A DNA stretch of 64,000 bases. Source: Candidatus Saccharimonadota bacterium (GTDB lineage: Bacteria; Patescibacteriota; Saccharimonadia; Saccharimonadales; Saccharimonadaceae). The stretch covers positions 1-64,000 of the forward strand of contig JAFQXV010000003.1 of NCBI GenBank assembly GCA_017406775.1, given 5' to 3'. Both the position numbers and the translations under genes were made by a program. Below, piece after piece: positions 1-64,000 of this stretch (positions are counted from its first letter, which is position 1; each line of letters opens with the position of its first letter). The notes under the pieces are model-generated. The model worked only from the letters and a program-made list of their open reading frames with translations. It searched no databases and had not been told where the DNA came from.

Positions 1-630
1 ATAAGTATCAGCCATTTGGTCTGATGAGATATAAGCAGCATAAGTAGATTGTAGTTTAGCTCCAATCGTAGCATCAGTAGAAGCATTATATGTGGCTACT
101 TTAGTATATGCATCTGGTACAGTATGGTAGCTAGAGAATGATGCATCTGCTCCTCCGCTTACATTAGGAGCTGATTCAATCACTAGGTTATTTGGTTGGT
201 AACCATTAGTGTCTTTAATTAGTTTCATAGCCCAGTTAGAAGTATTACCAGACTGAGCTATACCAGTAGCAATAGTTTGTCCTGTACCACTGCCTATTAG
301 TGTAGTATTACCGTATTCTTCATTAGAGTATCCTATAGCATATAGTGCAAAGCCTCCACTATCATTACAAAAGACTTTAAAGTTAGTGTATCCTATTTCA
401 TCTTCATAAGTACCAGGATTAATGGTGGCGGCATGTACCCCAGGAGTAGTATCATCAGTGAAAGAACAGGAGACTGGCACACTAATAGCCACGTCTGATA
501 CTATGCTGTCTTCGGCAAAAGAATGATTAGAAGTTAAGAAGAAAAAGGATGAAATACTAAAGCTAAATAAGATTACCGATATATATATATATATATATGA
601 ACTAAGATTAGATTTAGCGATAAATTTCAT
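1..630 (-). CDS. Secreted surface protein, 3' end outside window (partial)
   Basis: An open frame of 210 codons runs from an ATG at 628-630 to the window edge without a stop, so the C-terminus is missing. Residues 1-40 look like a signal peptide: a short basic start (MKFIAK), a run YIYIYI encoded by an (AT)10 repeat, then a hydrophobic stretch ending near SFAED. The mature part is rich in Thr, Ser, Asn and Gly, with a motif around ATINPGTYED and a pair of cysteines (VSCSF, VFCND), as in beta-rich extracellular domains. An AAGGAA Shine-Dalgarno and a TATAAT box lie upstream. I cannot name the family; it resembles large secreted proteins of Saccharibacteria. Secretion is well supported, function is unknown. 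Confidence 0.75.
   Translation of the reverse strand, partial: MKFIAKSNLSSYIYIYISVILFSFSISSFFFLTSNHSFAEDSIVSDVAISVPVSCSFTDDTTPGVHAATINPGTYEDEIGYTNFKVFCNDSGGFALYAIGYSNEEYGNTTLIGSGTGQTIATGIAQSGNTSNWAMKLIKDTNGYQPNNLVIESAPNVSGGADASFSSYHTVPDAYTKVATYNASTDATIGAKLQSTYAAYISSDQMADTY
579..598. repeat. (AT)10 dinucleotide tract inside a signal-peptide coding region
   Basis: Ten uninterrupted AT units lie about 11 codons after the start of the partial surface gene and encode alternating Tyr and Ile. Gain or loss of one unit shifts the frame by 2 nt, so slipped-strand mispairing would switch the protein on and off. In the assembled sequence the frame is open. Confidence 0.9.
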
Positions 631-653
631 AAATATTCCTTATGTTTAGGTAA

Positions 654-659
654 ATTATA
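654..659 (-). promoter_or_regulatory. -10 box of the partial surface gene
   Basis: TATAAT on the minus strand lies 23 nt before the ATG at 630, with an AAGGAA ribosome-binding site between them. No good -35 match is visible. Confidence 0.5.
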
Positions 660-683
660 ACATAAAAATTATAAAATTAAGCA

Positions 684-1922
684 TTATTTTATTAATTTTT
701 GATAAATATTAATGAATTTATCTAAAGTTTTTTCCATATCATGCTCGGCGGCGATTTTTACAGAATTGGTCGCAAACTTTTGTTGTAGTTCCGGATCCGA
801 TAAAATTTTAATCATAGCCTCGGCAATCTCCGCCGTATTACCCGGCCTACACAAAAATCCGTTTTTGTCCGAAATACACACCTCGGACACCGCCCCTTTA
901 TCCACCGCAATCAAAGGCAACCCCGTAGCTGCCGCCTCTATCAAAACTATCCCCTGCGTTTCTATCTCACTCGCCGTCGCAAACAAAGTCCCCACCCTGT
1001 ATAATTCATATAAATCCGGCGGCGTAACTCTTCCCAAAAACTTAATCGCACTACTTAATCCATCATCTTTCACCATCTTTTCTAACCGTGCCTTATCCAC
1101 CCCATCACCCACAATCACCATCTCTGTTTTCGGAACAAACTTACGCGCCTCCTTAAACGCCGCAATTACCGTACCCACCTGCTTTTCCGGATCCACTCTG
1201 CCAACATATAATACCACTGCGGCATCCTTATCTATCCCATATTTACGATAAATCCCGGCTGGTGCCTTGCCTGGCTTAAAATGTTTTAAATCCACCCCAT
1301 TAGATACCGCCGCAATTGGAATTTCAAACTGATGTTTTTCTAATAAATTCCTAATTGCCTGCTCGGTTGGCATTGTTACAAAATCACTTTTACTTTGCCG
1401 ATTTCTAAAATATGCACTTAGCATCGCATTAACGGGCTTTTTCATTGGACCAGGCATTTTTAGAGGGTCCGTAATTACTTCTGGCTGATTATGCTCGGTA
1501 GTTACTACCGGGATCCCTCGTTTTCTGGCATAAGACACCACAGAAAGTCCAATCGGATCTGACACCTGTACATGCACCACATCTGGCTTAAAATCATCCA
1601 AAATCTTTTTAATTTCTATCTGCGGAAAAATCGACACTTTAAATCCATTTTTATAGAAAAGATGTGGCAACTCTACGCCTAAAACCTTTTTCTTTTTGGG
1701 TACTGGATTAATTTGATCTGGATAGACCTTAACATCCATCGACCTTAAATATTTTATCTTAACACCATCTTGCGTACGGGTATAATTACGCCCGGTCTGA
1801 CTAGGCGTAATCACCATTACCTCATGCCCACGCCGCGCCAACCCCACCGCCAAGTTATGTGAGAACACCGCTACTCCGTTAATCTGCGGATAATAAACTG
1901 CCGTTGCAATCACAATACGCAT
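684..1922 (-). CDS. GT4-family glycosyltransferase
   Basis: This is a GT-B fold glycosyltransferase of family GT4, probably cytoplasmic or membrane-associated, transferring a sugar from an activated nucleotide donor to a lipid or glycan. The N-terminal domain has the glycine-rich acceptor loop (PQINGVAVFSHNLA, residues 13-26 of this start). The C-terminal domain begins near VVLYVGRVDPEKQ and carries the E-x7-E type motif (SEIETQGIVLIEAAATG). Length 412 residues is normal. I chose the ATG at 1922 over an upstream TTG at 1940, because a TATAAT box (1929-1934) lies 6 nt before it and the longer form would start inside the promoter. The donor and acceptor are not deducible; glycolipid synthesis is one option. 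An inverted-repeat element sits just upstream and supplies part of the promoter region. Confidence 0.88.
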   Translation of the reverse strand: MRIVIATAVYYPQINGVAVFSHNLAVGLARRGHEVMVITPSQTGRNYTRTQDGVKIKYLRSMDVKVYPDQINPVPKKKKVLGVELPHLFYKNGFKVSIFPQIEIKKILDDFKPDVVHVQVSDPIGLSVVSYARKRGIPVVTTEHNQPEVITDPLKMPGPMKKPVNAMLSAYFRNRQSKSDFVTMPTEQAIRNLLEKHQFEIPIAAVSNGVDLKHFKPGKAPAGIYRKYGIDKDAAVVLYVGRVDPEKQVGTVIAAFKEARKFVPKTEMVIVGDGVDKARLEKMVKDDGLSSAIKFLGRVTPPDLYELYRVGTLFATASEIETQGIVLIEAAATGLPLIAVDKGAVSEVCISDKNGFLCRPGNTAEIAEAMIKILSDPELQQKFATNSVKIAAEHDMEKTLDKFINIYQKLIK

Positions 1923-1930
1923 AAACACAT

Positions 1931-2047
1931 TATAACACAAATAGTCTTTTGAGGACCATAAGCTTGGGCAGACCGCCCCTTGGGACGCGGACGACCCGAA
2001 GGGTCGAGCGCCCTTGAGCGTGTCCGAAAAAGACTATTTGTGTTATA
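1931..2047. repeat. GC-rich palindromic element, copy 1 (intergenic)
   Basis: A perfect 20-bp inverted repeat (1931-1950 and 2028-2047) encloses a GC-rich core. The core begins TTTTGAGGAC (1947-1956) and ends GTGTCCGAAAAA (2020-2031). Inside are further hairpins: GACCC-GAA-GGGTC, and an outer GGG-CGC/GCG-CCC stem around it, plus GGGC-AGACC-GCCC. The same termini and near-identical core length (85 versus 86 bp) recur in copy 2 within the dus gene, so this is a repeat family rather than a chance terminator. It lies between ctpA and the GT4 gene; the left arm overlaps the GT4 -10 box. Confidence 0.75.
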
Positions 2048-2051
2048 TATG

Positions 2052-3239
2052 TTATATACTCTTTGCCTTATCCATCTGCGGGTCGCGCATTGCGTTAATG
2101 TCTTCGTAAGTTCTTTCCACCTCAATATCCGGCTTAATCCCCTCGCCATTAATGGAGCGATCCTTAGGTGTAAACCACTCAGCCGTAGTAACTTTAAGCA
2201 CTCCACCATTAGAAAGATCGTATAAACTTTGCACTACGCCCTTGCCGTAAGTGGTCTCCCCTACGATGGTCGCCTTATCGTAATCTTGCAAGGCCCCCGC
2301 CACAATTTCTGATGCCGAAGCCGAAGAACCATTTACCAGTACCACCGTCTTCATATCTTTAAGAATAGCCTTACCACTTCTAGCCGCTGTATTAGAATCG
2401 CCTAAATGCTTTGATTTTTGAATCAATACATTCTCACCGTCAATCCAAAGACTTAATAAATCCTGTGCCGCCGACACATATCCACCACCATTATTACGTA
2501 AATCCAAAATTACTTTCTTTACACCCTTGCCAGCAAAATCTTTGGCAAAATTCTGCACCATGGTACCAGTATCGTTATCGAACCTTGTTACGGTTACAAT
2601 CGCCGTGGACCCATCATAATCTACGTAAGCCGAAACGTTATTAATAGACTCACGCTTCATGGTAAACGATTTTTCTTTACCATCTCTAACTACGGTAACC
2701 GTAACCTCCGTCCCCTCTTCGCCACGTACTTTTTTAGAAATCTCATCCGTGGATAAATTATAGACATCCTCACCATTAACTTTATAAATAATATCGCCAG
2801 CTAGAATCCCCGCTTTACGCGCTGGATTATCTGGTAAAGTCCTTAGCACCCTTACATAACCATCCCGAAGTCCCATTTCTACACCAATTCCGCACCCTAC
2901 ATTACCATGCAAATCATCGTAAAATTCCGAAGTCTCGTCACTATCCATATAAACTGTATAGATATCACCCAAAGCCTCAGTCATACCTTTTTTGGCTCCT
3001 TCTATCATTTTTTCGGAATCAAGTTCACCATTGTAGGTAGTAGCTAGTTTACCATAAACCTCATTTAAAGAAGACCAGTCCACACCCCCATTATTAGAAA
3101 ACCCTAAATATGGTCCAAAACTACCAAACCAGTTTTGCCAGTTAAGCCCCACTATAAACGCCACGATAGCAAAAACTGCTCCAGCAATAATAGCGTTACC
3201 TAAACTAGTTTTTCTTTCTTTCCACACTTTTTCACTCAT
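2052..3239 (-). CDS. ctpA: S41-family C-terminal processing peptidase
   Basis: Membrane-anchored serine protease of the S41 family, acting outside the membrane on exported proteins. The order is an N-terminal transmembrane helix (about residues 15-35), a linker, a PDZ domain (about 110-195, with a typical GDIIYKVNG segment), then the S41 domain. The catalytic Ser is in NGSSASASEIVAG and the Lys in TTYGKGVVQS, both conserved positions of the family. Length 395 is standard. A TATAAT box (3247-3252) lies 7 nt before the ATG, so the mRNA is probably leaderless. It follows the ftsE-ftsX-CHAP block in the same direction. CtpA-type proteases are known to trim or degrade peptidoglycan hydrolases, so a role in controlling the neighbouring hydrolase is a reasonable inference, not shown here. 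Confidence 0.92.
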   Translation of the reverse strand: MSEKVWKERKTSLGNAIIAGAVFAIVAFIVGLNWQNWFGSFGPYLGFSNNGGVDWSSLNEVYGKLATTYNGELDSEKMIEGAKKGMTEALGDIYTVYMDSDETSEFYDDLHGNVGCGIGVEMGLRDGYVRVLRTLPDNPARKAGILAGDIIYKVNGEDVYNLSTDEISKKVRGEEGTEVTVTVVRDGKEKSFTMKRESINNVSAYVDYDGSTAIVTVTRFDNDTGTMVQNFAKDFAGKGVKKVILDLRNNGGGYVSAAQDLLSLWIDGENVLIQKSKHLGDSNTAARSGKAILKDMKTVVLVNGSSASASEIVAGALQDYDKATIVGETTYGKGVVQSLYDLSNGGVLKVTTAEWFTPKDRSINGEGIKPDIEVERTYEDINAMRDPQMDKAKSI

Positions 3240-3262
3240 GCTTTTTATTATAGCACAAACAA

Positions 3263-4444
3263 TTATTTGTAGTGAATGTAATTATAACGTCCTGCCTCTC
3301 CTGCCGAAATAGTACGAGAGCCAAAATCACCATAATGATAAGAACCAGAATATAGCTGCGTAGCATAGGCGTTATTATATTCTGTAACGTTTACCGAACC
3401 ATCACCATTTACGCTTTCTACCCAAAATACATGTCCATACGGATAGCCATCTACTTGTCCAATCGTGCCAGCTGTTGGGATATGATCTACGTAAAATCGG
3501 CTGTCGGCTCTAGCGCCATCATCCCAGGAATACGCATTACCCCAACCTAATGCTACGCCCCAAGCCTCGTAAGCCTTCCAACCAGCGTAACTTACACATT
3601 CGCAAACATAGCCACCAATCTTGTGCCAACCCCAGGCATCCTCCCAATATGTTAGATAGTCATCCTGACGTCCCGGACAATCGCCCTGCCAAGGGTAAGT
3701 ATTGGCGCCAGAATACGCACTACCACGATACAATTCCGGATGCGCCTCCTGCTCCGCCCGTTCAGCTTCGCGCTGAGCAATTTGCGCTGCCTTAGCCGCC
3801 TCCGCATAAGCTTCCGCATCGTTAGCATATTTGTCTACTAACGCTTGCTGTTCTGTACGCTTAGACACTAAAGACTCTTTGGCGGCTTGTTGCTGCGCCA
3901 ACAACTCCTCTACCTCAGCCTTATCTACTTCCAATTGCTCCTTAGCCTCCTTGACTGCTGCCGCCGAAACACTAATTTGTTCCTTTACTACCTGTTCCCT
4001 CGCAGCCTTTTCCGCTAAATCAGAAATAGAGCTAGCGCCCGCCAATATCTTAATTGGCTCTGCGTCGGATTCAAAATGCATATTTACCAATAATTCCGCC
4101 AGCGCTTCCTGCTCTTCTAGCAACTTTTTCTCGGTCTCAGCAATTTGCTTTTTTAAATCCTTTACCTCCGCCTCAGTTTCCGCGATTTCGGCTTGTTTTT
4201 TGGCAATTTCAGCCGAAAGTTCACTTACTCTAGCCTGATAAGCATTCGCAGATCTAGCCGCCGAAGCTGCATTCCGGGTGGCTTCTTTTTCTTTCTCTAC
4301 CGCCTCTCTACAAGCCGCAGAATTTTGACAAGCCTTAGAAATAGCATCAGTTTTTTCAATGTTTAAAATCGGACCACAAAAAGACAACAATAATCCCCCA
4401 GTCACTACCGCTACTAGAATTCTCTTTTTGTTTTGGCTTTTCAT
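3263..4444 (-). CDS. PcsB-like coiled-coil CHAP peptidoglycan hydrolase
   Basis: Secreted hydrolase likely to cut peptidoglycan at the division site. Residues 1-35 form a signal peptide (basic start, hydrophobic core, ending near TDA). A long Glu/Ala/Lys-rich coiled coil spans about 45-240, and a CHAP domain fills the C-terminus. The candidate nucleophile is Cys in ECVSYAGWKA and the His is in YGHVFWVE, followed by an Asn-rich stretch (EYNNAY). The coiled coil plus CHAP layout and the position right after ftsEX match the PcsB/CwlO-type partners activated by FtsEX. Length (393) is close to PcsB. A TATGAT box (4451-4456) lies 6 nt before the ATG, suggesting its own leaderless transcript. The specificity (amidase versus endopeptidase) cannot be read from sequence. 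Confidence 0.9.
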   Translation of the reverse strand: MKSQNKKRILVAVVTGGLLLSFCGPILNIEKTDAISKACQNSAACREAVEKEKEATRNAASAARSANAYQARVSELSAEIAKKQAEIAETEAEVKDLKKQIAETEKKLLEEQEALAELLVNMHFESDAEPIKILAGASSISDLAEKAAREQVVKEQISVSAAAVKEAKEQLEVDKAEVEELLAQQQAAKESLVSKRTEQQALVDKYANDAEAYAEAAKAAQIAQREAERAEQEAHPELYRGSAYSGANTYPWQGDCPGRQDDYLTYWEDAWGWHKIGGYVCECVSYAGWKAYEAWGVALGWGNAYSWDDGARADSRFYVDHIPTAGTIGQVDGYPYGHVFWVESVNGDGSVNVTEYNNAYATQLYSGSYHYGDFGSRTISAGEAGRYNYIHYK

Positions 4445-4465
4445 ATTTTTATCATAACATAAGTA

Positions 4466-5491
4466 TTATGTCTTGTGCAAGTATTTAGATACCGCTAATC
4501 TTGCCGAAATCCGTCCAATCAAAATCCCTGCCGCAATAAACACCAAGAATACCAATATTAGTTGATTGGACTCTAATATATTATTAATAGAGCTTACGTC
4601 TATACCGTAATTTACCAACCGTGGTGACAAAAATCTAAACCCAAAGTAAGACACCGTAGCCGCCACTAACCCTGCAATAATGCCACAAATTTCCGCTTCT
4701 ACCAAAAACGGTCCACGAATAAAACTCTTATCTGCTCCCACTAGTTTCATCATGTAAATCTCTTCCCTCCGTGAGAATATCGCCATCCTAATCGTACTAA
4801 AGATAATTAAAATCGAAATCACCAAGAAAACTGCCGCCAAAATTATTCCACCAGTTCTAGCGATTCGTGCCCAAGAAGTAATCGTGGCAATCTCGACCCG
4901 ATTCACATCGTAGGTTGGAGCTTTCTCCTTATCGATATATTGTACAAACAACTCATCATTTTCCACAATATCCTTGATGCTAGTTAAATCATCTACGTTG
5001 TAAACTTTTACCCGCATCGTAGACTGCATTTTATTAATCATCAAAGCCTTCATTTCATCGTCCAAAATATTTAGAACGTCATCACTAGTAGCGTTTTCGG
5101 CTAAGAATTTTTCATACTCTACTTCAGAAGTCGAGGTTTCCACGCTTTTGATATTTTCATCTTTTTTTATAACTTCCGTAAGCTCACTAAGTACCTTTTC
5201 TGACGTATTTGGCTTAAAATATATTGTAATATCAATCTTATCTTTCATCATTTCGGCAGTATTAGTTAAAATCACGCTCGCCACTACCGTAATAAATAAA
5301 ATTATTAGCGTAAATGCCATTACCACCGTGGCGGCCGTAGATAACCAAATATTTCTGCCAAATCCTTTGGTACCATACTTAACAATTCTAACTTTTTCAC
5401 GCACAATATGACGCTTGCGCGTTCTTTGCATTGTTCTTAAACTCTTTTTGGAGACGTTTTTCAACTTTTTTTCTTTATTATCTTTTGGCAT
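4466..5491 (-). CDS. ftsX: Cell division ABC transporter permease FtsX
   Basis: Membrane partner of FtsE in the divisome; it transmits ATP-driven movement to an extracytoplasmic hydrolase. The N-terminus is basic and cytoplasmic, TM1 lies near residues 50-75, then comes an extracellular domain (about 80-205) and three more transmembrane helices in the C-terminal half with the FtsX-type cytoplasmic loop (RREEIYMMKLVGA). Length 341 is normal. It starts 1 nt after the ftsE stop, so the two are translated together, and the CHAP hydrolase follows 21 nt downstream. The assignment is firm from architecture plus context. Confidence 0.94.
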   Translation of the reverse strand: MPKDNKEKKLKNVSKKSLRTMQRTRKRHIVREKVRIVKYGTKGFGRNIWLSTAATVVMAFTLIILFITVVASVILTNTAEMMKDKIDITIYFKPNTSEKVLSELTEVIKKDENIKSVETSTSEVEYEKFLAENATSDDVLNILDDEMKALMINKMQSTMRVKVYNVDDLTSIKDIVENDELFVQYIDKEKAPTYDVNRVEIATITSWARIARTGGIILAAVFLVISILIIFSTIRMAIFSRREEIYMMKLVGADKSFIRGPFLVEAEICGIIAGLVAATVSYFGFRFLSPRLVNYGIDVSSINNILESNQLILVFLVFIAAGILIGRISARLAVSKYLHKT

Positions 5492-5492
5492 T

Positions 5493-6260
5493 TTAAATCA
5501 CCCTTCTTTTTGGCCCTAATGCATGACCAGGAGTTTGCACTCTTCTTACCGGCGCTTTTGGCACGGGAGTTGCATCCAAATTATATATACCATTGTTTTT
5601 TTGGTCGCTCACAATTTTACCACCCTTTAGCGTAATTACGCGTTTTTGTAAATTATTTACAATGTTTTCATTATGCGTAGTAACTAAAATAGTGGTGCCA
5701 AAATCATTAATTCTTTTAAGTAAATCAATAATTTCCTTAGTAGTAAGTTTATCCAGGTTGGCCGTAGGCTCATCCGCAATTAAAATTTTAGGCTGCCTTG
5801 CTACAGATCTTGCAATCGACACGCGTTGCGCCTGCCCACCAGACAATTGATCTGGAAACTTATTGGCCTGCTCCGATAAATCCACCAACTCCAAAACCTT
5901 AGGCACCGTACGACGAATCTCCTTGCCGCTCATCCCCGCAATCTCTAACGCGAATGCAACATTTTCATAAACTGTACGCCTAGGCAAAAGTTTAAAATCC
6001 TGAAATACTACACCAAGACGTCTCCTGTAACCTGGGATGTGACGCTTTTTTACATAATCAAGATCAATTCCACCAATAATAATTTTGCCAGAATCTGGGA
6101 TCTCTTCCTTGGTGATCATTTTCATCAAGGTGGATTTACCAGCGCCAGATTTTCCAACTAAAAACACAAACTCATTTGGCTCAATATGTAGAGACACCGA
6201 ATCTAGCGCCGGCTCAGCATCCCCAGGATATTTTTTAGTGACAGAGTCAAATAGAATCAT
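5493..6260 (-). CDS. ftsE: Cell division ATP-binding protein FtsE
   Basis: ABC ATPase that pairs with FtsX. Walker A is GKSGAGKST (about residues 37-45), the signature is LSGGQAQRV, Walker B is ILIADEPTANLD, and the H-loop follows in VTTHN. It has a C-terminal Arg/Pro-rich tail (VPKAPVRRVQ) of about 30 residues beyond the usual 225-residue FtsE. A TATTAT box (6267-6272) lies 6 nt before the ATG, so it probably starts the ftsE-ftsX transcript without a leader. Confidence 0.95.
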   Translation of the reverse strand: MILFDSVTKKYPGDAEPALDSVSLHIEPNEFVFLVGKSGAGKSTLMKMITKEEIPDSGKIIIGGIDLDYVKKRHIPGYRRRLGVVFQDFKLLPRRTVYENVAFALEIAGMSGKEIRRTVPKVLELVDLSEQANKFPDQLSGGQAQRVSIARSVARQPKILIADEPTANLDKLTTKEIIDLLKRINDFGTTILVTTHNENIVNNLQKRVITLKGGKIVSDQKNNGIYNLDATPVPKAPVRRVQTPGHALGPKRRVI

Positions 6261-6324
6261 ATCATTATAATAGCATAAACTTTTTAGTTTAACAACTAAA
6301 CCTTGTGCTTTTAAAAATGTTACT

Positions 6325-8667
6325 TTATTTGCACTTGGTCTCTAGGCGAAATGTAATATTACGATCTTTTTGGTCTTCTGCCTGATAAATATAAACTGGC
6401 GATATTTTGGCTTCTGGGTATTTGGTCTGCACTTCTTTTAGAGCGTCAGAATAACTTTTACTTGTAGTGATAGTTAAATCTTCTGTTTTCTTTTCCTCAA
6501 AATCAATCTTTTTACTATAATTTACTTTTTCTAAAACTCGGTCTAAATCCAACTCAAAACCTGCCACAAATGGCGCAAGTTTAAATTCGTTTTTAACAGT
6601 ATTCTTAAATTCGCCCACAATACCGATCTTTTCTCCGTCTAGCACAATATCAGCAGCTCTTTGCGGCTCAAATGGCTTTGCCTCTGCTTGTAAACATTTA
6701 GGAACAACATACTCCACATTTATACCAAATTGTTCTAATATTGCCTCTACATACAACTTGGCCTTATAAAAAGCCGTGCCAGTATTCTTTCTTTCCGCCA
6801 CTACTAGCCCCATCGACATCCGTTCTTCCGGTACACCTTCATCATTTTTGCCCCATTCTTTGCGATAAACTTTGTTTATTTCATAGATTGCGAATTGCTC
6901 TACCGGCAATTTTTCGTTTAAGTAAGTCTTATCTAGTAAACTCGGGACAATACTTTGTCGCACATATTGCAACTCTGGCGAAATCGAATTAATAATTCGA
7001 TAAGAATTAGTCGCATCTTGGCCTGCTTTATTTAGCAAATTCTCCGACACGAAGCTATAAGTTAAAAGTTCATTTGCGCCATGCTTATCCATACAATCCC
7101 TAATCCTACGTTTTAATTCGAACATCGGATTCTTTTCGGCAGTTGCATGCATCGGCAAAGTTAACGGGATATTATCGTAACCCAGAAGTCTACCAATTTC
7201 TTCGATCACATCTTCCTTAATATGAATATCCGTGCGCCAAAAAGGAGCTATCACCGTTAGCGTATTATCATTTTTTTCTACTTCAAAACTAACATTCCTT
7301 AGTGTATCAATGATTCGCTTTTCCGCATAGTTCGTACCAAGTAAACCATTTATTTCCTCTGGTTGAATTTTGACCACGTCGACTTTTTTAAGTCCAGGAT
7401 ATTTATCGGCCAATACTAATGGTTTACCACGCATCTCCTTAATGGCTTCAGCTAGCACATTAAAAGTTCCGCCCGCCGGCACACCTTTAGTGAATCTAGT
7501 AATGGCTTCAGAAAAAATCCCGTGTGCCATTTGAGTCTTACGTAAATTATAAAGACTAAACGAGGCAGATTCCAACAAAACATGTTTAGTAGTAGCGTCA
7601 ATTTCGGTATTTTTACCACCCATAGCCCCCGCAAGTGCTACCGGTATGTCATTGGCCGTAATTAAGATATCGTTCTCATTGCATTCAATCTCTTTGTCGT
7701 CTAATAAAATGATTTTTTCGCCGGCTTTGGCTTTCCTTATAATTATTTTAGCCTTGCCACCAGTCAAATTCAAAAACTTATCATAATCAAATGCATGTAG
7801 CGGCTGTCCAGTTAGTAACATTATATAATTAGTGATGTCTACAATCCTAGAAACCGTCATCATGCCAGATTTAGCCAACAATACCTGCATTTTTGATAAA
7901 TATTTTTCTTGACTCATGGCGTCATCAATTTTTAAAACGGCTGCAGTATATCGCGGACAAATCTCCGCATCCACAATTTCTACATCAATTTTAGAATCTT
8001 TACTCTCTAGTCCACTCGTAGTTTTAATTAAAAATCCTTCTGGAAAAACCTCTTCGTGCGTCAAGAATTCCGGCTCATTAAATTTCTCGCCCAAAATTCC
8101 TGCCACTTCCCTCGCAAAACCGATAATTCCAAACGTATCCGGACGATGAGTTAGAGATTTATTCTCAATCTCTAAAATCAAATCATTTAAATCAAACACA
8201 TCCGCTAGTAAATCCCCTGGCTTAGCCATTTCTGGATCAATTTCAACAATCTTGTCGTGCTTATCGCTAAAATCTAGCTCGTCCGCCCCAGCCAGCATAC
8301 CATTAGATATATATTTACCTAGCATTTTACGTTGCCCAATTACAAATGGAGCGTCCTGATGCACACTAGCCGGCACGATTGCGCCAGGAGCAATCCAAGC
8401 GGCTAACATCCCCTCGTGCACATTAGGCGCACCGCAAACCACTTCGATTAATTCTGGCTTGCCTACATTAATCTGACACAAAGTTAAGTGAGTGTCTGGA
8501 ATTTTTTCTGCCTTTTCCACTCGTACTACGTATATGTTGTCGTATTTGTGAGATTCATCTATCACCCCCTCCACCTCTACTAAACGAGCTCCGATCAAAC
8601 GTATTAGTTCGTTGTCCGGGATGGTAACGTTCACATATTTTTTTAACCAATTCAACGAAATTTTCAT
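6325..8667 (-). CDS. pheT: Phenylalanyl-tRNA synthetase beta subunit
   Basis: Beta chain of the alpha2-beta2 enzyme that charges tRNA-Phe; it carries the editing and tRNA-binding modules. The N-terminal tRNA-binding (EMAP-like) domain covers about residues 40-150, followed by the B3/B4 editing region, B5, the inactive core domain (about 480-680) and a C-terminal anticodon-binding ferredoxin-like domain (from about 690, ending NITFRLETKCK). Length 780 is typical. It begins 1 nt after the pheS stop, so the subunits are translationally coupled. Confidence 0.96.
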   Translation of the reverse strand: MKISLNWLKKYVNVTIPDNELIRLIGARLVEVEGVIDESHKYDNIYVVRVEKAEKIPDTHLTLCQINVGKPELIEVVCGAPNVHEGMLAAWIAPGAIVPASVHQDAPFVIGQRKMLGKYISNGMLAGADELDFSDKHDKIVEIDPEMAKPGDLLADVFDLNDLILEIENKSLTHRPDTFGIIGFAREVAGILGEKFNEPEFLTHEEVFPEGFLIKTTSGLESKDSKIDVEIVDAEICPRYTAAVLKIDDAMSQEKYLSKMQVLLAKSGMMTVSRIVDITNYIMLLTGQPLHAFDYDKFLNLTGGKAKIIIRKAKAGEKIILLDDKEIECNENDILITANDIPVALAGAMGGKNTEIDATTKHVLLESASFSLYNLRKTQMAHGIFSEAITRFTKGVPAGGTFNVLAEAIKEMRGKPLVLADKYPGLKKVDVVKIQPEEINGLLGTNYAEKRIIDTLRNVSFEVEKNDNTLTVIAPFWRTDIHIKEDVIEEIGRLLGYDNIPLTLPMHATAEKNPMFELKRRIRDCMDKHGANELLTYSFVSENLLNKAGQDATNSYRIINSISPELQYVRQSIVPSLLDKTYLNEKLPVEQFAIYEINKVYRKEWGKNDEGVPEERMSMGLVVAERKNTGTAFYKAKLYVEAILEQFGINVEYVVPKCLQAEAKPFEPQRAADIVLDGEKIGIVGEFKNTVKNEFKLAPFVAGFELDLDRVLEKVNYSKKIDFEEKKTEDLTITTSKSYSDALKEVQTKYPEAKISPVYIYQAEDQKDRNITFRLETKCK

Positions 8668-8668
8668 T

Positions 8669-9631
8669 TTAAAACTCCCTCAAGAAATTTAAATTACCAG
8701 ATTCAAAGAATCTCACATCACCAAGCCCATATTTAAGCATCACTAAACGATCGATTCCTCCACCCCAAGCAAAGCCATGATAAACAGTCGGATCAATTCC
8801 AGCCATTTTAAGTACGTTGGGATGAATCATGCCACAACCAAGCATCTCAAGATAATCGCCTTTTTTACCGCCTAAAGTTTTTGGTTTTTCAATCATAAAT
8901 TCCAAGCTCGGCTCCGTAAACGGAAAATACCCCGGTTGCGTCCTAATGTTTAATTTTTGCCCGTAATATTTCTCAAAAAATTCTCTTAAAATCCCCAACA
9001 TATCGCCCATGGTACAAGTCTTGGATACATATACACCCTCACATTGATAAAAGGTATGTTCGTGCGTGGCATCTACGTCTTCATTCCTAAAAACTCTACC
9101 CGGAACAACTACAGAAATAGCCTTCCCTTCATCTAGATTATGTTTGTACTTTTTTAGTACCCGGTGCTGCATAGTAGAGGTATGTGCAGGCGGGATCAGT
9201 CCTTCCTCGGTCCTAAACGTATCATAGCCATCACGTGCTGGATGCTCCTTCACAAAATTTAAACTGTCAAACATATGAAATTCGTCATCCAATTGCCTGG
9301 ATTCCATCACGTCAAAGCCCATCATCTGATAAATTTCTATAACTTGATCCAGCTCCGTCATCAATGGATGCTTGGAACCTAAATCTGCAGGATAAAACTC
9401 TGGCATAGCTTCGTTGTTTGCAGAAAAAGCCGTAACATCGATTGGCTCAACCTCTTGATTTATTTTAGCATCTTCTGACGCCTTAATTTGATCTAGAATA
9501 TTTTGTTTTTCTTGGTTAAGTTTCCGCCCAAACTCCCCTCTTTTATCGCTAGGAATATCACGAATCTTGGCGTACTCCGCATTAAGTTTATTTAGTGCTT
9601 TTTTTAACTCACTAATTTTATCCTGTTCCAT
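8669..9631 (-). CDS. pheS: Phenylalanyl-tRNA synthetase alpha subunit
   Basis: Catalytic chain of PheRS. It has an N-terminal coiled coil (about residues 1-50) and a class II core with motif 2 (VFRNEDVDATHEHTFYQCEG) and motif 3 (GFAWGGGIDRLVMLKYG). I place the start at the ATG at 9631: the TATAAT box occupies 9641-9646, and the other in-frame ATG (9640) abuts it directly, so it could not be on a transcript from that promoter. This start leaves 9 nt, that is, a leaderless or nearly leaderless mRNA. Confidence 0.95.
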   Translation of the reverse strand: MEQDKISELKKALNKLNAEYAKIRDIPSDKRGEFGRKLNQEKQNILDQIKASEDAKINQEVEPIDVTAFSANNEAMPEFYPADLGSKHPLMTELDQVIEIYQMMGFDVMESRQLDDEFHMFDSLNFVKEHPARDGYDTFRTEEGLIPPAHTSTMQHRVLKKYKHNLDEGKAISVVVPGRVFRNEDVDATHEHTFYQCEGVYVSKTCTMGDMLGILREFFEKYYGQKLNIRTQPGYFPFTEPSLEFMIEKPKTLGGKKGDYLEMLGCGMIHPNVLKMAGIDPTVYHGFAWGGGIDRLVMLKYGLGDVRFFESGNLNFLREF

Positions 9632-9689
9632 ATACTCCATATTATACCCCTAATTGACTTTTTAATCAAAGTATGATATAATTATAATA

Positions 9690-12317
9690 TTACGCTATCT
9701 GGTTGCGTTCTCTTAAATCGGAAAATTCTACTTTCCCGCGCCAAAAACAATAAACATTTTCTTTAACTTGCGAATCTTCTACTATTAACGCAGGCTCTTC
9801 GATATTTATTAAAGGCCGTGCAAATGCGTATCTAAGCCCAGGATTATAATTGGCGACATAGGATAAATACGCTGCATAATTTAAAGCAATTTCCGCTTCC
9901 GCTTTTGTCATGCCAGACATCCTAGCAATTTTACCAGCCGCCGATTCATCCTTAGGATGCACAGCATAATAAGCTTCGCGCGCCCTAGAAACACTACTTT
10001 GAGATTCTGAAATCAAAGCATAGACTGTATCATAAAGTACATAACCAGAAAATTGTTCCATAGTTGATTTGTCAGGATTAGAATCGCTCAGGGTATATTT
10101 TGAACCGGTAGCAATGCCCTCGTCAACGTTGTTACAAGCCTGATAGATGCCAAAGAATTTAGAAATACTATCGACAATACTATTACTTTCACCGCGCACC
10201 TCCTCACACACCGATGCGCTTTTTACCCCAACAGTAACGTCTCTACCCATACCATATTTTCTAAACTGATCAAGCCCTCCATCAGAAGCTATGTTGTCGC
10301 CATCCAAATTACTACCCAACATCTCCTGCCATTGAGATTTAGTGTACTGCATGTATTTAGTGCTTATTGTATTATGGGAATTGCAGTACAAATCGCCCTC
10401 AACGTTTGCCGCACGTTTAACCGTGGCACACTCTCCTGCTAGAGCAGTGTATTTTTGATCGTCAGCAGACACATTACCAAACATATCGTTAACCGACGCA
10501 CCAGCCAAATCAACCGCTGCACCCGCAATAGAAACCAAACCTACACTGCCGTTATTTGACGCTGTATGCTTAATTAGCATTTGAGCAAAGCCGTACGCCA
10601 AGCTACCTAAAAATGTATTTGGCGATGATAAATCAAAAGGACTCTTAGACGCCCTGTCTGCTTCAATTTTACGGTTAAGTGCAATATTTACTTCTTTTTG
10701 ATAATTAGCAATCGTAGCGGAATCAGAAGGCATTGCGCCCAAAGTTCTAGCATTAATGGTGTTAGACAAATAAGATCCGCCCTCCACAACCCTATTGCCA
10801 CCAACCACACTGCTAAATAGAGCGTCGTCAAAATCTGCTGTCGCCATTTCAACGCTTCCTCTAGCCCTATCAAGCACATCACTATTAACGTTTCCATCAC
10901 CCTTACCGATTGTAATACTGGAAGAGGAACGATCCGTTTCTACAGTGGTGCCAGTGATCGTATCATTATCCATGGTGTCAGTCGATAATAGCACCCGATC
11001 TCGAGAAAAATTATTAGCTTCTCTAGTTGAATATCCCCCTCCAGATACTGCCGCTGCAAAATTAGTGGTTTCCAAAATTGATTTATTCACCGTTGTACGC
11101 TCTTGAGTATTAACATCCGTATAGCTAACTTCTGTAGGTGTAGAAAGTACCGCCATCACCTGGTTAACAGGGCCACTACCATCAATCCTTGCCCGCTGGA
11201 TAGGCTCTTCGATTGCCAAAAAAGCACTTGCCGCCTGCTGCGGCTCCGCCGAAGAAATCGCCGCATTAAGAAGCTGCGTTGCATTATTAGTTCTACCGAC
11301 ACTACGCAATGAATCAATATCTTCGGCGGATAAGCCTACGCCCTCATCACAATCACCCCCCTCTTCACCAACGCCGCCACTACATCCTGCCATCGTTGCC
11401 GCCCCCACTTTTTTTAGACTTTTCGTCAAAATAGTATTAAAACTTTCCTGGTCAGCTTCCTCATCACCAGAAGATTCCCACCCATTAAAAGCCCCCCTGC
11501 TTAACCCTAAATCTTTATACACCTCATTCACGTCATTACCATAATAAAATCTAGCAGACACATCTAACGCATCTGAGTATGCTGCGTACATTTTAGGGTT
11601 AGACTCCACTGTTGCCACGATATCACTTGCATTTACAACCTGATTATCAAACAAAAGCGCCAACTCTCCATCTGCACCATGCCTGTAAAAATCAAGTCCC
11701 GAAGCAGCCACTTCATAAGTATTATCAATATTAGCAATAAAACTATTAGTCTTAATAAAATCCCCAGATGCAGTAACTTGACCAACCGTAATACCGTTTT
11801 TAGCAAGATCGTCCGCAAACCCACGCGGGACTTCGCCGCTCGCTGCCATTTCAGATAAAATATTTAATCCTTGAGATTCAATAATAGCAATGGTTCCAGT
11901 AAATCCTAAAGATTCCTGCAAATTATAGTCAATCGCACCAATCATAAACATCGGCGCTCCAAGCATTATTACCGGAACTAAGGCTAACAATGCACCACCT
12001 ACGCCAATCAAAGGCAAAGCCTTCTTTAGTCCAAATTTACCCTTTTTCTTGGTATTTTCCGAAATATTACTGCTTAAATTTTTGCCTACCGTATTACGCC
12101 AACCAGCACTACCCCCCTTAGCTTCGCCCGCAGCTGCGTTCACATCCTTAATCGCATTTTTTTCGGCATCTTTAAATGTCGATGCAGCGCCCACATTCTT
12201 ATCGACTTCATTAATACGAGTTCCCTTACCCTCATCACCCCCCGGCCTGATAGAACGCCTTTCCGATTCCGTAATCGGATTTGATTTTTTACTTGGACTT
12301 ATTGCGCCATTTTCCAT
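9690..12317 (-). CDS. Large exported or membrane protein of unknown function
   Basis: Unrecognised 875-residue protein. The first about 95 residues are polar and basic (cytoplasmic), then a hydrophobic region near 98-130 (GVGGALLALVPVIMLGAPMF) should span the membrane. The remaining about 740 residues are Ser/Ala/Asp-rich with few strongly hydrophobic stretches, and hold several cysteines (for example CSGGVGEEGGDC, and pairs near 635-650), which suits an extracytoplasmic location with disulfides. It forms a single unit with its own TACTAT box (12325-12330) 7 nt before the ATG. A small transmembrane protein gene lies immediately upstream. A role in a secretion or attachment apparatus is possible, but no domain was recognised. 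Confidence 0.75.
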   Translation of the reverse strand: MENGAISPSKKSNPITESERRSIRPGGDEGKGTRINEVDKNVGAASTFKDAEKNAIKDVNAAAGEAKGGSAGWRNTVGKNLSSNISENTKKKGKFGLKKALPLIGVGGALLALVPVIMLGAPMFMIGAIDYNLQESLGFTGTIAIIESQGLNILSEMAASGEVPRGFADDLAKNGITVGQVTASGDFIKTNSFIANIDNTYEVAASGLDFYRHGADGELALLFDNQVVNASDIVATVESNPKMYAAYSDALDVSARFYYGNDVNEVYKDLGLSRGAFNGWESSGDEEADQESFNTILTKSLKKVGAATMAGCSGGVGEEGGDCDEGVGLSAEDIDSLRSVGRTNNATQLLNAAISSAEPQQAASAFLAIEEPIQRARIDGSGPVNQVMAVLSTPTEVSYTDVNTQERTTVNKSILETTNFAAAVSGGGYSTREANNFSRDRVLLSTDTMDNDTITGTTVETDRSSSSITIGKGDGNVNSDVLDRARGSVEMATADFDDALFSSVVGGNRVVEGGSYLSNTINARTLGAMPSDSATIANYQKEVNIALNRKIEADRASKSPFDLSSPNTFLGSLAYGFAQMLIKHTASNNGSVGLVSIAGAAVDLAGASVNDMFGNVSADDQKYTALAGECATVKRAANVEGDLYCNSHNTISTKYMQYTKSQWQEMLGSNLDGDNIASDGGLDQFRKYGMGRDVTVGVKSASVCEEVRGESNSIVDSISKFFGIYQACNNVDEGIATGSKYTLSDSNPDKSTMEQFSGYVLYDTVYALISESQSSVSRAREAYYAVHPKDESAAGKIARMSGMTKAEAEIALNYAAYLSYVANYNPGLRYAFARPLINIEEPALIVEDSQVKENVYCFWRGKVEFSDLRERNQIA

Positions 12318-12349
12318 ATTATATATAGTATATCACTTAAGATTATTTT

Positions 12350-12583
12350 TTAAAACGCGAAAATCGATATTAATGATAAAATAGCTAACACAATCAACAC
12401 AATCCACACCCATCCAAATTTGCTCGTCTTCTTTAGATCCTTTAGATAAGCCGCGTCCTCCGCTAGGTCAGGATCTTCCGCCTCCGTACGAGAATTACCG
12501 CTTAACTTTGATCTTAAATCGGCATCTATGCGCCTAGACAGTTCATTATCTTGACTATTTTCTTTGTTTACAATTACACCCAT
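12350..12583 (-). CDS. Small single-pass membrane protein
   Basis: 77 residues: a charged N-terminal half, then one transmembrane helix (about 55-76, WVWIVLIVLAILSLISIFAF) ending at the C-terminus, as in a tail-anchored protein. An AGGAAA ribosome-binding site precedes the ATG and a TATAAT box lies upstream, diverging from the aquaporin promoter. It precedes the 875-residue exported protein in the same direction, so the two may act together. No family recognised. Confidence 0.65.
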   Translation of the reverse strand: MGVIVNKENSQDNELSRRIDADLRSKLSGNSRTEAEDPDLAEDAAYLKDLKKTSKFGWVWIVLIVLAILSLISIFAF

Positions 12584-12671
12584 TATTTTTCCTAAATAAG
12601 TTAATAACTTTTTTATTATATCATAGAAAAATGTGCTATAATGGCATAAATATTATTTAAGGAGGTCAAAA
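12584..12671. promoter_or_regulatory. Divergent promoter region between small TM protein and aquaporin
   Basis: On the plus strand, TATAAT lies near 12635-12640 and an AAGGAGG ribosome-binding site near 12659-12665 serves the aquaporin. On the minus strand another TATAAT (about 12615-12620) serves the 77-residue protein. The two promoters overlap, so their activities may influence each other. Confidence 0.6.
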
Positions 12672-13592
12672 ATGGCGACTAAAAAGTCGAAGACGTCAAA
12701 GAAGTCCCCAAAAACTTCAACGACAAAACCCAAAACTGCCACGAAAACTGCGAAAAAACCAGAACTCGAGGCCATTAAAACCAGCACGGTTGAGCAAAAA
12801 CCAACCGAATCTAAAAAATTATTTAGCGGATTTTTTGCTCGCAAATATGAGGAGAAAGAAAGTATCCTCACTATATTCAAAAACCATAAATTCTACGGCG
12901 CATTAATCGGTGAGGCAATTGGTACCATGATGCTTGCGCTTTTGCTTTTCTCCCTCTTTTTGATGGGGATTGCGAATGTTGCTACTTACGCCTTTGCATT
13001 TGTAGCAGTGCTCGTTGCGGTATACGCCTTTTCTGGCGCTTGCCTTAACCCAATCATCACGGTTGGCATGATGGCTAGCCGCCGCATTTCAGTCATCCGC
13101 GGCGTAATGTATATCATTGCCGAAATTATTGGTGCCTGGCTCGGTTGGCTAATCTTTAATGCCTTCCATCTTGCCGGCGGAGAAACCGCATACGATGTAC
13201 CAGCTGTTTCCGAACTTGCCGAAGGCACTTTCTGGCCAATCGCCCTAGTAGAGTTGCTTGGCGCAGCTATAATTGCATTCTTCTATGCTCGCGCCATTAA
13301 ATACAAACGTAGTGTATTTACCTTTGCTGCCGTAGTTGCAGGCGGTCTTGGTCTAGCTACTGTAGTAGGCTATGTTGTCTCCGCGGCTTTCCTCGGCGCT
13401 AACAATAATTTTGTCTATAACCCAGCTGTAGCATTAATGATGAAAATCTTCCCATCTTCCGGCGAAAACTTCGGCCAAATCATGGGCGGTATTATGCAAA
13501 CTCTATCCATCTACGCAATCATCCCGATGATCGGTGGCGTACTCGGGTTCTGTTTGTCAGATACTACTGCTAGATTAGTAGAAGAGGAATAA
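12672..13592 (+). CDS. Aquaporin-like MIP-family channel
   Basis: Membrane channel of the major intrinsic protein family, likely for water or small solutes. The first about 60 residues are Lys/Thr-rich and cytoplasmic, an unusual extension. Six transmembrane helices follow from about residue 75. The first half-helix has SGACLNPI (NPI at 126-128) where the family has SGAHxNPA, and the second has the canonical NPA (250-252). The changed first motif (Cys for His, Ile for Ala) may alter selectivity. The gene has a strong Shine-Dalgarno and a terminator just after the stop. It stands alone on the plus strand. Confidence 0.85.
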   Translation: MATKKSKTSKKSPKTSTTKPKTATKTAKKPELEAIKTSTVEQKPTESKKLFSGFFARKYEEKESILTIFKNHKFYGALIGEAIGTMMLALLLFSLFLMGIANVATYAFAFVAVLVAVYAFSGACLNPIITVGMMASRRISVIRGVMYIIAEIIGAWLGWLIFNAFHLAGGETAYDVPAVSELAEGTFWPIALVELLGAAIIAFFYARAIKYKRSVFTFAAVVAGGLGLATVVGYVVSAAFLGANNNFVYNPAVALMMKIFPSSGENFGQIMGGIMQTLSIYAIIPMIGGVLGFCLSDTTARLVEEE

Positions 13593-13602
13593 TCATACGC
13601 AC

Positions 13603-13634
13603 AAAAATAGCTCCCGTTACGGGAGCTATTTTTT
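13603..13634. terminator. Bidirectional terminator between aquaporin and metG
   Basis: Stem AAAAATAGCTCCC / GGGAGCTATTTTT with a GTTAC loop. T-runs are present on both strands, and the hairpin overlaps the metG stop codon. The two genes converge here. Confidence 0.9.
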
Positions 13635-15048
13635 ATTGTTTAGGAAACAAAGGTTGAGCCGGCGAGGTAATCTCTCCGCTAGTAAAAATTTGATCCACTT
13701 TTTTAGTAGCACCAGGCAAAAATGGAGATAGTAAAAAGTTACATTCCACCAAATCAGCAGCCAAACTTTGTAGGCAATCGCTTAATTTATCAACTTCACC
13801 GTTCTTAGCTAGCATCCATGGCTTTTCGTCATCAATACGTTTATTAATTTTTTGCACCTTTTCCCAAACCCATGCAAATGCATCCGAAAATCTAAACTCA
13901 TCCATCAACTTCTTATATTCAGTCGGCATTTCAGTCGTTACGCTTATCATTTTTACCTTATTTTTAGACATCATCACGGAAAGTCTTTGCACTAAATTGC
14001 CAAAGTCATTAGCAAGCTCGTTATTATAAGCATTATTAAATTTTTCCCAAGTAAAATCTGCATCCGCAAAAGTATCCACGTGCTTTAGGAAAAAGTACCT
14101 AAACGCATCTACTCCATAACGATCGATTAGCTCCACTGGGTCAACTACATTTCCAATCGACTTCGACATTTTTTGCCCATCCGCTAGAACCATTCCGTGC
14201 GATACTATATTTTTAGGTAAGGGCAAGCCCAATCCAAGCAACATTGCCGGCCAAATAATCGCGTGAAAACGCAAAATATCCTTACCAACGAATTGTGCAG
14301 CTGCCGGCCACCAAACACTGATATCTGTTTCGGGATACCCTAAAACCGTAATATAATTAGACAAAGCGTCTAACCATACATACATAGTTTGGTTATCGTC
14401 ATCAGGAACTGGTACGCCCCAAGTTAACTGACTCTTAGGCCTAGAAATCGATACATCAGGAGAGTCTTCTAATAACTTTAAAATTTCTTTTTTTCTAAAT
14501 TCTGGCAAAATCCGCATTTCATCATTTATGATTGCGTTGCGAATTTTTTCTTTGAAATCTGAAATTTTAAAATAATAATTTTCTTCCTTTAATTTTTCGT
14601 ACGGTTTTTGATGATCGGGGCAAACTCCATTATTTTCGTCATATTCTTTCTGCGTAATAAATCTTTCACACCCCGTACAATACCAACCCTCATATTTTTC
14701 TAAATAAATATGATCTTTAAGCTTTAACCAAATTTCTTGAACTCTTTTTTGATGAGCTGCGTCAGACGTTCGCACATAATCACTATAAGAAACATCTAAT
14801 TTAGAGATAAAATCCTGGAACTTGCGAGCGTTTGCATCAACATATTCCTGTACTGGAACACCCAGTTCCTTAGCCTTTTGAAATATTTTCCCGCCATGCT
14901 CATCCGCACCCGCCTGCATCTTTACTTCATCGCCCAATAATTTATAGTACCGTGCACATACATCAGCCAAACAATAATCCATTGCATGCCCAATATGAGG
15001 CACACCATTCACATACGGAATCGCCGTAGTAATATACTTTTGAGTCAT
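13633..15048 (-). CDS. metG: Methionyl-tRNA synthetase
   Basis: Charges tRNA-Met. The class I signature is visible as PHIGH (residues 17-21) and KMSKS in DGQKMSKSIGN. A zinc-binding pair is represented by CTGCERF and a later CPDHQ. The anticodon-binding helical domain forms the C-terminal third. Length 471 is short because the C-terminal dimerisation (EMAP-like) domain is absent, as in many small genomes. It follows the proline-rich protein gene by 9 nt and is probably cotranscribed. Confidence 0.96.
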   Translation of the reverse strand: MTQKYITTAIPYVNGVPHIGHAMDYCLADVCARYYKLLGDEVKMQAGADEHGGKIFQKAKELGVPVQEYVDANARKFQDFISKLDVSYSDYVRTSDAAHQKRVQEIWLKLKDHIYLEKYEGWYCTGCERFITQKEYDENNGVCPDHQKPYEKLKEENYYFKISDFKEKIRNAIINDEMRILPEFRKKEILKLLEDSPDVSISRPKSQLTWGVPVPDDDNQTMYVWLDALSNYITVLGYPETDISVWWPAAAQFVGKDILRFHAIIWPAMLLGLGLPLPKNIVSHGMVLADGQKMSKSIGNVVDPVELIDRYGVDAFRYFFLKHVDTFADADFTWEKFNNAYNNELANDFGNLVQRLSVMMSKNKVKMISVTTEMPTEYKKLMDEFRFSDAFAWVWEKVQKINKRIDDEKPWMLAKNGEVDKLSDCLQSLAADLVECNFLLSPFLPGATKKVDQIFTSGEITSPAQPLFPKQ

Positions 15049-15057
15049 AAAAATATT

Positions 15058-16293
15058 CTATAATTCTTCGCAGGTAAAGTCAAGTTCCTGGTATCTGGCA
15101 CGAATTCCGTTTAGAGTCAAATCTACTGTGCCATCACTATTTACTGGCAAGAAATAGTTTGCCGCACTTTCAGAAGTTAAGTTTTCTGCCTCAGCCTCTT
15201 CAACGTCCGTACTTACAGGCTCGTTTTCCGTAGCATGCTCATCCGCATACACAATTGACCTTACTAAAGAAACTTTCGATAACAAATCTGTAGCATTATT
15301 AAATTCCGCACTAATCGCAAAGGAACCGGAAACTGCATCACTATGATTAATTAATTCTTCGGCAGTCATATTTCTAGTACAACTTAAAGTCTCTACATCG
15401 GAAGATGTAACAGACGAATCATTAGCTTCAGTGTCGCCACTGTTAGTGTTTGTATCGATAGAACTGTTCGAGTTGTTAGAAGAATTACTTGAGCTGCTAG
15501 AATTGCCCGATGGACTCGGTGTAGTTGGAGATGTTAGAAGTTGCATTATCAAAATCGCCGCAAGTGCAATCACTACCATTAGGGCAACTACGATAAGTGC
15601 GATTAAGGTCTTCTTACTGGTCTTTTTTCCCGCCGCATTTGGTTTGTCGTTAACTACAGCCGGATCGTTGAAGGAAACGCTTGGGGTTTTAGCATCCATT
15701 GGCACGCCACCAGTTGGCAAATCATTACTAATATCACTCGATGGTCCAGAAACCGCTGAACCAATCGAACCAGGTGCTGGAGCGGCAGCCTTCATCGGCG
15801 CCTTCAGTTCCTCTTCTACTGGATCTGGTAAAGGCGTTGGCTCTGGCCTTAAAATTGCATCCATCGCACCAATTCCACCCTGTGGTGCAATTGGATTTTG
15901 ATTAGGCCTAATAATGGGATTAACTGGTACAGTTTGACTATTCAGCATACCGCCTGCCATAACGGGAGTCGCTGAAGCAGCAGGAGACACAGGAGCAGAA
16001 GGAACTACAGGGGCAGACACGGGAGTGGAAGAAGCCCCTGGAGCAATAGGGGTCACCGGAGTAGTAGGATTTACTGGATTAGGAGAAGCTACTGGAGCAA
16101 TAGGAGCCGTCTGAGCAGCAGCCGACATAGTAGAAGTCGCCGCCATAGCTACATCGCCAGGTGTAGCTGAATTAGCTGGCTCAACCGGAGCCTCGGGCGC
16201 TGCTGGCTGAGGTGCTTCTGGTACAGGCGGAGCTACTGGCTCTGGATTTACCCCAGACGATGGGTTTGGTATTTGCGAATTTGTTGGATCCAT
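15058..16293 (-). CDS. Proline/alanine-rich single-pass membrane protein
   Basis: 411 residues. About 1-220 are a low-complexity Pro/Ala/Val/Thr-rich region without a signal peptide, presumably cytoplasmic. A Lys-rich start leads to one transmembrane helix (about 225-250, TLIALIVVALMVVIALAAIL). The outside part begins with a Ser/Asn linker and ends in a small domain (about 310-411) with two cysteines. The shape, a disordered Pro-rich cytoplasmic arm with a small external domain, is seen in envelope-spanning anchors, but no function can be assigned. A GAAGGAAA ribosome-binding site precedes the start. Confidence 0.7.
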   Translation of the reverse strand: MDPTNSQIPNPSSGVNPEPVAPPVPEAPQPAAPEAPVEPANSATPGDVAMAATSTMSAAAQTAPIAPVASPNPVNPTTPVTPIAPGASSTPVSAPVVPSAPVSPAASATPVMAGGMLNSQTVPVNPIIRPNQNPIAPQGGIGAMDAILRPEPTPLPDPVEEELKAPMKAAAPAPGSIGSAVSGPSSDISNDLPTGGVPMDAKTPSVSFNDPAVVNDKPNAAGKKTSKKTLIALIVVALMVVIALAAILIMQLLTSPTTPSPSGNSSSSSNSSNNSNSSIDTNTNSGDTEANDSSVTSSDVETLSCTRNMTAEELINHSDAVSGSFAISAEFNNATDLLSKVSLVRSIVYADEHATENEPVSTDVEEAEAENLTSESAANYFLPVNSDGTVDLTLNGIRARYQELDFTCEEL

Positions 16294-16371
16294 TTCTTTT
16301 CCTTCATTAAAATTAATATTCTTATGCTTAACTAAATTCTATCATAAATATTCACAATTACAAAATAATAA

Positions 16372-18243
16372 TTATCGGCCAGAAAATCCGCCACCACCGC
16401 CACCACCGCCGGAGAATCCACCACCTCCACCGCCAGAAAATCCAGAAGATGAGCCCCCTCCGGAACTAGACATCGTGCTCGCTGTCGTGGCATAAGAAGC
16501 CGCGTTGTTCAAACTTCTCGTAATATCCGATATTGCAAGCCCGGTCAATAAATAATCAGGTTCCTCAATTTCTTCCACCTGGCAATATTCCTTCATTTCG
16601 TTCATCCAACTTTCTTCTAACCCAAAAATCGCCGCATACGGTAGTAATTTTTCATACAACCTTACAATTCCCTCCGCCGTAACGTCTGCAGTTTCCACAC
16701 CTTGCAAAAATTTAATTCGCTCTGCTTCGGCCATCTCAATATATAGTCTCAGCCCATCCATATACTTAGCCAAATCCAAACCTTTTTTGGTATAACCTCT
16801 GTACCGCTTAATTTTTTGCGAAAAACTCACACAGATTATTACCGTAATAATAATCACCGCTAAACTAATAATGTAGAATTCCGATTCGAATACCAATAGT
16901 TGACCGTACGCGCTATCTAGGTCAAAGATATCTGCTATAAAAGACATTAAATACATCCCAATCATCCCCACCACAAATATTAACGCAATAGAAGAAGAAA
17001 TAATGCTAGATGGTCCGCCAGCTCTATTTTCGCCCATTGTGTATTTAGATTCCACCAGTCCATCATTTTTAAGCTTACCTAGAACCGTTTTATTCATCGA
17101 ATTTTTGAGTGAAATCAATTTGCTCGTTGCTGTATGCTTAACAATCTTAATCTCGTCCCCAGCTACTGGCGTTTCTCCATCATTTAAAATCGCTAGTAAA
17201 TTTAAGTATTCCGAAGAAACTCCGTTCAAGTCCAATACCAAAATACTCCACTTTTTCTTATCGATTTTTTTGATTTGAATGTTATGTTTCACAATTAGCT
17301 CCAAAAGCATCGCAACTTTAACATCCTTTTTATCGCCCAAATATAACTCCGCCGCTTCCGTCAAGCTGTAGTCTTTGTGCGGTTGATATTCTGGCCTATC
17401 AAATAACCCCTTATAGTAAGATTCGTTTTCCCTATTTTTAAGATATTTTCGCCAATAGATTACTATAAACACCACTGCTAATGCAATGACACCACCAGTC
17501 AGCCAGACATAAGTGTAATTAGAATCAGGACCTGGTACCACAAAACTATCAGGTTTAAGTTCTAGATCAAAAGTTAAATTTTCATAACTACCTAAATCTA
17601 CTGCCTTAAATTCTACCCCATCTTCAATCAGAGTAGTGCTACATCTAGATTGATCATTGTTGCCGTAAGCCCCTACGTAACACCAACTATCGCCAGTATA
17701 CACAGAAGGGTCCTCAAAATGTACTCTTGCCGTTACCGAATCGGTTTTTTGCCTCGACCCATTGCCGTTAGTATCCCAGTAAAGCTCTTGGTAGGTCCTG
17801 CTTCCCGTATCAAACTCTGTTACTACTTTACTAAATTTGTACTCAAAAGTAAATGTCTGTTCCCCAATTATATATTCTTCTGTACCAGTACAAACATTAT
17901 AGTAATCATTTTCTTTTTCTATACTATAAATCGGCTCTGGATTGCCATTACGAGTTAAAACAATATCATCCTTAGTTAATCTACTTAAAGTAATATTCTG
18001 CTTGTTTTTATTAGTAAAAGAAATCTGTCTACAAATACCTTTATTTTGAGGATAATTCGGGAAAACCGCCGTTACGCTTTCAATCACCTTAAGATGCGAC
18101 AACCCCTCCTCGTCTCTAGACAGATAATAGTCAGCCATAAAATCGCTAAAATAAAAATTGTCCACATCAAGAGCCGCAACAGGCTTAACTTGACAAATTA
18201 GCATAAGTATGATAAAATTAAAGACTAGACCTATTCTTCTCAT
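16372..18243 (-). CDS. DUF2207-type membrane protein with Gly-rich tail
   Basis: About 623 residues with a signal peptide, an extracytoplasmic beta-rich domain (to about residue 245), a transmembrane helix (VWLTGGVIALAVVFIVIYW), a cytoplasmic region, two further transmembrane helices near 410-470, and a C-terminal tail built of Ser-Gly and FSGGGGGG repeats. This is the layout of the DUF2207 (YciQ-like) family, whose function is not established. I start at the ATG at 18243: a TATAAT box (18250-18255) is 6 nt upstream, and the longer ATG at 18258 would lie inside that box. Confidence 0.85.
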   Translation of the reverse strand: MRRIGLVFNFIILMLICQVKPVAALDVDNFYFSDFMADYYLSRDEEGLSHLKVIESVTAVFPNYPQNKGICRQISFTNKNKQNITLSRLTKDDIVLTRNGNPEPIYSIEKENDYYNVCTGTEEYIIGEQTFTFEYKFSKVVTEFDTGSRTYQELYWDTNGNGSRQKTDSVTARVHFEDPSVYTGDSWCYVGAYGNNDQSRCSTTLIEDGVEFKAVDLGSYENLTFDLELKPDSFVVPGPDSNYTYVWLTGGVIALAVVFIVIYWRKYLKNRENESYYKGLFDRPEYQPHKDYSLTEAAELYLGDKKDVKVAMLLELIVKHNIQIKKIDKKKWSILVLDLNGVSSEYLNLLAILNDGETPVAGDEIKIVKHTATSKLISLKNSMNKTVLGKLKNDGLVESKYTMGENRAGGPSSIISSSIALIFVVGMIGMYLMSFIADIFDLDSAYGQLLVFESEFYIISLAVIIITVIICVSFSQKIKRYRGYTKKGLDLAKYMDGLRLYIEMAEAERIKFLQGVETADVTAEGIVRLYEKLLPYAAIFGLEESWMNEMKEYCQVEEIEEPDYLLTGLAISDITRSLNNAASYATTASTMSSSGGGSSSGFSGGGGGGFSGGGGGGGGFSGR

Positions 18244-18296
18244 ACCTTTATTATACATGATAAACTAAAAATCGCCATTCTTTTAACCGCTTATGC

Positions 18297-18302
18297 TATA
18301 AT
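18297..18302 (+). promoter_or_regulatory. -10 box of ldh
   Basis: TATAAT ends 6 nt before the ldh ATG, so the transcript is predicted to be leaderless. It diverges from the DUF2207 gene promoter at 18250-18255. Confidence 0.6.
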
Positions 18303-18308
18303 AAATGC

Positions 18309-19223
18309 ATGGATAATAACAAAATCATGATCGTGGGTACCGGCAATGTAGGAGCAAGCATTGCTTTTGCCCTAGTTAATCAACGCACCGCAGTTAATGA
18401 AATCGTTTTGACAGATATTATTGCCAAAGATGCCACCGGCGAAGCCATGGACTTAAGGGACGCCCTCTCCGTAGCGCCAAGTTTTGTCAAAATTACAAGT
18501 GGCACTTATAAAGATGCTAAAGATTGTGACGTAGTAGTTATTACTGCCGGTGCCGCCCAAAAACCTGGCGAGACTCGCATGGACCTCCTCAAGAAAAACG
18601 CCAATATCCTAAAAGGCATGATTGAGCAGATTATGGATTCTGGTTTTAATGGTATTTTTTTGGTGGTTACCAATCCTATGGATGTATTAACCTATTTTAC
18701 GATGAAATATTCCGGTCTCCCAGCCGAACGCGTAATCGGCTCTGGCACCGTACTAGATTCCGCACGCCTCCGCACTCGCATTTCTGACTACCTAAACGTT
18801 AACCCTAAATCAATTCACGCCTACCAAATTGGCGAACATGGCGACACAGAACTAACTGCTTGGTCAATCGCAGACATCGGTGGCCAAAAAGTAAGCGATT
18901 TGCTAAAACCAGAAGTTCAAAAAGATATTTCAAATTTTGTCAAAAACGAAGCCTATGACATTATCGATAAAAAAGGTGCCACCTACTACGGCATTGCTAC
19001 CTGCGTGGCGCAAATCTTAAACTGTATCCTAAATGACGAAATGCGCATCTTGCCAGTCTCCTCTTACGATTACTATTCTGATACCTATTTTGGCTTTCCT
19101 ACTGTTATAGGCAGAGCTGGAGCAATCAGGCGACTAGATCTTAAGCTCTCCGAAGCAGAGTCCATCAACCTTCAAAAATCCATCAACTCCCTTAAAAAGG
19201 CTATTAAATCGGTCAAATATTAA
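18309..19223 (+). CDS. ldh: L-lactate dehydrogenase
   Basis: Reduces pyruvate to lactate with NADH, regenerating NAD+ in fermentation. The Rossmann motif is GTGNVG (residues 10-15). The substrate loop AGAAQKPGETR carries the Gln typical of lactate rather than malate dehydrogenase, and the catalytic His lies in GEHGD. Length 304 is normal. It is transcribed alone and overlaps the end of exonuclease I by 4 nt, tail to tail, so no terminator separates them. Confidence 0.93.
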   Translation: MDNNKIMIVGTGNVGASIAFALVNQRTAVNEIVLTDIIAKDATGEAMDLRDALSVAPSFVKITSGTYKDAKDCDVVVITAGAAQKPGETRMDLLKKNANILKGMIEQIMDSGFNGIFLVVTNPMDVLTYFTMKYSGLPAERVIGSGTVLDSARLRTRISDYLNVNPKSIHAYQIGEHGDTELTAWSIADIGGQKVSDLLKPEVQKDISNFVKNEAYDIIDKKGATYYGIATCVAQILNCILNDEMRILPVSSYDYYSDTYFGFPTVIGRAGAIRRLDLKLSEAESINLQKSINSLKKAIKSVKY

Positions 19224-20647
19224 TAGTCGTTCTGACTTAAAGATTGCGCGTACAGCATTAATTCTTCCTTCAAATAATCGTCCTGCATATTCTGAAGTTC
19301 CGCCAGAAATTTTGGCAACTGCTTTTCTAATCTTGTTTGTCGATATTTTTCGTATTTTTGCATCTCGGTTTCTGATAGAGTTTGAGGGTAATTCCTGCCC
19401 TTATAATGTAGTAGTAGCTCCGGCAATCTCTCATCGTAAAAATCCGGGTGAAAATCAGCCAACTTATTAACGTCCGCATTTCTTACCGCCGCCACTTTAA
19501 TTCTATCCGGCTCATTCAAGAATCCGTCATAAATTGCCGCTTCTGGTTCTGTAGCTGGCGGAAATTCCAATCGATTCTCATAGATACTACGCATCTGCTC
19601 CGCAAACTCTGGATGTTCTAGCAATACCTGCAAGTTGGCCATCACAGTCTCTTTTGCTAAACCAATCTTAGCCCATCCGTTATCAGAATCTAACACCGCG
19701 ATCGGCGCCACTGCCGGACATTTATTTAAGGCCAATTCTTTTACGATTGGGTAATATGTTTTTTGCTTCTCGGGTTCTTTAACACTTTTTTCTACCATAT
19801 TTTTTTCATCATCAACATCGGTTTCTTCCGTCTCTACTACTTTCCCGTTTTTCAGAATCTCTTCCAAATTATATCTTAGATCAAACACCAACACATTACC
19901 ATTTCGTCCCGCCGTCAAAGGAAATACCACTGTAGTTTTGTTATATTTGCTGGAATATCTACCAGAAGCATACGCTAAAGGCTGCTTATTTTCAAGATTA
20001 ACAACTTTTTTTAGTTCGTTTTTATCACGTATTTTAAACAGATAATCGAACAGCTTAGGTTGCTTTTCGCGGATTAATTTTGCAACCGCTATCGTGGCAT
20101 ATACGTCAGAAAGTGCATCGTGAGCATGCTCGTGCGAAACCCCATTTAGCTTAGTAATGAGCTCCAAACGATTTGTTGGTTTCCCATCACTCGTGAAGGG
20201 CCAATTAATCCCCTCCGGACGTAGAGCCCGAGTCAGCCTCACTAAATCCAAAATGTCCCACCGGCTCCTACCGTCCTTCCATTCCCACTCATATGGATCA
20301 TAAAAATTCCGCCATAAAATTGCCCGCATAAATTCATCATCAAATCTTACTGTGTTATAACCAACCGCAACCGTATTAGGTGTAAAAATTTCTTCTGTAA
20401 TAAATTTGCAAAACTCAGCTTCACTAATTCCATCCGCCAAAGTTGTTTGTGGTGTTATCTTGGTTACATTTATTGCGCTAGGGCTTGGCAAAGCATCATC
20501 CGTCATTTTAATTAAAATGTTGATTGGTTCGCCCACCGGCTCAAGCTCCAAATTAGTCCTCTGTCCAGCAAATTGCATTATTCTATCATCGCGCGGCTTT
20601 AACCCGCTAGTTTCTAAATCGTAAAAGAAAAAATTTCGCTCAATCAT
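19220..20647 (-). CDS. sbcB: Exonuclease I (3'-5' ssDNA exonuclease)
   Basis: DEDD-family exonuclease digesting single-stranded DNA from the 3' end, used in recombination and mismatch repair. Motif ExoI is FYDLETSGL (residues 8-16), ExoII is in VGYNTVRFDDEF, and ExoIII is HDALSDV. A C-terminal ExoI-type helical domain follows, and length 475 matches E. coli SbcB. The middle region has an acidic insert near 280-310. TATAAT (20654-20659) lies 6 nt before the ATG. Confidence 0.9.
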   Translation of the reverse strand: MIERNFFFYDLETSGLKPRDDRIMQFAGQRTNLELEPVGEPINILIKMTDDALPSPSAINVTKITPQTTLADGISEAEFCKFITEEIFTPNTVAVGYNTVRFDDEFMRAILWRNFYDPYEWEWKDGRSRWDILDLVRLTRALRPEGINWPFTSDGKPTNRLELITKLNGVSHEHAHDALSDVYATIAVAKLIREKQPKLFDYLFKIRDKNELKKVVNLENKQPLAYASGRYSSKYNKTTVVFPLTAGRNGNVLVFDLRYNLEEILKNGKVVETEETDVDDEKNMVEKSVKEPEKQKTYYPIVKELALNKCPAVAPIAVLDSDNGWAKIGLAKETVMANLQVLLEHPEFAEQMRSIYENRLEFPPATEPEAAIYDGFLNEPDRIKVAAVRNADVNKLADFHPDFYDERLPELLLHYKGRNYPQTLSETEMQKYEKYRQTRLEKQLPKFLAELQNMQDDYLKEELMLYAQSLSQNDY

Positions 20648-20671
20648 ACCTATATTATAACTGATTTTAAT

Positions 20672-20706
20672 AAAAACAGAGCCCCCAGATAATTAAATCT
20701 GGGGGC
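20672..20706 (-). terminator. Terminator of the 133-residue membrane protein gene
   Basis: Stem GCCCCCAGAT / ATCTGGGGGC (20681-20690 and 20697-20706). On the minus strand it is followed by TCTGTTTTTATT, a good intrinsic terminator. Confidence 0.88.
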
Positions 20707-20715
20707 AAATAGAGA

Positions 20716-21117
20716 TCAGAATCTGCGCCTTAGATACAAGTTATCTGGCTTGCCGTAAAGCTGTTTGCGTAGCTCTTCGTAGCGATAGTTAGATACCATT
20801 CTGCTAACCATCCGTAGAATTAGCCAAAGTACGGCCGTACTAGCCAAAATCACCGCTATCGCCAAGCCAATTCCAGGCCAACCCTCCAAAATCGCCGCTA
20901 ATTCTGCACCAGTCTCCATGAACATCAGTACAAAGAACAGCAACGTACCGCCTAGTCGCACTAGTTTTAACTCTCTGATGCGATCGGCACAATTTACAAT
21001 GTGCCTTGACTCATTGGGCCGTCTTCCCTTCTCAAACTTAAAGCGACCATACGCAACAACAGCCGTAACTACAATTGCAGTAATGGCCACAAACAATGGC
21101 CAAAACAAGTTACCCAT
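20716..21117 (-). CDS. Orphan membrane protein (three predicted helices)
   Basis: 133 residues with hydrophobic segments near 5-25, 55-75 and 80-105 and an Arg-rich C-terminus (LYLRRRF). No family recognised. It is its own transcription unit with a near-perfect sigma70 promoter and a strong terminator. It is somewhat richer in GC than housekeeping neighbours. Together with the next gene it forms a pair of small membrane proteins that share GCCCCCAG-type terminator hairpins. Confidence 0.65.
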   Translation of the reverse strand: MGNLFWPLFVAITAIVVTAVVAYGRFKFEKGRRPNESRHIVNCADRIRELKLVRLGGTLLFFVLMFMETGAELAAILEGWPGIGLAIAVILASTAVLWLILRMVSRMVSNYRYEELRKQLYGKPDNLYLRRRF

Positions 21118-21160
21118 CTGTCTCCAATCTATAGATGTACGAGGTTTTTCCTATCTCTCT

Positions 21161-21189
21161 ATTATACAACATAATAGAAAGAATGTCAA
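21161..21189 (-). promoter_or_regulatory. Consensus sigma70 promoter for the 133-residue protein
   Basis: TTGACA (21184-21189) and TATAAT (21161-21166) are separated by exactly 17 nt, a perfect consensus. The leader to the ATG is about 35-40 nt. Confidence 0.9.
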
Positions 21190-21208
21190 TCTAGTCGGCC
21201 AAGTAAAT

Positions 21209-21231
21209 GCCCCCAGACTTTAGCTGGGGGC
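21209..21231 (-). terminator. Terminator-like hairpin after the 124-residue membrane protein
   Basis: GCCCCCAG / CTGGGGGC stem with a 7-nt loop, followed on the minus strand by ATTTACTT. The T-run is weak. The stem sequence is shared with the terminator at 20672-20706. Confidence 0.7.
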
Positions 21232-21237
21232 AAAACG

Positions 21238-21609
21238 TCAATACTGCCTATTCTGTCGCTCGCTGCGCTCCTTGGTTCGCCATGACACAAGCCGATATAT
21301 CGCTTTAGCCTCACTATAGAGACAAAAGTAATACACCGCAACTCCTGCGTAGATGAGCATAAGCGTTAGAGCACTACCAGTATTACCTGCCCACTGGGGA
21401 CTTTCGTACGCCTCTGGACGAGTAAAGAAAAACTCATACAGAAAATCGTAGAGCCCCAAATGAAGCAGGACAGCTGTGAGAAGTCCAGCAGTAACAGTCC
21501 ATACCGCTACCGCAGACAAGCTCCTAGACGCGAGCGCCCTAGTCACCACTAGCGATAAAATCATCACTAGAACCGACGCGAGTACGGATCCGACGTTAAT
21601 AATACCCAT
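21238..21609 (-). CDS. Orphan membrane protein
   Basis: 124 residues with three hydrophobic segments (about 1-23, 32-52 and 78-100 of the ATG at 21609) and a basic C-terminus (RTKERSERQNRQY). I prefer the ATG at 21609 over one at 21624, because AAGGGGG sits 5-6 nt before it. No family recognised. It is one of several small genes in this window with a consensus promoter, a real 5' UTR and a strong Shine-Dalgarno. Confidence 0.62.
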   Translation of the reverse strand: MGIINVGSVLASVLVMILSLVVTRALASRSLSAVAVWTVTAGLLTAVLLHLGLYDFLYEFFFTRPEAYESPQWAGNTGSALTLMLIYAGVAVYYFCLYSEAKAIYRLVSWRTKERSERQNRQY

Positions 21610-21675
21610 AATTACCCCCTTCATTCTACGTTTTTATGGGTTACAAGGCCTTCTCTTTGAAAGCCCACATCCTAT

Positions 21676-21704
21676 ATTATACCACAAGCGCCATAGAAAG
21701 TCAA
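21676..21704 (-). promoter_or_regulatory. Sigma70 promoter with structured leader for the 124-residue protein
   Basis: TTGACT (21699-21704), a 17-nt spacer and TATAAT (21676-21681). The roughly 60-nt leader contains a TGGGCTTTC...GAAGGCC...CCCA fold before the AAGGGGG ribosome-binding site. Confidence 0.85.
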
Positions 21705-21727
21705 GATTGTCCCCGTCTATAAGCACC

Positions 21728-22447
21728 CTACTCTTCGGTATTACTCATCTGATCGTAATCTAAGCCGTAGTTAGCGTACTGTAATCTCATGTACGCTGTA
21801 TCTATCTCTTCCGCCAAAGATTTTAGCGGTTCTTCCTTAGCTTTTGCCATTACTATAAACTTCAGAGGTTTATTCTTCCCGCCGCAAATCTCCATTGAAT
21901 CACCATAGGCAAGCTCACCCGGCACAGTTATCTCTCGAACTCCATCAAGATGCATCCCCTTAACACCCTGAGTCCACCCCTCTATCATACCAACCGAAGC
22001 ATCAAGGATTTTCGTAAAAGCTGTAGGATTATCATTATTGTCAAAAGAAGAATCAAATACAGACTCATCCGCACACCAACCTACATAATAGGCCAAATAC
22101 TCTGTATCATCAGTAATTTTGTCTCCAGATCCCTTATACAAATCTCTGGTTTGTAGGCCACCCTCATTGGCGCTGGTCTCATTATACGCTTTAATCTCTC
22201 CCTTATAGGCGATAAATTTATTGTAATCGTCTCTAGTGGCTTCAATAAATTTAGCCTGCACTTCATCATAAGCGGCCTGATATTCAGCTACTTTGGCTTC
22301 GTCTACTCCGCTATCAGTGCTAGTAGAAGATCCGCCGTTTAAGATTATCGCTGCATATCCAGCAATAATTGATCCAAGCATTAGAACAGCAATTAGTCCA
22401 ATAAAAATCCTTTGTTTTACACTAGTTTTTAGCTCTTTCTCATCCAT
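21728..22447 (-). CDS. Membrane-anchored FKBP-type peptidyl-prolyl isomerase
   Basis: Proline isomerase acting outside the membrane, probably helping exported proteins fold. A transmembrane anchor covers about residues 12-35, then a coiled or helical linker, then an FKBP domain (about 95-205) with the recognisable TQGVKGMHLDGVREITVPGELAYGD segment broken into standard FKBP strands. Two cysteines (GWCADES, EICGGK) could pair. I start at the ATG at 22447, because GGAG lies 9 nt upstream; the longer alternative uses GTG at 22462. It lies downstream of the rplO terminator and has its own TATAAT (22478-22483). Confidence 0.88.
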   Translation of the reverse strand: MDEKELKTSVKQRIFIGLIAVLMLGSIIAGYAAIILNGGSSTSTDSGVDEAKVAEYQAAYDEVQAKFIEATRDDYNKFIAYKGEIKAYNETSANEGGLQTRDLYKGSGDKITDDTEYLAYYVGWCADESVFDSSFDNNDNPTAFTKILDASVGMIEGWTQGVKGMHLDGVREITVPGELAYGDSMEICGGKNKPLKFIVMAKAKEEPLKSLAEEIDTAYMRLQYANYGLDYDQMSNTEE

Positions 22448-22487
22448 TTTTAGAAACTCCACTTAATTAATAGATAGATTATAACAC

Positions 22488-22516
22488 AAAAATAACCCCC
22501 TGAAGGGGTTATTTTT
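22488..22516. terminator. Terminator after rplO
   Basis: Stem AAAAATAACCCC / GGGGTTATTTTT (22488-22499 and 22505-22516), with T-runs on both strands. It ends the rplF-rplO operon on the minus strand. secY and adk do not follow. Confidence 0.9.
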
Positions 22517-22530
22517 GATTTTTTAAGGTT

Positions 22531-22995
22531 TTATTTAGTTTCGGAAGTTGGTCTCTTTAAAATTGCAACTTTTTTAAAGGTGCCGCCAGCCTTCTTAATT
22601 GCCTCAACTGCAGTTTTAGATGCAAATTGAGTCTCTAATTCAATTTTAGCGGTTAACTCACCACGAGTAATTACCTTTACCTTAGAGAAAGGAGAAGTAA
22701 TTAATCCAGCTTCTGCTAAAGTATAGTTATCAACTTTACCCTTAAGCTCATTAAGGCGATCAGTATAAACTACTTCTGCCTTTGCATGGAAAGACTTAAA
22801 ACCTTTGATTTTTGGTACAGCTTGCATGATTGCACGTTGGCCGCCCATAAAGCCTCTCGGCATTTTGTTGTGACCAGCACGAGCTTTCTGACCTTTAGTA
22901 CCACGACCAGCCGTTTTACCCTGGCCAGCAGAAATACCGCGCCCTTTACGATTAGGACGAGTATTTTTCTCTACTGTTAAATCATTGTATTTCAT
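22531..22995 (-). CDS. rplO: Ribosomal protein uL15
   Basis: Large-subunit protein. The Gly-rich start (GRGISAGQGKTAGRGTKGQKARAG) and the C-terminal L15 fold are typical, and length 154 is normal. It overlaps the rpsE stop by one base, leaving no room for rpmD (uL30), which usually lies between them. Confidence 0.97.
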   Translation of the reverse strand: MKYNDLTVEKNTRPNRKGRGISAGQGKTAGRGTKGQKARAGHNKMPRGFMGGQRAIMQAVPKIKGFKSFHAKAEVVYTDRLNELKGKVDNYTLAEAGLITSPFSKVKVITRGELTAKIELETQFASKTAVEAIKKAGGTFKKVAILKRPTSETK

Positions 22996-23744
22996 TACTT
23001 ATCCTCCTTTTTTGAGGTGGTCTTTTTTGCGGTAGCCTTTTTGGTTGCTGGCTTTTCAGCCTTAGCTGTAGCAGCCTTAACAGGCTTAGCTGCAGCCTTT
23101 TTCTCAACTTTTTCTACCTTCTCGGCCTTTTTTTCTGCCTTAGCGCCAGTCCATTCATTACGTGAAACTTGTTGACGTAAACCTTCGATCACTGCATAGG
23201 CAATGTTTACCTTATTGGTAGAACCAAGCGATTTTGAAATCAAGTTCTTTACACCGGTTAGACCCATGATAGCCCGTACCGTACCGCCAGCAATAATACC
23301 TGTACCAGGAGCCGCTGGTTTCATTAATACATCGGCACCAGTTACCTTGGTACGAGTTTCGTGGCAGATAGTCTCGCCATCTAGGTTAAAGGTAATCATG
23401 GTCTTCTTGGCTTTAGAAGTAGCTTTAGCTACAGCGGTGGTAACATCATTACCTTTAGCCACACCAATACCAACTTTATTTTTATGATTACCAATTGCTA
23501 CCAAAGCTTTAAAACGCATTCTACGGCCACCAGCCACAGTACGCGAAACACGATCTACGGAAATCGTGATATCGTCAAATTCTTTTGGCCCAGCTTCGGC
23601 ACGTACGCGATCGCGACGATTGCGACGATCCATCCTTCTTCCGGAGATATCACGAACCTGCTTAGTAGCAGCCGTTTTGTCATCCATCTTAAGGGTGCCG
23701 GATTTGTTAATAACTCTTAGGGCTTTTTTCTCTGTATCAGGCAT
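22995..23744 (-). CDS. rpsE: Ribosomal protein uS5 with Lys/Ala-rich tail
   Basis: Small-subunit protein at the decoding site. The S5 N-terminal dsRBD (FKALVAIGNHKNKVGIGVAKG) and C-terminal domain are present, flanked by a basic N-terminal extension and a C-terminal tail of about 50 Lys/Ala/Glu residues. Total length 249 versus about 165 in E. coli. Similar Lys/Ala tails occur on uL22, bL24-type uL24 and uL23 here. Confidence 0.96.
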   Translation of the reverse strand: MPDTEKKALRVINKSGTLKMDDKTAATKQVRDISGRRMDRRNRRDRVRAEAGPKEFDDITISVDRVSRTVAGGRRMRFKALVAIGNHKNKVGIGVAKGNDVTTAVAKATSKAKKTMITFNLDGETICHETRTKVTGADVLMKPAAPGTGIIAGGTVRAIMGLTGVKNLISKSLGSTNKVNIAYAVIEGLRQQVSRNEWTGAKAEKKAEKVEKVEKKAAAKPVKAATAKAEKPATKKATAKKTTSKKEDK

Positions 23745-23746
23745 AA

Positions 23747-24076
23747 TTAAAACTCCAATCCTTCTTTGCGAGCCGCATCAGCAAGTGCCGACATCCGCCC
23801 TGCATATAATTTTGCGCCACGATCAAATACGACATTTTTAACCTTGGCCGTCTTAGCTTTTTTGGCAATTTCTTCGCCAATTTTAGCAGCTTTTTCAGTC
23901 ATGCTACCAGTCATCTTTTTACCAACCGTAGAAGCGTAAGCCAAAGTGACTTTTTTGTCGTCGTCAATGATTTGCGCCGTAATATGCTGATTGGAAAGAT
24001 GCACGGTTAGGCGAGGCCTATCTGCTGTACCATGAATTTTGGCACGAGTTCTTTTTGCTCTAAATAACTTATTCAT
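23747..24076 (-). CDS. rplR: Ribosomal protein uL18
   Basis: 5S rRNA-binding protein, 109 residues, with the usual RPRLTVHLSNQHITAQ and C-terminal GRMSALADAARKEGLEF segments. It overlaps the rplF stop by one base. Confidence 0.97.
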   Translation of the reverse strand: MNKLFRAKRTRAKIHGTADRPRLTVHLSNQHITAQIIDDDKKVTLAYASTVGKKMTGSMTEKAAKIGEEIAKKAKTAKVKNVVFDRGAKLYAGRMSALADAARKEGLEF

Positions 24077-24612
24077 TATTTCTTACCCGCCTTTCCTGCC
24101 TTACGAAGGATAACTTCGTCTACGTATTTAATACCTTTACCCTTGTATGGTTCAGGCTTCTTTAATGCGCGGATTTCAGCAGCTACCTGGCCAACTTTTT
24201 GCTTGTCGATGCCAGACACTGTAATTTCCATCTTATTGGTGGTAAGTTGTACTCCTTCAGGAGCCTTATACTTTACCGGGTGTGAAAAACCAAGGGCCAT
24301 TTCTATCTCTTGGCCACCACCAGAAAGTCGATAACCTACACCATTAATTTCTAATTTTTTCTCGAATCCTTTGGTTACACCCTGGACAGCATTATTAAGT
24401 AATGCTCTCTGCAGACCGTGCCAAGCTCGAGATTTAGGCTCGTCATCCTCGCGGGTGACAGTAGCCAAGTTGCCCTCAACCGTAACTTTAGTTTTTGGTT
24501 GCACCGGGACATTGAGTGACCCTTTTGGGCCCGCAACAGTAATTTCGCTGTCGCCGACCGTGATTGTCACTCCCGCCGGAATTTCGATGGGCTGTTTTCC
24601 GATACGACTCAT
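24076..24612 (-). CDS. rplF: Ribosomal protein uL6
   Basis: Two-domain large-subunit protein, 178 residues, starting MSRIGKQPIEIPAG and ending with the typical EPYKGKGIKY region. In most bacteria it follows rpsH directly. Here it is the first gene of a separate unit with its own promoter, and rpsH lies about 24 kb away across a surface-gene island. Confidence 0.97.
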   Translation of the reverse strand: MSRIGKQPIEIPAGVTITVGDSEITVAGPKGSLNVPVQPKTKVTVEGNLATVTREDDEPKSRAWHGLQRALLNNAVQGVTKGFEKKLEINGVGYRLSGGGQEIEMALGFSHPVKYKAPEGVQLTTNKMEITVSGIDKQKVGQVAAEIRALKKPEPYKGKGIKYVDEVILRKAGKAGKK

Positions 24613-24643
24613 ATCTTTTCCCTTTTACGTTAATATCCCCACA

Positions 24644-24672
24644 ATTATAACACACTCGCCCCTATTTGACAA
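24644..24672 (-). promoter_or_regulatory. Promoter of the split spc-2 (rplF) operon
   Basis: TTGTCA (24667-24672), a 17-nt spacer and TATAAT (24644-24649), followed by an AAAGGGAAAA ribosome-binding site before the rplF ATG. This shows the second half of the spc operon is independently expressed. No terminator separates it from the TasA-like operon upstream, so read-through is also possible. Confidence 0.88.
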
Positions 24673-24701
24673 GAGAAAATAACGATTTTTAGCAAACCAA
24701 A

Positions 24702-25424
24702 CTAGCGATTTTTTCGCCTAATCAAATAAGCTATACCTACAATTGAAAAAATTACAATTACAGCAGCGACCGTAGTTATGGCAGCCCCCCTTGCAGATGC
24801 TCCAAAAATAGTTAAAGCCCCCGTATCCGCTGCACCTGGTACATCTTCTGGTTCGTCCTCCTCGCCATTCATAAACCCCTCTGCAACAAAAACCCAATCC
24901 ACTTCACCACCTCTATGCATATATTCATTGCCAAGCTCCATTGGAACACTTAAGGTTAAATCAAGCCCCGTGGATTCTCCCTTGGCAAATTGCCCCAACA
25001 GGATAGTCTTTTCCTGACCTTCTATCTGACCAAGTGAATTATCAAAAACTACTCTGTCTCCCTGAAGCACTTTCATGTTAAGTTGCGCCAAAAAATCCGC
25101 CATCGAAGCCACAGTCTCCGTCTCTTTTATGTCGGTTTCCAATGGATTATTCGTCTCATTGTGTGGCTCAGTTTTTAAATAAATCTTTACATAATCGTAT
25201 TCCGACGCAAAATTAGTTACCGTAATTTGTTCACTTAAAACATCTCCCGGCATCACATTTTTTAAATTACTAAACAAATCGGTATCGCCCTCTTCCGACT
25301 CAGAAATAAAAACAAAATTTTCCGCACCGCCCTCAAAACGTACTTCGCTCCCTTCAGCATATACATCAGTAACCCCCAGAAAGGCCAAACTCAAAAGTAA
25401 AATATAAATCAGTTTTCTTTTCAT
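24702..25424 (-). CDS. Surface protein with C-terminal membrane anchor, last gene of the SipW operon
   Basis: 240 residues. A signal peptide (about 1-23, ending DVYAE) is followed by a beta-rich acidic domain (MPGDVLSEQITVTNFASEYDYVKIYL) and a DEPED-type linker. The end is a motif AADTGALTIFG, a transmembrane helix and RRKNR. The anchor resembles a sortase signal, but the LPxTG motif is not intact, so retention by the helix is more likely. The MPGD...ITVTN pattern is common in TasA-like and DUF11-like surface proteins. Being membrane-held and cotranscribed with three TasA-like genes, it may be the fibre anchor, analogous in role to TapA; that is inference. Confidence 0.75.
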   Translation of the reverse strand: MKRKLIYILLLSLAFLGVTDVYAEGSEVRFEGGAENFVFISESEEGDTDLFSNLKNVMPGDVLSEQITVTNFASEYDYVKIYLKTEPHNETNNPLETDIKETETVASMADFLAQLNMKVLQGDRVVFDNSLGQIEGQEKTILLGQFAKGESTGLDLTLSVPMELGNEYMHRGGEVDWVFVAEGFMNGEEDEPEDVPGAADTGALTIFGASARGAAITTVAAVIVIFSIVGIAYLIRRKNR

Positions 25425-25426
25425 TT

Positions 25427-25999
25427 TTACTCCTCAGGCCAGCCTTCCGCACTTAGTACATCGCTACCATTATTGGCAACCTGTACCGCCTGCGCTATTA
25501 ATTTTAAACCAAAAGTGGCACCATTATATTTATTATCTAATTCTTCGGCTATTTTAACCTCTGTAAATAGCGGCTCAGTAAGCTCGCCATTTTTTAGCGA
25601 ACGATTGTAATAATAGTAATTATTGTCACCCTGTAGCCAATTTACATTATCAAAATCTACAACTAACTTATCATCTTCTTCCTCTAAGACTGTACCATCT
25701 CGCAACTTAGCAGTTCTTAAAACTTTAACCCGCACCCAAACATCACCGTCATCATTATTGAACACTTGCGGGATCTTGCTATATATCTCACCAGGCTCAG
25801 CATCGGTAATATCTTCGAACGGCACCATCTCTCCATCGTCATTGATTCGATGTTCAATTAGCTCCACACCTACACCGCTAGACGTGATTACGTTATGGGC
25901 CTTTTCCGAAGTGGCAAAATAAGCAGAAGTAGCGCCCATAGCCACCATTACGATAACGGCTAAACTAAGTATTATAACTGCTAACTTCTGCTTATTCAT
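25427..25999 (-). CDS. TasA/camelysin-like secreted protein
   Basis: 190 residues. The SipW-type signal peptide (about 1-28) ends in ATSAYFATSEKAHNVIT, the pattern found before the cleavage site of TasA/CalY proteins. The mature domain carries the family features PGEIYSKIPQVFNNDDGDVWVRVKV and a C-terminal LIAQAVQ segment. It lies 2 nt before the anchor-protein gene and after the hairpin that follows the main TasA-like gene, so it is likely made in smaller amounts as a minor fibre subunit. Confidence 0.85.
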   Translation of the reverse strand: MNKQKLAVIILSLAVIVMVAMGATSAYFATSEKAHNVITSSGVGVELIEHRINDDGEMVPFEDITDAEPGEIYSKIPQVFNNDDGDVWVRVKVLRTAKLRDGTVLEEEDDKLVVDFDNVNWLQGDNNYYYYNRSLKNGELTEPLFTEVKIAEELDNKYNGATFGLKLIAQAVQVANNGSDVLSAEGWPEE

Positions 26000-26023
26000 T
26001 TTACTTTTCCTCTTTTAGTCTTT

Positions 26024-26061
26024 AAGTGAGTGAAGATCGCCGAAACAATCTTCACTCACTT
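26024..26061. promoter_or_regulatory. Strong intra-operon hairpin after the main TasA-like gene
   Basis: A perfect 14-bp stem (26024-26037 with 26048-26061) and a 10-nt loop begin 6 nt after the stop of the 339-residue TasA-like gene. On the coding strand no U-run follows (AAAGACTAAAAG), so it should act as an mRNA 3'-end stabiliser or processing site rather than a full terminator. Confidence 0.8.
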
Positions 26062-26067
26062 GTTTTA

Positions 26068-27087
26068 TTATTGCTGCAAAGCGTTGAAGGCCTCAAGACC
26101 ATTGGCAAAAGTTTTAGCCTGAACAGCCTGAGCGTCTACCTTAACTTTCACAATTGGATTACCTTGAGTGTAATCAAAGTCGTCTACAGTAGCTGTAGTC
26201 TTCAATCTAATTGTATTAACTGGGCTCCAGAAGGTCATTTCGCCTGGTTTAACGACATCAGTAGTTACGGCCGCGTAAACCTTAAACTCGGTGCCACCGA
26301 TAGTTTCAGTGTAACCTTCATAATTATCCATGGAATCCTTTGCACTTGAATCAAATGCAACATATTTACCAGAAGCGTCCTTTGTTAACGCAGTAAAGTA
26401 ACCTTGATGACCGGCAATATCAGCATGAACATCTTCCTCATAAGGAGTGCCCGGAACCTTGATGTCGATTAAATCAGCATACTCAGTTGGTACCATGTAA
26501 CGAATTAATACATAGGCATCACTACTTTCATCTTCGTTTACTACATAAGCAAACTTACGAGTCCATTGGCCAGGTACAATGTTCTTAGAAGCACGAGCAA
26601 AGTAACCACTTTCGTCTACATCAGTAGTTGTTGTATCGTCTTCATTTTTGTAAGTTGCTGCATCATCAATGATGGTTTGGTCAGAATAGCCCCAGCCACG
26701 ATTTGCCGCGGTATGTCCATTTGCTACTGCCGTAATTCCCTCAGCCCTTGCAACTTCAACATCCATATTTGGTGTACAATAACGAGCGGCCTCGTAAGAA
26801 CCATTGATTAAAGTAGAGTTACCAGCCGTAGTTTCAACACCACTCGAAACCGTCCAGTCACAGTAGTCTGGATCAGAAGCTAGTGCTGGAAAATTGCCCA
26901 TACGTCCAGAGTTTTCGCGATGTAACTGTGATTCATAAAGTGTAATATTCATATTACCAACGGTAAACTCGTTCTCTTCATCGGCTACATCCGTAAAATA
27001 CGACAACGTACCAAGCGTTGCGCCCAATGCACCTAGACCAAGTACGCCAGCAACGGCTAAAGTAGTCCTCTTTGTTGATTTTTTCAT
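26068..27087 (-). CDS. TasA-like major fibre protein candidate
   Basis: 339 residues with a SipW-dependent signal peptide: basic start, hydrophobic core, then GTLSYFTDVADEENEFTVGN, which matches the known cleavage-region pattern of TasA-family proteins. The mature domain includes the family's SKNIVPGQWTRKFAYVVNEDESSDAYVLIRY type segment and ends with an AVQAKTF stretch. Two cysteines lie in the first 90 residues (DYCDW and RYCTP). It is the largest of three paralogues here and is followed by a strong hairpin, both fitting a major structural subunit. It acts outside the cell, presumably as fibres or a surface layer. Confidence 0.87.
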   Translation of the reverse strand: MKKSTKRTTLAVAGVLGLGALGATLGTLSYFTDVADEENEFTVGNMNITLYESQLHRENSGRMGNFPALASDPDYCDWTVSSGVETTAGNSTLINGSYEAARYCTPNMDVEVARAEGITAVANGHTAANRGWGYSDQTIIDDAATYKNEDDTTTTDVDESGYFARASKNIVPGQWTRKFAYVVNEDESSDAYVLIRYMVPTEYADLIDIKVPGTPYEEDVHADIAGHQGYFTALTKDASGKYVAFDSSAKDSMDNYEGYTETIGGTEFKVYAAVTTDVVKPGEMTFWSPVNTIRLKTTATVDDFDYTQGNPIVKVKVDAQAVQAKTFANGLEAFNALQQ

Positions 27088-27117
27088 TTTATCCTCCTTA
27101 TTTTAATAATAAACAGA

Positions 27118-27708
27118 TTAAAAATTAGCGAATGCGTCTTCCGCACTCATGAAACCTTGTGCTTGAATGGCCTCAGTATAAACTTTTATGCCAAGAATGG
27201 CAGGATTAATCGATTCCCCCTCATTTCCCTCACCCTCAACGCTAACACTTGCATCTAGTAAATATTTAAATGATATTTCTCTTGCTGCAGCAGTAGTATC
27301 ACTTATCAGGCGATCGTCCCACTGGGAAACGTATTCTTTACAAAGGTCACCGTCTGTACCATTGCAGTAAATACTATTTTCGCTTTCGACAAATTCGTCA
27401 TTCGCAGTTGTAATTTCTAATGTTGGCGAATCCTCCGAAAGCAAATCTTCCGGGACTAATACTCTTACTCTTACATACGCATCCGAAACGCCAGTATTTT
27501 TTACTGCAAGGCTATTAATACATGTATCGTTCTTTTGCATATTTTCGCATACCCCACTATGTTCCGACACGCTCAAAACTTTAACATTTCCAATCGTAAA
27601 TACTGCATCCGATACTTCCATGTCCATCAAATATGACATTGTAGTTGAAGACATTGTAACAGTAAGAATAGTTGCTACCAAGGACAAGACAAGGATTTTA
27701 ATTCTCAT
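27118..27708 (-). CDS. TasA-like secreted protein
   Basis: 196 residues. The signal region ends TMSYLMDMEVSDAVFTIGN, a SipW-type pattern. The mature part has a VKNTGVSDAYVRVRV segment and an IKVYTEAIQAQGF end, as in the two paralogues downstream. Four cysteines (VCENM, DTCIN, YCNG, LCKEY) could form two disulfides. It lies directly after sipW and is probably an accessory or minor subunit. Confidence 0.84.
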   Translation of the reverse strand: MRIKILVLSLVATILTVTMSSTTMSYLMDMEVSDAVFTIGNVKVLSVSEHSGVCENMQKNDTCINSLAVKNTGVSDAYVRVRVLVPEDLLSEDSPTLEITTANDEFVESENSIYCNGTDGDLCKEYVSQWDDRLISDTTAAAREISFKYLLDASVSVEGEGNEGESINPAILGIKVYTEAIQAQGFMSAEDAFANF

Positions 27709-27734
27709 CTTCCTCCTCTCTTTTAAAGTGCAAT

Positions 27735-28304
27735 TTAATTAACGTAATTAGTTTCTACTTCTTTGGCCAGTTGCTCCTTTCCTTTAAATTTAATAAAGTA
27801 CGGAATAATAATCAGAGAAATCAGGAATGTACAAACAATTAAAGAAATATACAAACCGGGCGGTCGCTGAAGGTAATATGCTACATAACCAAGCATTGGT
27901 ATCGTTACAATTGGCTTACCAATCACATTCTTGTAATGGACTAGTTTTCCGTCTGACGTATTATTAACATCACCTTTAGTGCGAAATCTTAATACTTCCC
28001 CATTAGTACCAGTTTCTTTAACAATTTCCACTACCCGATGTGTAACAATTGTGGTTTCGTTATTCATAAAAGTAATTACGTCGCCTTCTTTTATAGTAGC
28101 CGCATCTACTGGCGAAGTATAGATCAAAGCCCCCACTGGATAATTAGGTTCCATAGAACCAGAAGTAACCGTAAACATCTGAAAACCAAATAATCTTAAC
28201 GCTACCAGCATCACAGCAAAGGCCAATATAATTGCTACAATTGCAGACGAGCTAAGATACCAAAAGCGCTGCAACCTTCGTAATATGTATTTTCCTCCAC
28301 TCAT
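27735..28304 (-). CDS. sipW: SipW-type signal peptidase I
   Basis: Membrane peptidase of the archaeal/ER-type group (Ser-His rather than Ser-Lys). The nucleophile is in TSGSMEPNYP (Ser50) and the His in VTHRVVEI (His89), followed by the conserved TKGDVNNTSD box. Transmembrane helices are at about 18-42 and 155-175. In Bacillus, SipW processes TasA and TapA. Here it heads an operon with three TasA-like genes, which strongly implies it is their dedicated peptidase. TATAAT lies 8 nt before the ATG. Confidence 0.93.
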   Translation of the reverse strand: MSGGKYILRRLQRFWYLSSSAIVAIILAFAVMLVALRLFGFQMFTVTSGSMEPNYPVGALIYTSPVDAATIKEGDVITFMNNETTIVTHRVVEIVKETGTNGEVLRFRTKGDVNNTSDGKLVHYKNVIGKPIVTIPMLGYVAYYLQRPPGLYISLIVCTFLISLIIIPYFIKFKGKEQLAKEVETNYVN

Positions 28305-28312
28305 TAAAAATG

Positions 28313-28341
28313 ATTATAAATAAAAGCTTAAGTTAAATCAA
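28313..28341 (-). promoter_or_regulatory. Promoter of the sipW-TasA operon
   Basis: TTGATT (28336-28341), a 17-nt spacer and TATAAT (28313-28318). The start codon is 8 nt downstream of the box, so the transcript is leaderless or nearly so. Confidence 0.82.
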
Positions 28342-28480
28342 GTATTTTTTTATTTTTCTACTTTTCCACAAAAATCGATGGTTTTAATCACTTGTATATT
28401 AACGCATACGGTATATATTGGTTATGTATGGACGTGGGGGAAAATAAAAAAATGTCCATCTGCATCAGAGAGGCATATTC

Positions 28481-28675
28481 ATGAAGCAGCGCTGGATACT
28501 AGCTCTGTGGACAATGATGGTTACTTTTTCCATTCAAAGTGTTATTCTTAATACCCCAGTTTTTTCAATCGCTAAAGAAAGTTCACTATCAATTACGCTT
28601 CAAGATGGCAATCAATCAATCCAATTGATATACGCCATACTTAAAAAGAAAAAAGAAAACAAAGAAGATAACTAA
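28481..28675 (+). CDS. Small putative exported peptide
   Basis: 64 residues: a basic start, a hydrophobic stretch to about residue 30 ending NTPVFS, then a short polar segment and a Lys-rich C-terminus (KKKKENKEDN). AGAGAGG lies 8 nt before the ATG, and TTGTAT-N16-TATATT lies about 70-90 nt upstream. It is the only plus-strand gene in the surface island, placed head to head with sipW and overlapping the end of cpsB by 4 nt. It may be a short secreted or membrane peptide, but could be spurious. Confidence 0.42.
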   Translation: MKQRWILALWTMMVTFSIQSVILNTPVFSIAKESSLSITLQDGNQSIQLIYAILKKKKENKEDN

Positions 28676-29379
28676 TTAAACCAAATTCTACCAGGATTTA
28701 TAGTTAAAACTTGACTAAGCTCTCGCTCGTTGTAATATTTTGATAATTTCTTTTTCGCCATCGTAATATAATCACTGCTACCCACTCTATGAGTGTCACT
28801 CGCAAATGCAAAAATCATCTTTTCTTTTGCTAATTTCCGTACCACTCGTTCAGCGTCCTTGCCATAATGCCCTAATATACTTCTAATATTACATTGCAAA
28901 TATACACCTAAATTGCAAATATTTTCCACGACTTCAAAATCTTCTTGCACAATTACGTACCTTTCAGGGTGCGCCAAAATCACCTTATAACCTTTTTGCA
29001 TCAAATCAAACAAATAGTCTTCGTAATTCGGGAATTCACCATTAATCGGCAGTTCCACCAAAATATATTTACTATCTGCCAAAGGTGATATTTTTCTAGT
29101 TTTAATTAGCCCGTCAATATTAGGATCAATATATATCTCATTTCCTAAAAATACTTTGGTTTTGATATTTTGTCCAACTAAAATTTTCCGCAATTTATCT
29201 AAAATCTTGAGATTATTATTACGAGAAGATATATAATCAGTTTCATTAATAAAATGCGGCGTAGCTATAATGTTAGTTACCCCCTGCCTACTCAACCACT
29301 TAATTATTTCCACGCTTTCATCAAAATTTCTTGCCCCGTCATCCACCCCAGGCAAAATGTGTGTATGTATATCTATCAT
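28672..29379 (-). CDS. cpsB: CpsB/YwqE-type tyrosine-protein phosphatase (PHP family)
   Basis: Manganese-dependent phosphatase that removes phosphate from tyrosine of the capsule BY-kinase. PHP metal motifs are visible: IHTHILPGVDDGA at the N-terminus, AHPERY in the middle and SDTH near the C-terminus. Length 235 is typical. It is directly adjacent to the Wzz/BY-kinase gene (stop and start touching), the expected partner. Confidence 0.92.
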   Translation of the reverse strand: MIDIHTHILPGVDDGARNFDESVEIIKWLSRQGVTNIIATPHFINETDYISSRNNNLKILDKLRKILVGQNIKTKVFLGNEIYIDPNIDGLIKTRKISPLADSKYILVELPINGEFPNYEDYLFDLMQKGYKVILAHPERYVIVQEDFEVVENICNLGVYLQCNIRSILGHYGKDAERVVRKLAKEKMIFAFASDTHRVGSSDYITMAKKKLSKYYNERELSQVLTINPGRIWFN

Positions 29380-30747
29380 TTACTTTGAACTGCCGTAATA
29401 ATAACTATTATAATATTTAGACGTTTTACGATTAACCATATTAAATACCGCGCCAGCTACTTTGGCCCCTACTTTGTCTAATGAGTCTTTAGCCGTAACA
29501 AAATCTGCCTTAGTCGTATTTGCATCTTTTACTACAATCAAAGTCTCATCTACCAAGCTAGATAAAATTACCGAATCTGCAAGACCACCAATTGGGGCGC
29601 CATCAAATATAATAATGTCATAATAATCACAAAGAACCTCAATCAAACGCTTGTTCTTTTTGGAAGCCAGCAGTTCGCTTGGGCTAGGAGGATAAGTTCC
29701 GCAAGTAATAATATCTAGATTAGGAATCTTAGTTGGCTTGATGAATTTTACAAAATTTCTTAAATTACTAGCTAATAAATTAGAAAGACCTTCCGTGTTA
29801 GGGACGCCAAAGATCCGATGTAACCTACCCTTTCGCAAATCGCAGTCTATAATCAAAACTTTTTTGTCAGCCTGCGCAAAAGAAGCTGCTAAATTAGAAG
29901 AAACAAAGCTCTTCCCCTCGCCAGGATTAGTGCTCGTTACTAAAATAGTATTCAATTCTTCATCAACCGACGTAAACTGTAAATTTGTTCTCAAGCTTTT
30001 GATATTCTCTGTAACAAGAGCCTTAGGCGCTCTTTCTACAATTATCTCACTGCCAGCACGTTTTGCCTTAACATCACTTTTAAGTATGCGTCCAGCTACC
30101 GGCATATTAATTATTTTTTCTACATCCTCACCATATTTAACCGTATCATCAAGATAAAACCTAATGAACGCAAACGCCGCTACGCCCAAAATCGAAATTA
30201 CTACGGCAAGCATAATATCACGTGTTAAAGTATTATTGGATGGCGATTCTGGAGTTTCTGCCGTACTAAGTTGAGTCACATTTTCTACTTTGTAAATATT
30301 AGCTACCTCCGCAGAAAAAACTTTGGCAATTTCATTAGCAATCATTGCCGAAGTTCTCGCATTTAAATTTTTAACCGAAATGCTGAGAATAGAAGTGTCG
30401 TCAACTGGTTTTATAGTTAAGTTTTTACTTAATTCATTAACGCTTTCTCGCAAATTCAAATTCTTAATTACCTGGCTTAACACCAATTCGCTCTTAGCAA
30501 TCTCGCCATAAGTAGTAACTAATTTTTGGCTAGCATTAATGTCGTTTAAAGTTGCCGCTGTAGAATTATCGATAGTCTCACTACCAGACTTAGCAATCAC
30601 TACGGTAGTCTGCGCCTGATAAATCGGCTTCTTAAAAGAATTATCATAAACCAATACACCAACTACAGCAATTACCGTTACGGCAATAAAGGCAACAATG
30701 TATTTTTTTAGATAGATAAAAAAATCTTTGATATTTATTTCTTCCAT
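29380..30747 (-). CDS. Wzz chain-length regulator fused to BY-kinase (CpsCD/Wzc type)
   Basis: Controls capsule or exopolysaccharide chain length and export through tyrosine autophosphorylation. The N-terminal Wzz domain has TM1 at about 15-33 and TM2 at 178-197, preceded by a Pro-containing motif (ETPESPSNN). The cytoplasmic kinase has Walker A STNPGEGKS (272-280), Walker A' VLIIDCDLRKG and Walker B IIIFDGAP. It ends in a tyrosine cluster (YYNSYYYGSSK). In Firmicutes the two parts are separate proteins (CpsC and CpsD); here they are fused. It is followed by its phosphatase gene. Confidence 0.93.
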   Translation of the reverse strand: MEEINIKDFFIYLKKYIVAFIAVTVIAVVGVLVYDNSFKKPIYQAQTTVVIAKSGSETIDNSTAATLNDINASQKLVTTYGEIAKSELVLSQVIKNLNLRESVNELSKNLTIKPVDDTSILSISVKNLNARTSAMIANEIAKVFSAEVANIYKVENVTQLSTAETPESPSNNTLTRDIMLAVVISILGVAAFAFIRFYLDDTVKYGEDVEKIINMPVAGRILKSDVKAKRAGSEIIVERAPKALVTENIKSLRTNLQFTSVDEELNTILVTSTNPGEGKSFVSSNLAASFAQADKKVLIIDCDLRKGRLHRIFGVPNTEGLSNLLASNLRNFVKFIKPTKIPNLDIITCGTYPPSPSELLASKKNKRLIEVLCDYYDIIIFDGAPIGGLADSVILSSLVDETLIVVKDANTTKADFVTAKDSLDKVGAKVAGAVFNMVNRKTSKYYNSYYYGSSK

Positions 30748-30795
30748 AAATAACTCCTACCTCTTATTATATCATAAGCTTTTCCACTGTAAATA

Positions 30796-32310
30796 TTATT
30801 CATTATCTTGCTCTGCTTCCGTTTCTATTAATTCTTCCTCAAGATACTGATTGATTCTATTTGTGGCCGAAGCAACAGACTCATCATTTGGGATCATAAC
30901 ATATAGTGGGCGATTAGCGCCCATGCTATATGTTGGCAGCATGGTGCCAGTTCCATCCACAGAAATCGATTCTACTTTCCATTTAGTAGAATTTGCCAGT
31001 TGCATCCTAATAAACGCCGTAATATCATCTCTCTCAAAGGAAGTTTCAAATAAGTCCGCAGCGGCATCAAGTATAGCGGGGGCTTTTAATAAATAGTCCT
31101 TTGAACTAGTTAAGCGTTCAATAATGTTTGCAATTACCTGTTGTTGATTTTCCCCACGATGACGATCTCCTCTTTCGTAGGATTTGCGTTCTCTGGCAAA
31201 ACGCAAAACACAATCTCCGTCTACGTGTTGCTTGCCTTCTATGTATTCACATGTCTTCTTACCATTAGCGCTGGAAGCACTTAACCTCATAGCCTGGTCT
31301 GACACAATATCAATTCCACCCAACTCATCCACTACTTTAACAACCGCCTCAAAGCCAACCTTAATTGTATGATCAATCTTAACATTCAAAAAATCTTCGA
31401 TCGTAGCTTTACTCATACTAATGCCATAAATACCTGCATGAGTTAATTTATCCTTTAGGCCCACAGTATCGTGTAATTGGACATACGTATCGCGTGGTAT
31501 TGATACTAAAAGAATTTTACCAACCTTTGGATTAACCACTGCCAGAATATTTACATCGGACCGCGCAGTAGCCTTAATCCCTACCCTGGAATCACTACCA
31601 GAAATATAAATGATAAACGGCTCCGAAGTAACCTCCTTGCTAGACGGCGTTAGATTTGTGTCTCCAAGTTCTATTTCAAAAGTATAAATAACTTCCAAAT
31701 CCTTAGTTAGCCCATCTAGTTCTTCGCTAATAGCTACGTAGCGATCACTCTCTAGAACAATGGCATCAGTAATCGCGGCATCCAGCACACCAATCAAAGT
31801 ATCTACGTCACTATAATAATCTGATTTTATTTTAGCAATACCAGACAAATGTTGCTCAGCGTCAACGGATTTTGGATCAGATTCTAACAGTCCAATACTC
31901 TTATTATTTAAATTAGAAACGCTCTTAATCCCACTATCATTTTTTACAATAACACTATATTCTTTAGTTTCTGGCTTTGTTTCCGTAATCTTATTTAAGA
32001 AACCGTTAATCGCACCAGTATAACGCAAGGCAAAAACACTTAAAGCAATACACGCCACAGCAATAAATGTACAAATAATTCTTGTAAGAATATATGTCTC
32101 TTTTTTAATAACTAATTTATAAATGTTGAATAATAACAGTGCTACCAATCCAAAAATAATTAAAGAAACTACTAGTAGGCTAAAAATATTAGTATGAAGT
32201 AGCGAGATAATCAAAATTGCTGAGGATATTGCTTGCAAAACAACCAATACAGCGCCAAATACACGCCAATATAACCGGTTCTTTTTAGTTTGCTGATTAT
32301 CTTCCACCAT
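30796..32310 (-). CDS. LCP (LytR-CpsA-Psr) family glycopolymer transferase
   Basis: Attaches polysaccharide from its lipid carrier to peptidoglycan, outside the membrane. Three transmembrane helices occupy about residues 14-100. A periplasmic-binding-like accessory domain follows (about 120-215), then the LCP domain (about 225-475) with VSIPRDTYVQL and the conserved Arg-rich RFARERKSYERGDRHRGENQQQ type region. Length 504 fits three-domain LCP proteins such as CpsA. Placement between ugd and the Wzz/kinase gene points to capsule attachment. Confidence 0.92.
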   Translation of the reverse strand: MVEDNQQTKKNRLYWRVFGAVLVVLQAISSAILIISLLHTNIFSLLVVSLIIFGLVALLLFNIYKLVIKKETYILTRIICTFIAVACIALSVFALRYTGAINGFLNKITETKPETKEYSVIVKNDSGIKSVSNLNNKSIGLLESDPKSVDAEQHLSGIAKIKSDYYSDVDTLIGVLDAAITDAIVLESDRYVAISEELDGLTKDLEVIYTFEIELGDTNLTPSSKEVTSEPFIIYISGSDSRVGIKATARSDVNILAVVNPKVGKILLVSIPRDTYVQLHDTVGLKDKLTHAGIYGISMSKATIEDFLNVKIDHTIKVGFEAVVKVVDELGGIDIVSDQAMRLSASSANGKKTCEYIEGKQHVDGDCVLRFARERKSYERGDRHRGENQQQVIANIIERLTSSKDYLLKAPAILDAAADLFETSFERDDITAFIRMQLANSTKWKVESISVDGTGTMLPTYSMGANRPLYVMIPNDESVASATNRINQYLEEELIETEAEQDNE

Positions 32311-32325
32311 ACTTTTTTATCCTTT

Positions 32326-33510
32326 TTAATCCCGCGAGAACAAATCACGCGTGTATACTTTATCTTTAACGTCTTCTAATTCCGGCGTCATACGGTTTGC
32401 TAAAATTATAGAACTTTTTTTCTTGAACTCATCCAAATCGTTTACAAGATCAAGTTTATTATATTTATCGTCTTTTAATGTTGGTTCGTAGATAATTACT
32501 TCCTTGTTCTTAGCTTTAATTAAACTAATTACGTCATGAATTGCAGCATCACGGAAATTATCCGAATCAGATTTCATAGTTAAACGATATACACCCACTA
32601 CATTAGGATTATGCGCCAAAACCTCGTCTGCAATAAATTGTTTGCGAGTAATATTTGCCTGCACAATAGCCTTAATCAAATCTTGTGGCACGCCCTTATA
32701 ATTAGCAAGTAACTGCTTGGTATCCTTAGGCAAACAATAGCCACCATAGCCAAACGAAGGATTATTATAATGGGAACCAATCCTAGGATCTAACGACACG
32801 CCATCAATAATACTCTTAGTATCAAGCCCTTTTAGTTCTGCATATGTATCCAACTCATTAAAATACGCTACTCTAAGAGCTAAGTATGTATTAGCAAATA
32901 ACTTAACTGCTTCCGCCTCGGTACTATTCATTTGCAAAACTTGGATATCTTTAGCCAAAGCAGCTTCTCGTAATAAATTGGCAAATTTTTGCGCCTCTTC
33001 TGTATAGGCCCCCACAATGATACGAGATGGATATAAATTGTCATAAAGTGCTCTGCCCTCACGCAAAAATTCTGGAGAAAAGAAAATGTTATCGATATTA
33101 TATTTTTGCCGAATAGAATTAACATATCCAACTGGGATAGTAGATTTAATTACCATGGTAGTTTTTAAATCGCCTAAGGAAATGACTTTTTCGATGATGT
33201 CTTCTACCGAGCTAGTATCAAAGAAATCTTTAGACGAATCGTAATTGGTTGGCGTAGCAATCACAACATAATCGGCTCCACTTAGCGCATCTTGCCAATC
33301 CAAAGTTGCCCTTAAATTTAATGTCCGCTTACCACTAGCCGCTTCAGAAAAATATTTTTCTATATATTCGTCCTGGATCGGTGAAACAAAATTATTAACC
33401 ATTTCTACTTTTTCAGGAATAATATCAAGCGCTACAACTTCGTTATTTTGCGCCAATAAAGTCGCGAGTGACAGCCCGACATATCCAGTACCTGCTACTG
33501 CAATTTTCAT
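32326..33510 (-). CDS. ugd: UDP-glucose 6-dehydrogenase
   Basis: Oxidises UDP-glucose to UDP-glucuronate using NAD+. The Rossmann motif is GTGYVGLS at the N-terminus and the catalytic Cys is in [11 protein letters not shown]. Length 394 matches the short HasB-like form. With the epimerase gene next door it would supply UDP-GlcA and UDP-GalA for the polysaccharide. Confidence 0.95.
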
Positions 33511-33620
33511 TTATTCTCCACAAAAAATTAATAAATATTACGTATATTATATATTATATTGTGGGTTTGGTCAATTAAACGTAAGCGGCGTTTCTCGGCA
33601 ATGGCGAGCAATATAGTAAT

Positions 33621-34670
33621 CTAGCCGTAATACGCCTTATACCATTCGGCGAATTTGCGAAGACCATCCCGAAGCGAGGTGTGGGGCTTGAAGCCAAAAT
33701 CGTTTTCCAGTGCGCTGGTGTCTGCATAGGTAATTGGCACATCGCCAGGCTGCATTGGAACGAGTTTTTTATGGGCCTCAAAATCATAATCATCGGGCAA
33801 GACTTTGGCGCGGATTAACTCTTCCTGCAAAATCTGCACAAAATCTAATAAGTTTTCTGGGTTAGAGTTGCCGATATTGTAGACTTTGTAGGGCGGGAGC
33901 GGCAGGCCATCTTCGCCTTGTTTTTTCTCTGGCGCCTTTGCCATTACACGCATTACGCCTTCTACGATGTCATCGATATAGGTAAAGTCACGTTTGCAAT
34001 TGCCAAAGTTATAAATTTCGATAGTGTCACCTTTGATAAGCTTGTTAGTAAAACCAAAATATGCCATATCGGGGCGGCCGGCTGGGCCATAAACCGTGAA
34101 AAATCTGAGGCCAGTGGATGGAATGTTATAGAGTTTGGAATAGGCGTGAGCGAGGAGCTCGTTGGATTTTTTAGTGGCGGCGTAGAGGCTGACCGGGTTG
34201 TCCACTTTGTCTTCTACGGCGAATGGGATTTTTTTGTTGCCACCGTAGACAGAAGACGAGGAAGCGTAGACCAGGTGTTCTGGTTGATAATGACGACAGG
34301 CTTCGAGGATGTTATAAAAGCCGATGAGGTTTGATTCGATGTAGGCGTCTGGGTGGTCGATAGAATATCTGACGCCGGCTTGGGCGGCAAGATTTACTAC
34401 GATGTTGGGGTGGTATTTTTCGAATAACCCGTTTACCACAGTTTTGTCAGCGAGGTTGCCTTTAACGAATTCGAAATTCGGGAGTTTTGATAACTGGCCT
34501 AAGCGATATTCTTTTAAGTGCGTATCGTAATAATCGTTGATACTGTCAAAGCCAATGATTTTGGCGTCAGGGTTTTCTTCGCAGAGACGCTTTGCAAGGT
34601 TTGCGCCAATAAACCCGGTTGCGCCGGTGACGAGGATGGTCTTAGCGCTAAAATCTACTATTTTATTCAT
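33621..34670 (-). CDS. NAD-dependent sugar epimerase, probably UDP-glucuronate 4-epimerase
   Basis: Extended short-chain dehydrogenase, 349 residues. NAD motif GATGFIGANLAKRL, a catalytic SSSSVYG loop and a YAATKKSNE Tyr-Lys pair are visible. The FTVYGPAGRPDMAYF segment is typical of UDP-glucuronate 4-epimerases (CapI/LpsL type), and ugd next door supports that substrate. The gene appears richer in GC than its AT-rich neighbours, which suggests separate acquisition. A promoter (TTGAAA-N17-TAATAT) ends 8 nt before the ATG. Confidence 0.9.
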   Translation of the reverse strand: MNKIVDFSAKTILVTGATGFIGANLAKRLCEENPDAKIIGFDSINDYYDTHLKEYRLGQLSKLPNFEFVKGNLADKTVVNGLFEKYHPNIVVNLAAQAGVRYSIDHPDAYIESNLIGFYNILEACRHYQPEHLVYASSSSVYGGNKKIPFAVEDKVDNPVSLYAATKKSNELLAHAYSKLYNIPSTGLRFFTVYGPAGRPDMAYFGFTNKLIKGDTIEIYNFGNCKRDFTYIDDIVEGVMRVMAKAPEKKQGEDGLPLPPYKVYNIGNSNPENLLDFVQILQEELIRAKVLPDDYDFEAHKKLVPMQPGDVPITYADTSALENDFGFKPHTSLRDGLRKFAEWYKAYYG

Positions 34671-34678
34671 ATCTTAAT

Positions 34679-34707
34679 ATATTACTCTAGTCTTTTGACT
34701 TTTTCAA
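34679..34707 (-). promoter_or_regulatory. Promoter of the epimerase gene
   Basis: TTGAAA (34702-34707), a 17-nt spacer and TAATAT (34679-34684). The ATG is 8 nt downstream. Confidence 0.72.
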
Positions 34708-34775
34708 GTTGTAGGCATATATTGTTCGGGAATACCCGCACCACCCCATTCGTAAGTTTGGGGAATATTTTTGCG

Positions 34776-34801
34776 CAAAAAGAAGCTCCTGCGGTAGGAG
34801 C
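34776..34801 (-). terminator. Terminator of the 127-residue nuclease-like gene
   Basis: GCTCCT / AGGAGC stem (34785-34790 with 34796-34801), followed on the minus strand by TTCTTTTTGCGC. Confidence 0.82.
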
Positions 34802-34839
34802 ATACTGCCCCGTGCAAGAACTTCATTAAGTTAATAGTA

Positions 34840-35223
34840 TCAGATTAGCGAGTTGATGTCAATTATTTTTCCTCGCTTCGTCACTAGAATCATTTTTCCG
34901 ATTTGCTTCTGTTCTCTCACTTTCTTGATTAAGAACCGCTGCAAGACATCATCTCGCATGTTTTTAATGCGGAAAGAATCAAAGATGATGTTTTTGGATT
35001 GTTTTAATCCACGTTTTATATTACGTTCCAATTTGTCCGGTTTATTTGTGATGGGCGATTTGATTTCAAAACAAACGCCATTTAACAAAATATCGGCAGT
35101 CTTTGCGTTTGATTCCTCAATAAAAACAACTTCAAAGCCAGCATCAGCCAGGATACTCGCAATCCTAAGCTCGTGTCTCCACGGTTTTCTATTTGCCGGA
35201 ATTATTATTCTACCTTTCTTCAT
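34840..35223 (-). CDS. Small PD-(D/E)xK-like protein resembling CdiA-CT tRNase domains
   Basis: 127 residues. The pattern ADILLNGVCFEIKSP places Asp44, Glu53 and Lys55 in the order of a PD-(D/E)xK active site, with an upstream Glu18 in WRHELRIA. This layout resembles the C-terminal nuclease domain of CdiA-type toxins, here as a stand-alone gene without secretion signal or visible immunity partner. It is its own unit with a structured leader and a terminator. It could be a nuclease, a solitary toxin remnant or a defence component. The fold call is moderately secure, the function is not. Confidence 0.6.
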   Translation of the reverse strand: MKKGRIIIPANRKPWRHELRIASILADAGFEVVFIEESNAKTADILLNGVCFEIKSPITNKPDKLERNIKRGLKQSKNIIFDSFRIKNMRDDVLQRFLIKKVREQKQIGKMILVTKRGKIIDINSLI

Positions 35224-35355
35224 GACAGAAAGGCTAGCACAGCTAGGTCGGATTCACAACCCCATACCTTGCGGTTATGGCTTGATAAGCTACTAATTGG
35301 TAAAATATAATATAATATTACAACCACGGCCGACAATAACCACACCATCATATAC
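35224..35355 (-). promoter_or_regulatory. Structured 5' leader of the nuclease-like gene
   Basis: The minus-strand leader can form a CCATAACC-GCAA-GGTATGG hairpin (GNRA loop) and, next to the start codon, CTAGC-TGT-GCTAG. TATTAT/TATATT boxes lie upstream near 35305-35320. No clear Shine-Dalgarno is exposed. The structures may limit translation; no known riboswitch class was recognised. Confidence 0.4.
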
Positions 35356-37254
35356 CTACGCTTGTACTAAAAAATAGATTTGTAAATCATCATAGATTTT
35401 TATCATCAATGAAACCATTACCATTAAACCTCTCGTATACGCCAATTCATTATCGCGCTCATCTTTCGTCAACGATTTCGATCCATGTACGTACTTATTC
35501 CTAAGATCGAGTCCATTAGTAAATTGCTTACGATTTAAAATATAATTAAAATATTCTATTTCCGATATAGTAAATAAATGATTGCTTGGCACTAACCAAC
35601 CATCGCTTGTTAATTTTGTTATATCCTTTTGTATTTTTTCGTTGTATGAATAATATGGTATTGCCTCAACTCTATATAAAAATCCAAAAATCCAAGCGTA
35701 AATAGTAACTTCAATTTTGCCATTTTCATCAACTTTTAAAAACCCTAAATTGCTCAACCAATCAATATAAGGTTTTTGGTAACTCAGAAAATCATCGCGT
35801 TTCATGTCTTTATTTGCTATTAGGGAAAACAAGTTTACGTCGTGTCTAGCTTCGTCGATATAATTTAGATGAGACTGGTCGGAGAATAGAGCGTTTAATA
35901 CCGTATCAGCCTCTGCCTTATTCGTATTTAAATAATAATATTTGCCCTTATTAAAACTACTCAACTCACAAAAATCTACTGGCGTAGAAGATAATTCCAA
36001 AAGTTCTTCATCGATTCTGCCATCGTCTACGAACATTCTGTATTGTCTAACCACGGCATCTATTTCTGTAAAAAGATTCTTTGCCTTTTCGTAAAAAGTA
36101 CTGCTTGTAGATTTTGAATAATGGAATCCATTTGTATTCAAATACTTATTTAGATAAATATTAAAAAACCAAGCGACTGTATCTTCTATACACTTATTAT
36201 GACTATGCAAAAATTTTTCATATGTCATCAGCCCGGACATCGTCTGCTGGTCTTTTACCTGAAAACTTATTCCGTCAGGATAATGCTTTTTGCCTTTTAG
36301 CAACAAGAATCTTTCGAAAACCCCTAATTCGGATCGATAGGATGGCAAACACATAATGTAATTTCTATCTACAAGCCCAAAAGAAGTCCTCAAAATTTTA
36401 AAAATACTTGCCTCGTCTTTCATGTTTTTCAAAAAATATCTTTCACTAAAACTTATAGATGTAAAATTATTTTCTGTATTAACGATAAAAGGGACCGCCT
36501 GGTCCTTAATTATTTGTGTTTTTATACCAAACTCTACGCCACCATTCTTTTTGAAATACTCTTCCACATATTTTTCATATTTTCGTTTTGCTTTTAACCT
36601 GGTTTTGTCAGATACACCCATTTCGATACTAGATTCGGAAATTACTTTCACTAAATTTATATTACCACGGTCGATATAACTAGCTACCGCTTTATCAATA
36701 TCTTCCTGTGTCAATGATTTTGGCAAAAACAATTCATCATTTTCTTTGTAAACAAGTTTAGCCTCAACAAGAAGCTCAGTTCCGAATGGTTTATTTATCA
36801 GAATTTCACGAATATCACTATCCAACCATCCTACTAAGTTTTTAGAATTTAAAATACTTCTCAATTCTATATTGTTCTTTTTTATAATCTTCCAAAATAA
36901 TTCTCTAGGGATCTTGGTTTTTAATTTATATTTCTCAAAATTTTCAAGAAAATCTTTATGGTAAGCTTGTTCAAACATAGGCATCTTCCAAAAAGTAATC
37001 GTTGTTATGCCATTCCAGAAACAACCAATAATCTTGCGAATTTCAGCACTTTTCTTTTTTAACAGTGCCCGCCTCGCTTCACCATAGCCATCAGGAAAAA
37101 TATTATAATCTATGTATTTTAAACAATTTTCTAAACAAATAATCTCGTTAATTGTATGTTCAACATCCGAATCGAACGTTTCAAGATATTTTGATGCCTC
37201 TTCGACATAAAATGTCGTAGCCAAATCGTTTATTCCGTAAAACTTAATAGCCAT
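35356..37254 (-). CDS. Large protein of unknown function with C-terminal HEPN-like motif
   Basis: 632 residues from the ATG at 37254, which has AAAGGAG 6 nt upstream (a longer frame to 37287 lacks one). The protein is cytoplasmic, largely helical and AT-rich in coding. Near the C-terminus the segment LRNKYVHGS (about 584-592) fits the Rx4-6H motif of HEPN RNase domains, in the context often seen at the end of DUF4209-like and abortive-infection proteins. The rest is unrecognised. It sits alone within the polysaccharide cluster, next to a nuclease-like gene, which suggests defence or toxin cargo rather than a biosynthetic role. Confidence 0.6.
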   Translation of the reverse strand: MAIKFYGINDLATTFYVEEASKYLETFDSDVEHTINEIICLENCLKYIDYNIFPDGYGEARRALLKKKSAEIRKIIGCFWNGITTITFWKMPMFEQAYHKDFLENFEKYKLKTKIPRELFWKIIKKNNIELRSILNSKNLVGWLDSDIREILINKPFGTELLVEAKLVYKENDELFLPKSLTQEDIDKAVASYIDRGNINLVKVISESSIEMGVSDKTRLKAKRKYEKYVEEYFKKNGGVEFGIKTQIIKDQAVPFIVNTENNFTSISFSERYFLKNMKDEASIFKILRTSFGLVDRNYIMCLPSYRSELGVFERFLLLKGKKHYPDGISFQVKDQQTMSGLMTYEKFLHSHNKCIEDTVAWFFNIYLNKYLNTNGFHYSKSTSSTFYEKAKNLFTEIDAVVRQYRMFVDDGRIDEELLELSSTPVDFCELSSFNKGKYYYLNTNKAEADTVLNALFSDQSHLNYIDEARHDVNLFSLIANKDMKRDDFLSYQKPYIDWLSNLGFLKVDENGKIEVTIYAWIFGFLYRVEAIPYYSYNEKIQKDITKLTSDGWLVPSNHLFTISEIEYFNYILNRKQFTNGLDLRNKYVHGSKSLTKDERDNELAYTRGLMVMVSLMIKIYDDLQIYFLVQA

Positions 37255-37348
37255 ATTATCTCCTTTATTATAATAATATAACCCCATATTTACATTTTAT
37301 TTTTCCATCGACACTAACGTCAAGAATCTTATTTATCTTACGAAAAAA

Positions 37349-38857
37349 CTACTTTTTGCGTTTTATTAACTTAACACCTCTTTTCAAAATCTTCTTAAGA
37401 TCTTTGCCGTAGGCGGCATAGTAAAGCGCAAAAGTCACTATGCAAGCAACCGCCAACACAACCATCGCGTTAACCATCCAAGACAAGTAACCATCTGGAG
37501 TTGGAAGCTTAACGAAACAAAAGATTACAGAAACTATAACAACCGACATAACCGATAAAGTAATTTTGGCCACGCTTTCCAAAATGCTCCGTTTTAAGAT
37601 GTATTTATTTGCGTGATAAGTAAACTCTATAGTCCTAATTAACATAGCGACAATTGTACCGACAGTTACGCCAACTATGCCAAATTTGGGCACAAGTATT
37701 AATGAAATAATAATGTTGGTCAAAGCCTCAACCCAAGCCCCTTTTCTTGTTTCACGAAAATGGCCAGCCGCGAGAGTAATGGAGCTATAGGGTAATCTAA
37801 TCGCCCAAATATATTCACTTATCACTAAAAGACAGCCAAAAACTGGCCTATAATAGTCTGCGTCGTTTACGCCTTTTGTATATATAGATATGAATGGAGT
37901 AATTAACAAAATAGTAGTAACAAAAATAATCGTTGTAATTATGGTATATAATAGCTCATAGGAAGAAAATTTTTTTCTTAAATTATCATCTTCTTTTTTT
38001 GCTATCATATCGCCAAAAGACGCATCAAGGCCGTTGTTAAAAGATTGGACAATCTTTTTTATGCCAGCTATCACTAAATAATAAACTGAATAGACCGAGA
38101 CTTCGGCTAGTGTTGTAAAAATTGTTAAAATTGTGACATCTGTATTATTATGAATAACAGCTGCTATATGCTGCGCTAGTCCATCCCATTTTTGTTTAAT
38201 CTTGTAATTACCTGAAGCTTCTTTTATGTTAATTTTATATTTATGTTTTACATAGTAATTCTGCGCGAGTGGTCTCATAATAAATATTAGAGCCGTAACT
38301 AACTTTATTACCAAAATACCACATCCAGCTACTGCCATAATCACCACCGCAATGACACTCAATATATATGTGACTATTTGTATAATAGAAATAATATATG
38401 TTTTTTGTTCCGCCTGTAAAAATAATCTATATGTCATACCAAAATAATATTCAGCAAAAGTGCTAATACCTATAATAAGAACCAACGATACTGTAAATAC
38501 GATATCAAAATCGGCTTTAGCTATAAACGGAAAAACAAAACACAAAACTATAATATATAGTACAAAGATTAGTGCAATTCGCCTAAAGAATTTTTCAGAA
38601 GCTTTTAGAATATTCGCTATCGTGCTATTATCTTTTTTTGCTAGTGGTTTATACAGTGTGGCTTTTACTACTGGGCCAAAACCAGATTCCAATAAAGCGA
38701 TATACGCCAAAAATTGGGTAATTGACGAAACAAGACCATTAACGTCTGAGCCAAAATAATCAATAATGATTTTCGGTATGATAAAACCGTATATTATTGC
38801 AACGGCCTGCAAAGCCAAATTCGTTATTATATTGTAGATTGCTTTTTTACTTCTCAT
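37349..38857 (-). CDS. Polysaccharide flippase (Wzx/MOP family)
   Basis: Integral membrane protein of 502 residues with about 12-14 hydrophobic helices. It starts AIYNIITNLALQAVAIIYGFIIPKIII, the usual first helix of Wzx-type flippases, and ends with a Lys-rich tail. It should move lipid-linked repeat units across the membrane. It overlaps the downstream end of the ATP-grasp gene by 11 nt, so the polysaccharide genes are translationally coupled. Confidence 0.9.
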   Translation of the reverse strand: MRSKKAIYNIITNLALQAVAIIYGFIIPKIIIDYFGSDVNGLVSSITQFLAYIALLESGFGPVVKATLYKPLAKKDNSTIANILKASEKFFRRIALIFVLYIIVLCFVFPFIAKADFDIVFTVSLVLIIGISTFAEYYFGMTYRLFLQAEQKTYIISIIQIVTYILSVIAVVIMAVAGCGILVIKLVTALIFIMRPLAQNYYVKHKYKINIKEASGNYKIKQKWDGLAQHIAAVIHNNTDVTILTIFTTLAEVSVYSVYYLVIAGIKKIVQSFNNGLDASFGDMIAKKEDDNLRKKFSSYELLYTIITTIIFVTTILLITPFISIYTKGVNDADYYRPVFGCLLVISEYIWAIRLPYSSITLAAGHFRETRKGAWVEALTNIIISLILVPKFGIVGVTVGTIVAMLIRTIEFTYHANKYILKRSILESVAKITLSVMSVVIVSVIFCFVKLPTPDGYLSWMVNAMVVLAVACIVTFALYYAAYGKDLKKILKRGVKLIKRKK

Positions 38858-39746
38858 TTTTTACCAAACTTAAATCTATCATATCGCCGAGTTTTTTGTT
38901 CCATTCTTCAGGGTCAAACCTCTCAAAACCAGAAGCCGGGAAAAAGGTAATTTCCCCAAAGTATACTTTACCGTCAAACTCATAAAAATCAATTCGAACA
39001 AAAGCTATATCTTTTGCTAATTTTTTTGCTAATTTTTTCATTTCTTCAAACTTTTGAGGCTTTTGAATGCTTTTATCTATTTTGTGACCGCCTTCGGTCA
39101 ACGGAAGTAAGTTCCAATTGGAGTCAAACCAAGTTTCTTTTAACCCATCTTTACTAAAACGGTCGGAACAAGCCAGAACAATTTCTGGTTTACCATTAAA
39201 GCAGAAAAATTTATAGTCTATTGTGGAACTATTTTCCAAACTATCCATATATTTTTCTACAATTATACGTGGCTTTACATTTTTATACGGCCACTCACGA
39301 CCATAATTATATCCATTATGCTTTAATGCTCTAGATATCTTCTTCCTAATAATATTATAATTGATTAAATTCTTGTTTTTTACAACAATAACACTTCCGC
39401 TATCATGTGTACATTTTATTACGAATTGATTTGGCAACGTACTAAAGTCTATGCTTTCAAATTTATCATATATTCCAAGCGTAGGAATAATATATTCTTC
39501 GCCAATAATGTTAGCAGTGTATTTCTTTGCTTCAAACTTATCCACCATTCTTGTATATTTTTTCTTTCTGTCGTTAAGTTTTAACCATTGAAGTTTATCA
39601 TTAAATGTCTTTGGACAGTCAACATCCATTTTTTTTCTAGTTTTTAACGCGTAAATAAGTCCAAGATATGTTTTGTCTGGCATCCAGTTAAGCATGCCTC
39701 TTCTTCCTAATCCTAGGACGATATTAATTAGCTTCAACTTTTTCAT
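38847..39746 (-). CDS. TupA-like ATP-grasp protein of polysaccharide clusters
   Basis: 299 residues with the pattern of the TupA-like ATP-grasp family: CPKTFNDKLQWLKLND near the N-terminus, FVIKCTHDSGS in the ATP-binding part, and RIDFYEFDGKVYFGEITFFPASGFERF at the C-terminus with metal-binding Asp/Glu. Such proteins are found in capsule loci and are thought to ligate amino acids or similar groups to sugars (TupA, teichuronopeptide synthesis). With uronic-acid genes nearby, amidation of a uronic acid is plausible inference. Confidence 0.85.
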   Translation of the reverse strand: MKKLKLINIVLGLGRRGMLNWMPDKTYLGLIYALKTRKKMDVDCPKTFNDKLQWLKLNDRKKKYTRMVDKFEAKKYTANIIGEEYIIPTLGIYDKFESIDFSTLPNQFVIKCTHDSGSVIVVKNKNLINYNIIRKKISRALKHNGYNYGREWPYKNVKPRIIVEKYMDSLENSSTIDYKFFCFNGKPEIVLACSDRFSKDGLKETWFDSNWNLLPLTEGGHKIDKSIQKPQKFEEMKKLAKKLAKDIAFVRIDFYEFDGKVYFGEITFFPASGFERFDPEEWNKKLGDMIDLSLVKNEK

Positions 39747-40941
39747 AATTTTCCTTTTTTAGAGTATTGTCGTTAAACGTTCCAAATACAATCCCGAGCA
39801 GCACATAGTTTAATTCCATAGAATAAGATACAGTAGCAATGTCAGCTAATAACATAGAAAAAATTATAGCAAATACTAAATCTCGAGTTTTGCTTTTTTG
39901 GGCATCCATAAAAATAATCACATAGATTGAATAAAACACGACAATGCCAATTGACCCGAGATTTGCCATTAGTTCTGCATAGTTACAATGCGAATAAGTC
40001 TTCTCGTAAATATTTCTATATCTGAAGCCATCTTGTCCTACGCCCAATACGGGATATTCGGAATAAATTTGAAAAGCCTCCTCTATAAATTTTTTTCGCA
40101 TGGCAGTAGAGCGAATGTTATCGGCGTTATCACCGGACATCTCTAGAATAAAATCGTCTATTCTATATCCTATTGAATTATATAATATCGGTACATTTTT
40201 AATTATGGTATAACCAACGACAATGAGTATTGCGGAACACGCTAATATTTTCAACGATTTAACCGGGCTTTTGGAGTTTGTCAGCATTACGATTATAGAT
40301 CCAACTAAAAATATTAGTATACTTTTTTTCGTACCCATTAATAGAGTTACGGACATAAAAATAATTATCAGTATAATGTTAAAAATATTCTTTCTTTGTT
40401 TAATGTCAACTTTTCTGTTATGAATGTATTTCCAAAACAGTATCACCGATGCGTAGGCCAAAGTCATCGCCGGTATGTTTGAACCAAAAATATTTTCCTT
40501 GGAAAATCTTTCGCCATCCCCCCAAAATGATATTGGAACTGTTATCAAAAACCTAAAGACTAAAATAGCCGCAGCTATTATAAAATAATTCAAAACCTTT
40601 TCTGTCCTTCTTTTCTTGCCGTCGCAATATACAATAAGTGAAATCGATATTAATACCACTTGGATAGTAGACAACACGGTGGATATCGCAGTTTGATTTT
40701 CGTCTGATGCCCAAAAAACAGACAATAAACTGTAGGTGATAAATGTTATTGCCCATAAGGCAAATTGTATAATCGCGCCTTTATTATATGTTGCGCCTTT
40801 CAATAAAATCGGAATCGTGAACAATATGGCTAAAATTTGTGAAATAATGAAAATAATTTTAATATCGTAAAAAGCGACGCTAATTACAATTAATAATAGT
40901 ATTGCGCAATCAAGATAACTAAATTTCTTGCTACTTGTCAT
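39724..40941 (-). CDS. O-antigen polymerase/ligase-like membrane protein (Wzy)
   Basis: 405 residues, about 10-12 transmembrane helices. A large loop contains YSEYPVLGVGQDGFRYRN and SHCNYAELMANLGSIG, which corresponds to the conserved loop of the Wzy/WaaL family. It probably polymerises flipped repeat units. It overlaps both neighbouring genes by 11-23 nt. Confidence 0.87.
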   Translation of the reverse strand: MTSSKKFSYLDCAILLLIVISVAFYDIKIIFIISQILAILFTIPILLKGATYNKGAIIQFALWAITFITYSLLSVFWASDENQTAISTVLSTIQVVLISISLIVYCDGKKRRTEKVLNYFIIAAAILVFRFLITVPISFWGDGERFSKENIFGSNIPAMTLAYASVILFWKYIHNRKVDIKQRKNIFNIILIIIFMSVTLLMGTKKSILIFLVGSIIVMLTNSKSPVKSLKILACSAILIVVGYTIIKNVPILYNSIGYRIDDFILEMSGDNADNIRSTAMRKKFIEEAFQIYSEYPVLGVGQDGFRYRNIYEKTYSHCNYAELMANLGSIGIVVFYSIYVIIFMDAQKSKTRDLVFAIIFSMLLADIATVSYSMELNYVLLGIVFGTFNDNTLKKENYEKVEAN

Positions 40942-42073
40942 ATTTACTTTTCTCTTTTATAAATTCAATTATCGCTTTAGCCCTATTCTTGATAGTCAGT
41001 TTCTTCGCTGTATTTAGCGCATTTTTTGATAGTTTTAGCTTAAGATCTTCGTTCCCCATTAAAAGTTTTATGGCATTTCTGATTTCTTTCCATTCTTCCG
41101 GATTGATTAATATCGAATTGGCTTCATTTAATATGTCGTAATTAAAGTCCTTATCAGACGATATAATCGGTATGCCACACCCCATCGCTTCAATTATAGC
41201 ATTGCAGCATCCCTCATTTCTAGTTGGTAAAACGAATATATCTGAAGCAGAATAAAAAATAGGCAAGTCATTGTGGCTAACTGGTTTATTCCATATGCAG
41301 TTTTTAGAGGTGGGGACAATTCCTCCAGTGCCAGCTGCAGCCAACTTCACCTCGCCACCAAAACTGTCAATTGCTGTTTCGAGGCGATCTATGCCCTTTC
41401 TGCTATCAAAACTCCCTACAAAAGAAACTATGAAATCTTTTTCATTGAAACCTAATTTTCTTCTAGCCGTTTTTTTATCAATAGGTTTAAATAATTCGGT
41501 ATCAATTGCATTCAGAAACACACCTACACTCCCTGGGGATACATAATCCAAAATCATTTTTTTATTTCTAGAAGACACCGCTATTGTTCCAGCCAAAGAT
41601 GCTAATTCTTTTTTCACGGCTTTTCTTCCAAAATGTTGAATTGTCCAAGAAGTTGATTCACCATACGCAAGAAAGGCCGGCTTATTATATTTTCTACCCA
41701 ATCGCGCCGCCGTTATACCTGCTGGCGTTACGAAATGAGCGTAAAATATGTCTACGCCTTTAAGAGATTTTTCTTTATTTAACGTCTCTTCGACGGCCTT
41801 TTCGAAAAAATGCGTGGTAATCTTTGCCGGATTAAAGCCAAAATAGTTTTTTTGCCCGAGTCCAAAATATCTTGGATAATATATCGTAACATCCCCTTCT
41901 TTTTGTCGCATTGACAGATGTTTGTATTTTCTATTGATATTTGTCGGGACTGGACATACAACACTACAATTAATTCCTTGGGCAGCAATTTCGTCTACTA
42001 GTTTTTTTAAGAAAATCGTTTTATTTTTATCTATCTTATTCGGATATTTATTAGTTATGAAACATATATGCAT
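40931..42073 (-). CDS. GT4-family glycosyltransferase of the capsule cluster
   Basis: 380 residues with GT-B architecture. The N-terminus (CFITNKYPNKIDKNKTIFLKKL) is an acceptor-side loop, and the C-terminal half has FVGSFDSRKGIDRLETAI and the RNEGCCNAIIEAMGCGIPII donor-binding motif. It adds a sugar during repeat-unit assembly on the cytoplasmic face; the sugar is unknown. Confidence 0.9.
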   Translation of the reverse strand: MHICFITNKYPNKIDKNKTIFLKKLVDEIAAQGINCSVVCPVPTNINRKYKHLSMRQKEGDVTIYYPRYFGLGQKNYFGFNPAKITTHFFEKAVEETLNKEKSLKGVDIFYAHFVTPAGITAARLGRKYNKPAFLAYGESTSWTIQHFGRKAVKKELASLAGTIAVSSRNKKMILDYVSPGSVGVFLNAIDTELFKPIDKKTARRKLGFNEKDFIVSFVGSFDSRKGIDRLETAIDSFGGEVKLAAAGTGGIVPTSKNCIWNKPVSHNDLPIFYSASDIFVLPTRNEGCCNAIIEAMGCGIPIISSDKDFNYDILNEANSILINPEEWKEIRNAIKLLMGNEDLKLKLSKNALNTAKKLTIKNRAKAIIEFIKEKSKYDK

Positions 42074-42084
42074 CTAGATCTCCA

Positions 42085-42591
42085 TTAAAAATACTTCTTC
42101 TTGGTCGTTTTGCTTTCCTTTTCGATAAACTGATCCACCAAAACAAAAACATTTGATTCCTTATTATAAATCTTTATGATTGGGTATTTCTTCAGTTTTT
42201 TTATTGCTCCATTCAGCTCTTTGATTTTTAGCACTTCAACCAAAAGACCCTGGTCTGCCAATACGCCGCAAATCTGTTTTTGATGATCATCGATATGTTC
42301 TCCATATTTTGCTAGTCTAGGGACAGCTATCACTTGCTTCTTTTTCTTCAATGCCCCAATCACTGCTCCAGTACCACCATGAGCGATTACTATATCCGCT
42401 TTATCTTGAAGATTTTCAAAGCGTTTTGCATCCATAAAGCGTTCATAATTATAATTTTTTGGTATATATGAAGAGCCGCCAATCTGAGCAATTACTTCCT
42501 CCTTAATTTTGCCATCTTCAATCAGGCGATCAATTTCTCGTAATAATCTATTAAATTGATATTCCCTCGAACCAGTGCAAACAAAAATCAT
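42085..42591 (-). CDS. PssE/Alg13-like glycosyltransferase catalytic subunit
   Basis: 168 residues corresponding to the GT28 C-terminal domain. The nucleotide-sugar binding loop ADIVIAHGGTGAVIGALKKKKQVIAVPRLAKYGEHIDDHQ is characteristic when read in its parts (HGGTG, RLAKYGEH, DDHQ). These proteins act with a membrane-anchoring Alg14/PssD partner, which is encoded immediately upstream but broken by a frameshift. Confidence 0.88.
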   Translation of the reverse strand: MIFVCTGSREYQFNRLLREIDRLIEDGKIKEEVIAQIGGSSYIPKNYNYERFMDAKRFENLQDKADIVIAHGGTGAVIGALKKKKQVIAVPRLAKYGEHIDDHQKQICGVLADQGLLVEVLKIKELNGAIKKLKKYPIIKIYNKESNVFVLVDQFIEKESKTTKKKYF

Positions 42592-43084
42592 TAATAAATA
42601 CTCCCTCCATAAACCCCGTCTGGATAGTATTTAGCCAATTGTTCCCATTGATATATGAACAAATCAGCTTTTCCGTACATAAATTTTCCAGCTCTAGTAC
42701 AATTGGTAACTCTCGAAAATGTTTCTATATATATAACCTTCTTTTTAAACATTTTTAGAAAAAGGCACATCGGAATAGCCACCATAGTACCAGTAGTCAC
42801 CACAAAATCCGGCCGTTCTTTAGCGATAATATAAATAGTCTTAAAACTATTTAACAGCGTCTTTATAGGGAAAAGCCAATCCTTCAGGCCAGACTGCAAA
42901 AATAATAATCGGCGTCAGATTTATATTTTGTTTTTTCAGTCACGACAAAAATATCATACTTTTGGCCTAATGGCTTTAACATCTTAAGCTGCTGGTAATG
43001 GCCACCAGAAGATGAGATCAAACAAACCTTCGCCCATTTTTGGCACTCTTTATTACTAGTATTTCTCGCATTATTTTTTGGCAT
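42591..43084 (-). pseudogene. PssD/Alg14-like subunit, interrupted by a frameshift
   Basis: Two adjacent frames encode one Alg14-type protein. The N-terminal part starts at the ATG at 43084 (GTGGAG upstream) and runs AKVCLISSSGGHYQQLKML...SDADYYF. The C-terminal part (from about 42899) continues QSGLKDWLFP...VTTGTMVAIPMC to YPDGVYGGSIY. The break falls at an A5 tract (42898-42902; T5 on the coding strand): one extra T would join DYYF to LQSGL. The stop of the C-terminal part abuts the Alg13-like start. It may be a real mutation, a sequencing error in a homopolymer or a -1 ribosomal frameshift site. Without this subunit the partner would lack its membrane anchor. Confidence 0.8.
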
Positions 43085-43159
43085 ATTACTCCACGGTATA
43101 AAAATACCACTATATATAATATATACTCTATACCCATAAAAGTCAATCATGTTTACGCT

Positions 43160-43192
43160 AACAAAAATCCCTCTTAATGAGGGATTTTTGTT
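43160..43192. terminator. Terminator of the giant adhesin gene
   Basis: Perfect stem AACAAAAATCCCTC / GAGGGATTTTTGTT with a TTAAT loop, with T-runs on both strands, 8 nt after the adhesin stop. Confidence 0.92.
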
Positions 43193-43199
43193 TTGCGTT

Positions 43200-46100
43200 T
43201 TATTCGGTTACGTTTTCTTTTTCTCGTCGGCCTGCCGCAAACAAGCTCACACCAAGAATCATTATCGCAACGCTACCTAATACGTTTCCTACCCAACCTG
43301 CGGAAGTCAATCCTTCGCCTAATAGTCCAGTCATCATACCGGTATTTGGAGCCGGTGGAATCACATCACCACCACAGCCACCTTCTGCACATGGATCTAC
43401 TGGCTTATGATAGTTCAAGAATGTAGATGCGTATTCATCACCAAACACCGCAAGCTGCTCATAACCATCTGATTCCAAAACCTCCTCCACAGTATAAACA
43501 ATCACTTCTGCATTTTCGTCTGCATATGGCAATCCTTCCCACAAGCTACCCCAGATATCGCCAGTCACATAATCCTCATCGCTTTCGTCGATAATATATG
43601 CATCTTTCATCGTTAGCTCAAGTGTATCAACAACTTCACCATTTGCAAGCAAGTTTATCGTTAAGCTTTCTGGGCGGCTACCATCCTTATTGTGTTCATC
43701 TTCCCAAACCTTATCTACATAATATTCCACCTTCTCAACGTCATATGTGTTTGTAATTTCAAACACCACCTCATCATCCTTCGCGACTTCCTTTTCTACC
43801 TCGTTGTCACCAGAAACAGTTAGTTCAAAGTATTCTACCTCAGCATTGCTTTCCGTCACAGTATAATTGCCGGTCGGAATTCTATCATCTACATCGCAAG
43901 TAATAGTGTCGTCCGAAATCGTGCAATCTTCACTGGCTTTCAAAGTCAACTTACCCTCTTCACCAAAGTCTTCCGGACCCTCAATCGTAAACTCTAAGTC
44001 AGTCAATACTTCTGCCGACAAACCTTCCACTGTCTTTTTAATTGTAAGTGACTTTGCTAAACTACGTTCATTCACTACGGTCAAAGTGAATTCCTCTGCA
44101 TCCCATTCAAATGCTTCGTCACCTTCTCCACTAAATGTACAAGTCTTCGTATATGTATTTATTAACGCATCAGTATCTTTATCAGTGAATTCGCTAGTAC
44201 AGCTAATCGTTACCGTCGCTGAACCTTCCACTAAGTCATACCCCTCCTTAGCTTCCTTTTCGCTAATTACATATTCAAAGCTCTCTTCCTTTTCTGTCTT
44301 AGTAATCGGTACATTAATAGTAATCTCACCATTTTTATCAGTAGTCTTATCGCTATGACCTTCCACTGCGAATACTACATCGGAAAGTGGCTTATAATTT
44401 TCGTCAACCTTCTTAATCTTAAACTCCGTATCACCTTCATACACGATTTCATCGTCAGCTTCTTTCCAAGTGTTAGTTACTTCATATTTTTCATTGTCAA
44501 CACTCTTAGTCCAGCTACCTTCAATTGCGCCCTCTTTATTTATCGCAACTATCACGCTCTCATTTTCGCCAAATGCGGTTTCACCAATTGCCGATTCTTG
44601 CACCGAATATTCAATTGGCTCACCACTATCATTCAAATACAAGTCAGTAAAGGTATATGTCCATTCGTTATTTTGGCCTTTCACTATTTCCGCGCTGTCA
44701 ATTACTTTGCCATTTGCAAGCAAATCTACGGACACCGAACCGGGTATTGTCATGTTATTACCTTCACCAGCCCAAATCTTCTTCACTGTCAATTCACCAG
44801 TCTCATTGTATAGCTCTGGCTCATGGAAATTAGTAATCACGCCGTCTTCAATAGTCACAGTGTAAGGATCATCTTCTTCAGGTTCATATTCTGTACACAA
44901 AATCGCGCCTTTTTCTTTACCGCTACAAGCTGAAGCTTCTACGATTTCGTACTCAATTTCTTCACCATCAGCATTTTTCTCTGGCAAATCTGCAAATTCA
45001 TAGTCTTTGTCTGCATGGGTTTCGAGCATTAAATCCAACTCTTGATAATCGACAAATTCACCTTCATCATTCTTAACCGCTACATAAAAACCTTCAAATG
45101 TCTCTTCGCGTAGGCCATCACGGTTTTCATCATCATCCCAAACCTTCGTGGCTGTTAAATTGACTGTTTTGTAAACATTTGTAAATGTGTTTTCATAATC
45201 CGAAACTACCAAATTCAAAGTTCCCTCTTCTTTGTCAAACACTACTTCAACCGTAAAGGTAACTGAATCTTTACCGTCCTTTGCTTCTACACTTGGCACA
45301 TCAAACTCTTCCGATACTGTATAAACATATGTGTTGCCCGCATCTTGTTCGCTAAATTTAATCGTACCAAAGCTAGCTTTATGATCAGTAGTACTATTCT
45401 TTATGGTGAATTCCTTAGTCGCCGGCATTGGAGCACCATCACTACCAGTAATCTTAAACTTAAACTCATCCGTACTCCTCCAATCGCGACCTTCAAGTAC
45501 CTTCGTAAACTCTAGTTCCTTATCAGTGCCATAAGTCTTAGTATCTTCATACATATTATATATAGTCTGATCCGTCTTTTTGTAAGTAATCGATTTAATC
45601 ACCAACGCACCTTCGCCGTTATCTTCAACTACAACCGTTACTTCAATATCCGAGTCATCGGCTACTCTGTGCACGCCCTGACGGAAGGCACTACTACCAT
45701 CTGCATTTTGTGTTTTTTCAGTAATTACATAATTATAAGTACCTGGATTTGTGTATCTACGCTCAAATTTCACTTCACTACCAGACAAAGTTGCATTCTG
45801 ACTATCAATAATTTCATTATCGCCAATCAGTTGTAACTCAAAGCTATCACTATCAATCCAGAACTGTTGATAACCTTGTGCAAAGGCTTTATGCGCTATA
45901 ATTTCTGCATCAACTGGAGTAACTGCGTAATCGTTTGTGAATTCCGCTTTATTGTCGCCTTTTACGATAGTACCGGTCTTCGTAGTTTCGACGCCACCGT
46001 TGAATCCAGCTTTCGCCGCTTCTACAATTTCATAGTACCAACCCTTCGGAATGTTTTTAATCGTACAAGTCTCATCGTGCTTTACCGCCGCACAGGTTTC

Positions 46101-48701
46101 TGTGTCAGTCCGTACCGGCTCCGCATCACCTTGGGACTTATAGAAATTAATCGTAAAGCTAAACTCTTGATTTCGAGCCTGATCCAAATCGCCGCTCGTC
46201 GCCGTTACTTTCTTTGAAATAATCAAATCACCAGACTCGAGGTAGTTAGTAACAGTTGCTTGCGCGCTAGCGTTACCAAATACTTCTTGTACGCCATCCT
46301 TATTTTCTGTGCCGTCATACATTACGACCGTATAATCAACTTTATTTCTAGTATAACCATCCGGTAATACCTCGGTTACCTCGTAAGTAGTACCGGTAGG
46401 CACATCTTGTACCCTAATCTTTTGGCTAACCGTTATTTTTTCATTAATCACGCCACCAGTATAGGTTTTCTTATCCGATCTTTCTTTCACTGTACCGTCG
46501 GGGTTGTAAGTATAAATACGATAAGTACCAGTTTCTTCGCTTAATGTAATAGTAATCTCGTACTCATCCTCAATTGTTTTATCTTCTTCATCATTATTAA
46601 CCACAGTTTTTCCGACTAGGATACCGCCATTTAAAGTATTTTCTAACGAGAGTTTCGTTAACGCTCCATCTTCAATCGTTGCCGTCTTTCCATCTTCGCT
46701 GAATACTACATCATGAATATTACCGCCCTCGCCAATAATCATCGGATGATATTTGCGCTTTGTAATGTGATAGTGGTTCGAGCCATCCTCGTTTAGAGAA
46801 AGCTGCTCATTGTCAAATTCGTAATCATGTCCAGCTTCAAGCACTACATATTCATCGTCACCTACCTTAACGACAGAGCCTAGTCCTCTTAAGCCTTCGG
46901 TTTCAGGCGTCCCATCAAGTTTTTTCATTACACCCGGAGCTACAGTATATTCACTTTTGCCATTCTCGTCTTCGCCAGCCCATTCATTACCACTTCCATC
47001 TCCTTTAGTAAAGGTATAATGCCTTTCTTGGTCAGGATTATCTTCTCTATCAACAAACAAATCTACTGTTACATCGCTAATATCATCTCGTTGGCCAGCA
47101 TCCATTGAATCTAACCAAACCTTTACGACGTCTAATGTTGTTTCTGGTAAATTAGTCGGGTCACGTTCTTCATCGAAATCAATCGGAATTGAGATATCGG
47201 AATAAGTTGTCTCGCCAGTATCCTCGTTCTTTGTTGCCGTCTTAAATCTAAAGGTTGCTGTATTGTTTGTAATTAGTCTAAAACTACCATCACTATTCAC
47301 GCCTAAACCAAATTTAGTCAAATCAGATTCGTCGCAAGTGCCATCATTTCTAATCGATGCGATGCAATCCATCGCTTCTTGGCTTGGCCAAACCGTAAAG
47401 GTTACCGAAGCTTTCTCGCCATTGGATAATGTTTTATGTTCACCTGGGTTCCAATGTACGCTTCCGCCTTCGAAACTTGCCTTACCCCAATCATCACCCC
47501 AAGAATCTGGAACGTTGTAACGGAAGTTGCCCGCCGTCCCATCAACTTCAGTAGAAGTTGCCGGAGTAATGCCGTCCTCGATTTGAAGATCTGCTACCGA
47601 AAGCCCCATCTTAATCTTATCAACAATTTCTGCAAATGCTTCTTCGAGCGCATCTTGGTTAGTTGCATTATAATATGTCCCACCAAGGTTCTGCATATTT
47701 GTAGCATCACCAAAAGCCCCAACAGTATAGAATTCTACATTTTCAGTACCAATTATTTCATCCGCTACGTCTTTAGCTGCACCAAAGTTCCAACCATTGT
47801 TATCATTCCTACCATTTCCCCATACTTCATCGCATACCGTAGTCCATCCATCGGTGTAACAATTATCTGTTGCATTAGAATTATATTTGCTGTCCCGGAA
47901 AGTTGGGTTACCATCAGAAACGAAGATAATATAAGTTTTATCATCATCGCCAAACGAAATACTTTTTGCCGTAGCCAATGCAGCTTCCCAGTTAGTACCA
48001 CCGCCATAGTTAGTGGCATTTACCCAGCCTTTAAAAGTATCAAGGTCGGTAGTTGGCGCAGTATGAGTTGTATTTGTTTTTACGCTTGTAGCGAAATCAA
48101 CAAAAGCCATCTCTACTACATCTTCGAGCCCAGGAGTACTAGGATCATTTTGCGAAAGAAGTTCATTAGCCAAAACATTAACAGCCGACTTTGCAACCGT
48201 CAATCTCGTTCCATTTATGGTTGTACGGGTATAGCGCGTACCAGTAAACAAATTGGTACGGTTAACGCAATCATTGTAAGTTGCATAAACCTGTGTCGAT
48301 GAGCTATCGCTATCCATTCTAGAGCAACTACCATAACTCCTTCTGTATAATTGTATATAATCGCCATCGACTTTTCTGTAGCGACCACTTGTGTTTTCTG
48401 AGTAAGAATAAGTCGTTGCTCCTGTATTCATGCTTCCAGATGAATCGAATACAACTACGACATTTGCCTTTGTGGCATCATTTTTCTGTTTTGATACGCC
48501 CTCAATCTCGAGCGTAATGTCGTACGTACCATCATTATTGGCATGTACTTTTTTTAGACTCTTCGGGATGTTTTCCTCTTCTGGCGCGAACCCAGTTGGT
48601 TCGTCGTCCGCAGCGTGAGTGTTGACGAATGAAATTGGCATGGAACCAAAAATCATCACCACCGCCGCGAAAAGATTGAAAATTTTTCGCTTTAAGCTCA
48701 T
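43200..48701 (-). CDS. Giant VWA and Cna-B-repeat surface adhesin (1833 residues)
   Basis: Secreted multidomain adhesin. A signal peptide (1-31, ending NTHAA) precedes a VWA domain (about 75-365) with an intact MIDAS start, DSSGS at 86-90, plus a later GGTNWEAAL and VSDGNP. Many beta-sandwich repeats follow, of Cna-B and Spy0128/FctA type (for example TKVWDDDENRDGLR, KIWAGEG, DKVWEDEHNKDGSRP), which often carry internal Lys-Asn isopeptide bonds. The end has PAPNTG (about 1783-1788), a hydrophobic helix and RREKE: a sortase-type signal with PNTG in place of LPxTG. No sortase gene lies in the window. It is a stand-alone gene with promoter and terminator, next to the end of the S10/spc operon. 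It probably mediates adhesion to host cells. Confidence 0.92.
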   Translation of the reverse strand: MSLKRKIFNLFAAVVMIFGSMPISFVNTHAADDEPTGFAPEEENIPKSLKKVHANNDGTYDITLEIEGVSKQKNDATKANVVVVFDSSGSMNTGATTYSYSENTSGRYRKVDGDYIQLYRRSYGSCSRMDSDSSSTQVYATYNDCVNRTNLFTGTRYTRTTINGTRLTVAKSAVNVLANELLSQNDPSTPGLEDVVEMAFVDFATSVKTNTTHTAPTTDLDTFKGWVNATNYGGGTNWEAALATAKSISFGDDDKTYIIFVSDGNPTFRDSKYNSNATDNCYTDGWTTVCDEVWGNGRNDNNGWNFGAAKDVADEIIGTENVEFYTVGAFGDATNMQNLGGTYYNATNQDALEEAFAEIVDKIKMGLSVADLQIEDGITPATSTEVDGTAGNFRYNVPDSWGDDWGKASFEGGSVHWNPGEHKTLSNGEKASVTFTVWPSQEAMDCIASIRNDGTCDESDLTKFGLGVNSDGSFRLITNNTATFRFKTATKNEDTGETTYSDISIPIDFDEERDPTNLPETTLDVVKVWLDSMDAGQRDDISDVTVDLFVDREDNPDQERHYTFTKGDGSGNEWAGEDENGKSEYTVAPGVMKKLDGTPETEGLRGLGSVVKVGDDEYVVLEAGHDYEFDNEQLSLNEDGSNHYHITKRKYHPMIIGEGGNIHDVVFSEDGKTATIEDGALTKLSLENTLNGGILVGKTVVNNDEEDKTIEDEYEITITLSEETGTYRIYTYNPDGTVKERSDKKTYTGGVINEKITVSQKIRVQDVPTGTTYEVTEVLPDGYTRNKVDYTVVMYDGTENKDGVQEVFGNASAQATVTNYLESGDLIISKKVTATSGDLDQARNQEFSFTINFYKSQGDAEPVRTDTETCAAVKHDETCTIKNIPKGWYYEIVEAAKAGFNGGVETTKTGTIVKGDNKAEFTNDYAVTPVDAEIIAHKAFAQGYQQFWIDSDSFELQLIGDNEIIDSQNATLSGSEVKFERRYTNPGTYNYVITEKTQNADGSSAFRQGVHRVADDSDIEVTVVVEDNGEGALVIKSITYKKTDQTIYNMYEDTKTYGTDKELEFTKVLEGRDWRSTDEFKFKITGSDGAPMPATKEFTIKNSTTDHKASFGTIKFSEQDAGNTYVYTVSEEFDVPSVEAKDGKDSVTFTVEVVFDKEEGTLNLVVSDYENTFTNVYKTVNLTATKVWDDDENRDGLREETFEGFYVAVKNDEGEFVDYQELDLMLETHADKDYEFADLPEKNADGEEIEYEIVEASACSGKEKGAILCTEYEPEEDDPYTVTIEDGVITNFHEPELYNETGELTVKKIWAGEGNNMTIPGSVSVDLLANGKVIDSAEIVKGQNNEWTYTFTDLYLNDSGEPIEYSVQESAIGETAFGENESVIVAINKEGAIEGSWTKSVDNEKYEVTNTWKEADDEIVYEGDTEFKIKKVDENYKPLSDVVFAVEGHSDKTTDKNGEITINVPITKTEKEESFEYVISEKEAKEGYDLVEGSATVTISCTSEFTDKDTDALINTYTKTCTFSGEGDEAFEWDAEEFTLTVVNERSLAKSLTIKKTVEGLSAEVLTDLEFTIEGPEDFGEEGKLTLKASEDCTISDDTITCDVDDRIPTGNYTVTESNAEVEYFELTVSGDNEVEKEVAKDDEVVFEITNTYDVEKVEYYVDKVWEDEHNKDGSRPESLTINLLANGEVVDTLELTMKDAYIIDESDEDYVTGDIWGSLWEGLPYADENAEVIVYTVEEVLESDGYEQLAVFGDEYASTFLNYHKPVDPCAEGGCGGDVIPPAPNTGMMTGLLGEGLTSAGWVGNVLGSVAIMILGVSLFAAGRREKENVTE

Positions 48702-48731
48702 ATTATTTACTCCTTCGCTAATATTGCCGCC

Positions 48732-48760
48732 ATTATATCACGCCTGTCAAACAGGGGCAA
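48732..48760 (-). promoter_or_regulatory. Adhesin promoter with a palindrome in the spacer
   Basis: TTGCCC (48755-48760), a 17-nt spacer and TATAAT (48732-48737). The spacer contains CCTGT-CAA-ACAGG (48743-48755), a possible operator. GAAGGAG precedes the start codon. Confidence 0.6.
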
Positions 48761-48781
48761 CGATAAGCGCTTTCAGAGAAC

Positions 48782-48812
48782 AAAAAAATAACCCCGAAGG
48801 GTTATTTTTTAT
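48782..48812. terminator. Terminator after rpsH
   Basis: AATAACCC / GGGTTATT stem with TTCG loop on the coding strand, followed by T7. It ends the S10/spc-1 operon right after rpsH. Confidence 0.92.
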
Positions 48813-48826
48813 TAAGTTTAGTCTTA

Positions 48827-49228
48827 TTACCAAACCTTAACTAAGATTTCACCACCTAAGCGGTTTTTCTTAGCTTCGCGACCAGTCATTAATCCCTTAG
48901 AAGTAGACACAATAATCATACCTCTACCAGACTTAACGGTTGGCAAATCGTCAGCCGCAGAGTAAACTCTTTGTCCAGGCTTAGATACCTTAGTGATTTC
49001 ATTAATTTTAGCGTTTTGACCAGCTTCATTAATGGTCACCTTTAAAATTCCGCGTGGTTTACCCTCTTGTACCTCAAAGCCAGCAATATAGCCATTGCGA
49101 GCCAGCACTTCTACCACCTGAGTTTTAAGCTTAGAAGTCGGGACAAGAATTTCGTTCTTAGAGACCTTTACTGCGTTACGGATACGAGTAATAAGGTCTG
49201 CAATTTGATCTGTTGATTGTATAGACAT
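48827..49228 (-). CDS. rpsH: Ribosomal protein uS8
   Basis: 16S rRNA-binding protein, 133 residues, starting DQIADLITRIRNA and ending with the conserved IIVSTSKGLMTGREAKKNRLGGEIL region. It is the last gene before a terminator. rplF, its usual next gene, is about 24 kb away. Confidence 0.97.
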   Translation of the reverse strand: MSIQSTDQIADLITRIRNAVKVSKNEILVPTSKLKTQVVEVLARNGYIAGFEVQEGKPRGILKVTINEAGQNAKINEITKVSKPGQRVYSAADDLPTVKSGRGMIIVSTSKGLMTGREAKKNRLGGEILVKVW

Positions 49229-49244
49229 ATCTTCTCCTTTCTCC

Positions 49245-49514
49245 TTACCAGCTACTCTTAGTTACACCAGGAATTTCACCCTTAGATGCTTTTTCCCGGA
49301 AATTAATACGAGAGAGACCAAAACGGCGCATGTAACCACGTGGACGGCCGTCCAAAAGATCACGATTCTTTAACCTAGTTGGGCTAGAATTGCGTGGCAA
49401 TTTCTGCAAACCTTCTAAATCGCCGGCCGCCTTTAATGCAGCACGTTTGTCCTTATATTTGTCGTACATTTTTTGTCGTTTTTCGTCACGGAGCACTGCA
49501 GATTTTTTTGCCAT
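49245..49514 (-). CDS. rpsN: Ribosomal protein uS14 (zinc-free form)
   Basis: 89 residues from MAKKSAV, the start preceded by an AAGGAGACAAG-type ribosome-binding site; the longer frame to 49550 overlaps rplE and is not needed. The C-terminus [22 protein letters not shown] is diagnostic. It lacks the CxxC zinc ribbon pairs, so it is the C-minus type. Confidence 0.96.
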
Positions 49515-49515
49515 C

Positions 49516-50121
49516 TTACTTGTCTCCTTTCTTCTCAAACGGCATTCCAAAGAGTTCTAGCAACTTATAGCTTCCTTCCTTTGAACCATTTTTAATAATA
49601 AACGTTACCTCTAGACCATGCAAAGCTGATGCATCTTCAAAAGTAATTTCTGGAAATACAGTTTGCTCTTTTAGGCCTAAATTGTAATTACCTTGTGCGT
49701 CAAATGCATTACCTGGCACACCATGAAAATCACGTACATGTGGCAAAGTAATGTTGATTAAGCGATCTACAAACTCGTACATCTTATCGTTTCTTAAAGT
49801 TACGAGATAGCCAACTGGCGCACCCATACCTTTACGAATTTTAAACGTTGCGATAGATTTTTTAGCTAAACGAGAAGTAGGAGCTTGACCAGTAATCTTA
49901 GCCAAGGTTAGTTCTACCGTCTCGGTAAACTTCTTATCTTCACGTTTTTTTCCTACGCCACAAGATACTACAACTTTTTTGAGTTCTGGCACTTGGCTAA
50001 CGTTCTTTAGATTAAGTTCCTTAACCAATTTAGCTTTTAACTCGTTATTGTAGAGCTCTTTGAGGCGTGGTTGTGCTTTAGCTACTTTTGTAGCTTTGGC
50101 AGCCGTTTTCTTTTCCGCCAT
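49516..50121 (-). CDS. rplE: Ribosomal protein uL5
   Basis: 5S rRNA-binding protein, 201 residues, with a Lys/Ala-rich N-terminal extension of about 20 residues. [10 protein letters not shown] and [11 protein letters not shown] are the expected segments. It overlaps the rplX stop by one base. Confidence 0.97.
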
Positions 50122-50414
50122 TATTTAGCTCCTTTCTTAGCCTTTTTATCGGCTTTTTCAGTTTTCTTGGTGGCTTTTTCGAATTTAGCCGCTTCTACTA
50201 GCTTTAAATTCGATAAGTCAATTCCAACATGAATGGTTTTCTTGCCGCCAGCAGGATTTAGGTAAGACTTTTTCATGTGGCGCTCCACCATGCCAATACC
50301 TTCTAGACAAGCCTTACCATTTTTGCGATCAATCTTGACGATTTTCGCTTCTGTACCCTTGTTGTCGCCAGCAATTACGCGTACTTTATCGTTAATCTTT
50401 AAATTCTGTGCCAT
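50121..50414 (-). CDS. rplX: Ribosomal protein uL24
   Basis: KOW-domain assembly protein, 97 residues, with NDKVRVIAGDNKGTEAKI and a Lys-rich tail (KKTEKADKKAKKGAK). Confidence 0.96.
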   Translation of the reverse strand: MAQNLKINDKVRVIAGDNKGTEAKIVKIDRKNGKACLEGIGMVERHMKKSYLNPAGGKKTIHVGIDLSNLKLVEAAKFEKATKKTEKADKKAKKGAK

Positions 50415-50415
50415 T

Positions 50416-50784
50416 TTAAAGTACCTCCGGTGCCAAGCTTACGATTTTCATAAAACCAAGGTCGCGTAATTCGCGAGGAATTGGACCAAACACACGCGTA
50501 CCTTTTGGTGTTTTATCATCGTTTACGAGTACTGCTGCATTTTCATCAAAACGAATTGTCGAACCATCTGGACGACGGATTGGCTGACGTGTGCGCACGA
50601 TTACGGCTCGCACTACAGCTTTTTTCTTAACGTTACCATTTGGTGTAGCTTCCTTTACAGAGCAAGTTACAATATCACCAACTCTTGCATAACGAGCACG
50701 AGTGCCACCAAGCACGCGGATTACTCCAAGTTCCTTAGCGCCACTATTGTCGGCAACTTTTAATCTACTTTCTTGTTGAATCAT
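50416..50784 (-). CDS. rplN: Ribosomal protein uL14
   Basis: 122 residues starting [18 protein letters not shown], the canonical L14 beginning, and ending with [18 protein letters not shown]. Confidence 0.98.
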
Positions 50785-50786
50785 GA

Positions 50787-51146
50787 TTAAGCCTCCTCCC
50801 CTTCTGACTCTGCGCTAGCTGCTTTTTTGGCTTTAGCCTCAGCATCAGCACCAACTTTTTCAGGCAATTCAACCTTATTTACGTCTTCTTTTAGTTCTAC
50901 TGTACCACGTGATTTCTCGATAACTTTTACCAAGGTATAAGCCTTAGTTTTGGAAATCGGACGGCTCATAGAAATTTCTACCAAATCCCCCACCTTGGCT
51001 TCATTTTTTTCATCATGAGCAGTGTATTTACGAGTCTTGGTGTACTGTTTCCGATAAAGTGGGTGAGTTTCGCGGTTCGCGATGGAGACGGTAATGGTCT
51101 TATCACGCTTATCGGAGGTTACTACACCTACGAGTGTATGTGCCAT
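50787..51146 (-). CDS. rpsQ: Ribosomal protein uS17
   Basis: OB-fold protein of 119 residues, about 30 longer than E. coli S17 because of an acidic/Ala-rich C-terminal tail ([18 protein letters not shown]). It starts 1 nt after the rplP stop, so rpmC (uL29), normally between them, is absent here. Confidence 0.95.
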
Positions 51147-51147
51147 C

Positions 51148-51567
51148 TTAAAACTCCTCTCTCTTAATTATTTTACATTTTACCGGCAATTTATGCGATG
51201 CTAGACGTAACGCTTCACGCGCTTTATCCTCAGTAACATCAGCAATTTCAAACATTACAGTACCTGCTTTTACTTTTGCTACATAAAATTGCGGCTCACC
51301 TTTACCAGAACCCATTTTTACGTCTAGAGGTTTCTTTGATACAGGTGTGTGTGGGAAAATTCTAATCCAAATTTTACCACCACGCTTTACATAACGTGTG
51401 ATAGCTTGACGTGCGGCCTCGATTTGACGGCTAGTAATGCGCTCATTATCAAGCGACATTAAACCCCATTCGCCAAATGCTACTGTATTACAACGTGTCG
51501 CCACGCCCGCATTTTTACCTTTACGTACCTTGCGATGTGGTACTTTTTTCGGAATTAATATAGCCAT
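51148..51567 (-). CDS. rplP: Ribosomal protein uL16
   Basis: 139 residues starting with [12 protein letters not shown] and containing [24 protein letters not shown], diagnostic for L16. Confidence 0.98.
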
Positions 51568-51568
51568 T

Positions 51569-52195
51569 TTACTTCTCCCCCTTATAAATCCAAACTTTAA
51601 CGCCTACGATACCAGCAATAGTTGGTGCATGATGACAGTAAAAGTCAATATCTGCCCTTAGCGTATGTAGAGGCACTGAGCCTTCAATGAATTTTTCACG
51701 GCGGCTCATTTCAGCACCGTTCAAACGTCCTGCTACTTCAATACGTACACCTTTAGCCCCTGCATTCATTGAAGACGAAAGAGCCATCTTAACTGCACGA
51801 CGAAAATTCATACGCTTACCAAGCTGAAAACCAATATTTTCTGCCACTAACTTAGCATTAAGTTCTGGTTTCTTAACTTCTTCTACGTTGATCCTGATTG
51901 GACCTTCTACGATTTTTTCGAGCTGCTTCTTAAGCTCGTTGATACCTGCGCCTTGCTTACCAATTACTGCGCCCGCCTTAGCGGTCAAGATTGTAATTGT
52001 AGTAAGATTAGCGGAGCGTTCAATATTGACCCGTGCAATCGTTGGGCGACTACTAAATCGCTTCTCGATAATCTCACGGATCTTGTCGTCTTCCACTAGC
52101 CAGCGACGAAAATTGCTCTTCCTGGTAAACCATTTTGAAGACCAATCTTTGCTAACCTGGAGACGGTAAGAGATGGGATTAACCTTCTGACCCAT
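51569..52195 (-). CDS. rpsC: Ribosomal protein uS3
   Basis: 208 residues with the [11 protein letters not shown] start, a KH domain ([19 protein letters not shown]) and the C-terminal [11 protein letters not shown] segment. Confidence 0.97.
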
Positions 52196-52196
52196 A

Positions 52197-52607
52197 TTAC
52201 TTTTTCTCCTTCTTGTCTGCTTCAGCTTTTTTAGCTGGCGCAGCCTTCTTTACTTTTTCTTCGCCTGCGACCTCAACAAAAATGTTGGACGAAATCTTCT
52301 CAAACGGAAGTGCGCGACCACGAGATGCTGGTTTATAACGACGCATTCTAGTGCCACTAGTTACAAAAATTCTTGCAATTCTAATAGTTTTAGGATCGAT
52401 ACTTACTTTAGAATTATTAAGTAAGTTTGCATTAGCAGATTCTACCGCCTTAAGTACAGCACGAGCTGCCTTTCTTGGGGTATGTTCCAAGATTACCACT
52501 GCGTCTGCAACATAGCGATCTCTCACTAAGCTTGCAACCACATTAGTTTTGCGTGGCAAAGAATCGATTCCTTTTTCATATGCATGTGCAAAATATGTTT
52601 CCGCCAT
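52197..52607 (-). CDS. rplV: Ribosomal protein uL22
   Basis: 136 residues lining the exit tunnel, with RVFVTSGTRMRRYKPASRGRA-type beta hairpin (here IFVTSGTRMRRYKPASRGRA) and a Lys-rich C-terminal extension. Confidence 0.96.
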   Translation of the reverse strand: MAETYFAHAYEKGIDSLPRKTNVVASLVRDRYVADAVVILEHTPRKAARAVLKAVESANANLLNNSKVSIDPKTIRIARIFVTSGTRMRRYKPASRGRALPFEKISSNIFVEVAGEEKVKKAAPAKKAEADKKEKK

Positions 52608-52610
52608 AAT

Positions 52611-52901
52611 TTATTTCCCTTTCGCGGCTGCAGCCTCTGCAGCTTTTTTGCCACCATGGCGTTTAAATTTACGAGTTGGCGCAAATTCACCAAGCTTATG
52701 ACCAACCATGTTTTCAGAAATAAACACTGGTACATGCACTTTACCGTTGTGTACGGCAATCGTTCTACCTACCATTTCTGGCGAAATAGTAGATTGTCTA
52801 GCCCAGGTTTTAACCACAGTACGATCTTCGCTGGAAAGTGCGGCAATCTTCTTGGCGAGTTTATAGTCCACAAACGGACCCTTCTTAAGACTCCTCGACA
52901 T
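52611..52901 (-). CDS. rpsS: Ribosomal protein uS19
   Basis: 96 residues starting [14 protein letters not shown] and containing [27 protein letters not shown] in the standard place. Confidence 0.97.
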
Positions 52902-53737
52902 TATTTCCTCTTTCCTTCGTGGCGACTGCGCACGATCATTTTATTAGTTTTCTTATTATGACGGGTACGATAACCAAGTGTAAGCTGACCCCATGGTGTA
53001 CGAGGAGCTTTACCGGTACCGTGACGACCACCGTCACCACCACCGTGTGGGTGATCTGACGCATTCATTACTACGCCACGTACGGTTGGACGAATACCCT
53101 TACGACGCTTTCTACCAGCTGCACCAATTTTAATATTTTGGTGTTGCACGTTAGAAACAGTACCAATTGATGCTTCGCAAGCTACCAAAACCTTACGCAC
53201 CTCGCCAGATGGCATTCTTAAAGTGGCATAGCCATTTTCTTTTGCCATCAACTGTGCGGATGCACCAGCAGCACGCACCATTTGTGCGCCTTTGCCAGGA
53301 GCAAGCTCAATTGCGTACACAAAAGTACCCACTGGAATGTTTTCTAAAGGCATACGGTTACTATTTTCTACTTCAATTTCCTTACCAGTCTTGAAGGTAG
53401 TACCTTTAGTCATCTTAGTATCGGCAAGTATATAATAATAAGTACCATTTTCATCTTTTACGCGAGCAATCCGAGCACTACGATTAGGATCATACTCAAT
53501 TTCTTCAACTGTAAAAGTAAGTTCTGCTGGTAATTTATAAGTTACGATACGATAATGACGTTTTACACCGCCACCACGATGACGTACTGTAATACGACCT
53601 TGATTATTTTTACCGGCCTGTTGCTTTTTTGCCAGTAAAAGCGATTTCATCGGCTTTTTGGTGGTAATTTGGTCAAAATCCTGTGTGGTTTTTTGACGTT
53701 GTGCCGGTGTCATTGGGCGATATGCTTTAATAGCCAT
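52901..53737 (-). CDS. rplB: Ribosomal protein uL2
   Basis: 278 residues. The peptidyl-transferase-proximal loop [22 protein letters not shown] and the N-terminal [17 protein letters not shown] are intact. One-base overlaps with both neighbours show tight coupling. Confidence 0.98.
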
Positions 53738-54141
53738 TACTTATTCTCCTTCCCTGCATTCTTGTCCGCCTTCTTAGCCTTGGCTTCGGCTTTATTGGCT
53801 TCCTTTGCGCTGGTTTTATCTTCAGGCTCATCAAATACTCTAATTGAATCACCCTTCTTTAATCTTACATAGGCAAACTTCTTGTCCTGGCGATGAGTAA
53901 TGCCTGGATAAGCATGTTTACCTTTACTAAACTTGGTTTTCTTGCCATTACGAATCAACGTACGTACATCCGTAACAGTTACGTTAAACTCTTTTTCAAC
54001 CATTCTTGCAATTTCTTGCTTAGAAGTAGTACGCTTTACTGGGAAAACGTAAATTCTATTAGTCTGCTCTAGGTAGCTTTTTTCGGTTGCACGAGGCTCT
54101 AAAAGATGTAGTTCAATATTAGTCTTATCGTCTTTAGCCAT
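53737..54141 (-). CDS. rplW: Ribosomal protein uL23 with extensions
   Basis: 134 residues: an L23 core (EPRATEKSYLEQTNRIYVFPV...VTDVRTLIRNGKKTKFSKG) plus an unusually long Lys/Ala-rich C-terminal tail of about 35 residues. Confidence 0.95.
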   Translation of the reverse strand: MAKDDKTNIELHLLEPRATEKSYLEQTNRIYVFPVKRTTSKQEIARMVEKEFNVTVTDVRTLIRNGKKTKFSKGKHAYPGITHRQDKKFAYVRLKKGDSIRVFDEPEDKTSAKEANKAEAKAKKADKNAGKENK

Positions 54142-54142
54142 C

Positions 54143-54742
54143 TTACTTCTCCTCTCCGATTAGCCACTTTTCAGTGAGCTTTAATGCTTCTTCGCTAAAC
54201 ACAATCGCATCTGCATTCATGATGTCAAAAACATTAAGATAGGTAGCGCGTACCAACTTGACATTTGGTAGGTTGTTAGTGGAGCGTAAAACTTCTGGCG
54301 TTTTTTCTGCCGCTACCGCTAATACATTTTTACCATCTAACTTCATGTCCTTGAGTACTTTAGCTGCACTCTTGGTTTTACCGTCTAATTTTACGGTTGG
54401 ATCCAAGATAAACACAGCCTTGTCGGCGTTTTTCATGCTTAAAGCCTGACGTACCGCAAGCAATTTGCTGCTTTTTGCAATCTTTTTAGTAAAGTTTTCA
54501 TTGCCGGTGCGTCCAAACGCTACGCCACCATGACGCCAAATTGGGTTACGAGTAGAACCAAAACGTGCTCTACCAGTACCTTTTTGCTTCCAAGGCTTCT
54601 TGCCACCACCACGAACTTCACCGCGCTTCAATGTTTTAGCGTGAGAAGAACGTGAATTTGCAAGATATGCATCGTAAGCGAGTTTCACGAGTTCATGGTT
54701 TTCTACATTTAAACCAAAGATGTCTTTATTTAAAGTCGCCAT
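54143..54742 (-). CDS. rplD: Ribosomal protein uL4
   Basis: 199 residues with the tunnel loop GGGKKPWKQKGTGRARFGSTRNPIWRHGGVAFG in the expected position and a Rossmann-like C-terminal half. Confidence 0.97.
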   Translation of the reverse strand: MATLNKDIFGLNVENHELVKLAYDAYLANSRSSHAKTLKRGEVRGGGKKPWKQKGTGRARFGSTRNPIWRHGGVAFGRTGNENFTKKIAKSSKLLAVRQALSMKNADKAVFILDPTVKLDGKTKSAAKVLKDMKLDGKNVLAVAAEKTPEVLRSTNNLPNVKLVRATYLNVFDIMNADAIVFSEEALKLTEKWLIGEEK

Positions 54743-54743
54743 A

Positions 54744-55364
54744 TTACTCCTTTCCCTCCACTGATACTATGCCTTTACGAGGGCCAGGTACTGCACCTTT
54801 AAGACCAATTAGGTTATTTTCAACATCAATATAGGCAACTACCAAATTTTTGACCGTAACTTGATCGTGCCCCATACGACCTGGCATTTTCTTACCCTTC
54901 CAGACTTTTTGTGGATACATCGAGCCAATTGAACCAACCCGACGAATATTACCTTTAAAGCCGTGAGTATTGCGAGATTCGTTGAAATTCCAACGCTTTA
55001 CCGTACCAGCATAACCTTTACCTTTGCTAGTACCAACTACTGTGACCTTATCACCAATCTTAAAACTTTCAACTGTCAGCTGATCGCCCAGTTTAATATC
55101 TTCAGGAATTGCATCAACTCTGAATTCTTTTAATGTCTTAGGATTGATATTTTCACCAGCCTTTTTTACGTGGCCAGTAACCGACTTGCTCAGATTCTTA
55201 CCCTGACCGTAGCCCACTTGCACAGCATTATAACCATCAGTTTCGACGGTTTTTATCTGAGTCACTGTACACGGACCGGCTTGAAGGATAGTTACAGGAG
55301 TAACTTCACCCGTATCGCCGATGATCTGGGTCATACCAATTTTGGTGCCGAGAATGACTTGCAT
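54744..55364 (-). CDS. rplC: Ribosomal protein uL3
   Basis: 206 residues starting MQVILGTKIGMTQI with the conserved MPGRMGHDQVTVKNL region. It is the first gene of the operon here; rpsJ (uS10), which usually precedes it, is absent. AAAGGAAAGGAAAAGG stands before the ATG. Confidence 0.97.
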   Translation of the reverse strand: MQVILGTKIGMTQIIGDTGEVTPVTILQAGPCTVTQIKTVETDGYNAVQVGYGQGKNLSKSVTGHVKKAGENINPKTLKEFRVDAIPEDIKLGDQLTVESFKIGDKVTVVGTSKGKGYAGTVKRWNFNESRNTHGFKGNIRRVGSIGSMYPQKVWKGKKMPGRMGHDQVTVKNLVVAYIDVENNLIGLKGAVPGPRKGIVSVEGKE

Positions 55365-55552
55365 CCTTTTCCTTTCCTTTATATTGCAGATTTTTGCCTC
55401 TGTACAACAGGCAAAAACACTTCTCGCAATTTTTTAATAATTTTACATGTAAATAACTAGACTTTTAGGCTGGTTTCCGCTCGTGAGTCTACGGACCTCT
55501 CCTTATGTCTAGATAACTCTTATATTTTAGCATATTTTTTTAATCTTGTGAA
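55365..55552 (-). promoter_or_regulatory. Promoter and structured leader of the ribosomal operon
   Basis: TTCACA (55547-55552), a 17-nt spacer and TAAAAT (55524-55529) start a leader of about 150 nt. Its first part folds between CTAGAC and GTCTAG (55457-55462 with 55507-55512), enclosing a GGTCCG...CGGAAACC hairpin. Its second part has a TTTTTGCCT / AGGCAAAAA hairpin (55391-55417) just before the ribosome-binding site. The layout fits autoregulation by a ribosomal protein, as known for S10 leaders (L4) in other bacteria, but no established motif was recognised. Confidence 0.65.
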
Positions 55553-55601
55553 CCCCTAATTTGATAAAAGATTTCGGTTTTTAAAGCCTAGTTTCTGTAC
55601 G

Positions 55602-55630
55602 AAAAGAGCCGCAACGTCTAACGTCGCGGC
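55602..55630 (-). terminator. Terminator after the 116-residue protein gene
   Basis: GCCGCAACGT / ACGTCGCGGC stem; the minus strand continues TCTTTTC. Confidence 0.85.
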
Positions 55631-55638
55631 CCTTAAGT

Positions 55639-55986
55639 CTACGGAAGAAGGAACGTGTCAATCCCGCTACTACCACTATCGCCATGTCTGCACATAATGA
55701 TAAGATGGCGGTTGATTTCGTGCGCAGAGTGCCTCAGCTTCTCCACGTCATCAGACAACCCCTCCAGGTCTTCCACCCTGCGAGTCAAAAGCTCAATCTT
55801 TTCCGTGAGCTCCGTAAGAACCATCAGCAGAGAATCGTTTTCCGCTGCCTTTGTAGCCTCCTGTTCCGTCTTGCTACAGCCATATTTTATGGCCATTACC
55901 AGATCGAGCAAAGTAGCCTCCGAAAGCGAAAATTCCAAGATACGTCCCAGCTCCTCAGCCGGAATCGTAACTTGCACGTCTTCCAT
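55639..55986 (-). CDS. Small coiled-coil protein of unknown function
   Basis: 116 residues from the ATG at 55986, preceded by GAGAGGA; the alternative ATG at 56001 overlaps the upstream gene's stop. Acidic and helical, with a heptad-like coiled coil at about 50-95 (LTELTEKIELLTRRVEDLEGL). No membrane segment, no recognised family. It forms a two-gene unit with the gene just upstream and ends at a strong terminator. Confidence 0.6.
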   Translation of the reverse strand: MEDVQVTIPAEELGRILEFSLSEATLLDLVMAIKYGCSKTEQEATKAAENDSLLMVLTELTEKIELLTRRVEDLEGLSDDVEKLRHSAHEINRHLIIMCRHGDSGSSGIDTFLLP

Positions 55987-56000
55987 GTCTATTCCTCTCA

Positions 56001-56219
56001 CTAGTCAGGCCAAATTTCACCGTGAAACTTCTTCAAACCTCGTTCGGACAGATACTCCAGAAGTTCGTCACCAGTCAAGATAGCCTTATCCGCCACTCCA
56101 ATCATCTGCATACGCTGCCAGTCCTCGTAACCCTGGCCAAAGTACTTACCTAGTACCGCCGCATACTCCAATGGATCCAGCATCTCTCTTAATCTAGCCA
56201 ACACGTCTTCTAGTTCCAT
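56001..56219 (-). CDS. Small acidic protein of unknown function
   Basis: 72 residues from the ATG at 56219, with GAGGGGA upstream. It is mostly helical, with no membrane segment and no recognised domain. A TATAAA box lies near 56295-56300. It is cotranscribed with the following coiled-coil protein gene, 14 nt away. Confidence 0.58.
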   Translation of the reverse strand: MELEDVLARLREMLDPLEYAAVLGKYFGQGYEDWQRMQMIGVADKAILTGDELLEYLSERGLKKFHGEIWPD

Positions 56220-56323
56220 CTTTATCCCCTCTTCCAAAAGACATTAAAGTTCTTTGAAAAACAAACTCTAAGAGCTTCCTCCAATCACTTATTTATAGCA
56301 CAAAACGCATCAAAATAAAAACG

Positions 56324-57394
56324 CTATTGCTCTAAATATGCCTCAATAAAACCATCGATTTCGCCATTTAATACCTTATCTGGCTCTGTCGATTCAAATT
56401 CCGTACGAGTATCTTTTACCAACTTGTAAGGTTGCAATACATAATTCCTAATCTGTTGTCCCCAGCCAGCCGATTCTCCAGCCCTTAATTCCCCAATCGT
56501 CTCCGCGTGCTGCTCTAGTTGCATTTGCACTAACTTACCACGTAAAATCTCCATAGCTTTCTCGCGGTTTTGGATTTGGCTACGCTCGTTTTGGATTGCC
56601 ACCACCGTATTTGTTGGTAAATGCGTAATTCTTACTGCTGAATCCGTAGTATTTACCCCCTGACCACCATGCCCGCCAGACCTATATACGTCAATTCTTA
56701 AATCTTTTTCATCAATCTGAATGTCTGTATCGGCCTTTATTACCGGCAATATCTCTACCAATGCAAAAGATGTCTGCCTTAAATTATTAGCATTAAATGG
56801 AGACAAGCGTACTAATCGATGCACACCATGTTCAGACTTTAACGTACCATAAGCATTAGTGCCGTCCACTTCATATACCGCCGTCTTAATGCCAGCTTCC
56901 TCGCCGACGGTTCTTTCTAGCTGGATAATTTTAAACCCCTTCCGCTCACAGAATCTCAAATACATCCGTTCCAACATACCTGCCCAATCCATCGCTTCGG
57001 TTCCGCCGGCACCAGAAGTAATTCTAATAATGGCATTTTTATCGTCCTGAGGCCCCCTAAAACGTAAAACTTTTTTAAGTTCTATCAATTTATCTTCCAT
57101 TGCTTCTAATTGGCCTTCAATCTCCGCTTTCAGTGTACTGTCTGAAACATTGATCAGTTCCTTAATATCCACAATCTGAGTCTTAAGTAATTCCCATGGC
57201 TGAACCTCATCTTCCAGCTTAGCCAATTCTTGGTTTTTAAAAGTAGCCTGCTCGATATTTTTCCAAATATCAGGATCGGCTACCTGTTTTTCTAACTCTG
57301 CTATTTTTTTTAGTTTTTCTGCAATTTTTAATTTTTGGTAGACATTCAAAAAATCAGTCTCTAATTGTTCTAATCGCTTTGTTAGATCCTGCAT
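56324..57394 (-). CDS. prfB: Peptide chain release factor 2
   Basis: Recognises UAA and UGA and releases the nascent chain. The tripeptide anticodon SPF is in VRLSPFNANN, and the catalytic GGQ is in SGGHGGQGVNTTDSAV. Length 356. The protein starts MQDLTKR, matching about residue 11 of typical RF2, so the N-terminus with the classical autoregulatory frameshift site is missing. A TATAAT box (57402-57407) lies 7 nt before the ATG. Its presence supports UGA being a stop codon in this organism. Confidence 0.95.
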   Translation of the reverse strand: MQDLTKRLEQLETDFLNVYQKLKIAEKLKKIAELEKQVADPDIWKNIEQATFKNQELAKLEDEVQPWELLKTQIVDIKELINVSDSTLKAEIEGQLEAMEDKLIELKKVLRFRGPQDDKNAIIRITSGAGGTEAMDWAGMLERMYLRFCERKGFKIIQLERTVGEEAGIKTAVYEVDGTNAYGTLKSEHGVHRLVRLSPFNANNLRQTSFALVEILPVIKADTDIQIDEKDLRIDVYRSGGHGGQGVNTTDSAVRITHLPTNTVVAIQNERSQIQNREKAMEILRGKLVQMQLEQHAETIGELRAGESAGWGQQIRNYVLQPYKLVKDTRTEFESTEPDKVLNGEIDGFIEAYLEQ

Positions 57395-57440
57395 ACATTT
57401 TATTATATCATGCCATCTCTACACATATTTCATTCTCAAT

Positions 57441-57464
57441 AAAAATCAGCCCCGTGATGGGGCC
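57441..57464 (-). terminator. Terminator after the 83-residue protein gene
   Basis: GCCCC-GTGAT-GGGGC stem (57449-57463); the minus strand continues TGATTTTTATTG. On the plus strand CAATTTTTATT follows, so it may be bidirectional. Confidence 0.85.
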
Positions 57465-57469
57465 AATTT

Positions 57470-57721
57470 TTATTGTGTGAGGTGCCAGGAAAGATTTCCC
57501 GAGTTAAACTCGAGCCGCACCCGTTCCCGACCAACCAGCACGTCGAAGATGTGTAACGTCACTCCACCCACAAAACGAATTTGCGTGCGGAGTAGCTCCG
57601 TTACTTCGGTTTCGTCTTGCCCACGTCGCCTAAAAGTTAAAGGCTGACAGGGCGTCATTTCGTAACCGAAAAGAGCCATCACTTCGACTTGCTCTTTTTG
57701 ATTTTTGTTAAAGTTTTGCAT
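57470..57721 (-). CDS. Small protein of unknown function
   Basis: 83 residues from the ATG at 57721, which has AAGGAG upstream; the frame extends further to 57754 without a ribosome-binding site. It contains a basic RRRGQDETEV stretch and a beta-rich C-terminal half (VGGVTLHIFDVLVGRERVRLEF). No family recognised. A long leader of about 145 nt reaches back to a TATAAT box near 57863-57868; it could hold structure, but nothing familiar was seen. Confidence 0.58.
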   Translation of the reverse strand: MQNFNKNQKEQVEVMALFGYEMTPCQPLTFRRRGQDETEVTELLRTQIRFVGGVTLHIFDVLVGRERVRLEFNSGNLSWHLTQ

Positions 57722-57871
57722 AAAAGACTCCTTATTTATTAAATTTAGAGCCATTTATGTGAGCCTAAAGAATCGGCTCATAGTTAAGGATGCAAATGAC
57801 AAACACCCAAAACCTTGAACTTTTCTCATTACCAGTGACCGAAGTATAGCATGAGCAATTTAATTATACCA

Positions 57872-57906
57872 CAAAAAAAAGGAAAGCCCAGCTTTACAGC
57901 CAGGCT
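57872..57906 (-). terminator. Terminator after the metzincin-like protease gene
   Basis: AGCCCAGC / GCCAGGCT stem with G-T pairing, followed on the minus strand by TTTCCTTTTTTTT. The next promoter overlaps its T-run. Confidence 0.82.
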
Positions 57907-57917
57907 CTCCCACCCTT

Positions 57918-58595
57918 TCACGACGTAAAGTACCGCCTAGCATCCGCTAGGCACTGCGGACAGTAGATTCGGTTTCGGCCGGTTGCTTGACGTGCATGTT
58001 GCACCCATTCCTCAACTGACAGCCCCTGCCGCATTACACAGTAGTTGGTACAGTGCGGCCCAAGGTTATACTCAGTGTGAGAGCGCCTTAGGTCGCCCGC
58101 CATTCCGAGTATGTGACCTAGCTCGTGCCAGATCACAGCCTGGATCGCCAGATAGCGATCACGTGGGGGCAAGCCACGGTAGCGAGCCACACTCTGGACC
58201 GTAACGCGCCCATCCGCCAAGCCAAACACAAAGTTTAGCGGATGTCCATGGTCAAACGCCATCAAATCCTTCGACACCATCATGATGTCGATGTGAGGAT
58301 CACTCCGCTGCCAAGGCTCCTCCCCTAACCGGTCTACGATGCTATCGGCATCTAGTTGCAGATGGTCAATTATCTCGCCACTAGCGGTTATCCATCTGGT
58401 AACATATTCCTTCGCCTGGTCCACGTACCAATCGGCCGAGGAATACTCTCCCTCGGACCACGGATCACTGCCGTAGACATCAAACGTGAGCTCCGGAAAG
58501 AGTTCGCGAACCTGGATACATGCGTCCAGGATAACATGAACTTCATAGTTACTCAGCTCCGAATCCCAACATACGTTAATGTGCGTAATTGGCAT
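57918..58595 (-). CDS. Archaemetzincin-like zinc metalloprotease
   Basis: 225 residues from the ATG at 58595, which has AAGGGGG upstream (the frame extends to 58613). The zinc site is HELGHILGMAGD, followed by CTNYCVM and a terminal CPQC. Archaemetzincins have HExxHxxGxxH, a Cys-x4-Cys-x-Met and CxxC in that order, so the pattern fits apart from the third ligand, where Gly-Asp replaces His; spacing between the cysteines is Cx3C. There is no signal peptide, so it is probably cytoplasmic. It is its own unit, with a near-consensus promoter and a terminator. Confidence 0.75.
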   Translation of the reverse strand: MPITHINVCWDSELSNYEVHVILDACIQVRELFPELTFDVYGSDPWSEGEYSSADWYVDQAKEYVTRWITASGEIIDHLQLDADSIVDRLGEEPWQRSDPHIDIMMVSKDLMAFDHGHPLNFVFGLADGRVTVQSVARYRGLPPRDRYLAIQAVIWHELGHILGMAGDLRRSHTEYNLGPHCTNYCVMRQGLSVEEWVQHARQATGRNRIYCPQCLADARRYFTS

Positions 58596-58630
58596 TTTTC
58601 CCCCTTTATTCATTTCTCGCCAATACCTAT

Positions 58631-58659
58631 ATTATAGCACAAATTAACAAAAAAAGCAA
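58631..58659 (-). promoter_or_regulatory. Promoter of the metzincin-like gene
   Basis: TTGCTT (58654-58659), a 17-nt spacer and TATAAT (58631-58636). Confidence 0.78.
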
Positions 58660-58662
58660 TAA

Positions 58663-58815
58663 TATTATGCGACGCGTCGCGGCTATATGAACCCCCACTT
58701 AAAAATGAGGACACGCCCCGGGCCCGGGCGAACTACCCTCGGTGAAGACATATAGCCCCCACGATGACAGCAAGTACGCCGAAAGAGCCGCTCTATGCGG
58801 CTCTTTCCTTTTTCA
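58663..58815 (+). ncRNA. Candidate structured small RNA with terminator
   Basis: A stretch without a gene between two divergent units. It opens with a 12-bp palindrome GCGACGCGTCGC (58669-58680). A long-range stem GGCTATATG / CATATAGCC (58681-58689 with 58749-58757) encloses CCAC/GGTG, GAGG/CCTC and CGCCC/GGGCG pairings. It ends with a classical terminator AAAGAGCCGC / GCGGCTCTTT plus TTCCTTTTT (58782-58815) on the plus strand. A terminator here has no coding gene to end, which implies an RNA transcribed rightwards. It could be a small RNA or an attenuator ahead of dus. It does not match SRP RNA, tmRNA or a tRNA that I can recognise. The promoter (TATTAT at 58663-58668) is weak. Confidence 0.5.
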
Positions 58816-58826
58816 AAAAAATATTT

Positions 58827-58832
58827 TATAAT
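58827..58832 (+). promoter_or_regulatory. -10 box of dus
   Basis: TATAAT ends 8 nt before the dus ATG. It directly follows the terminator of the preceding RNA candidate. Confidence 0.6.
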
Positions 58833-58840
58833 ATAAAGAC

Positions 58841-59884
58841 ATGAAAAACATTTGGCAAGAACTTTCTACTCCTTTTCTCATCCTCGCCCCAATGGAAGGC
58901 GTTACGGATGTGGTTTTTCGTCAGGTTATCGCAAACGCTGGTAGGCCAGATTTATTTTTTACTGAATTTACCAATGTCTCTAGTTATGCTTCTGAAAAAG
59001 GCCGCGCTAATGCATTGGAACGTTTTCAAACGGCCCCTACCGATTCCCCAATTATCGCTCAAATTTGGGGCAAAAATCCCGATCATTTTTCGGAATGCGC
59101 CCAGGCGCTAGCATCGCTTGGTTTCTCTGGTATCGACCTTAATTTTGGTTGCCCCGATAAACACGTTAATAAAGCCGGTGGCGGCGCCGCTATGATTAAG
59201 ACCCCGGAGCTCGCCGTAGAGTGTTATCGGAACGCCGTTAATTCCACCAATTTACCAGTTTCCATTAAAACCCGCCTAGGCTGGAATCAGCCCGAAGAAT
59301 ATCAGGAATGGCTATCCACTCTACTTGCAGAGCATCCAGCCGCCCTCACCGTACACCTTCGCACCAAAAAAGAAATGAGCAAAGTCCCAGCCCACTATGA
59401 ATTAATTCCTGAAATCATTAAATTACGAAACGATATTTCACCCCAAACCAAATTAATCATTAATGGAGATATATTAAACCGCGCTGAGGCCCTAAAATTA
59501 CATCAAAAATTTCCAGAGGTAGACGGCTTTATGATCGGCCGTGGAGTCTTTCAAAATCCTTATTGTTTCACCGATCACACCCCCACCCGCGAAGAACTAA
59601 TAGAACTATTAAAACTACATTTAGATTTATACGAAGAACGTATTAATCAAGTTTTGAGGACTCTGCCGGAGTCACGACGAGGCGGAAGGGGCGCGGCCCC
59701 CGCAACGGCGGGCGGACGCGACCCCGTGTCCGAAAAACTTAGATTAATACGCTCTTCTTATGAGCCTCTCAAGCATTTCTTTAAAATCTATATTAATAAC
59801 TTCCCGGGTGCTAAGGAAATCCGTGCTGAGCTTATGGAGACCCACTCTATCCCCGAAGCCAGAGAGATCATCAAAGATTTATAG
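58841..59884 (+). CDS. dus: tRNA-dihydrouridine synthase with an in-frame palindromic insertion
   Basis: FMN enzyme that reduces uridine to dihydrouridine in tRNA D-loops. TIM-barrel features: ILAPMEGVTDVVFR at the start, GIDLNFGCPDKHVNKAGGGAAM with the catalytic Cys, and FMIGRGVFQNPY at the phosphate-binding end. Length 347. Residues about 272-300 (LRTLPESRRGGRGAAPATAG...DPVSEK) are Arg/Gly/Pro-rich and are encoded by a GC-rich repeat element that keeps the reading frame. The insertion sits between the barrel and the C-terminal helical tRNA-binding domain, a loop likely to tolerate it. Confidence 0.93.
   Translation: MKNIWQELSTPFLILAPMEGVTDVVFRQVIANAGRPDLFFTEFTNVSSYASEKGRANALERFQTAPTDSPIIAQIWGKNPDHFSECAQALASLGFSGIDLNFGCPDKHVNKAGGGAAMIKTPELAVECYRNAVNSTNLPVSIKTRLGWNQPEEYQEWLSTLLAEHPAALTVHLRTKKEMSKVPAHYELIPEIIKLRNDISPQTKLIINGDILNRAEALKLHQKFPEVDGFMIGRGVFQNPYCFTDHTPTREELIELLKLHLDLYEERINQVLRTLPESRRGGRGAAPATAGGRDPVSEKLRLIRSSYEPLKHFFKIYINNFPGAKEIRAELMETHSIPEAREIIKDL
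59639..59751. repeat. GC-rich palindromic element, copy 2 (in frame within dus)
   Basis: Arms CGTATTAATCAAGTTTT (59639-59655) and its inverse (59734-59751, with one extra base) flank a core with the same ends as copy 1: TTTTGAGGAC (59652-59661) and GTGTCCGAAAAA (59726-59737). The inner sequence differs but again folds into hairpins (GACTC-TGCCG-GAGTC, GGGGC-GCG-GCCCC). The insert adds about 28 codons and no stops in the dus frame. Confidence 0.78.
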
Positions 59885-59886
59885 AA

Positions 59887-59913
59887 ACAGAAAAGGCCGC
59901 ACATTGTGCGACC
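59887..59913 (-). terminator. Terminator after the 3D-domain protein gene
   Basis: GG(C)CGCAC / GTGCG(A)CC stem; the minus strand continues TTTTC. It lies between convergent dus and the 3D-domain gene. Confidence 0.75.
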
Positions 59914-59927
59914 TCTCTGTAGTGCAA

Positions 59928-60605
59928 TTACCAGGAAACATACACGTCCAGGTTGCCATAACCGCTTCCGCAGTCATAAACAACACCGGTACCAGAGCCA
60001 AAGGGGATGCTTACAACCGTGCCATAAGGCAGGTCGTCGGAAGCCAGGCAAAGATTGCCATTACCATCCATCACATACCCTTCGTCGCCCACGTGGCGAC
60101 CCGGAATCGAGAGACCTCCGCCAGGCAGAACGTTCTCCGAATAGTAGGTATACGAATACCCACTGCCAGAATCGGTGTGAACGCCCATCCAAGCAAAGTC
60201 GGAACCAGCAATCCAGTTCCCGTCCACGTTGGCGTTTACGTAGCCACCGTCGTAAGAAGGAGCCGAATCCTCGCTGATCGATTCCTCGATGGGTGCTTCT
60301 TCGACATAATCCTTGCTAGGAACCTCATCGACGTACACTTCCTCGGTATATTCCTCCGTAGAGGAATCCGGCTCCGCCTCCGCTTCCCTACTTGCAATCG
60401 CCATTGCGACTTTTTCGGTCGCCTTGGAGACAACCTCTCGAGAGAGGTTCTTAACCGGGACCATCCGATCATACACAATCACAGCGGTACGATCGGAGCT
60501 AGGCTCCGCCACGGAGGCATCTGCCGCCACCGTACCACCAAACGTCATTACGGCCCAGGCGAGTATACATGAAATCAGAAGTATGACACGACAATTCTTG
60601 AACAT
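59928..60605 (-). CDS. Exported 3D-domain (double-psi barrel) protein
   Basis: About 225 residues. A signal peptide (about 1-30, hydrophobic LLISCILAWAVMTFG) is followed by a Glu/Ser-rich linker (about 70-120) and a C-terminal domain with GRHVGDEG, LPYGTVVSIP and VVYDCGSGYGNLDVYVSW. The latter matches the 3D (Asp-Asp-Asp) double-psi beta-barrel found in cell-wall lytic enzymes of Firmicutes. The core DCG replaces the usual DTG. I prefer the ATG at 60605, with AGAAGGG at good distance; the ATG at 60614 touches that site. It probably acts on peptidoglycan outside the cell. Confidence 0.78.
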   Translation of the reverse strand: MFKNCRVILLISCILAWAVMTFGGTVAADASVAEPSSDRTAVIVYDRMVPVKNLSREVVSKATEKVAMAIASREAEAEPDSSTEEYTEEVYVDEVPSKDYVEEAPIEESISEDSAPSYDGGYVNANVDGNWIAGSDFAWMGVHTDSGSGYSYTYYSENVLPGGGLSIPGRHVGDEGYVMDGNGNLCLASDDLPYGTVVSIPFGSGTGVVYDCGSGYGNLDVYVSW

Positions 60606-60673
60606 AACGTTCATCCCTTCTCTGCGTTTACACTACTTTTAATTTGCAATGGGATAACCCCACTATCCCTTAG

Positions 60674-60702
60674 ATTATAGCATAAATTACTCAAAATGTC
60701 AA
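60674..60702 (-). promoter_or_regulatory. Consensus sigma70 promoter of the 3D-domain gene
   Basis: TTGACA (60697-60702), exactly 17 nt, TATAAT (60674-60679). The leader of about 60 nt contains a GGGATAG-TGGGG-TTATCCC hairpin. Confidence 0.9.
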
Positions 60703-60753
60703 TGCTTATCTCATAAAGCATCCTAAATATACAAATCATGCTATAATAAAAAT

Positions 60754-62004
60754 ATGAAAATCGCACTACTTGGCTACGGATTAGAGTCCAAAGCCGTCGA
60801 AAAATATTTCAGGGCACATTATCCCGATACTACCTATGATATTCTTGAAAATTTTACCCCGGAAGAACTCCAAAGCAAAGACTTTTCTTCCTATGATCTG
60901 GTTTTTCGTAGCCCCAGTGTGCCGCCGCTCCACTTAAATAACGAAACCACTGCTACTAAATACTTTTTCGACCTTTGTCCTTGCAAGATTATCGGCGTTA
61001 CCGGCACCAAAGGTAAAGGCACTACCTGCTCCTTTATTGACGCAATTTTAAAATCCCTCAAGCTATCCTCGCATCTGGTTGGTAATATCGGCTACCCCGC
61101 TATAGATATCTTGGATGATCTCAGCGAAAATGACGTCGTGGTTTTTGAAATGTCGAGTTTTCAGCTTTGGGATCTTACCAAATCACCCCAAACCGCAGTA
61201 GTACTCCGCATCGAACCAGACCATCTTAACGTGCATAAAGATTTTGATGATTACGTAAACGCCAAAAGTCACATTGCTGAGTTTCAGACCCCAGAAGATA
61301 ATTTAATTTACTTTAAGGAAAATCCAAACTCTGAGAAAATCGCCGAGAAAAGCCCTGGCCACAAATTCCCATATCCACTAGATAACCCCTCTAACGCGCT
61401 AATCAAAATATTAGATTGTCTGCAAGTCCCCGGCGCCCATAACAGAGAAAACGCCGAAGCCGCCCTGATTGCTGTTGCCGCATTCTTAAATGTCTCTCTA
61501 GTTGCCTTAATTCAAGAACATAGCATGGCAATCGAAAAAGCTCTCGCCAGTTTTAAGGGGCTTCCGCACCACCTAGAGTTTGTTCGCACCTTTAATAATG
61601 TCGATTACTACGACGATTCATTCTCGGCCTCATCCCCATCGCTGGAAGTAGCGATTAAGGCCTTCCCGAACCGCCCCGTAATCTTAATCGCCGGCGGCAA
61701 AGATCGTGGCCTAGACCTTACCCCTCATAAAAAAGCTATCTTTGGCGCGCCAAATCTCGCTAAAGCCATCTTAATTGGTGAGACCAAGGCCGCGCTTTCT
61801 GCCAATGAAAACCCCGAAAAATTCCTCCTTTGTGATAATTTTAAAGATGCAATTCTAGCTGCCAAATCCTATGCCGAATCATTAGCTGCACAAGACAGTA
61901 AACCCGTAGTTTTGCTCAGCCCAGGCGCCGCCAGCTTTGATATGTTCAAAGATTTTTATGACCGCGGTAAACAATTTCAACAATACGTAAAGGAGCTTAA
62001 ATAA
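60754..62004 (+). CDS. murD: MurD-type ligase, probably MurD2 (L-glutamate adding)
   Basis: Mur ligase adding glutamate to UDP-MurNAc-L-Ala. The ATP loop is TGTKGKGTT (83-91), and the FEMSSFQLWDL, EPDHLNVHKDF and AHNRENAEAA segments identify MurD. Length 416 is slightly short. Because the next gene, overlapping by one base, is a MurL-type epimerase, the enzyme is likely MurD2, which uses L-Glu instead of D-Glu. That follows from known MurD2/MurL pairs and is inference here. TATAAT lies 6 nt before the ATG. Confidence 0.9.
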   Translation: MKIALLGYGLESKAVEKYFRAHYPDTTYDILENFTPEELQSKDFSSYDLVFRSPSVPPLHLNNETTATKYFFDLCPCKIIGVTGTKGKGTTCSFIDAILKSLKLSSHLVGNIGYPAIDILDDLSENDVVVFEMSSFQLWDLTKSPQTAVVLRIEPDHLNVHKDFDDYVNAKSHIAEFQTPEDNLIYFKENPNSEKIAEKSPGHKFPYPLDNPSNALIKILDCLQVPGAHNRENAEAALIAVAAFLNVSLVALIQEHSMAIEKALASFKGLPHHLEFVRTFNNVDYYDDSFSASSPSLEVAIKAFPNRPVILIAGGKDRGLDLTPHKKAIFGAPNLAKAILIGETKAALSANENPEKFLLCDNFKDAILAAKSYAESLAAQDSKPVVLLSPGAASFDMFKDFYDRGKQFQQYVKELK

Positions 62005-63242
62005 TGTTTGAGTTTAATAGTTTTGAGTTTGACTACCTTACATCCACTGCTGATTTTAACTATCAAGGCCCTACCGGTATCCGTTTTACCGAAAAAGTCG
62101 AATTTACACCCCCTCAACACCCCATTTCTCGCAGCCAGCAGGTATTATTAACACGTGCTCTATTTTTAGCCTTAATAGCAATAGGGACCTCTTATTATAA
62201 AGCTAGTCCCACCAAAAATATTAAACTGTACTTCAACATTGACCAATCTCAAGCAGATTTTTTTATACGTATATATCAAGAAGGGCTCGGCCAGTTTGCT
62301 TTTGAAAATCATCTTACTCGCGATGATTTAGTCGAATTTAAACCAATCCAAGGTGCCCCCAATGATATCAATCATCAACCCAAATATGATGGCGTTATTG
62401 CTAAGGTTGATAATTACCTATCAGATCAAGATTTAGGCTTACCGCTAGTTCTCTTAAGCGGCGGTAAAGATTCCTTACTAACCGCCGAAAAGTTACACCG
62501 CCAAAATATCGCTTTTAAATCGGTTTATATTTCTAACAACAAAGCAGATCTCCCAGATATTGTTTCCTCCTACGGTAAACCGCTAGTAATCCGTCGCTAT
62601 GTCGACAAAGAGGCCCTTAAAAAAGCCGGTGGCCTAAATGGTCATATTCCTGTTACTCTAATTAATGAGTCTCTGGCGCTCATTCAGGCAATTTTAGCAG
62701 ATTCTCCTAAAATTTACCTCGGACTCGGCCGCGAAGGCGAGGAACCAAACGCCTTTATCGGTGATTTCCCTGTCAATCATCAATGGTCTAAGAACCCATC
62801 CACTCAGGCCGCTCTTAAAGAGTACGTCAAAACCTACGTTACTCCAGATATTAAAATCGAATCACTCCTAGAATCAAAATCCGAGTTAGAGATTGCTAAA
62901 GAATTCGTAGAACTCTGTTGGGATAAATTTGGCAACAAATTCTCTTCCTGCAATGTAGCCAACTACCGTCAAGGCGCCAAAAACTCTAGCCTCAAATGGT
63001 GTGGCAAGTGCCCTAAATGCGCTAATTCATTTTTGCTATTTGCTCCGTTTTTACCACTTAAAAAACAGCCATTTGGCCATGATCTTTTCCTGGACCCAGA
63101 TCTTACCGACACTTTTAAAGGATTACTCGGCGTAGATGATTTTATTAAGCCCCTAGAATGCGTAGCTACTTATGATGAATTAAGATGGGCTTACCATCAC
63201 AAGCTTCCCGAGTACGGCAATCTCCCTTTTAAAATTGACTAG
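62004..63242 (+). CDS. murL: MurL-type UDP-MurNAc-L-Ala-L-Glu epimerase
   Basis: 412 residues with a PP-loop (LLSGGKDSLL, SGGKDS at 152-157) and a CGKCPKC zinc-like cluster (333-339) preceding NSFLLFAPF, the pattern of MurL. MurL converts the terminal L-Glu of UDP-MurNAc-L-Ala-L-Glu to D-Glu with ATP, replacing glutamate racemase. The start overlaps the murD stop (TAATG), with GGAG upstream, so both are made together. No murI is in the window. Confidence 0.85.
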   Translation: MFEFNSFEFDYLTSTADFNYQGPTGIRFTEKVEFTPPQHPISRSQQVLLTRALFLALIAIGTSYYKASPTKNIKLYFNIDQSQADFFIRIYQEGLGQFAFENHLTRDDLVEFKPIQGAPNDINHQPKYDGVIAKVDNYLSDQDLGLPLVLLSGGKDSLLTAEKLHRQNIAFKSVYISNNKADLPDIVSSYGKPLVIRRYVDKEALKKAGGLNGHIPVTLINESLALIQAILADSPKIYLGLGREGEEPNAFIGDFPVNHQWSKNPSTQAALKEYVKTYVTPDIKIESLLESKSELEIAKEFVELCWDKFGNKFSSCNVANYRQGAKNSSLKWCGKCPKCANSFLLFAPFLPLKKQPFGHDLFLDPDLTDTFKGLLGVDDFIKPLECVATYDELRWAYHHKLPEYGNLPFKID

Positions 63243-63250
63243 GCATATAA

Positions 63251-64000
63251 TTAAAAATTAAGTCTAGATTCTAAACTCGTAATAAATGCTTTATCTGTTG
63301 ATGATACCGCTGCAAAACCTTTTACACCAGAGCCAGCGAACTCGCGCGCTAGTTCAATCATTTTAGTTTTGTCGATTGATTTGATTAAACTTGGCATATT
63401 ATCATATTTTTGAATTGCCTCATTAGTGAAATAACCGTCCGCATAATAATCAGCAATTTGCCCCACCGTTTGTGCTCCCATCTGCAGGCGCCCCATTGCA
63501 TAAGATTTAGCCGCCACAAAATCGCTATCCGAAATCTTACCATTTAGAGTTTTTGTGAGTTCTTCTTGGATCAATTCAAATAATTCCTCTGCATTCTCCA
63601 CGTTCACCTCCCCATCAAAATCCCAATAAGAGCTTGTAGCATTACTAGCCACCGAACTCCCCATGCCATAGACCAGTCCCTTTTTGCGGGCCGTACCAAA
63701 AATTCGCGAATTAGTAGTACCGTTTAAAATATGGTTCAAACAATTCATCGCAAAAACCTCATCCGGCTCTAAATGTCTTGGTGTTACTAGAGAAAATCCA
63801 AAGGTAATATTAGAAGCGTCTTTTCTTCTGATTGAAACCGCCTCCGAGGAATGTAAATCCGCCACCGGGATCTCAAAAGCTTCGCCCTCTCTTAAATTCC
63901 AATTTTCTAGCATTCGTGTTATCTTATGCTTTCTACCCCTAATTTTGCCAGCAATAATAAATAGCATATTATTGGCTGTATGCGTACGGCGATAATGTTC
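63251..64000 (-). CDS. M16-family peptidase (partial, 5' end outside window)
   Basis: The frame is open to the window edge (about 249 residues seen; the first residues read EHYRRTHTANN before an internal ATG). The segment matches the C-terminal half of M16 (insulinase-like) zinc peptidases: FAMNCLNHILNGTTNSRIFGTARKKGLVYGMGSSV, then the usual ISDSDFVAAKSYAMGRLQMG helices. The HxxEH zinc motif would be in the missing half. The gene converges with murL. Confidence 0.85.
   Translation of the reverse strand, partial: EHYRRTHTANNMLFIIAGKIRGRKHKITRMLENWNLREGEAFEIPVADLHSSEAVSIRRKDASNITFGFSLVTPRHLEPDEVFAMNCLNHILNGTTNSRIFGTARKKGLVYGMGSSVASNATSSYWDFDGEVNVENAEELFELIQEELTKTLNGKISDSDFVAAKSYAMGRLQMGAQTVGQIADYYADGYFTNEAIQKYDNMPSLIKSIDKTKMIELAREFAGSGVKGFAAVSSTDKAFITSLESRLNF

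Follow-up and report, generated by a model that had tools for sequence, protein, structure and literature searches.

REP and BIME sequences, associated with RAYT (Y1) transposases, are short imperfect palindromes present in many dispersed copies, REPs being extragenic and of fixed sequence. Bacterial MITEs such as Correia/NEMIS, ERIC and RUP are small, non-autonomous dispersed elements with stable folds, and some of them are fused to genes. How protein-coding palindromes spread has been, to our knowledge, an open question since the Rickettsia palindromic elements (RPEs) were reported in 2000. RPEs are hairpins of about 100–150 bp that are found between genes and, in frame, within conserved genes, and are apparently selfish (PMC10969869, PMC2229807). 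They are described with a terminal inverted repeat of 12 bp (PMC2229807) and, as cited in PMC6649704, lose repeat identity over time. That source describes coding palindromes in nematomorph mitochondria as long near-perfect inverted repeats in coding genes, gained and lost, with arms kept identical, perhaps by template switching (PMC6649704).

We analysed a stretch of 64,000 nucleotides (the window) from a Saccharibacteria genome (G000), whose named relatives are ruminant-gut Candidatus Saccharibacteria MAGs. The sequence-only reading had proposed a family of palindromic elements, with an intergenic copy (copy A) and a second one inside dus (copy B), and had likened it to the in-frame elements of Rickettsia. 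The likeness stands for the in-frame copies in conserved genes, and extends to the size, hairpin shape, many copies and intergenic as well as in-frame sites of RPEs and of the protein-coding palindromes of Wolbachia; it fails for the fixed, element-borne terminal inverted repeat of RPEs, which was not found here. Going by the published descriptions of RPEs, the present family is set apart by locus-specific arms whose complementarity lasts, by a core that covaries as a three-way junction and contains tandem G-A loops, by orientation flips and by a candidate-phylum host. It resembles REP/BIME sequences as short palindromes dispersed in many copies, and MITEs in small size, dispersal, stable folds and occasional gene fusion. 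With the nematomorph palindromes it shares maintained arms inside genes, whereas no dispersed shared core is known to be described for them (PMC6649704), and the elements studied here hold between their arms a conserved core that moves between loci and species. It is very likely that the element works like a protein-coding palindrome; we compare it with RPEs in how it works, and do not claim that it is one. Open-access literature, with subscription journals largely uncovered, gave no description of a palindromic or miniature inverted-repeat element in Saccharibacteria, and as far as this limited search goes, no such element is known to have been described in the phylum.

Anatomy of the folded core

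Copy A (1931-2047) is intergenic, as proposed, and lies between a glycosyltransferase and an S41 peptidase gene (Table 1). Its perfect 20-bp inverted repeat was confirmed; the enclosed core is GC-rich as claimed (68% GC), but measures 77 nt and not 85 bp. Extended by the GGAC/GTCC stem (1953-1956/2022-2025) beyond the tandem G-A (1951-1952/2026-2027), the arms reach 26 nt with 92% paired, and the + strand folds at -62.7 kcal/mol (z = -9.6 against shuffles). In the relative G169, site A is empty and both flanking genes adjoin directly (..TTGTAGTGAAAATAG..). Copy B was located at 59629-59761, in frame in the dus ORF, and the core termini said to be common to both copies are found there, TTTTGAGGAC at 59652 and GTGTCCGAAAAA at 59726.

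Table 1. Coordinates of the features of copies A and B and of their surroundings in the window.
Feature	Positions	Strand	Remarks
Glycosyltransferase gene, downstream of copy A	684..1922	-	left flank, empty-site anchor
Whole interval holding the site A insertion	1923..2051	.	between S41 peptidase stop (2052) and glycosyltransferase start (1922)
Left arm, copy A (P1, locus-specific)	1931..1950	.	perfect 20-bp inverted repeat with 2028-2047
Core, copy A, short-core subtype	1951..2027	+	GA, GGAC ... GTCC, GA; R1 69.9 bits, R2 49.4 bits
Nested 37-nt hairpin module GACCGCCCCTTGGGACGCGGACGACCCGAAGGGTCGA in copy A loop	1971..2007	+	identical 37-mer in another copy
Right arm, copy A	2028..2047	.	perfectly complementary to 1931-1950
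S41-type peptidase gene, upstream of copy A	2052..3239	-	right flank, empty-site anchor
dus host gene with in-frame insertion	58841..59884	+	element at about codons 267-303
Left arm, copy B, inside dus	59629..59655	+	81% complementary to 59735-59761; both arms coding
Core, copy B, three-way junction	59656..59733	+	read in frame within Dus (RTLPESRRGGRGAAPATAGGRDPVSE); R1 93.7 bits
Right arm, copy B	59735..59761	+	coding, partner of 59629-59655

The anatomy of the core was derived from 74 aligned copies. From the outside inwards, the element consists of the locus-specific stem P1, an internal loop of tandem G-A (in 50 of the 74 copies, GA stands on both strands), a stem of 4–5 bp (GGAC/GTCC or GGGG/CCCC), a junction and the stems P2 and P3, the latter with the tip CCCGU-NACG-ACGGG; overall, the core forms a three-way junction that carries tandem G-A loops. 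Thirty-two of its 34 base pairs showed changes on both sides, with 638 cells changed on both sides compared to 182 +/- 11 in shuffles, counts that lean towards the structure since the aligned sequences had been gathered with a first model of it. Paired cells amounted to 93.9%, against 67.6% in shuffles and at most 50% when partners were slid by 1–3 columns. Even with such model-based sampling, an effect this large, together with the result of the slides, makes it hard to doubt that the core structure is conserved. The middle of the core, said to vary while still folding, did so with strong covariation. In the P1 stem, 50 of 961 cells are G-U. Regarding known RNA families, Rfam covariance models gave no match at the element at gathering score, only an unrelated L10 leader, and no match up to E = 1 on the dus copies of three loci, where low-scoring matches lie away from the copies.

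The 37-nt module GACCGCCCCTTGGGACGCGGACGACCCGAAGGGTCGA of copy A is found as an exact 37-mer in the apical loop of a copy of another subtype (G000, C4 near 28012), with variants at C13:86258 and C13:90662 of the same genome and in G275. Core hairpin modules nest in one another's loops, the exact 37-mer lying in two different host cores.

Copy number, distribution and in-frame insertion

Searching 295 genomes of the family with the terminal pattern (55–85 nt spacing) added copies from three other congeneric genomes, each copy lying in its own inverted repeat; a match in another genus (L007) has an unrelated interior and was taken as chance. A first covariance model, built from five copies, detected the element in 158 of 174 congeneric genomes, with up to at least 23 copies per genome. 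The whole of G000 (720 kb) was read for copies, and about 34 with the longer core (covariance model R2) were found, plus shorter-core ones, so the family proposed from two copies proved to be much larger. A second model, run over 380 genomes across the phylum, had matches within the family in the genus itself and in one other genus, where they often form inverted pairs; outside the family, the only matches were in two distant genomes with five and two copies, plus one weak match. Outside the genus the element is rare.

In a neighbouring genus, the element occurs between genes in inverted pairs about 50–200 bp apart (G109:C2:62481-62743 and 155282-155621; G068:C4:277742-278082 and 400561-400948). 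An element of the same type, with locus-specific arms, lies between groES- and groEL-like genes in a distant Patescibacteria family (L235), in a genome with five copies (G624). G000 also holds a tandem array of short-core copies (C3:7901-8053 and beyond), with arms nearly alike from unit to unit.

A chance origin is excluded because G000 contains 33 perfect inverted repeats (arms of at least 16 bp, 25–160 nt spacing), while three Markov-shuffled genomes gave 0, 0 and 0. An assembly artefact is unlikely as well: at the same sites, independent MAGs (from goat, sheep, buffalo and other sources) have the element or lack it, and the frame is kept. Phage, plasmid and IMG/VR collections gave no match that would make them carriers; the single IMG/VR hit (L239) covers only 17 nt of a phage coding gene, by chance.

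To describe the gene context, we took 57 copies from G000, G169 and part of G275. Forty-two of them lie in open frames with both flanks conserved in another genome, 30 in sense and 12 in antisense. For 27 of 41 intragenic copies at least one orthologue is shorter by more than 15 residues, and alignments place the inserts in variable loops of the host proteins. Together with the empty site A in G169, this agrees with insertion, and the sites are not filled alike in all relatives. According to NCBIfam, the host genes encode UvrB, LepA, PcrA, AlaRS, ValRS, LeuRS (two copies), TsaD, Der, TrmD, LigA, TopA, MnmA, Tgt, TruB, Dus and others. Both intergenic sites and variable loops of conserved proteins receive the element, in the latter case in frame. 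In each of the 42 intragenic copies the reading frame stays open, partly by construction, as spanning open frames were sought; this fits translation of the inserts as part of the host proteins. Many Saccharibacteria housekeeping proteins carry 25–45-residue inserts of mobile origin, which affect annotation, phylogeny and structure prediction and offer a naturally occurring set of sites at which essential enzymes tolerate insertion.

One could argue that the element is a cis-acting structured RNA used by the host as a regulator, a processing site or a 3'-end element, the tandem-G-A strand being the functional RNA. Such a role would suit the strong covariation, the conserved internal loops, the better fold of one strand, the ratio of 30 sense to 12 antisense copies in genes and the position of other hairpin classes near gene 3' ends. 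However, orientation relative to the gene is not constant: the 12 antisense copies are intragenic, and several orthologous genes hold the element in opposite orientations. Besides, copies sit mid-way in unrelated coding genes, many orthologues lack the element and no Rfam family reached gathering score. We consider this explanation unlikely.

Moving cores and local arms

Arms pair with their own partner at 86.7% Watson-Crick, in comparison with 44.5% for the partners of other copies and at most 50.2% in 1000 permutations, in line with the claim that arms are locus-specific. Within dus orthologues, the values are 91.6% for the own partner and 52.9% for others. Where two copies have cores that agree to at least 90% (mean 94%), their left arms are only 49% identical, with a background of 41%. 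A core with 100% identity but different arms was found in two species (L011/L013), in an intergenic region of G270 and a glycosyltransferase gene of G282; another is common to the mnmA region of G343 (L022) and uvrB of G294 (L036), also with different arms. Since identical cores stand at unrelated loci, in different species and between different arms, it is the core that moves, while the arms belong to the site; vertical inheritance alone is rejected because of these identical cores. The core has dispersed to many loci and between species, and each copy is closed by a long locus-specific stem. We are all but certain that the family is real and mobile.

Orthologous sites flip in orientation between species in UvrB, PcrA, TrmD, a methyltransferase, RecX and Dus. 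At the dus site, L087 and L100 carry 99% identical cores in opposite orientation, with dissimilar arms. About 14 of 80 relatives carry a recognisable copy in dus at the matching codon position, and most have none. In the alignments of intragenic copies, 41 shorter dus orthologues lack the insert. Two of the 80 (L095 and L117) carry instead an AT-rich element of different sequence with the same TTGAGGA...TCCGAAA ends. Most empty dus sites show no hairpin. The dus of L146 (around 5790-5850) has a bare 11-bp hairpin with no core exactly at the insertion point, and that of L094 a smaller one; these are either excision remnants or palindromes that preceded insertion.

The latter option leads to a second alternative, in which the element enters the loop of a small palindrome, so that the locus-specific arms predate it. 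The bare hairpins of L146 and L094 would be such targets, and the 37-nt module does sit in the apical loops of other elements. Against this, the bare hairpins could equally be what excision leaves, most empty dus sites have none, and perfect inverted repeats of at least 16 bp do not arise by chance. Insertion into pre-existing hairpins is in our opinion improbable.

Regarding transposition, the size, the copy number, the palindromic shape and the mixture of intergenic and intragenic copies would all be expected of a MITE that a parent insertion sequence mobilises with its transposase, with arms that are eroded terminal inverted repeats. Unlike in MITEs, no shared terminal repeat outside the core was found that matches a transposase element, the Y1 family having been searched, and the roughly 49% arm identity at nearly identical cores also speaks against eroded repeats. 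G000 lacks the Y1 (RAYT) transposase, as do 96 of the 99 sampled congeners (3 have it), which separates the element from REP/BIME sequences and removes Y1 as its mobiliser. No direct target-site duplication was seen, in orthologues that have diverged too far for the junction to be located at single-base level. A MITE origin is very unlikely.

Origin of the arms and candidate mobilisers

The family represents an RPE-like lifestyle in a reduced bacterium of another phylum, in a different form, and lets the mechanism of spread be tested. Two features bear on it: cores that are identical between loci while arms differ, and sites that flip. Moreover, since 174 genomes were sampled and many hold tens of copies, insertion, excision, inversion and arm renewal can be traced comparatively.

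Our main reading, to which we assign a probability of roughly 0.6, is that of a selfish family of protein-coding palindromes whose arms arise anew at every site, probably through fold-back copying, and whose complementarity is maintained by selection or palindrome correction. The heritable part would be the core, and the arms would not be carried along but made or remade at the target. In the most likely scheme, a hairpin-shaped copy of the core would be joined to a strand end; fold-back (template-switch) synthesis, the simplest option, would then copy the neighbouring strand in inverted form and rejoin. Afterwards, palindrome correction and structural selection would keep the arms complementary, the palindrome would allow inversion in place, and translated copies would persist, tolerated as loop extensions.

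In some cases, the outer arm segments are inverted copies of native codons, as with GCCGAAGG/CCTTCGGC in tsaD. Two other hairpin classes also contain an inverted native flank, from the last dus codons (L087:6015-6198) and from a gene end (L100:1787-1952). Fold-back at the target may have made the arms, at somewhat less than even odds. The evidence for arms being made at insertion comes from divergent orthologues, all species pairs compared being only about 75–90% identical. Part of the pattern could come from arms that co-evolved quickly under vertical descent, as many sites are shared between species and the dus arms covary. Some selection on structure must act, because pure palindrome correction would erase the conserved unpaired G-A loops.

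Mobiliser candidates were sought in the Y1 and RVT_1 families, neither of which yielded a mobilising enzyme, and regular expressions found no HUH transposase. RVT_1 profiles detected three DGR-like reverse transcriptases in the 0.72-Mb genome of G000 (C12:125651, C13:136450 and C2:50124), and RVT_1 in 60 of 99 congeners. Retroposition, in which a reverse transcriptase such as the DGR-like ones of the genus copies a structured RNA, could draw on these three enzymes and on the RNA-like fold. Yet genomes that have RVT_1 and genomes that lack it do not differ in copy number (medians 9 and 12, p = 0.83), and 17 sampled genomes with no RVT_1 carry at least 15 copies, which makes this route hardly credible.

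Returning to fold-back copying, we put forward, tentatively, a broader proposal: a mobile element whose only heritable part is the folded core might, at each insertion, prime fold-back synthesis from its hairpin and so turn target sequence into the inverted repeat that flanks it. Every copy would then end up as a perfect palindrome specific to its locus. This mode may be common to several unrelated core classes that these genomes harbour, and to distant Patescibacteria. We know of no bacterial element for which such hairpin-primed spread has been described.

Other hairpin classes are present in G000. A second, AT-rich intergenic class (ATAATGAGATTTAGACCAGATTTG ... AACAAGTCC) has long perfect locus-specific arms, often starting from the stop codon of a gene (C12:50300, 90493 and 155900; C14:1181; C2:4836; C6:50187). 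A third, with a GAGCACGGAACT...TTCCGGCGCAG tip, shows two nested levels of locus-specific stems (C12:109051 and 137963; C4:9792; C6:68114; C8:14268). Finally, two more classes also have locus-specific arms: the GATGGAAGCC type (C13:133387, C6:61757 and C8:22639) and the GGAACATAAAGACTTGGCC type (C12:98190, 103270, C6:69397, C8:24595 and C10:1779), the latter also found in a glycosyltransferase gene.
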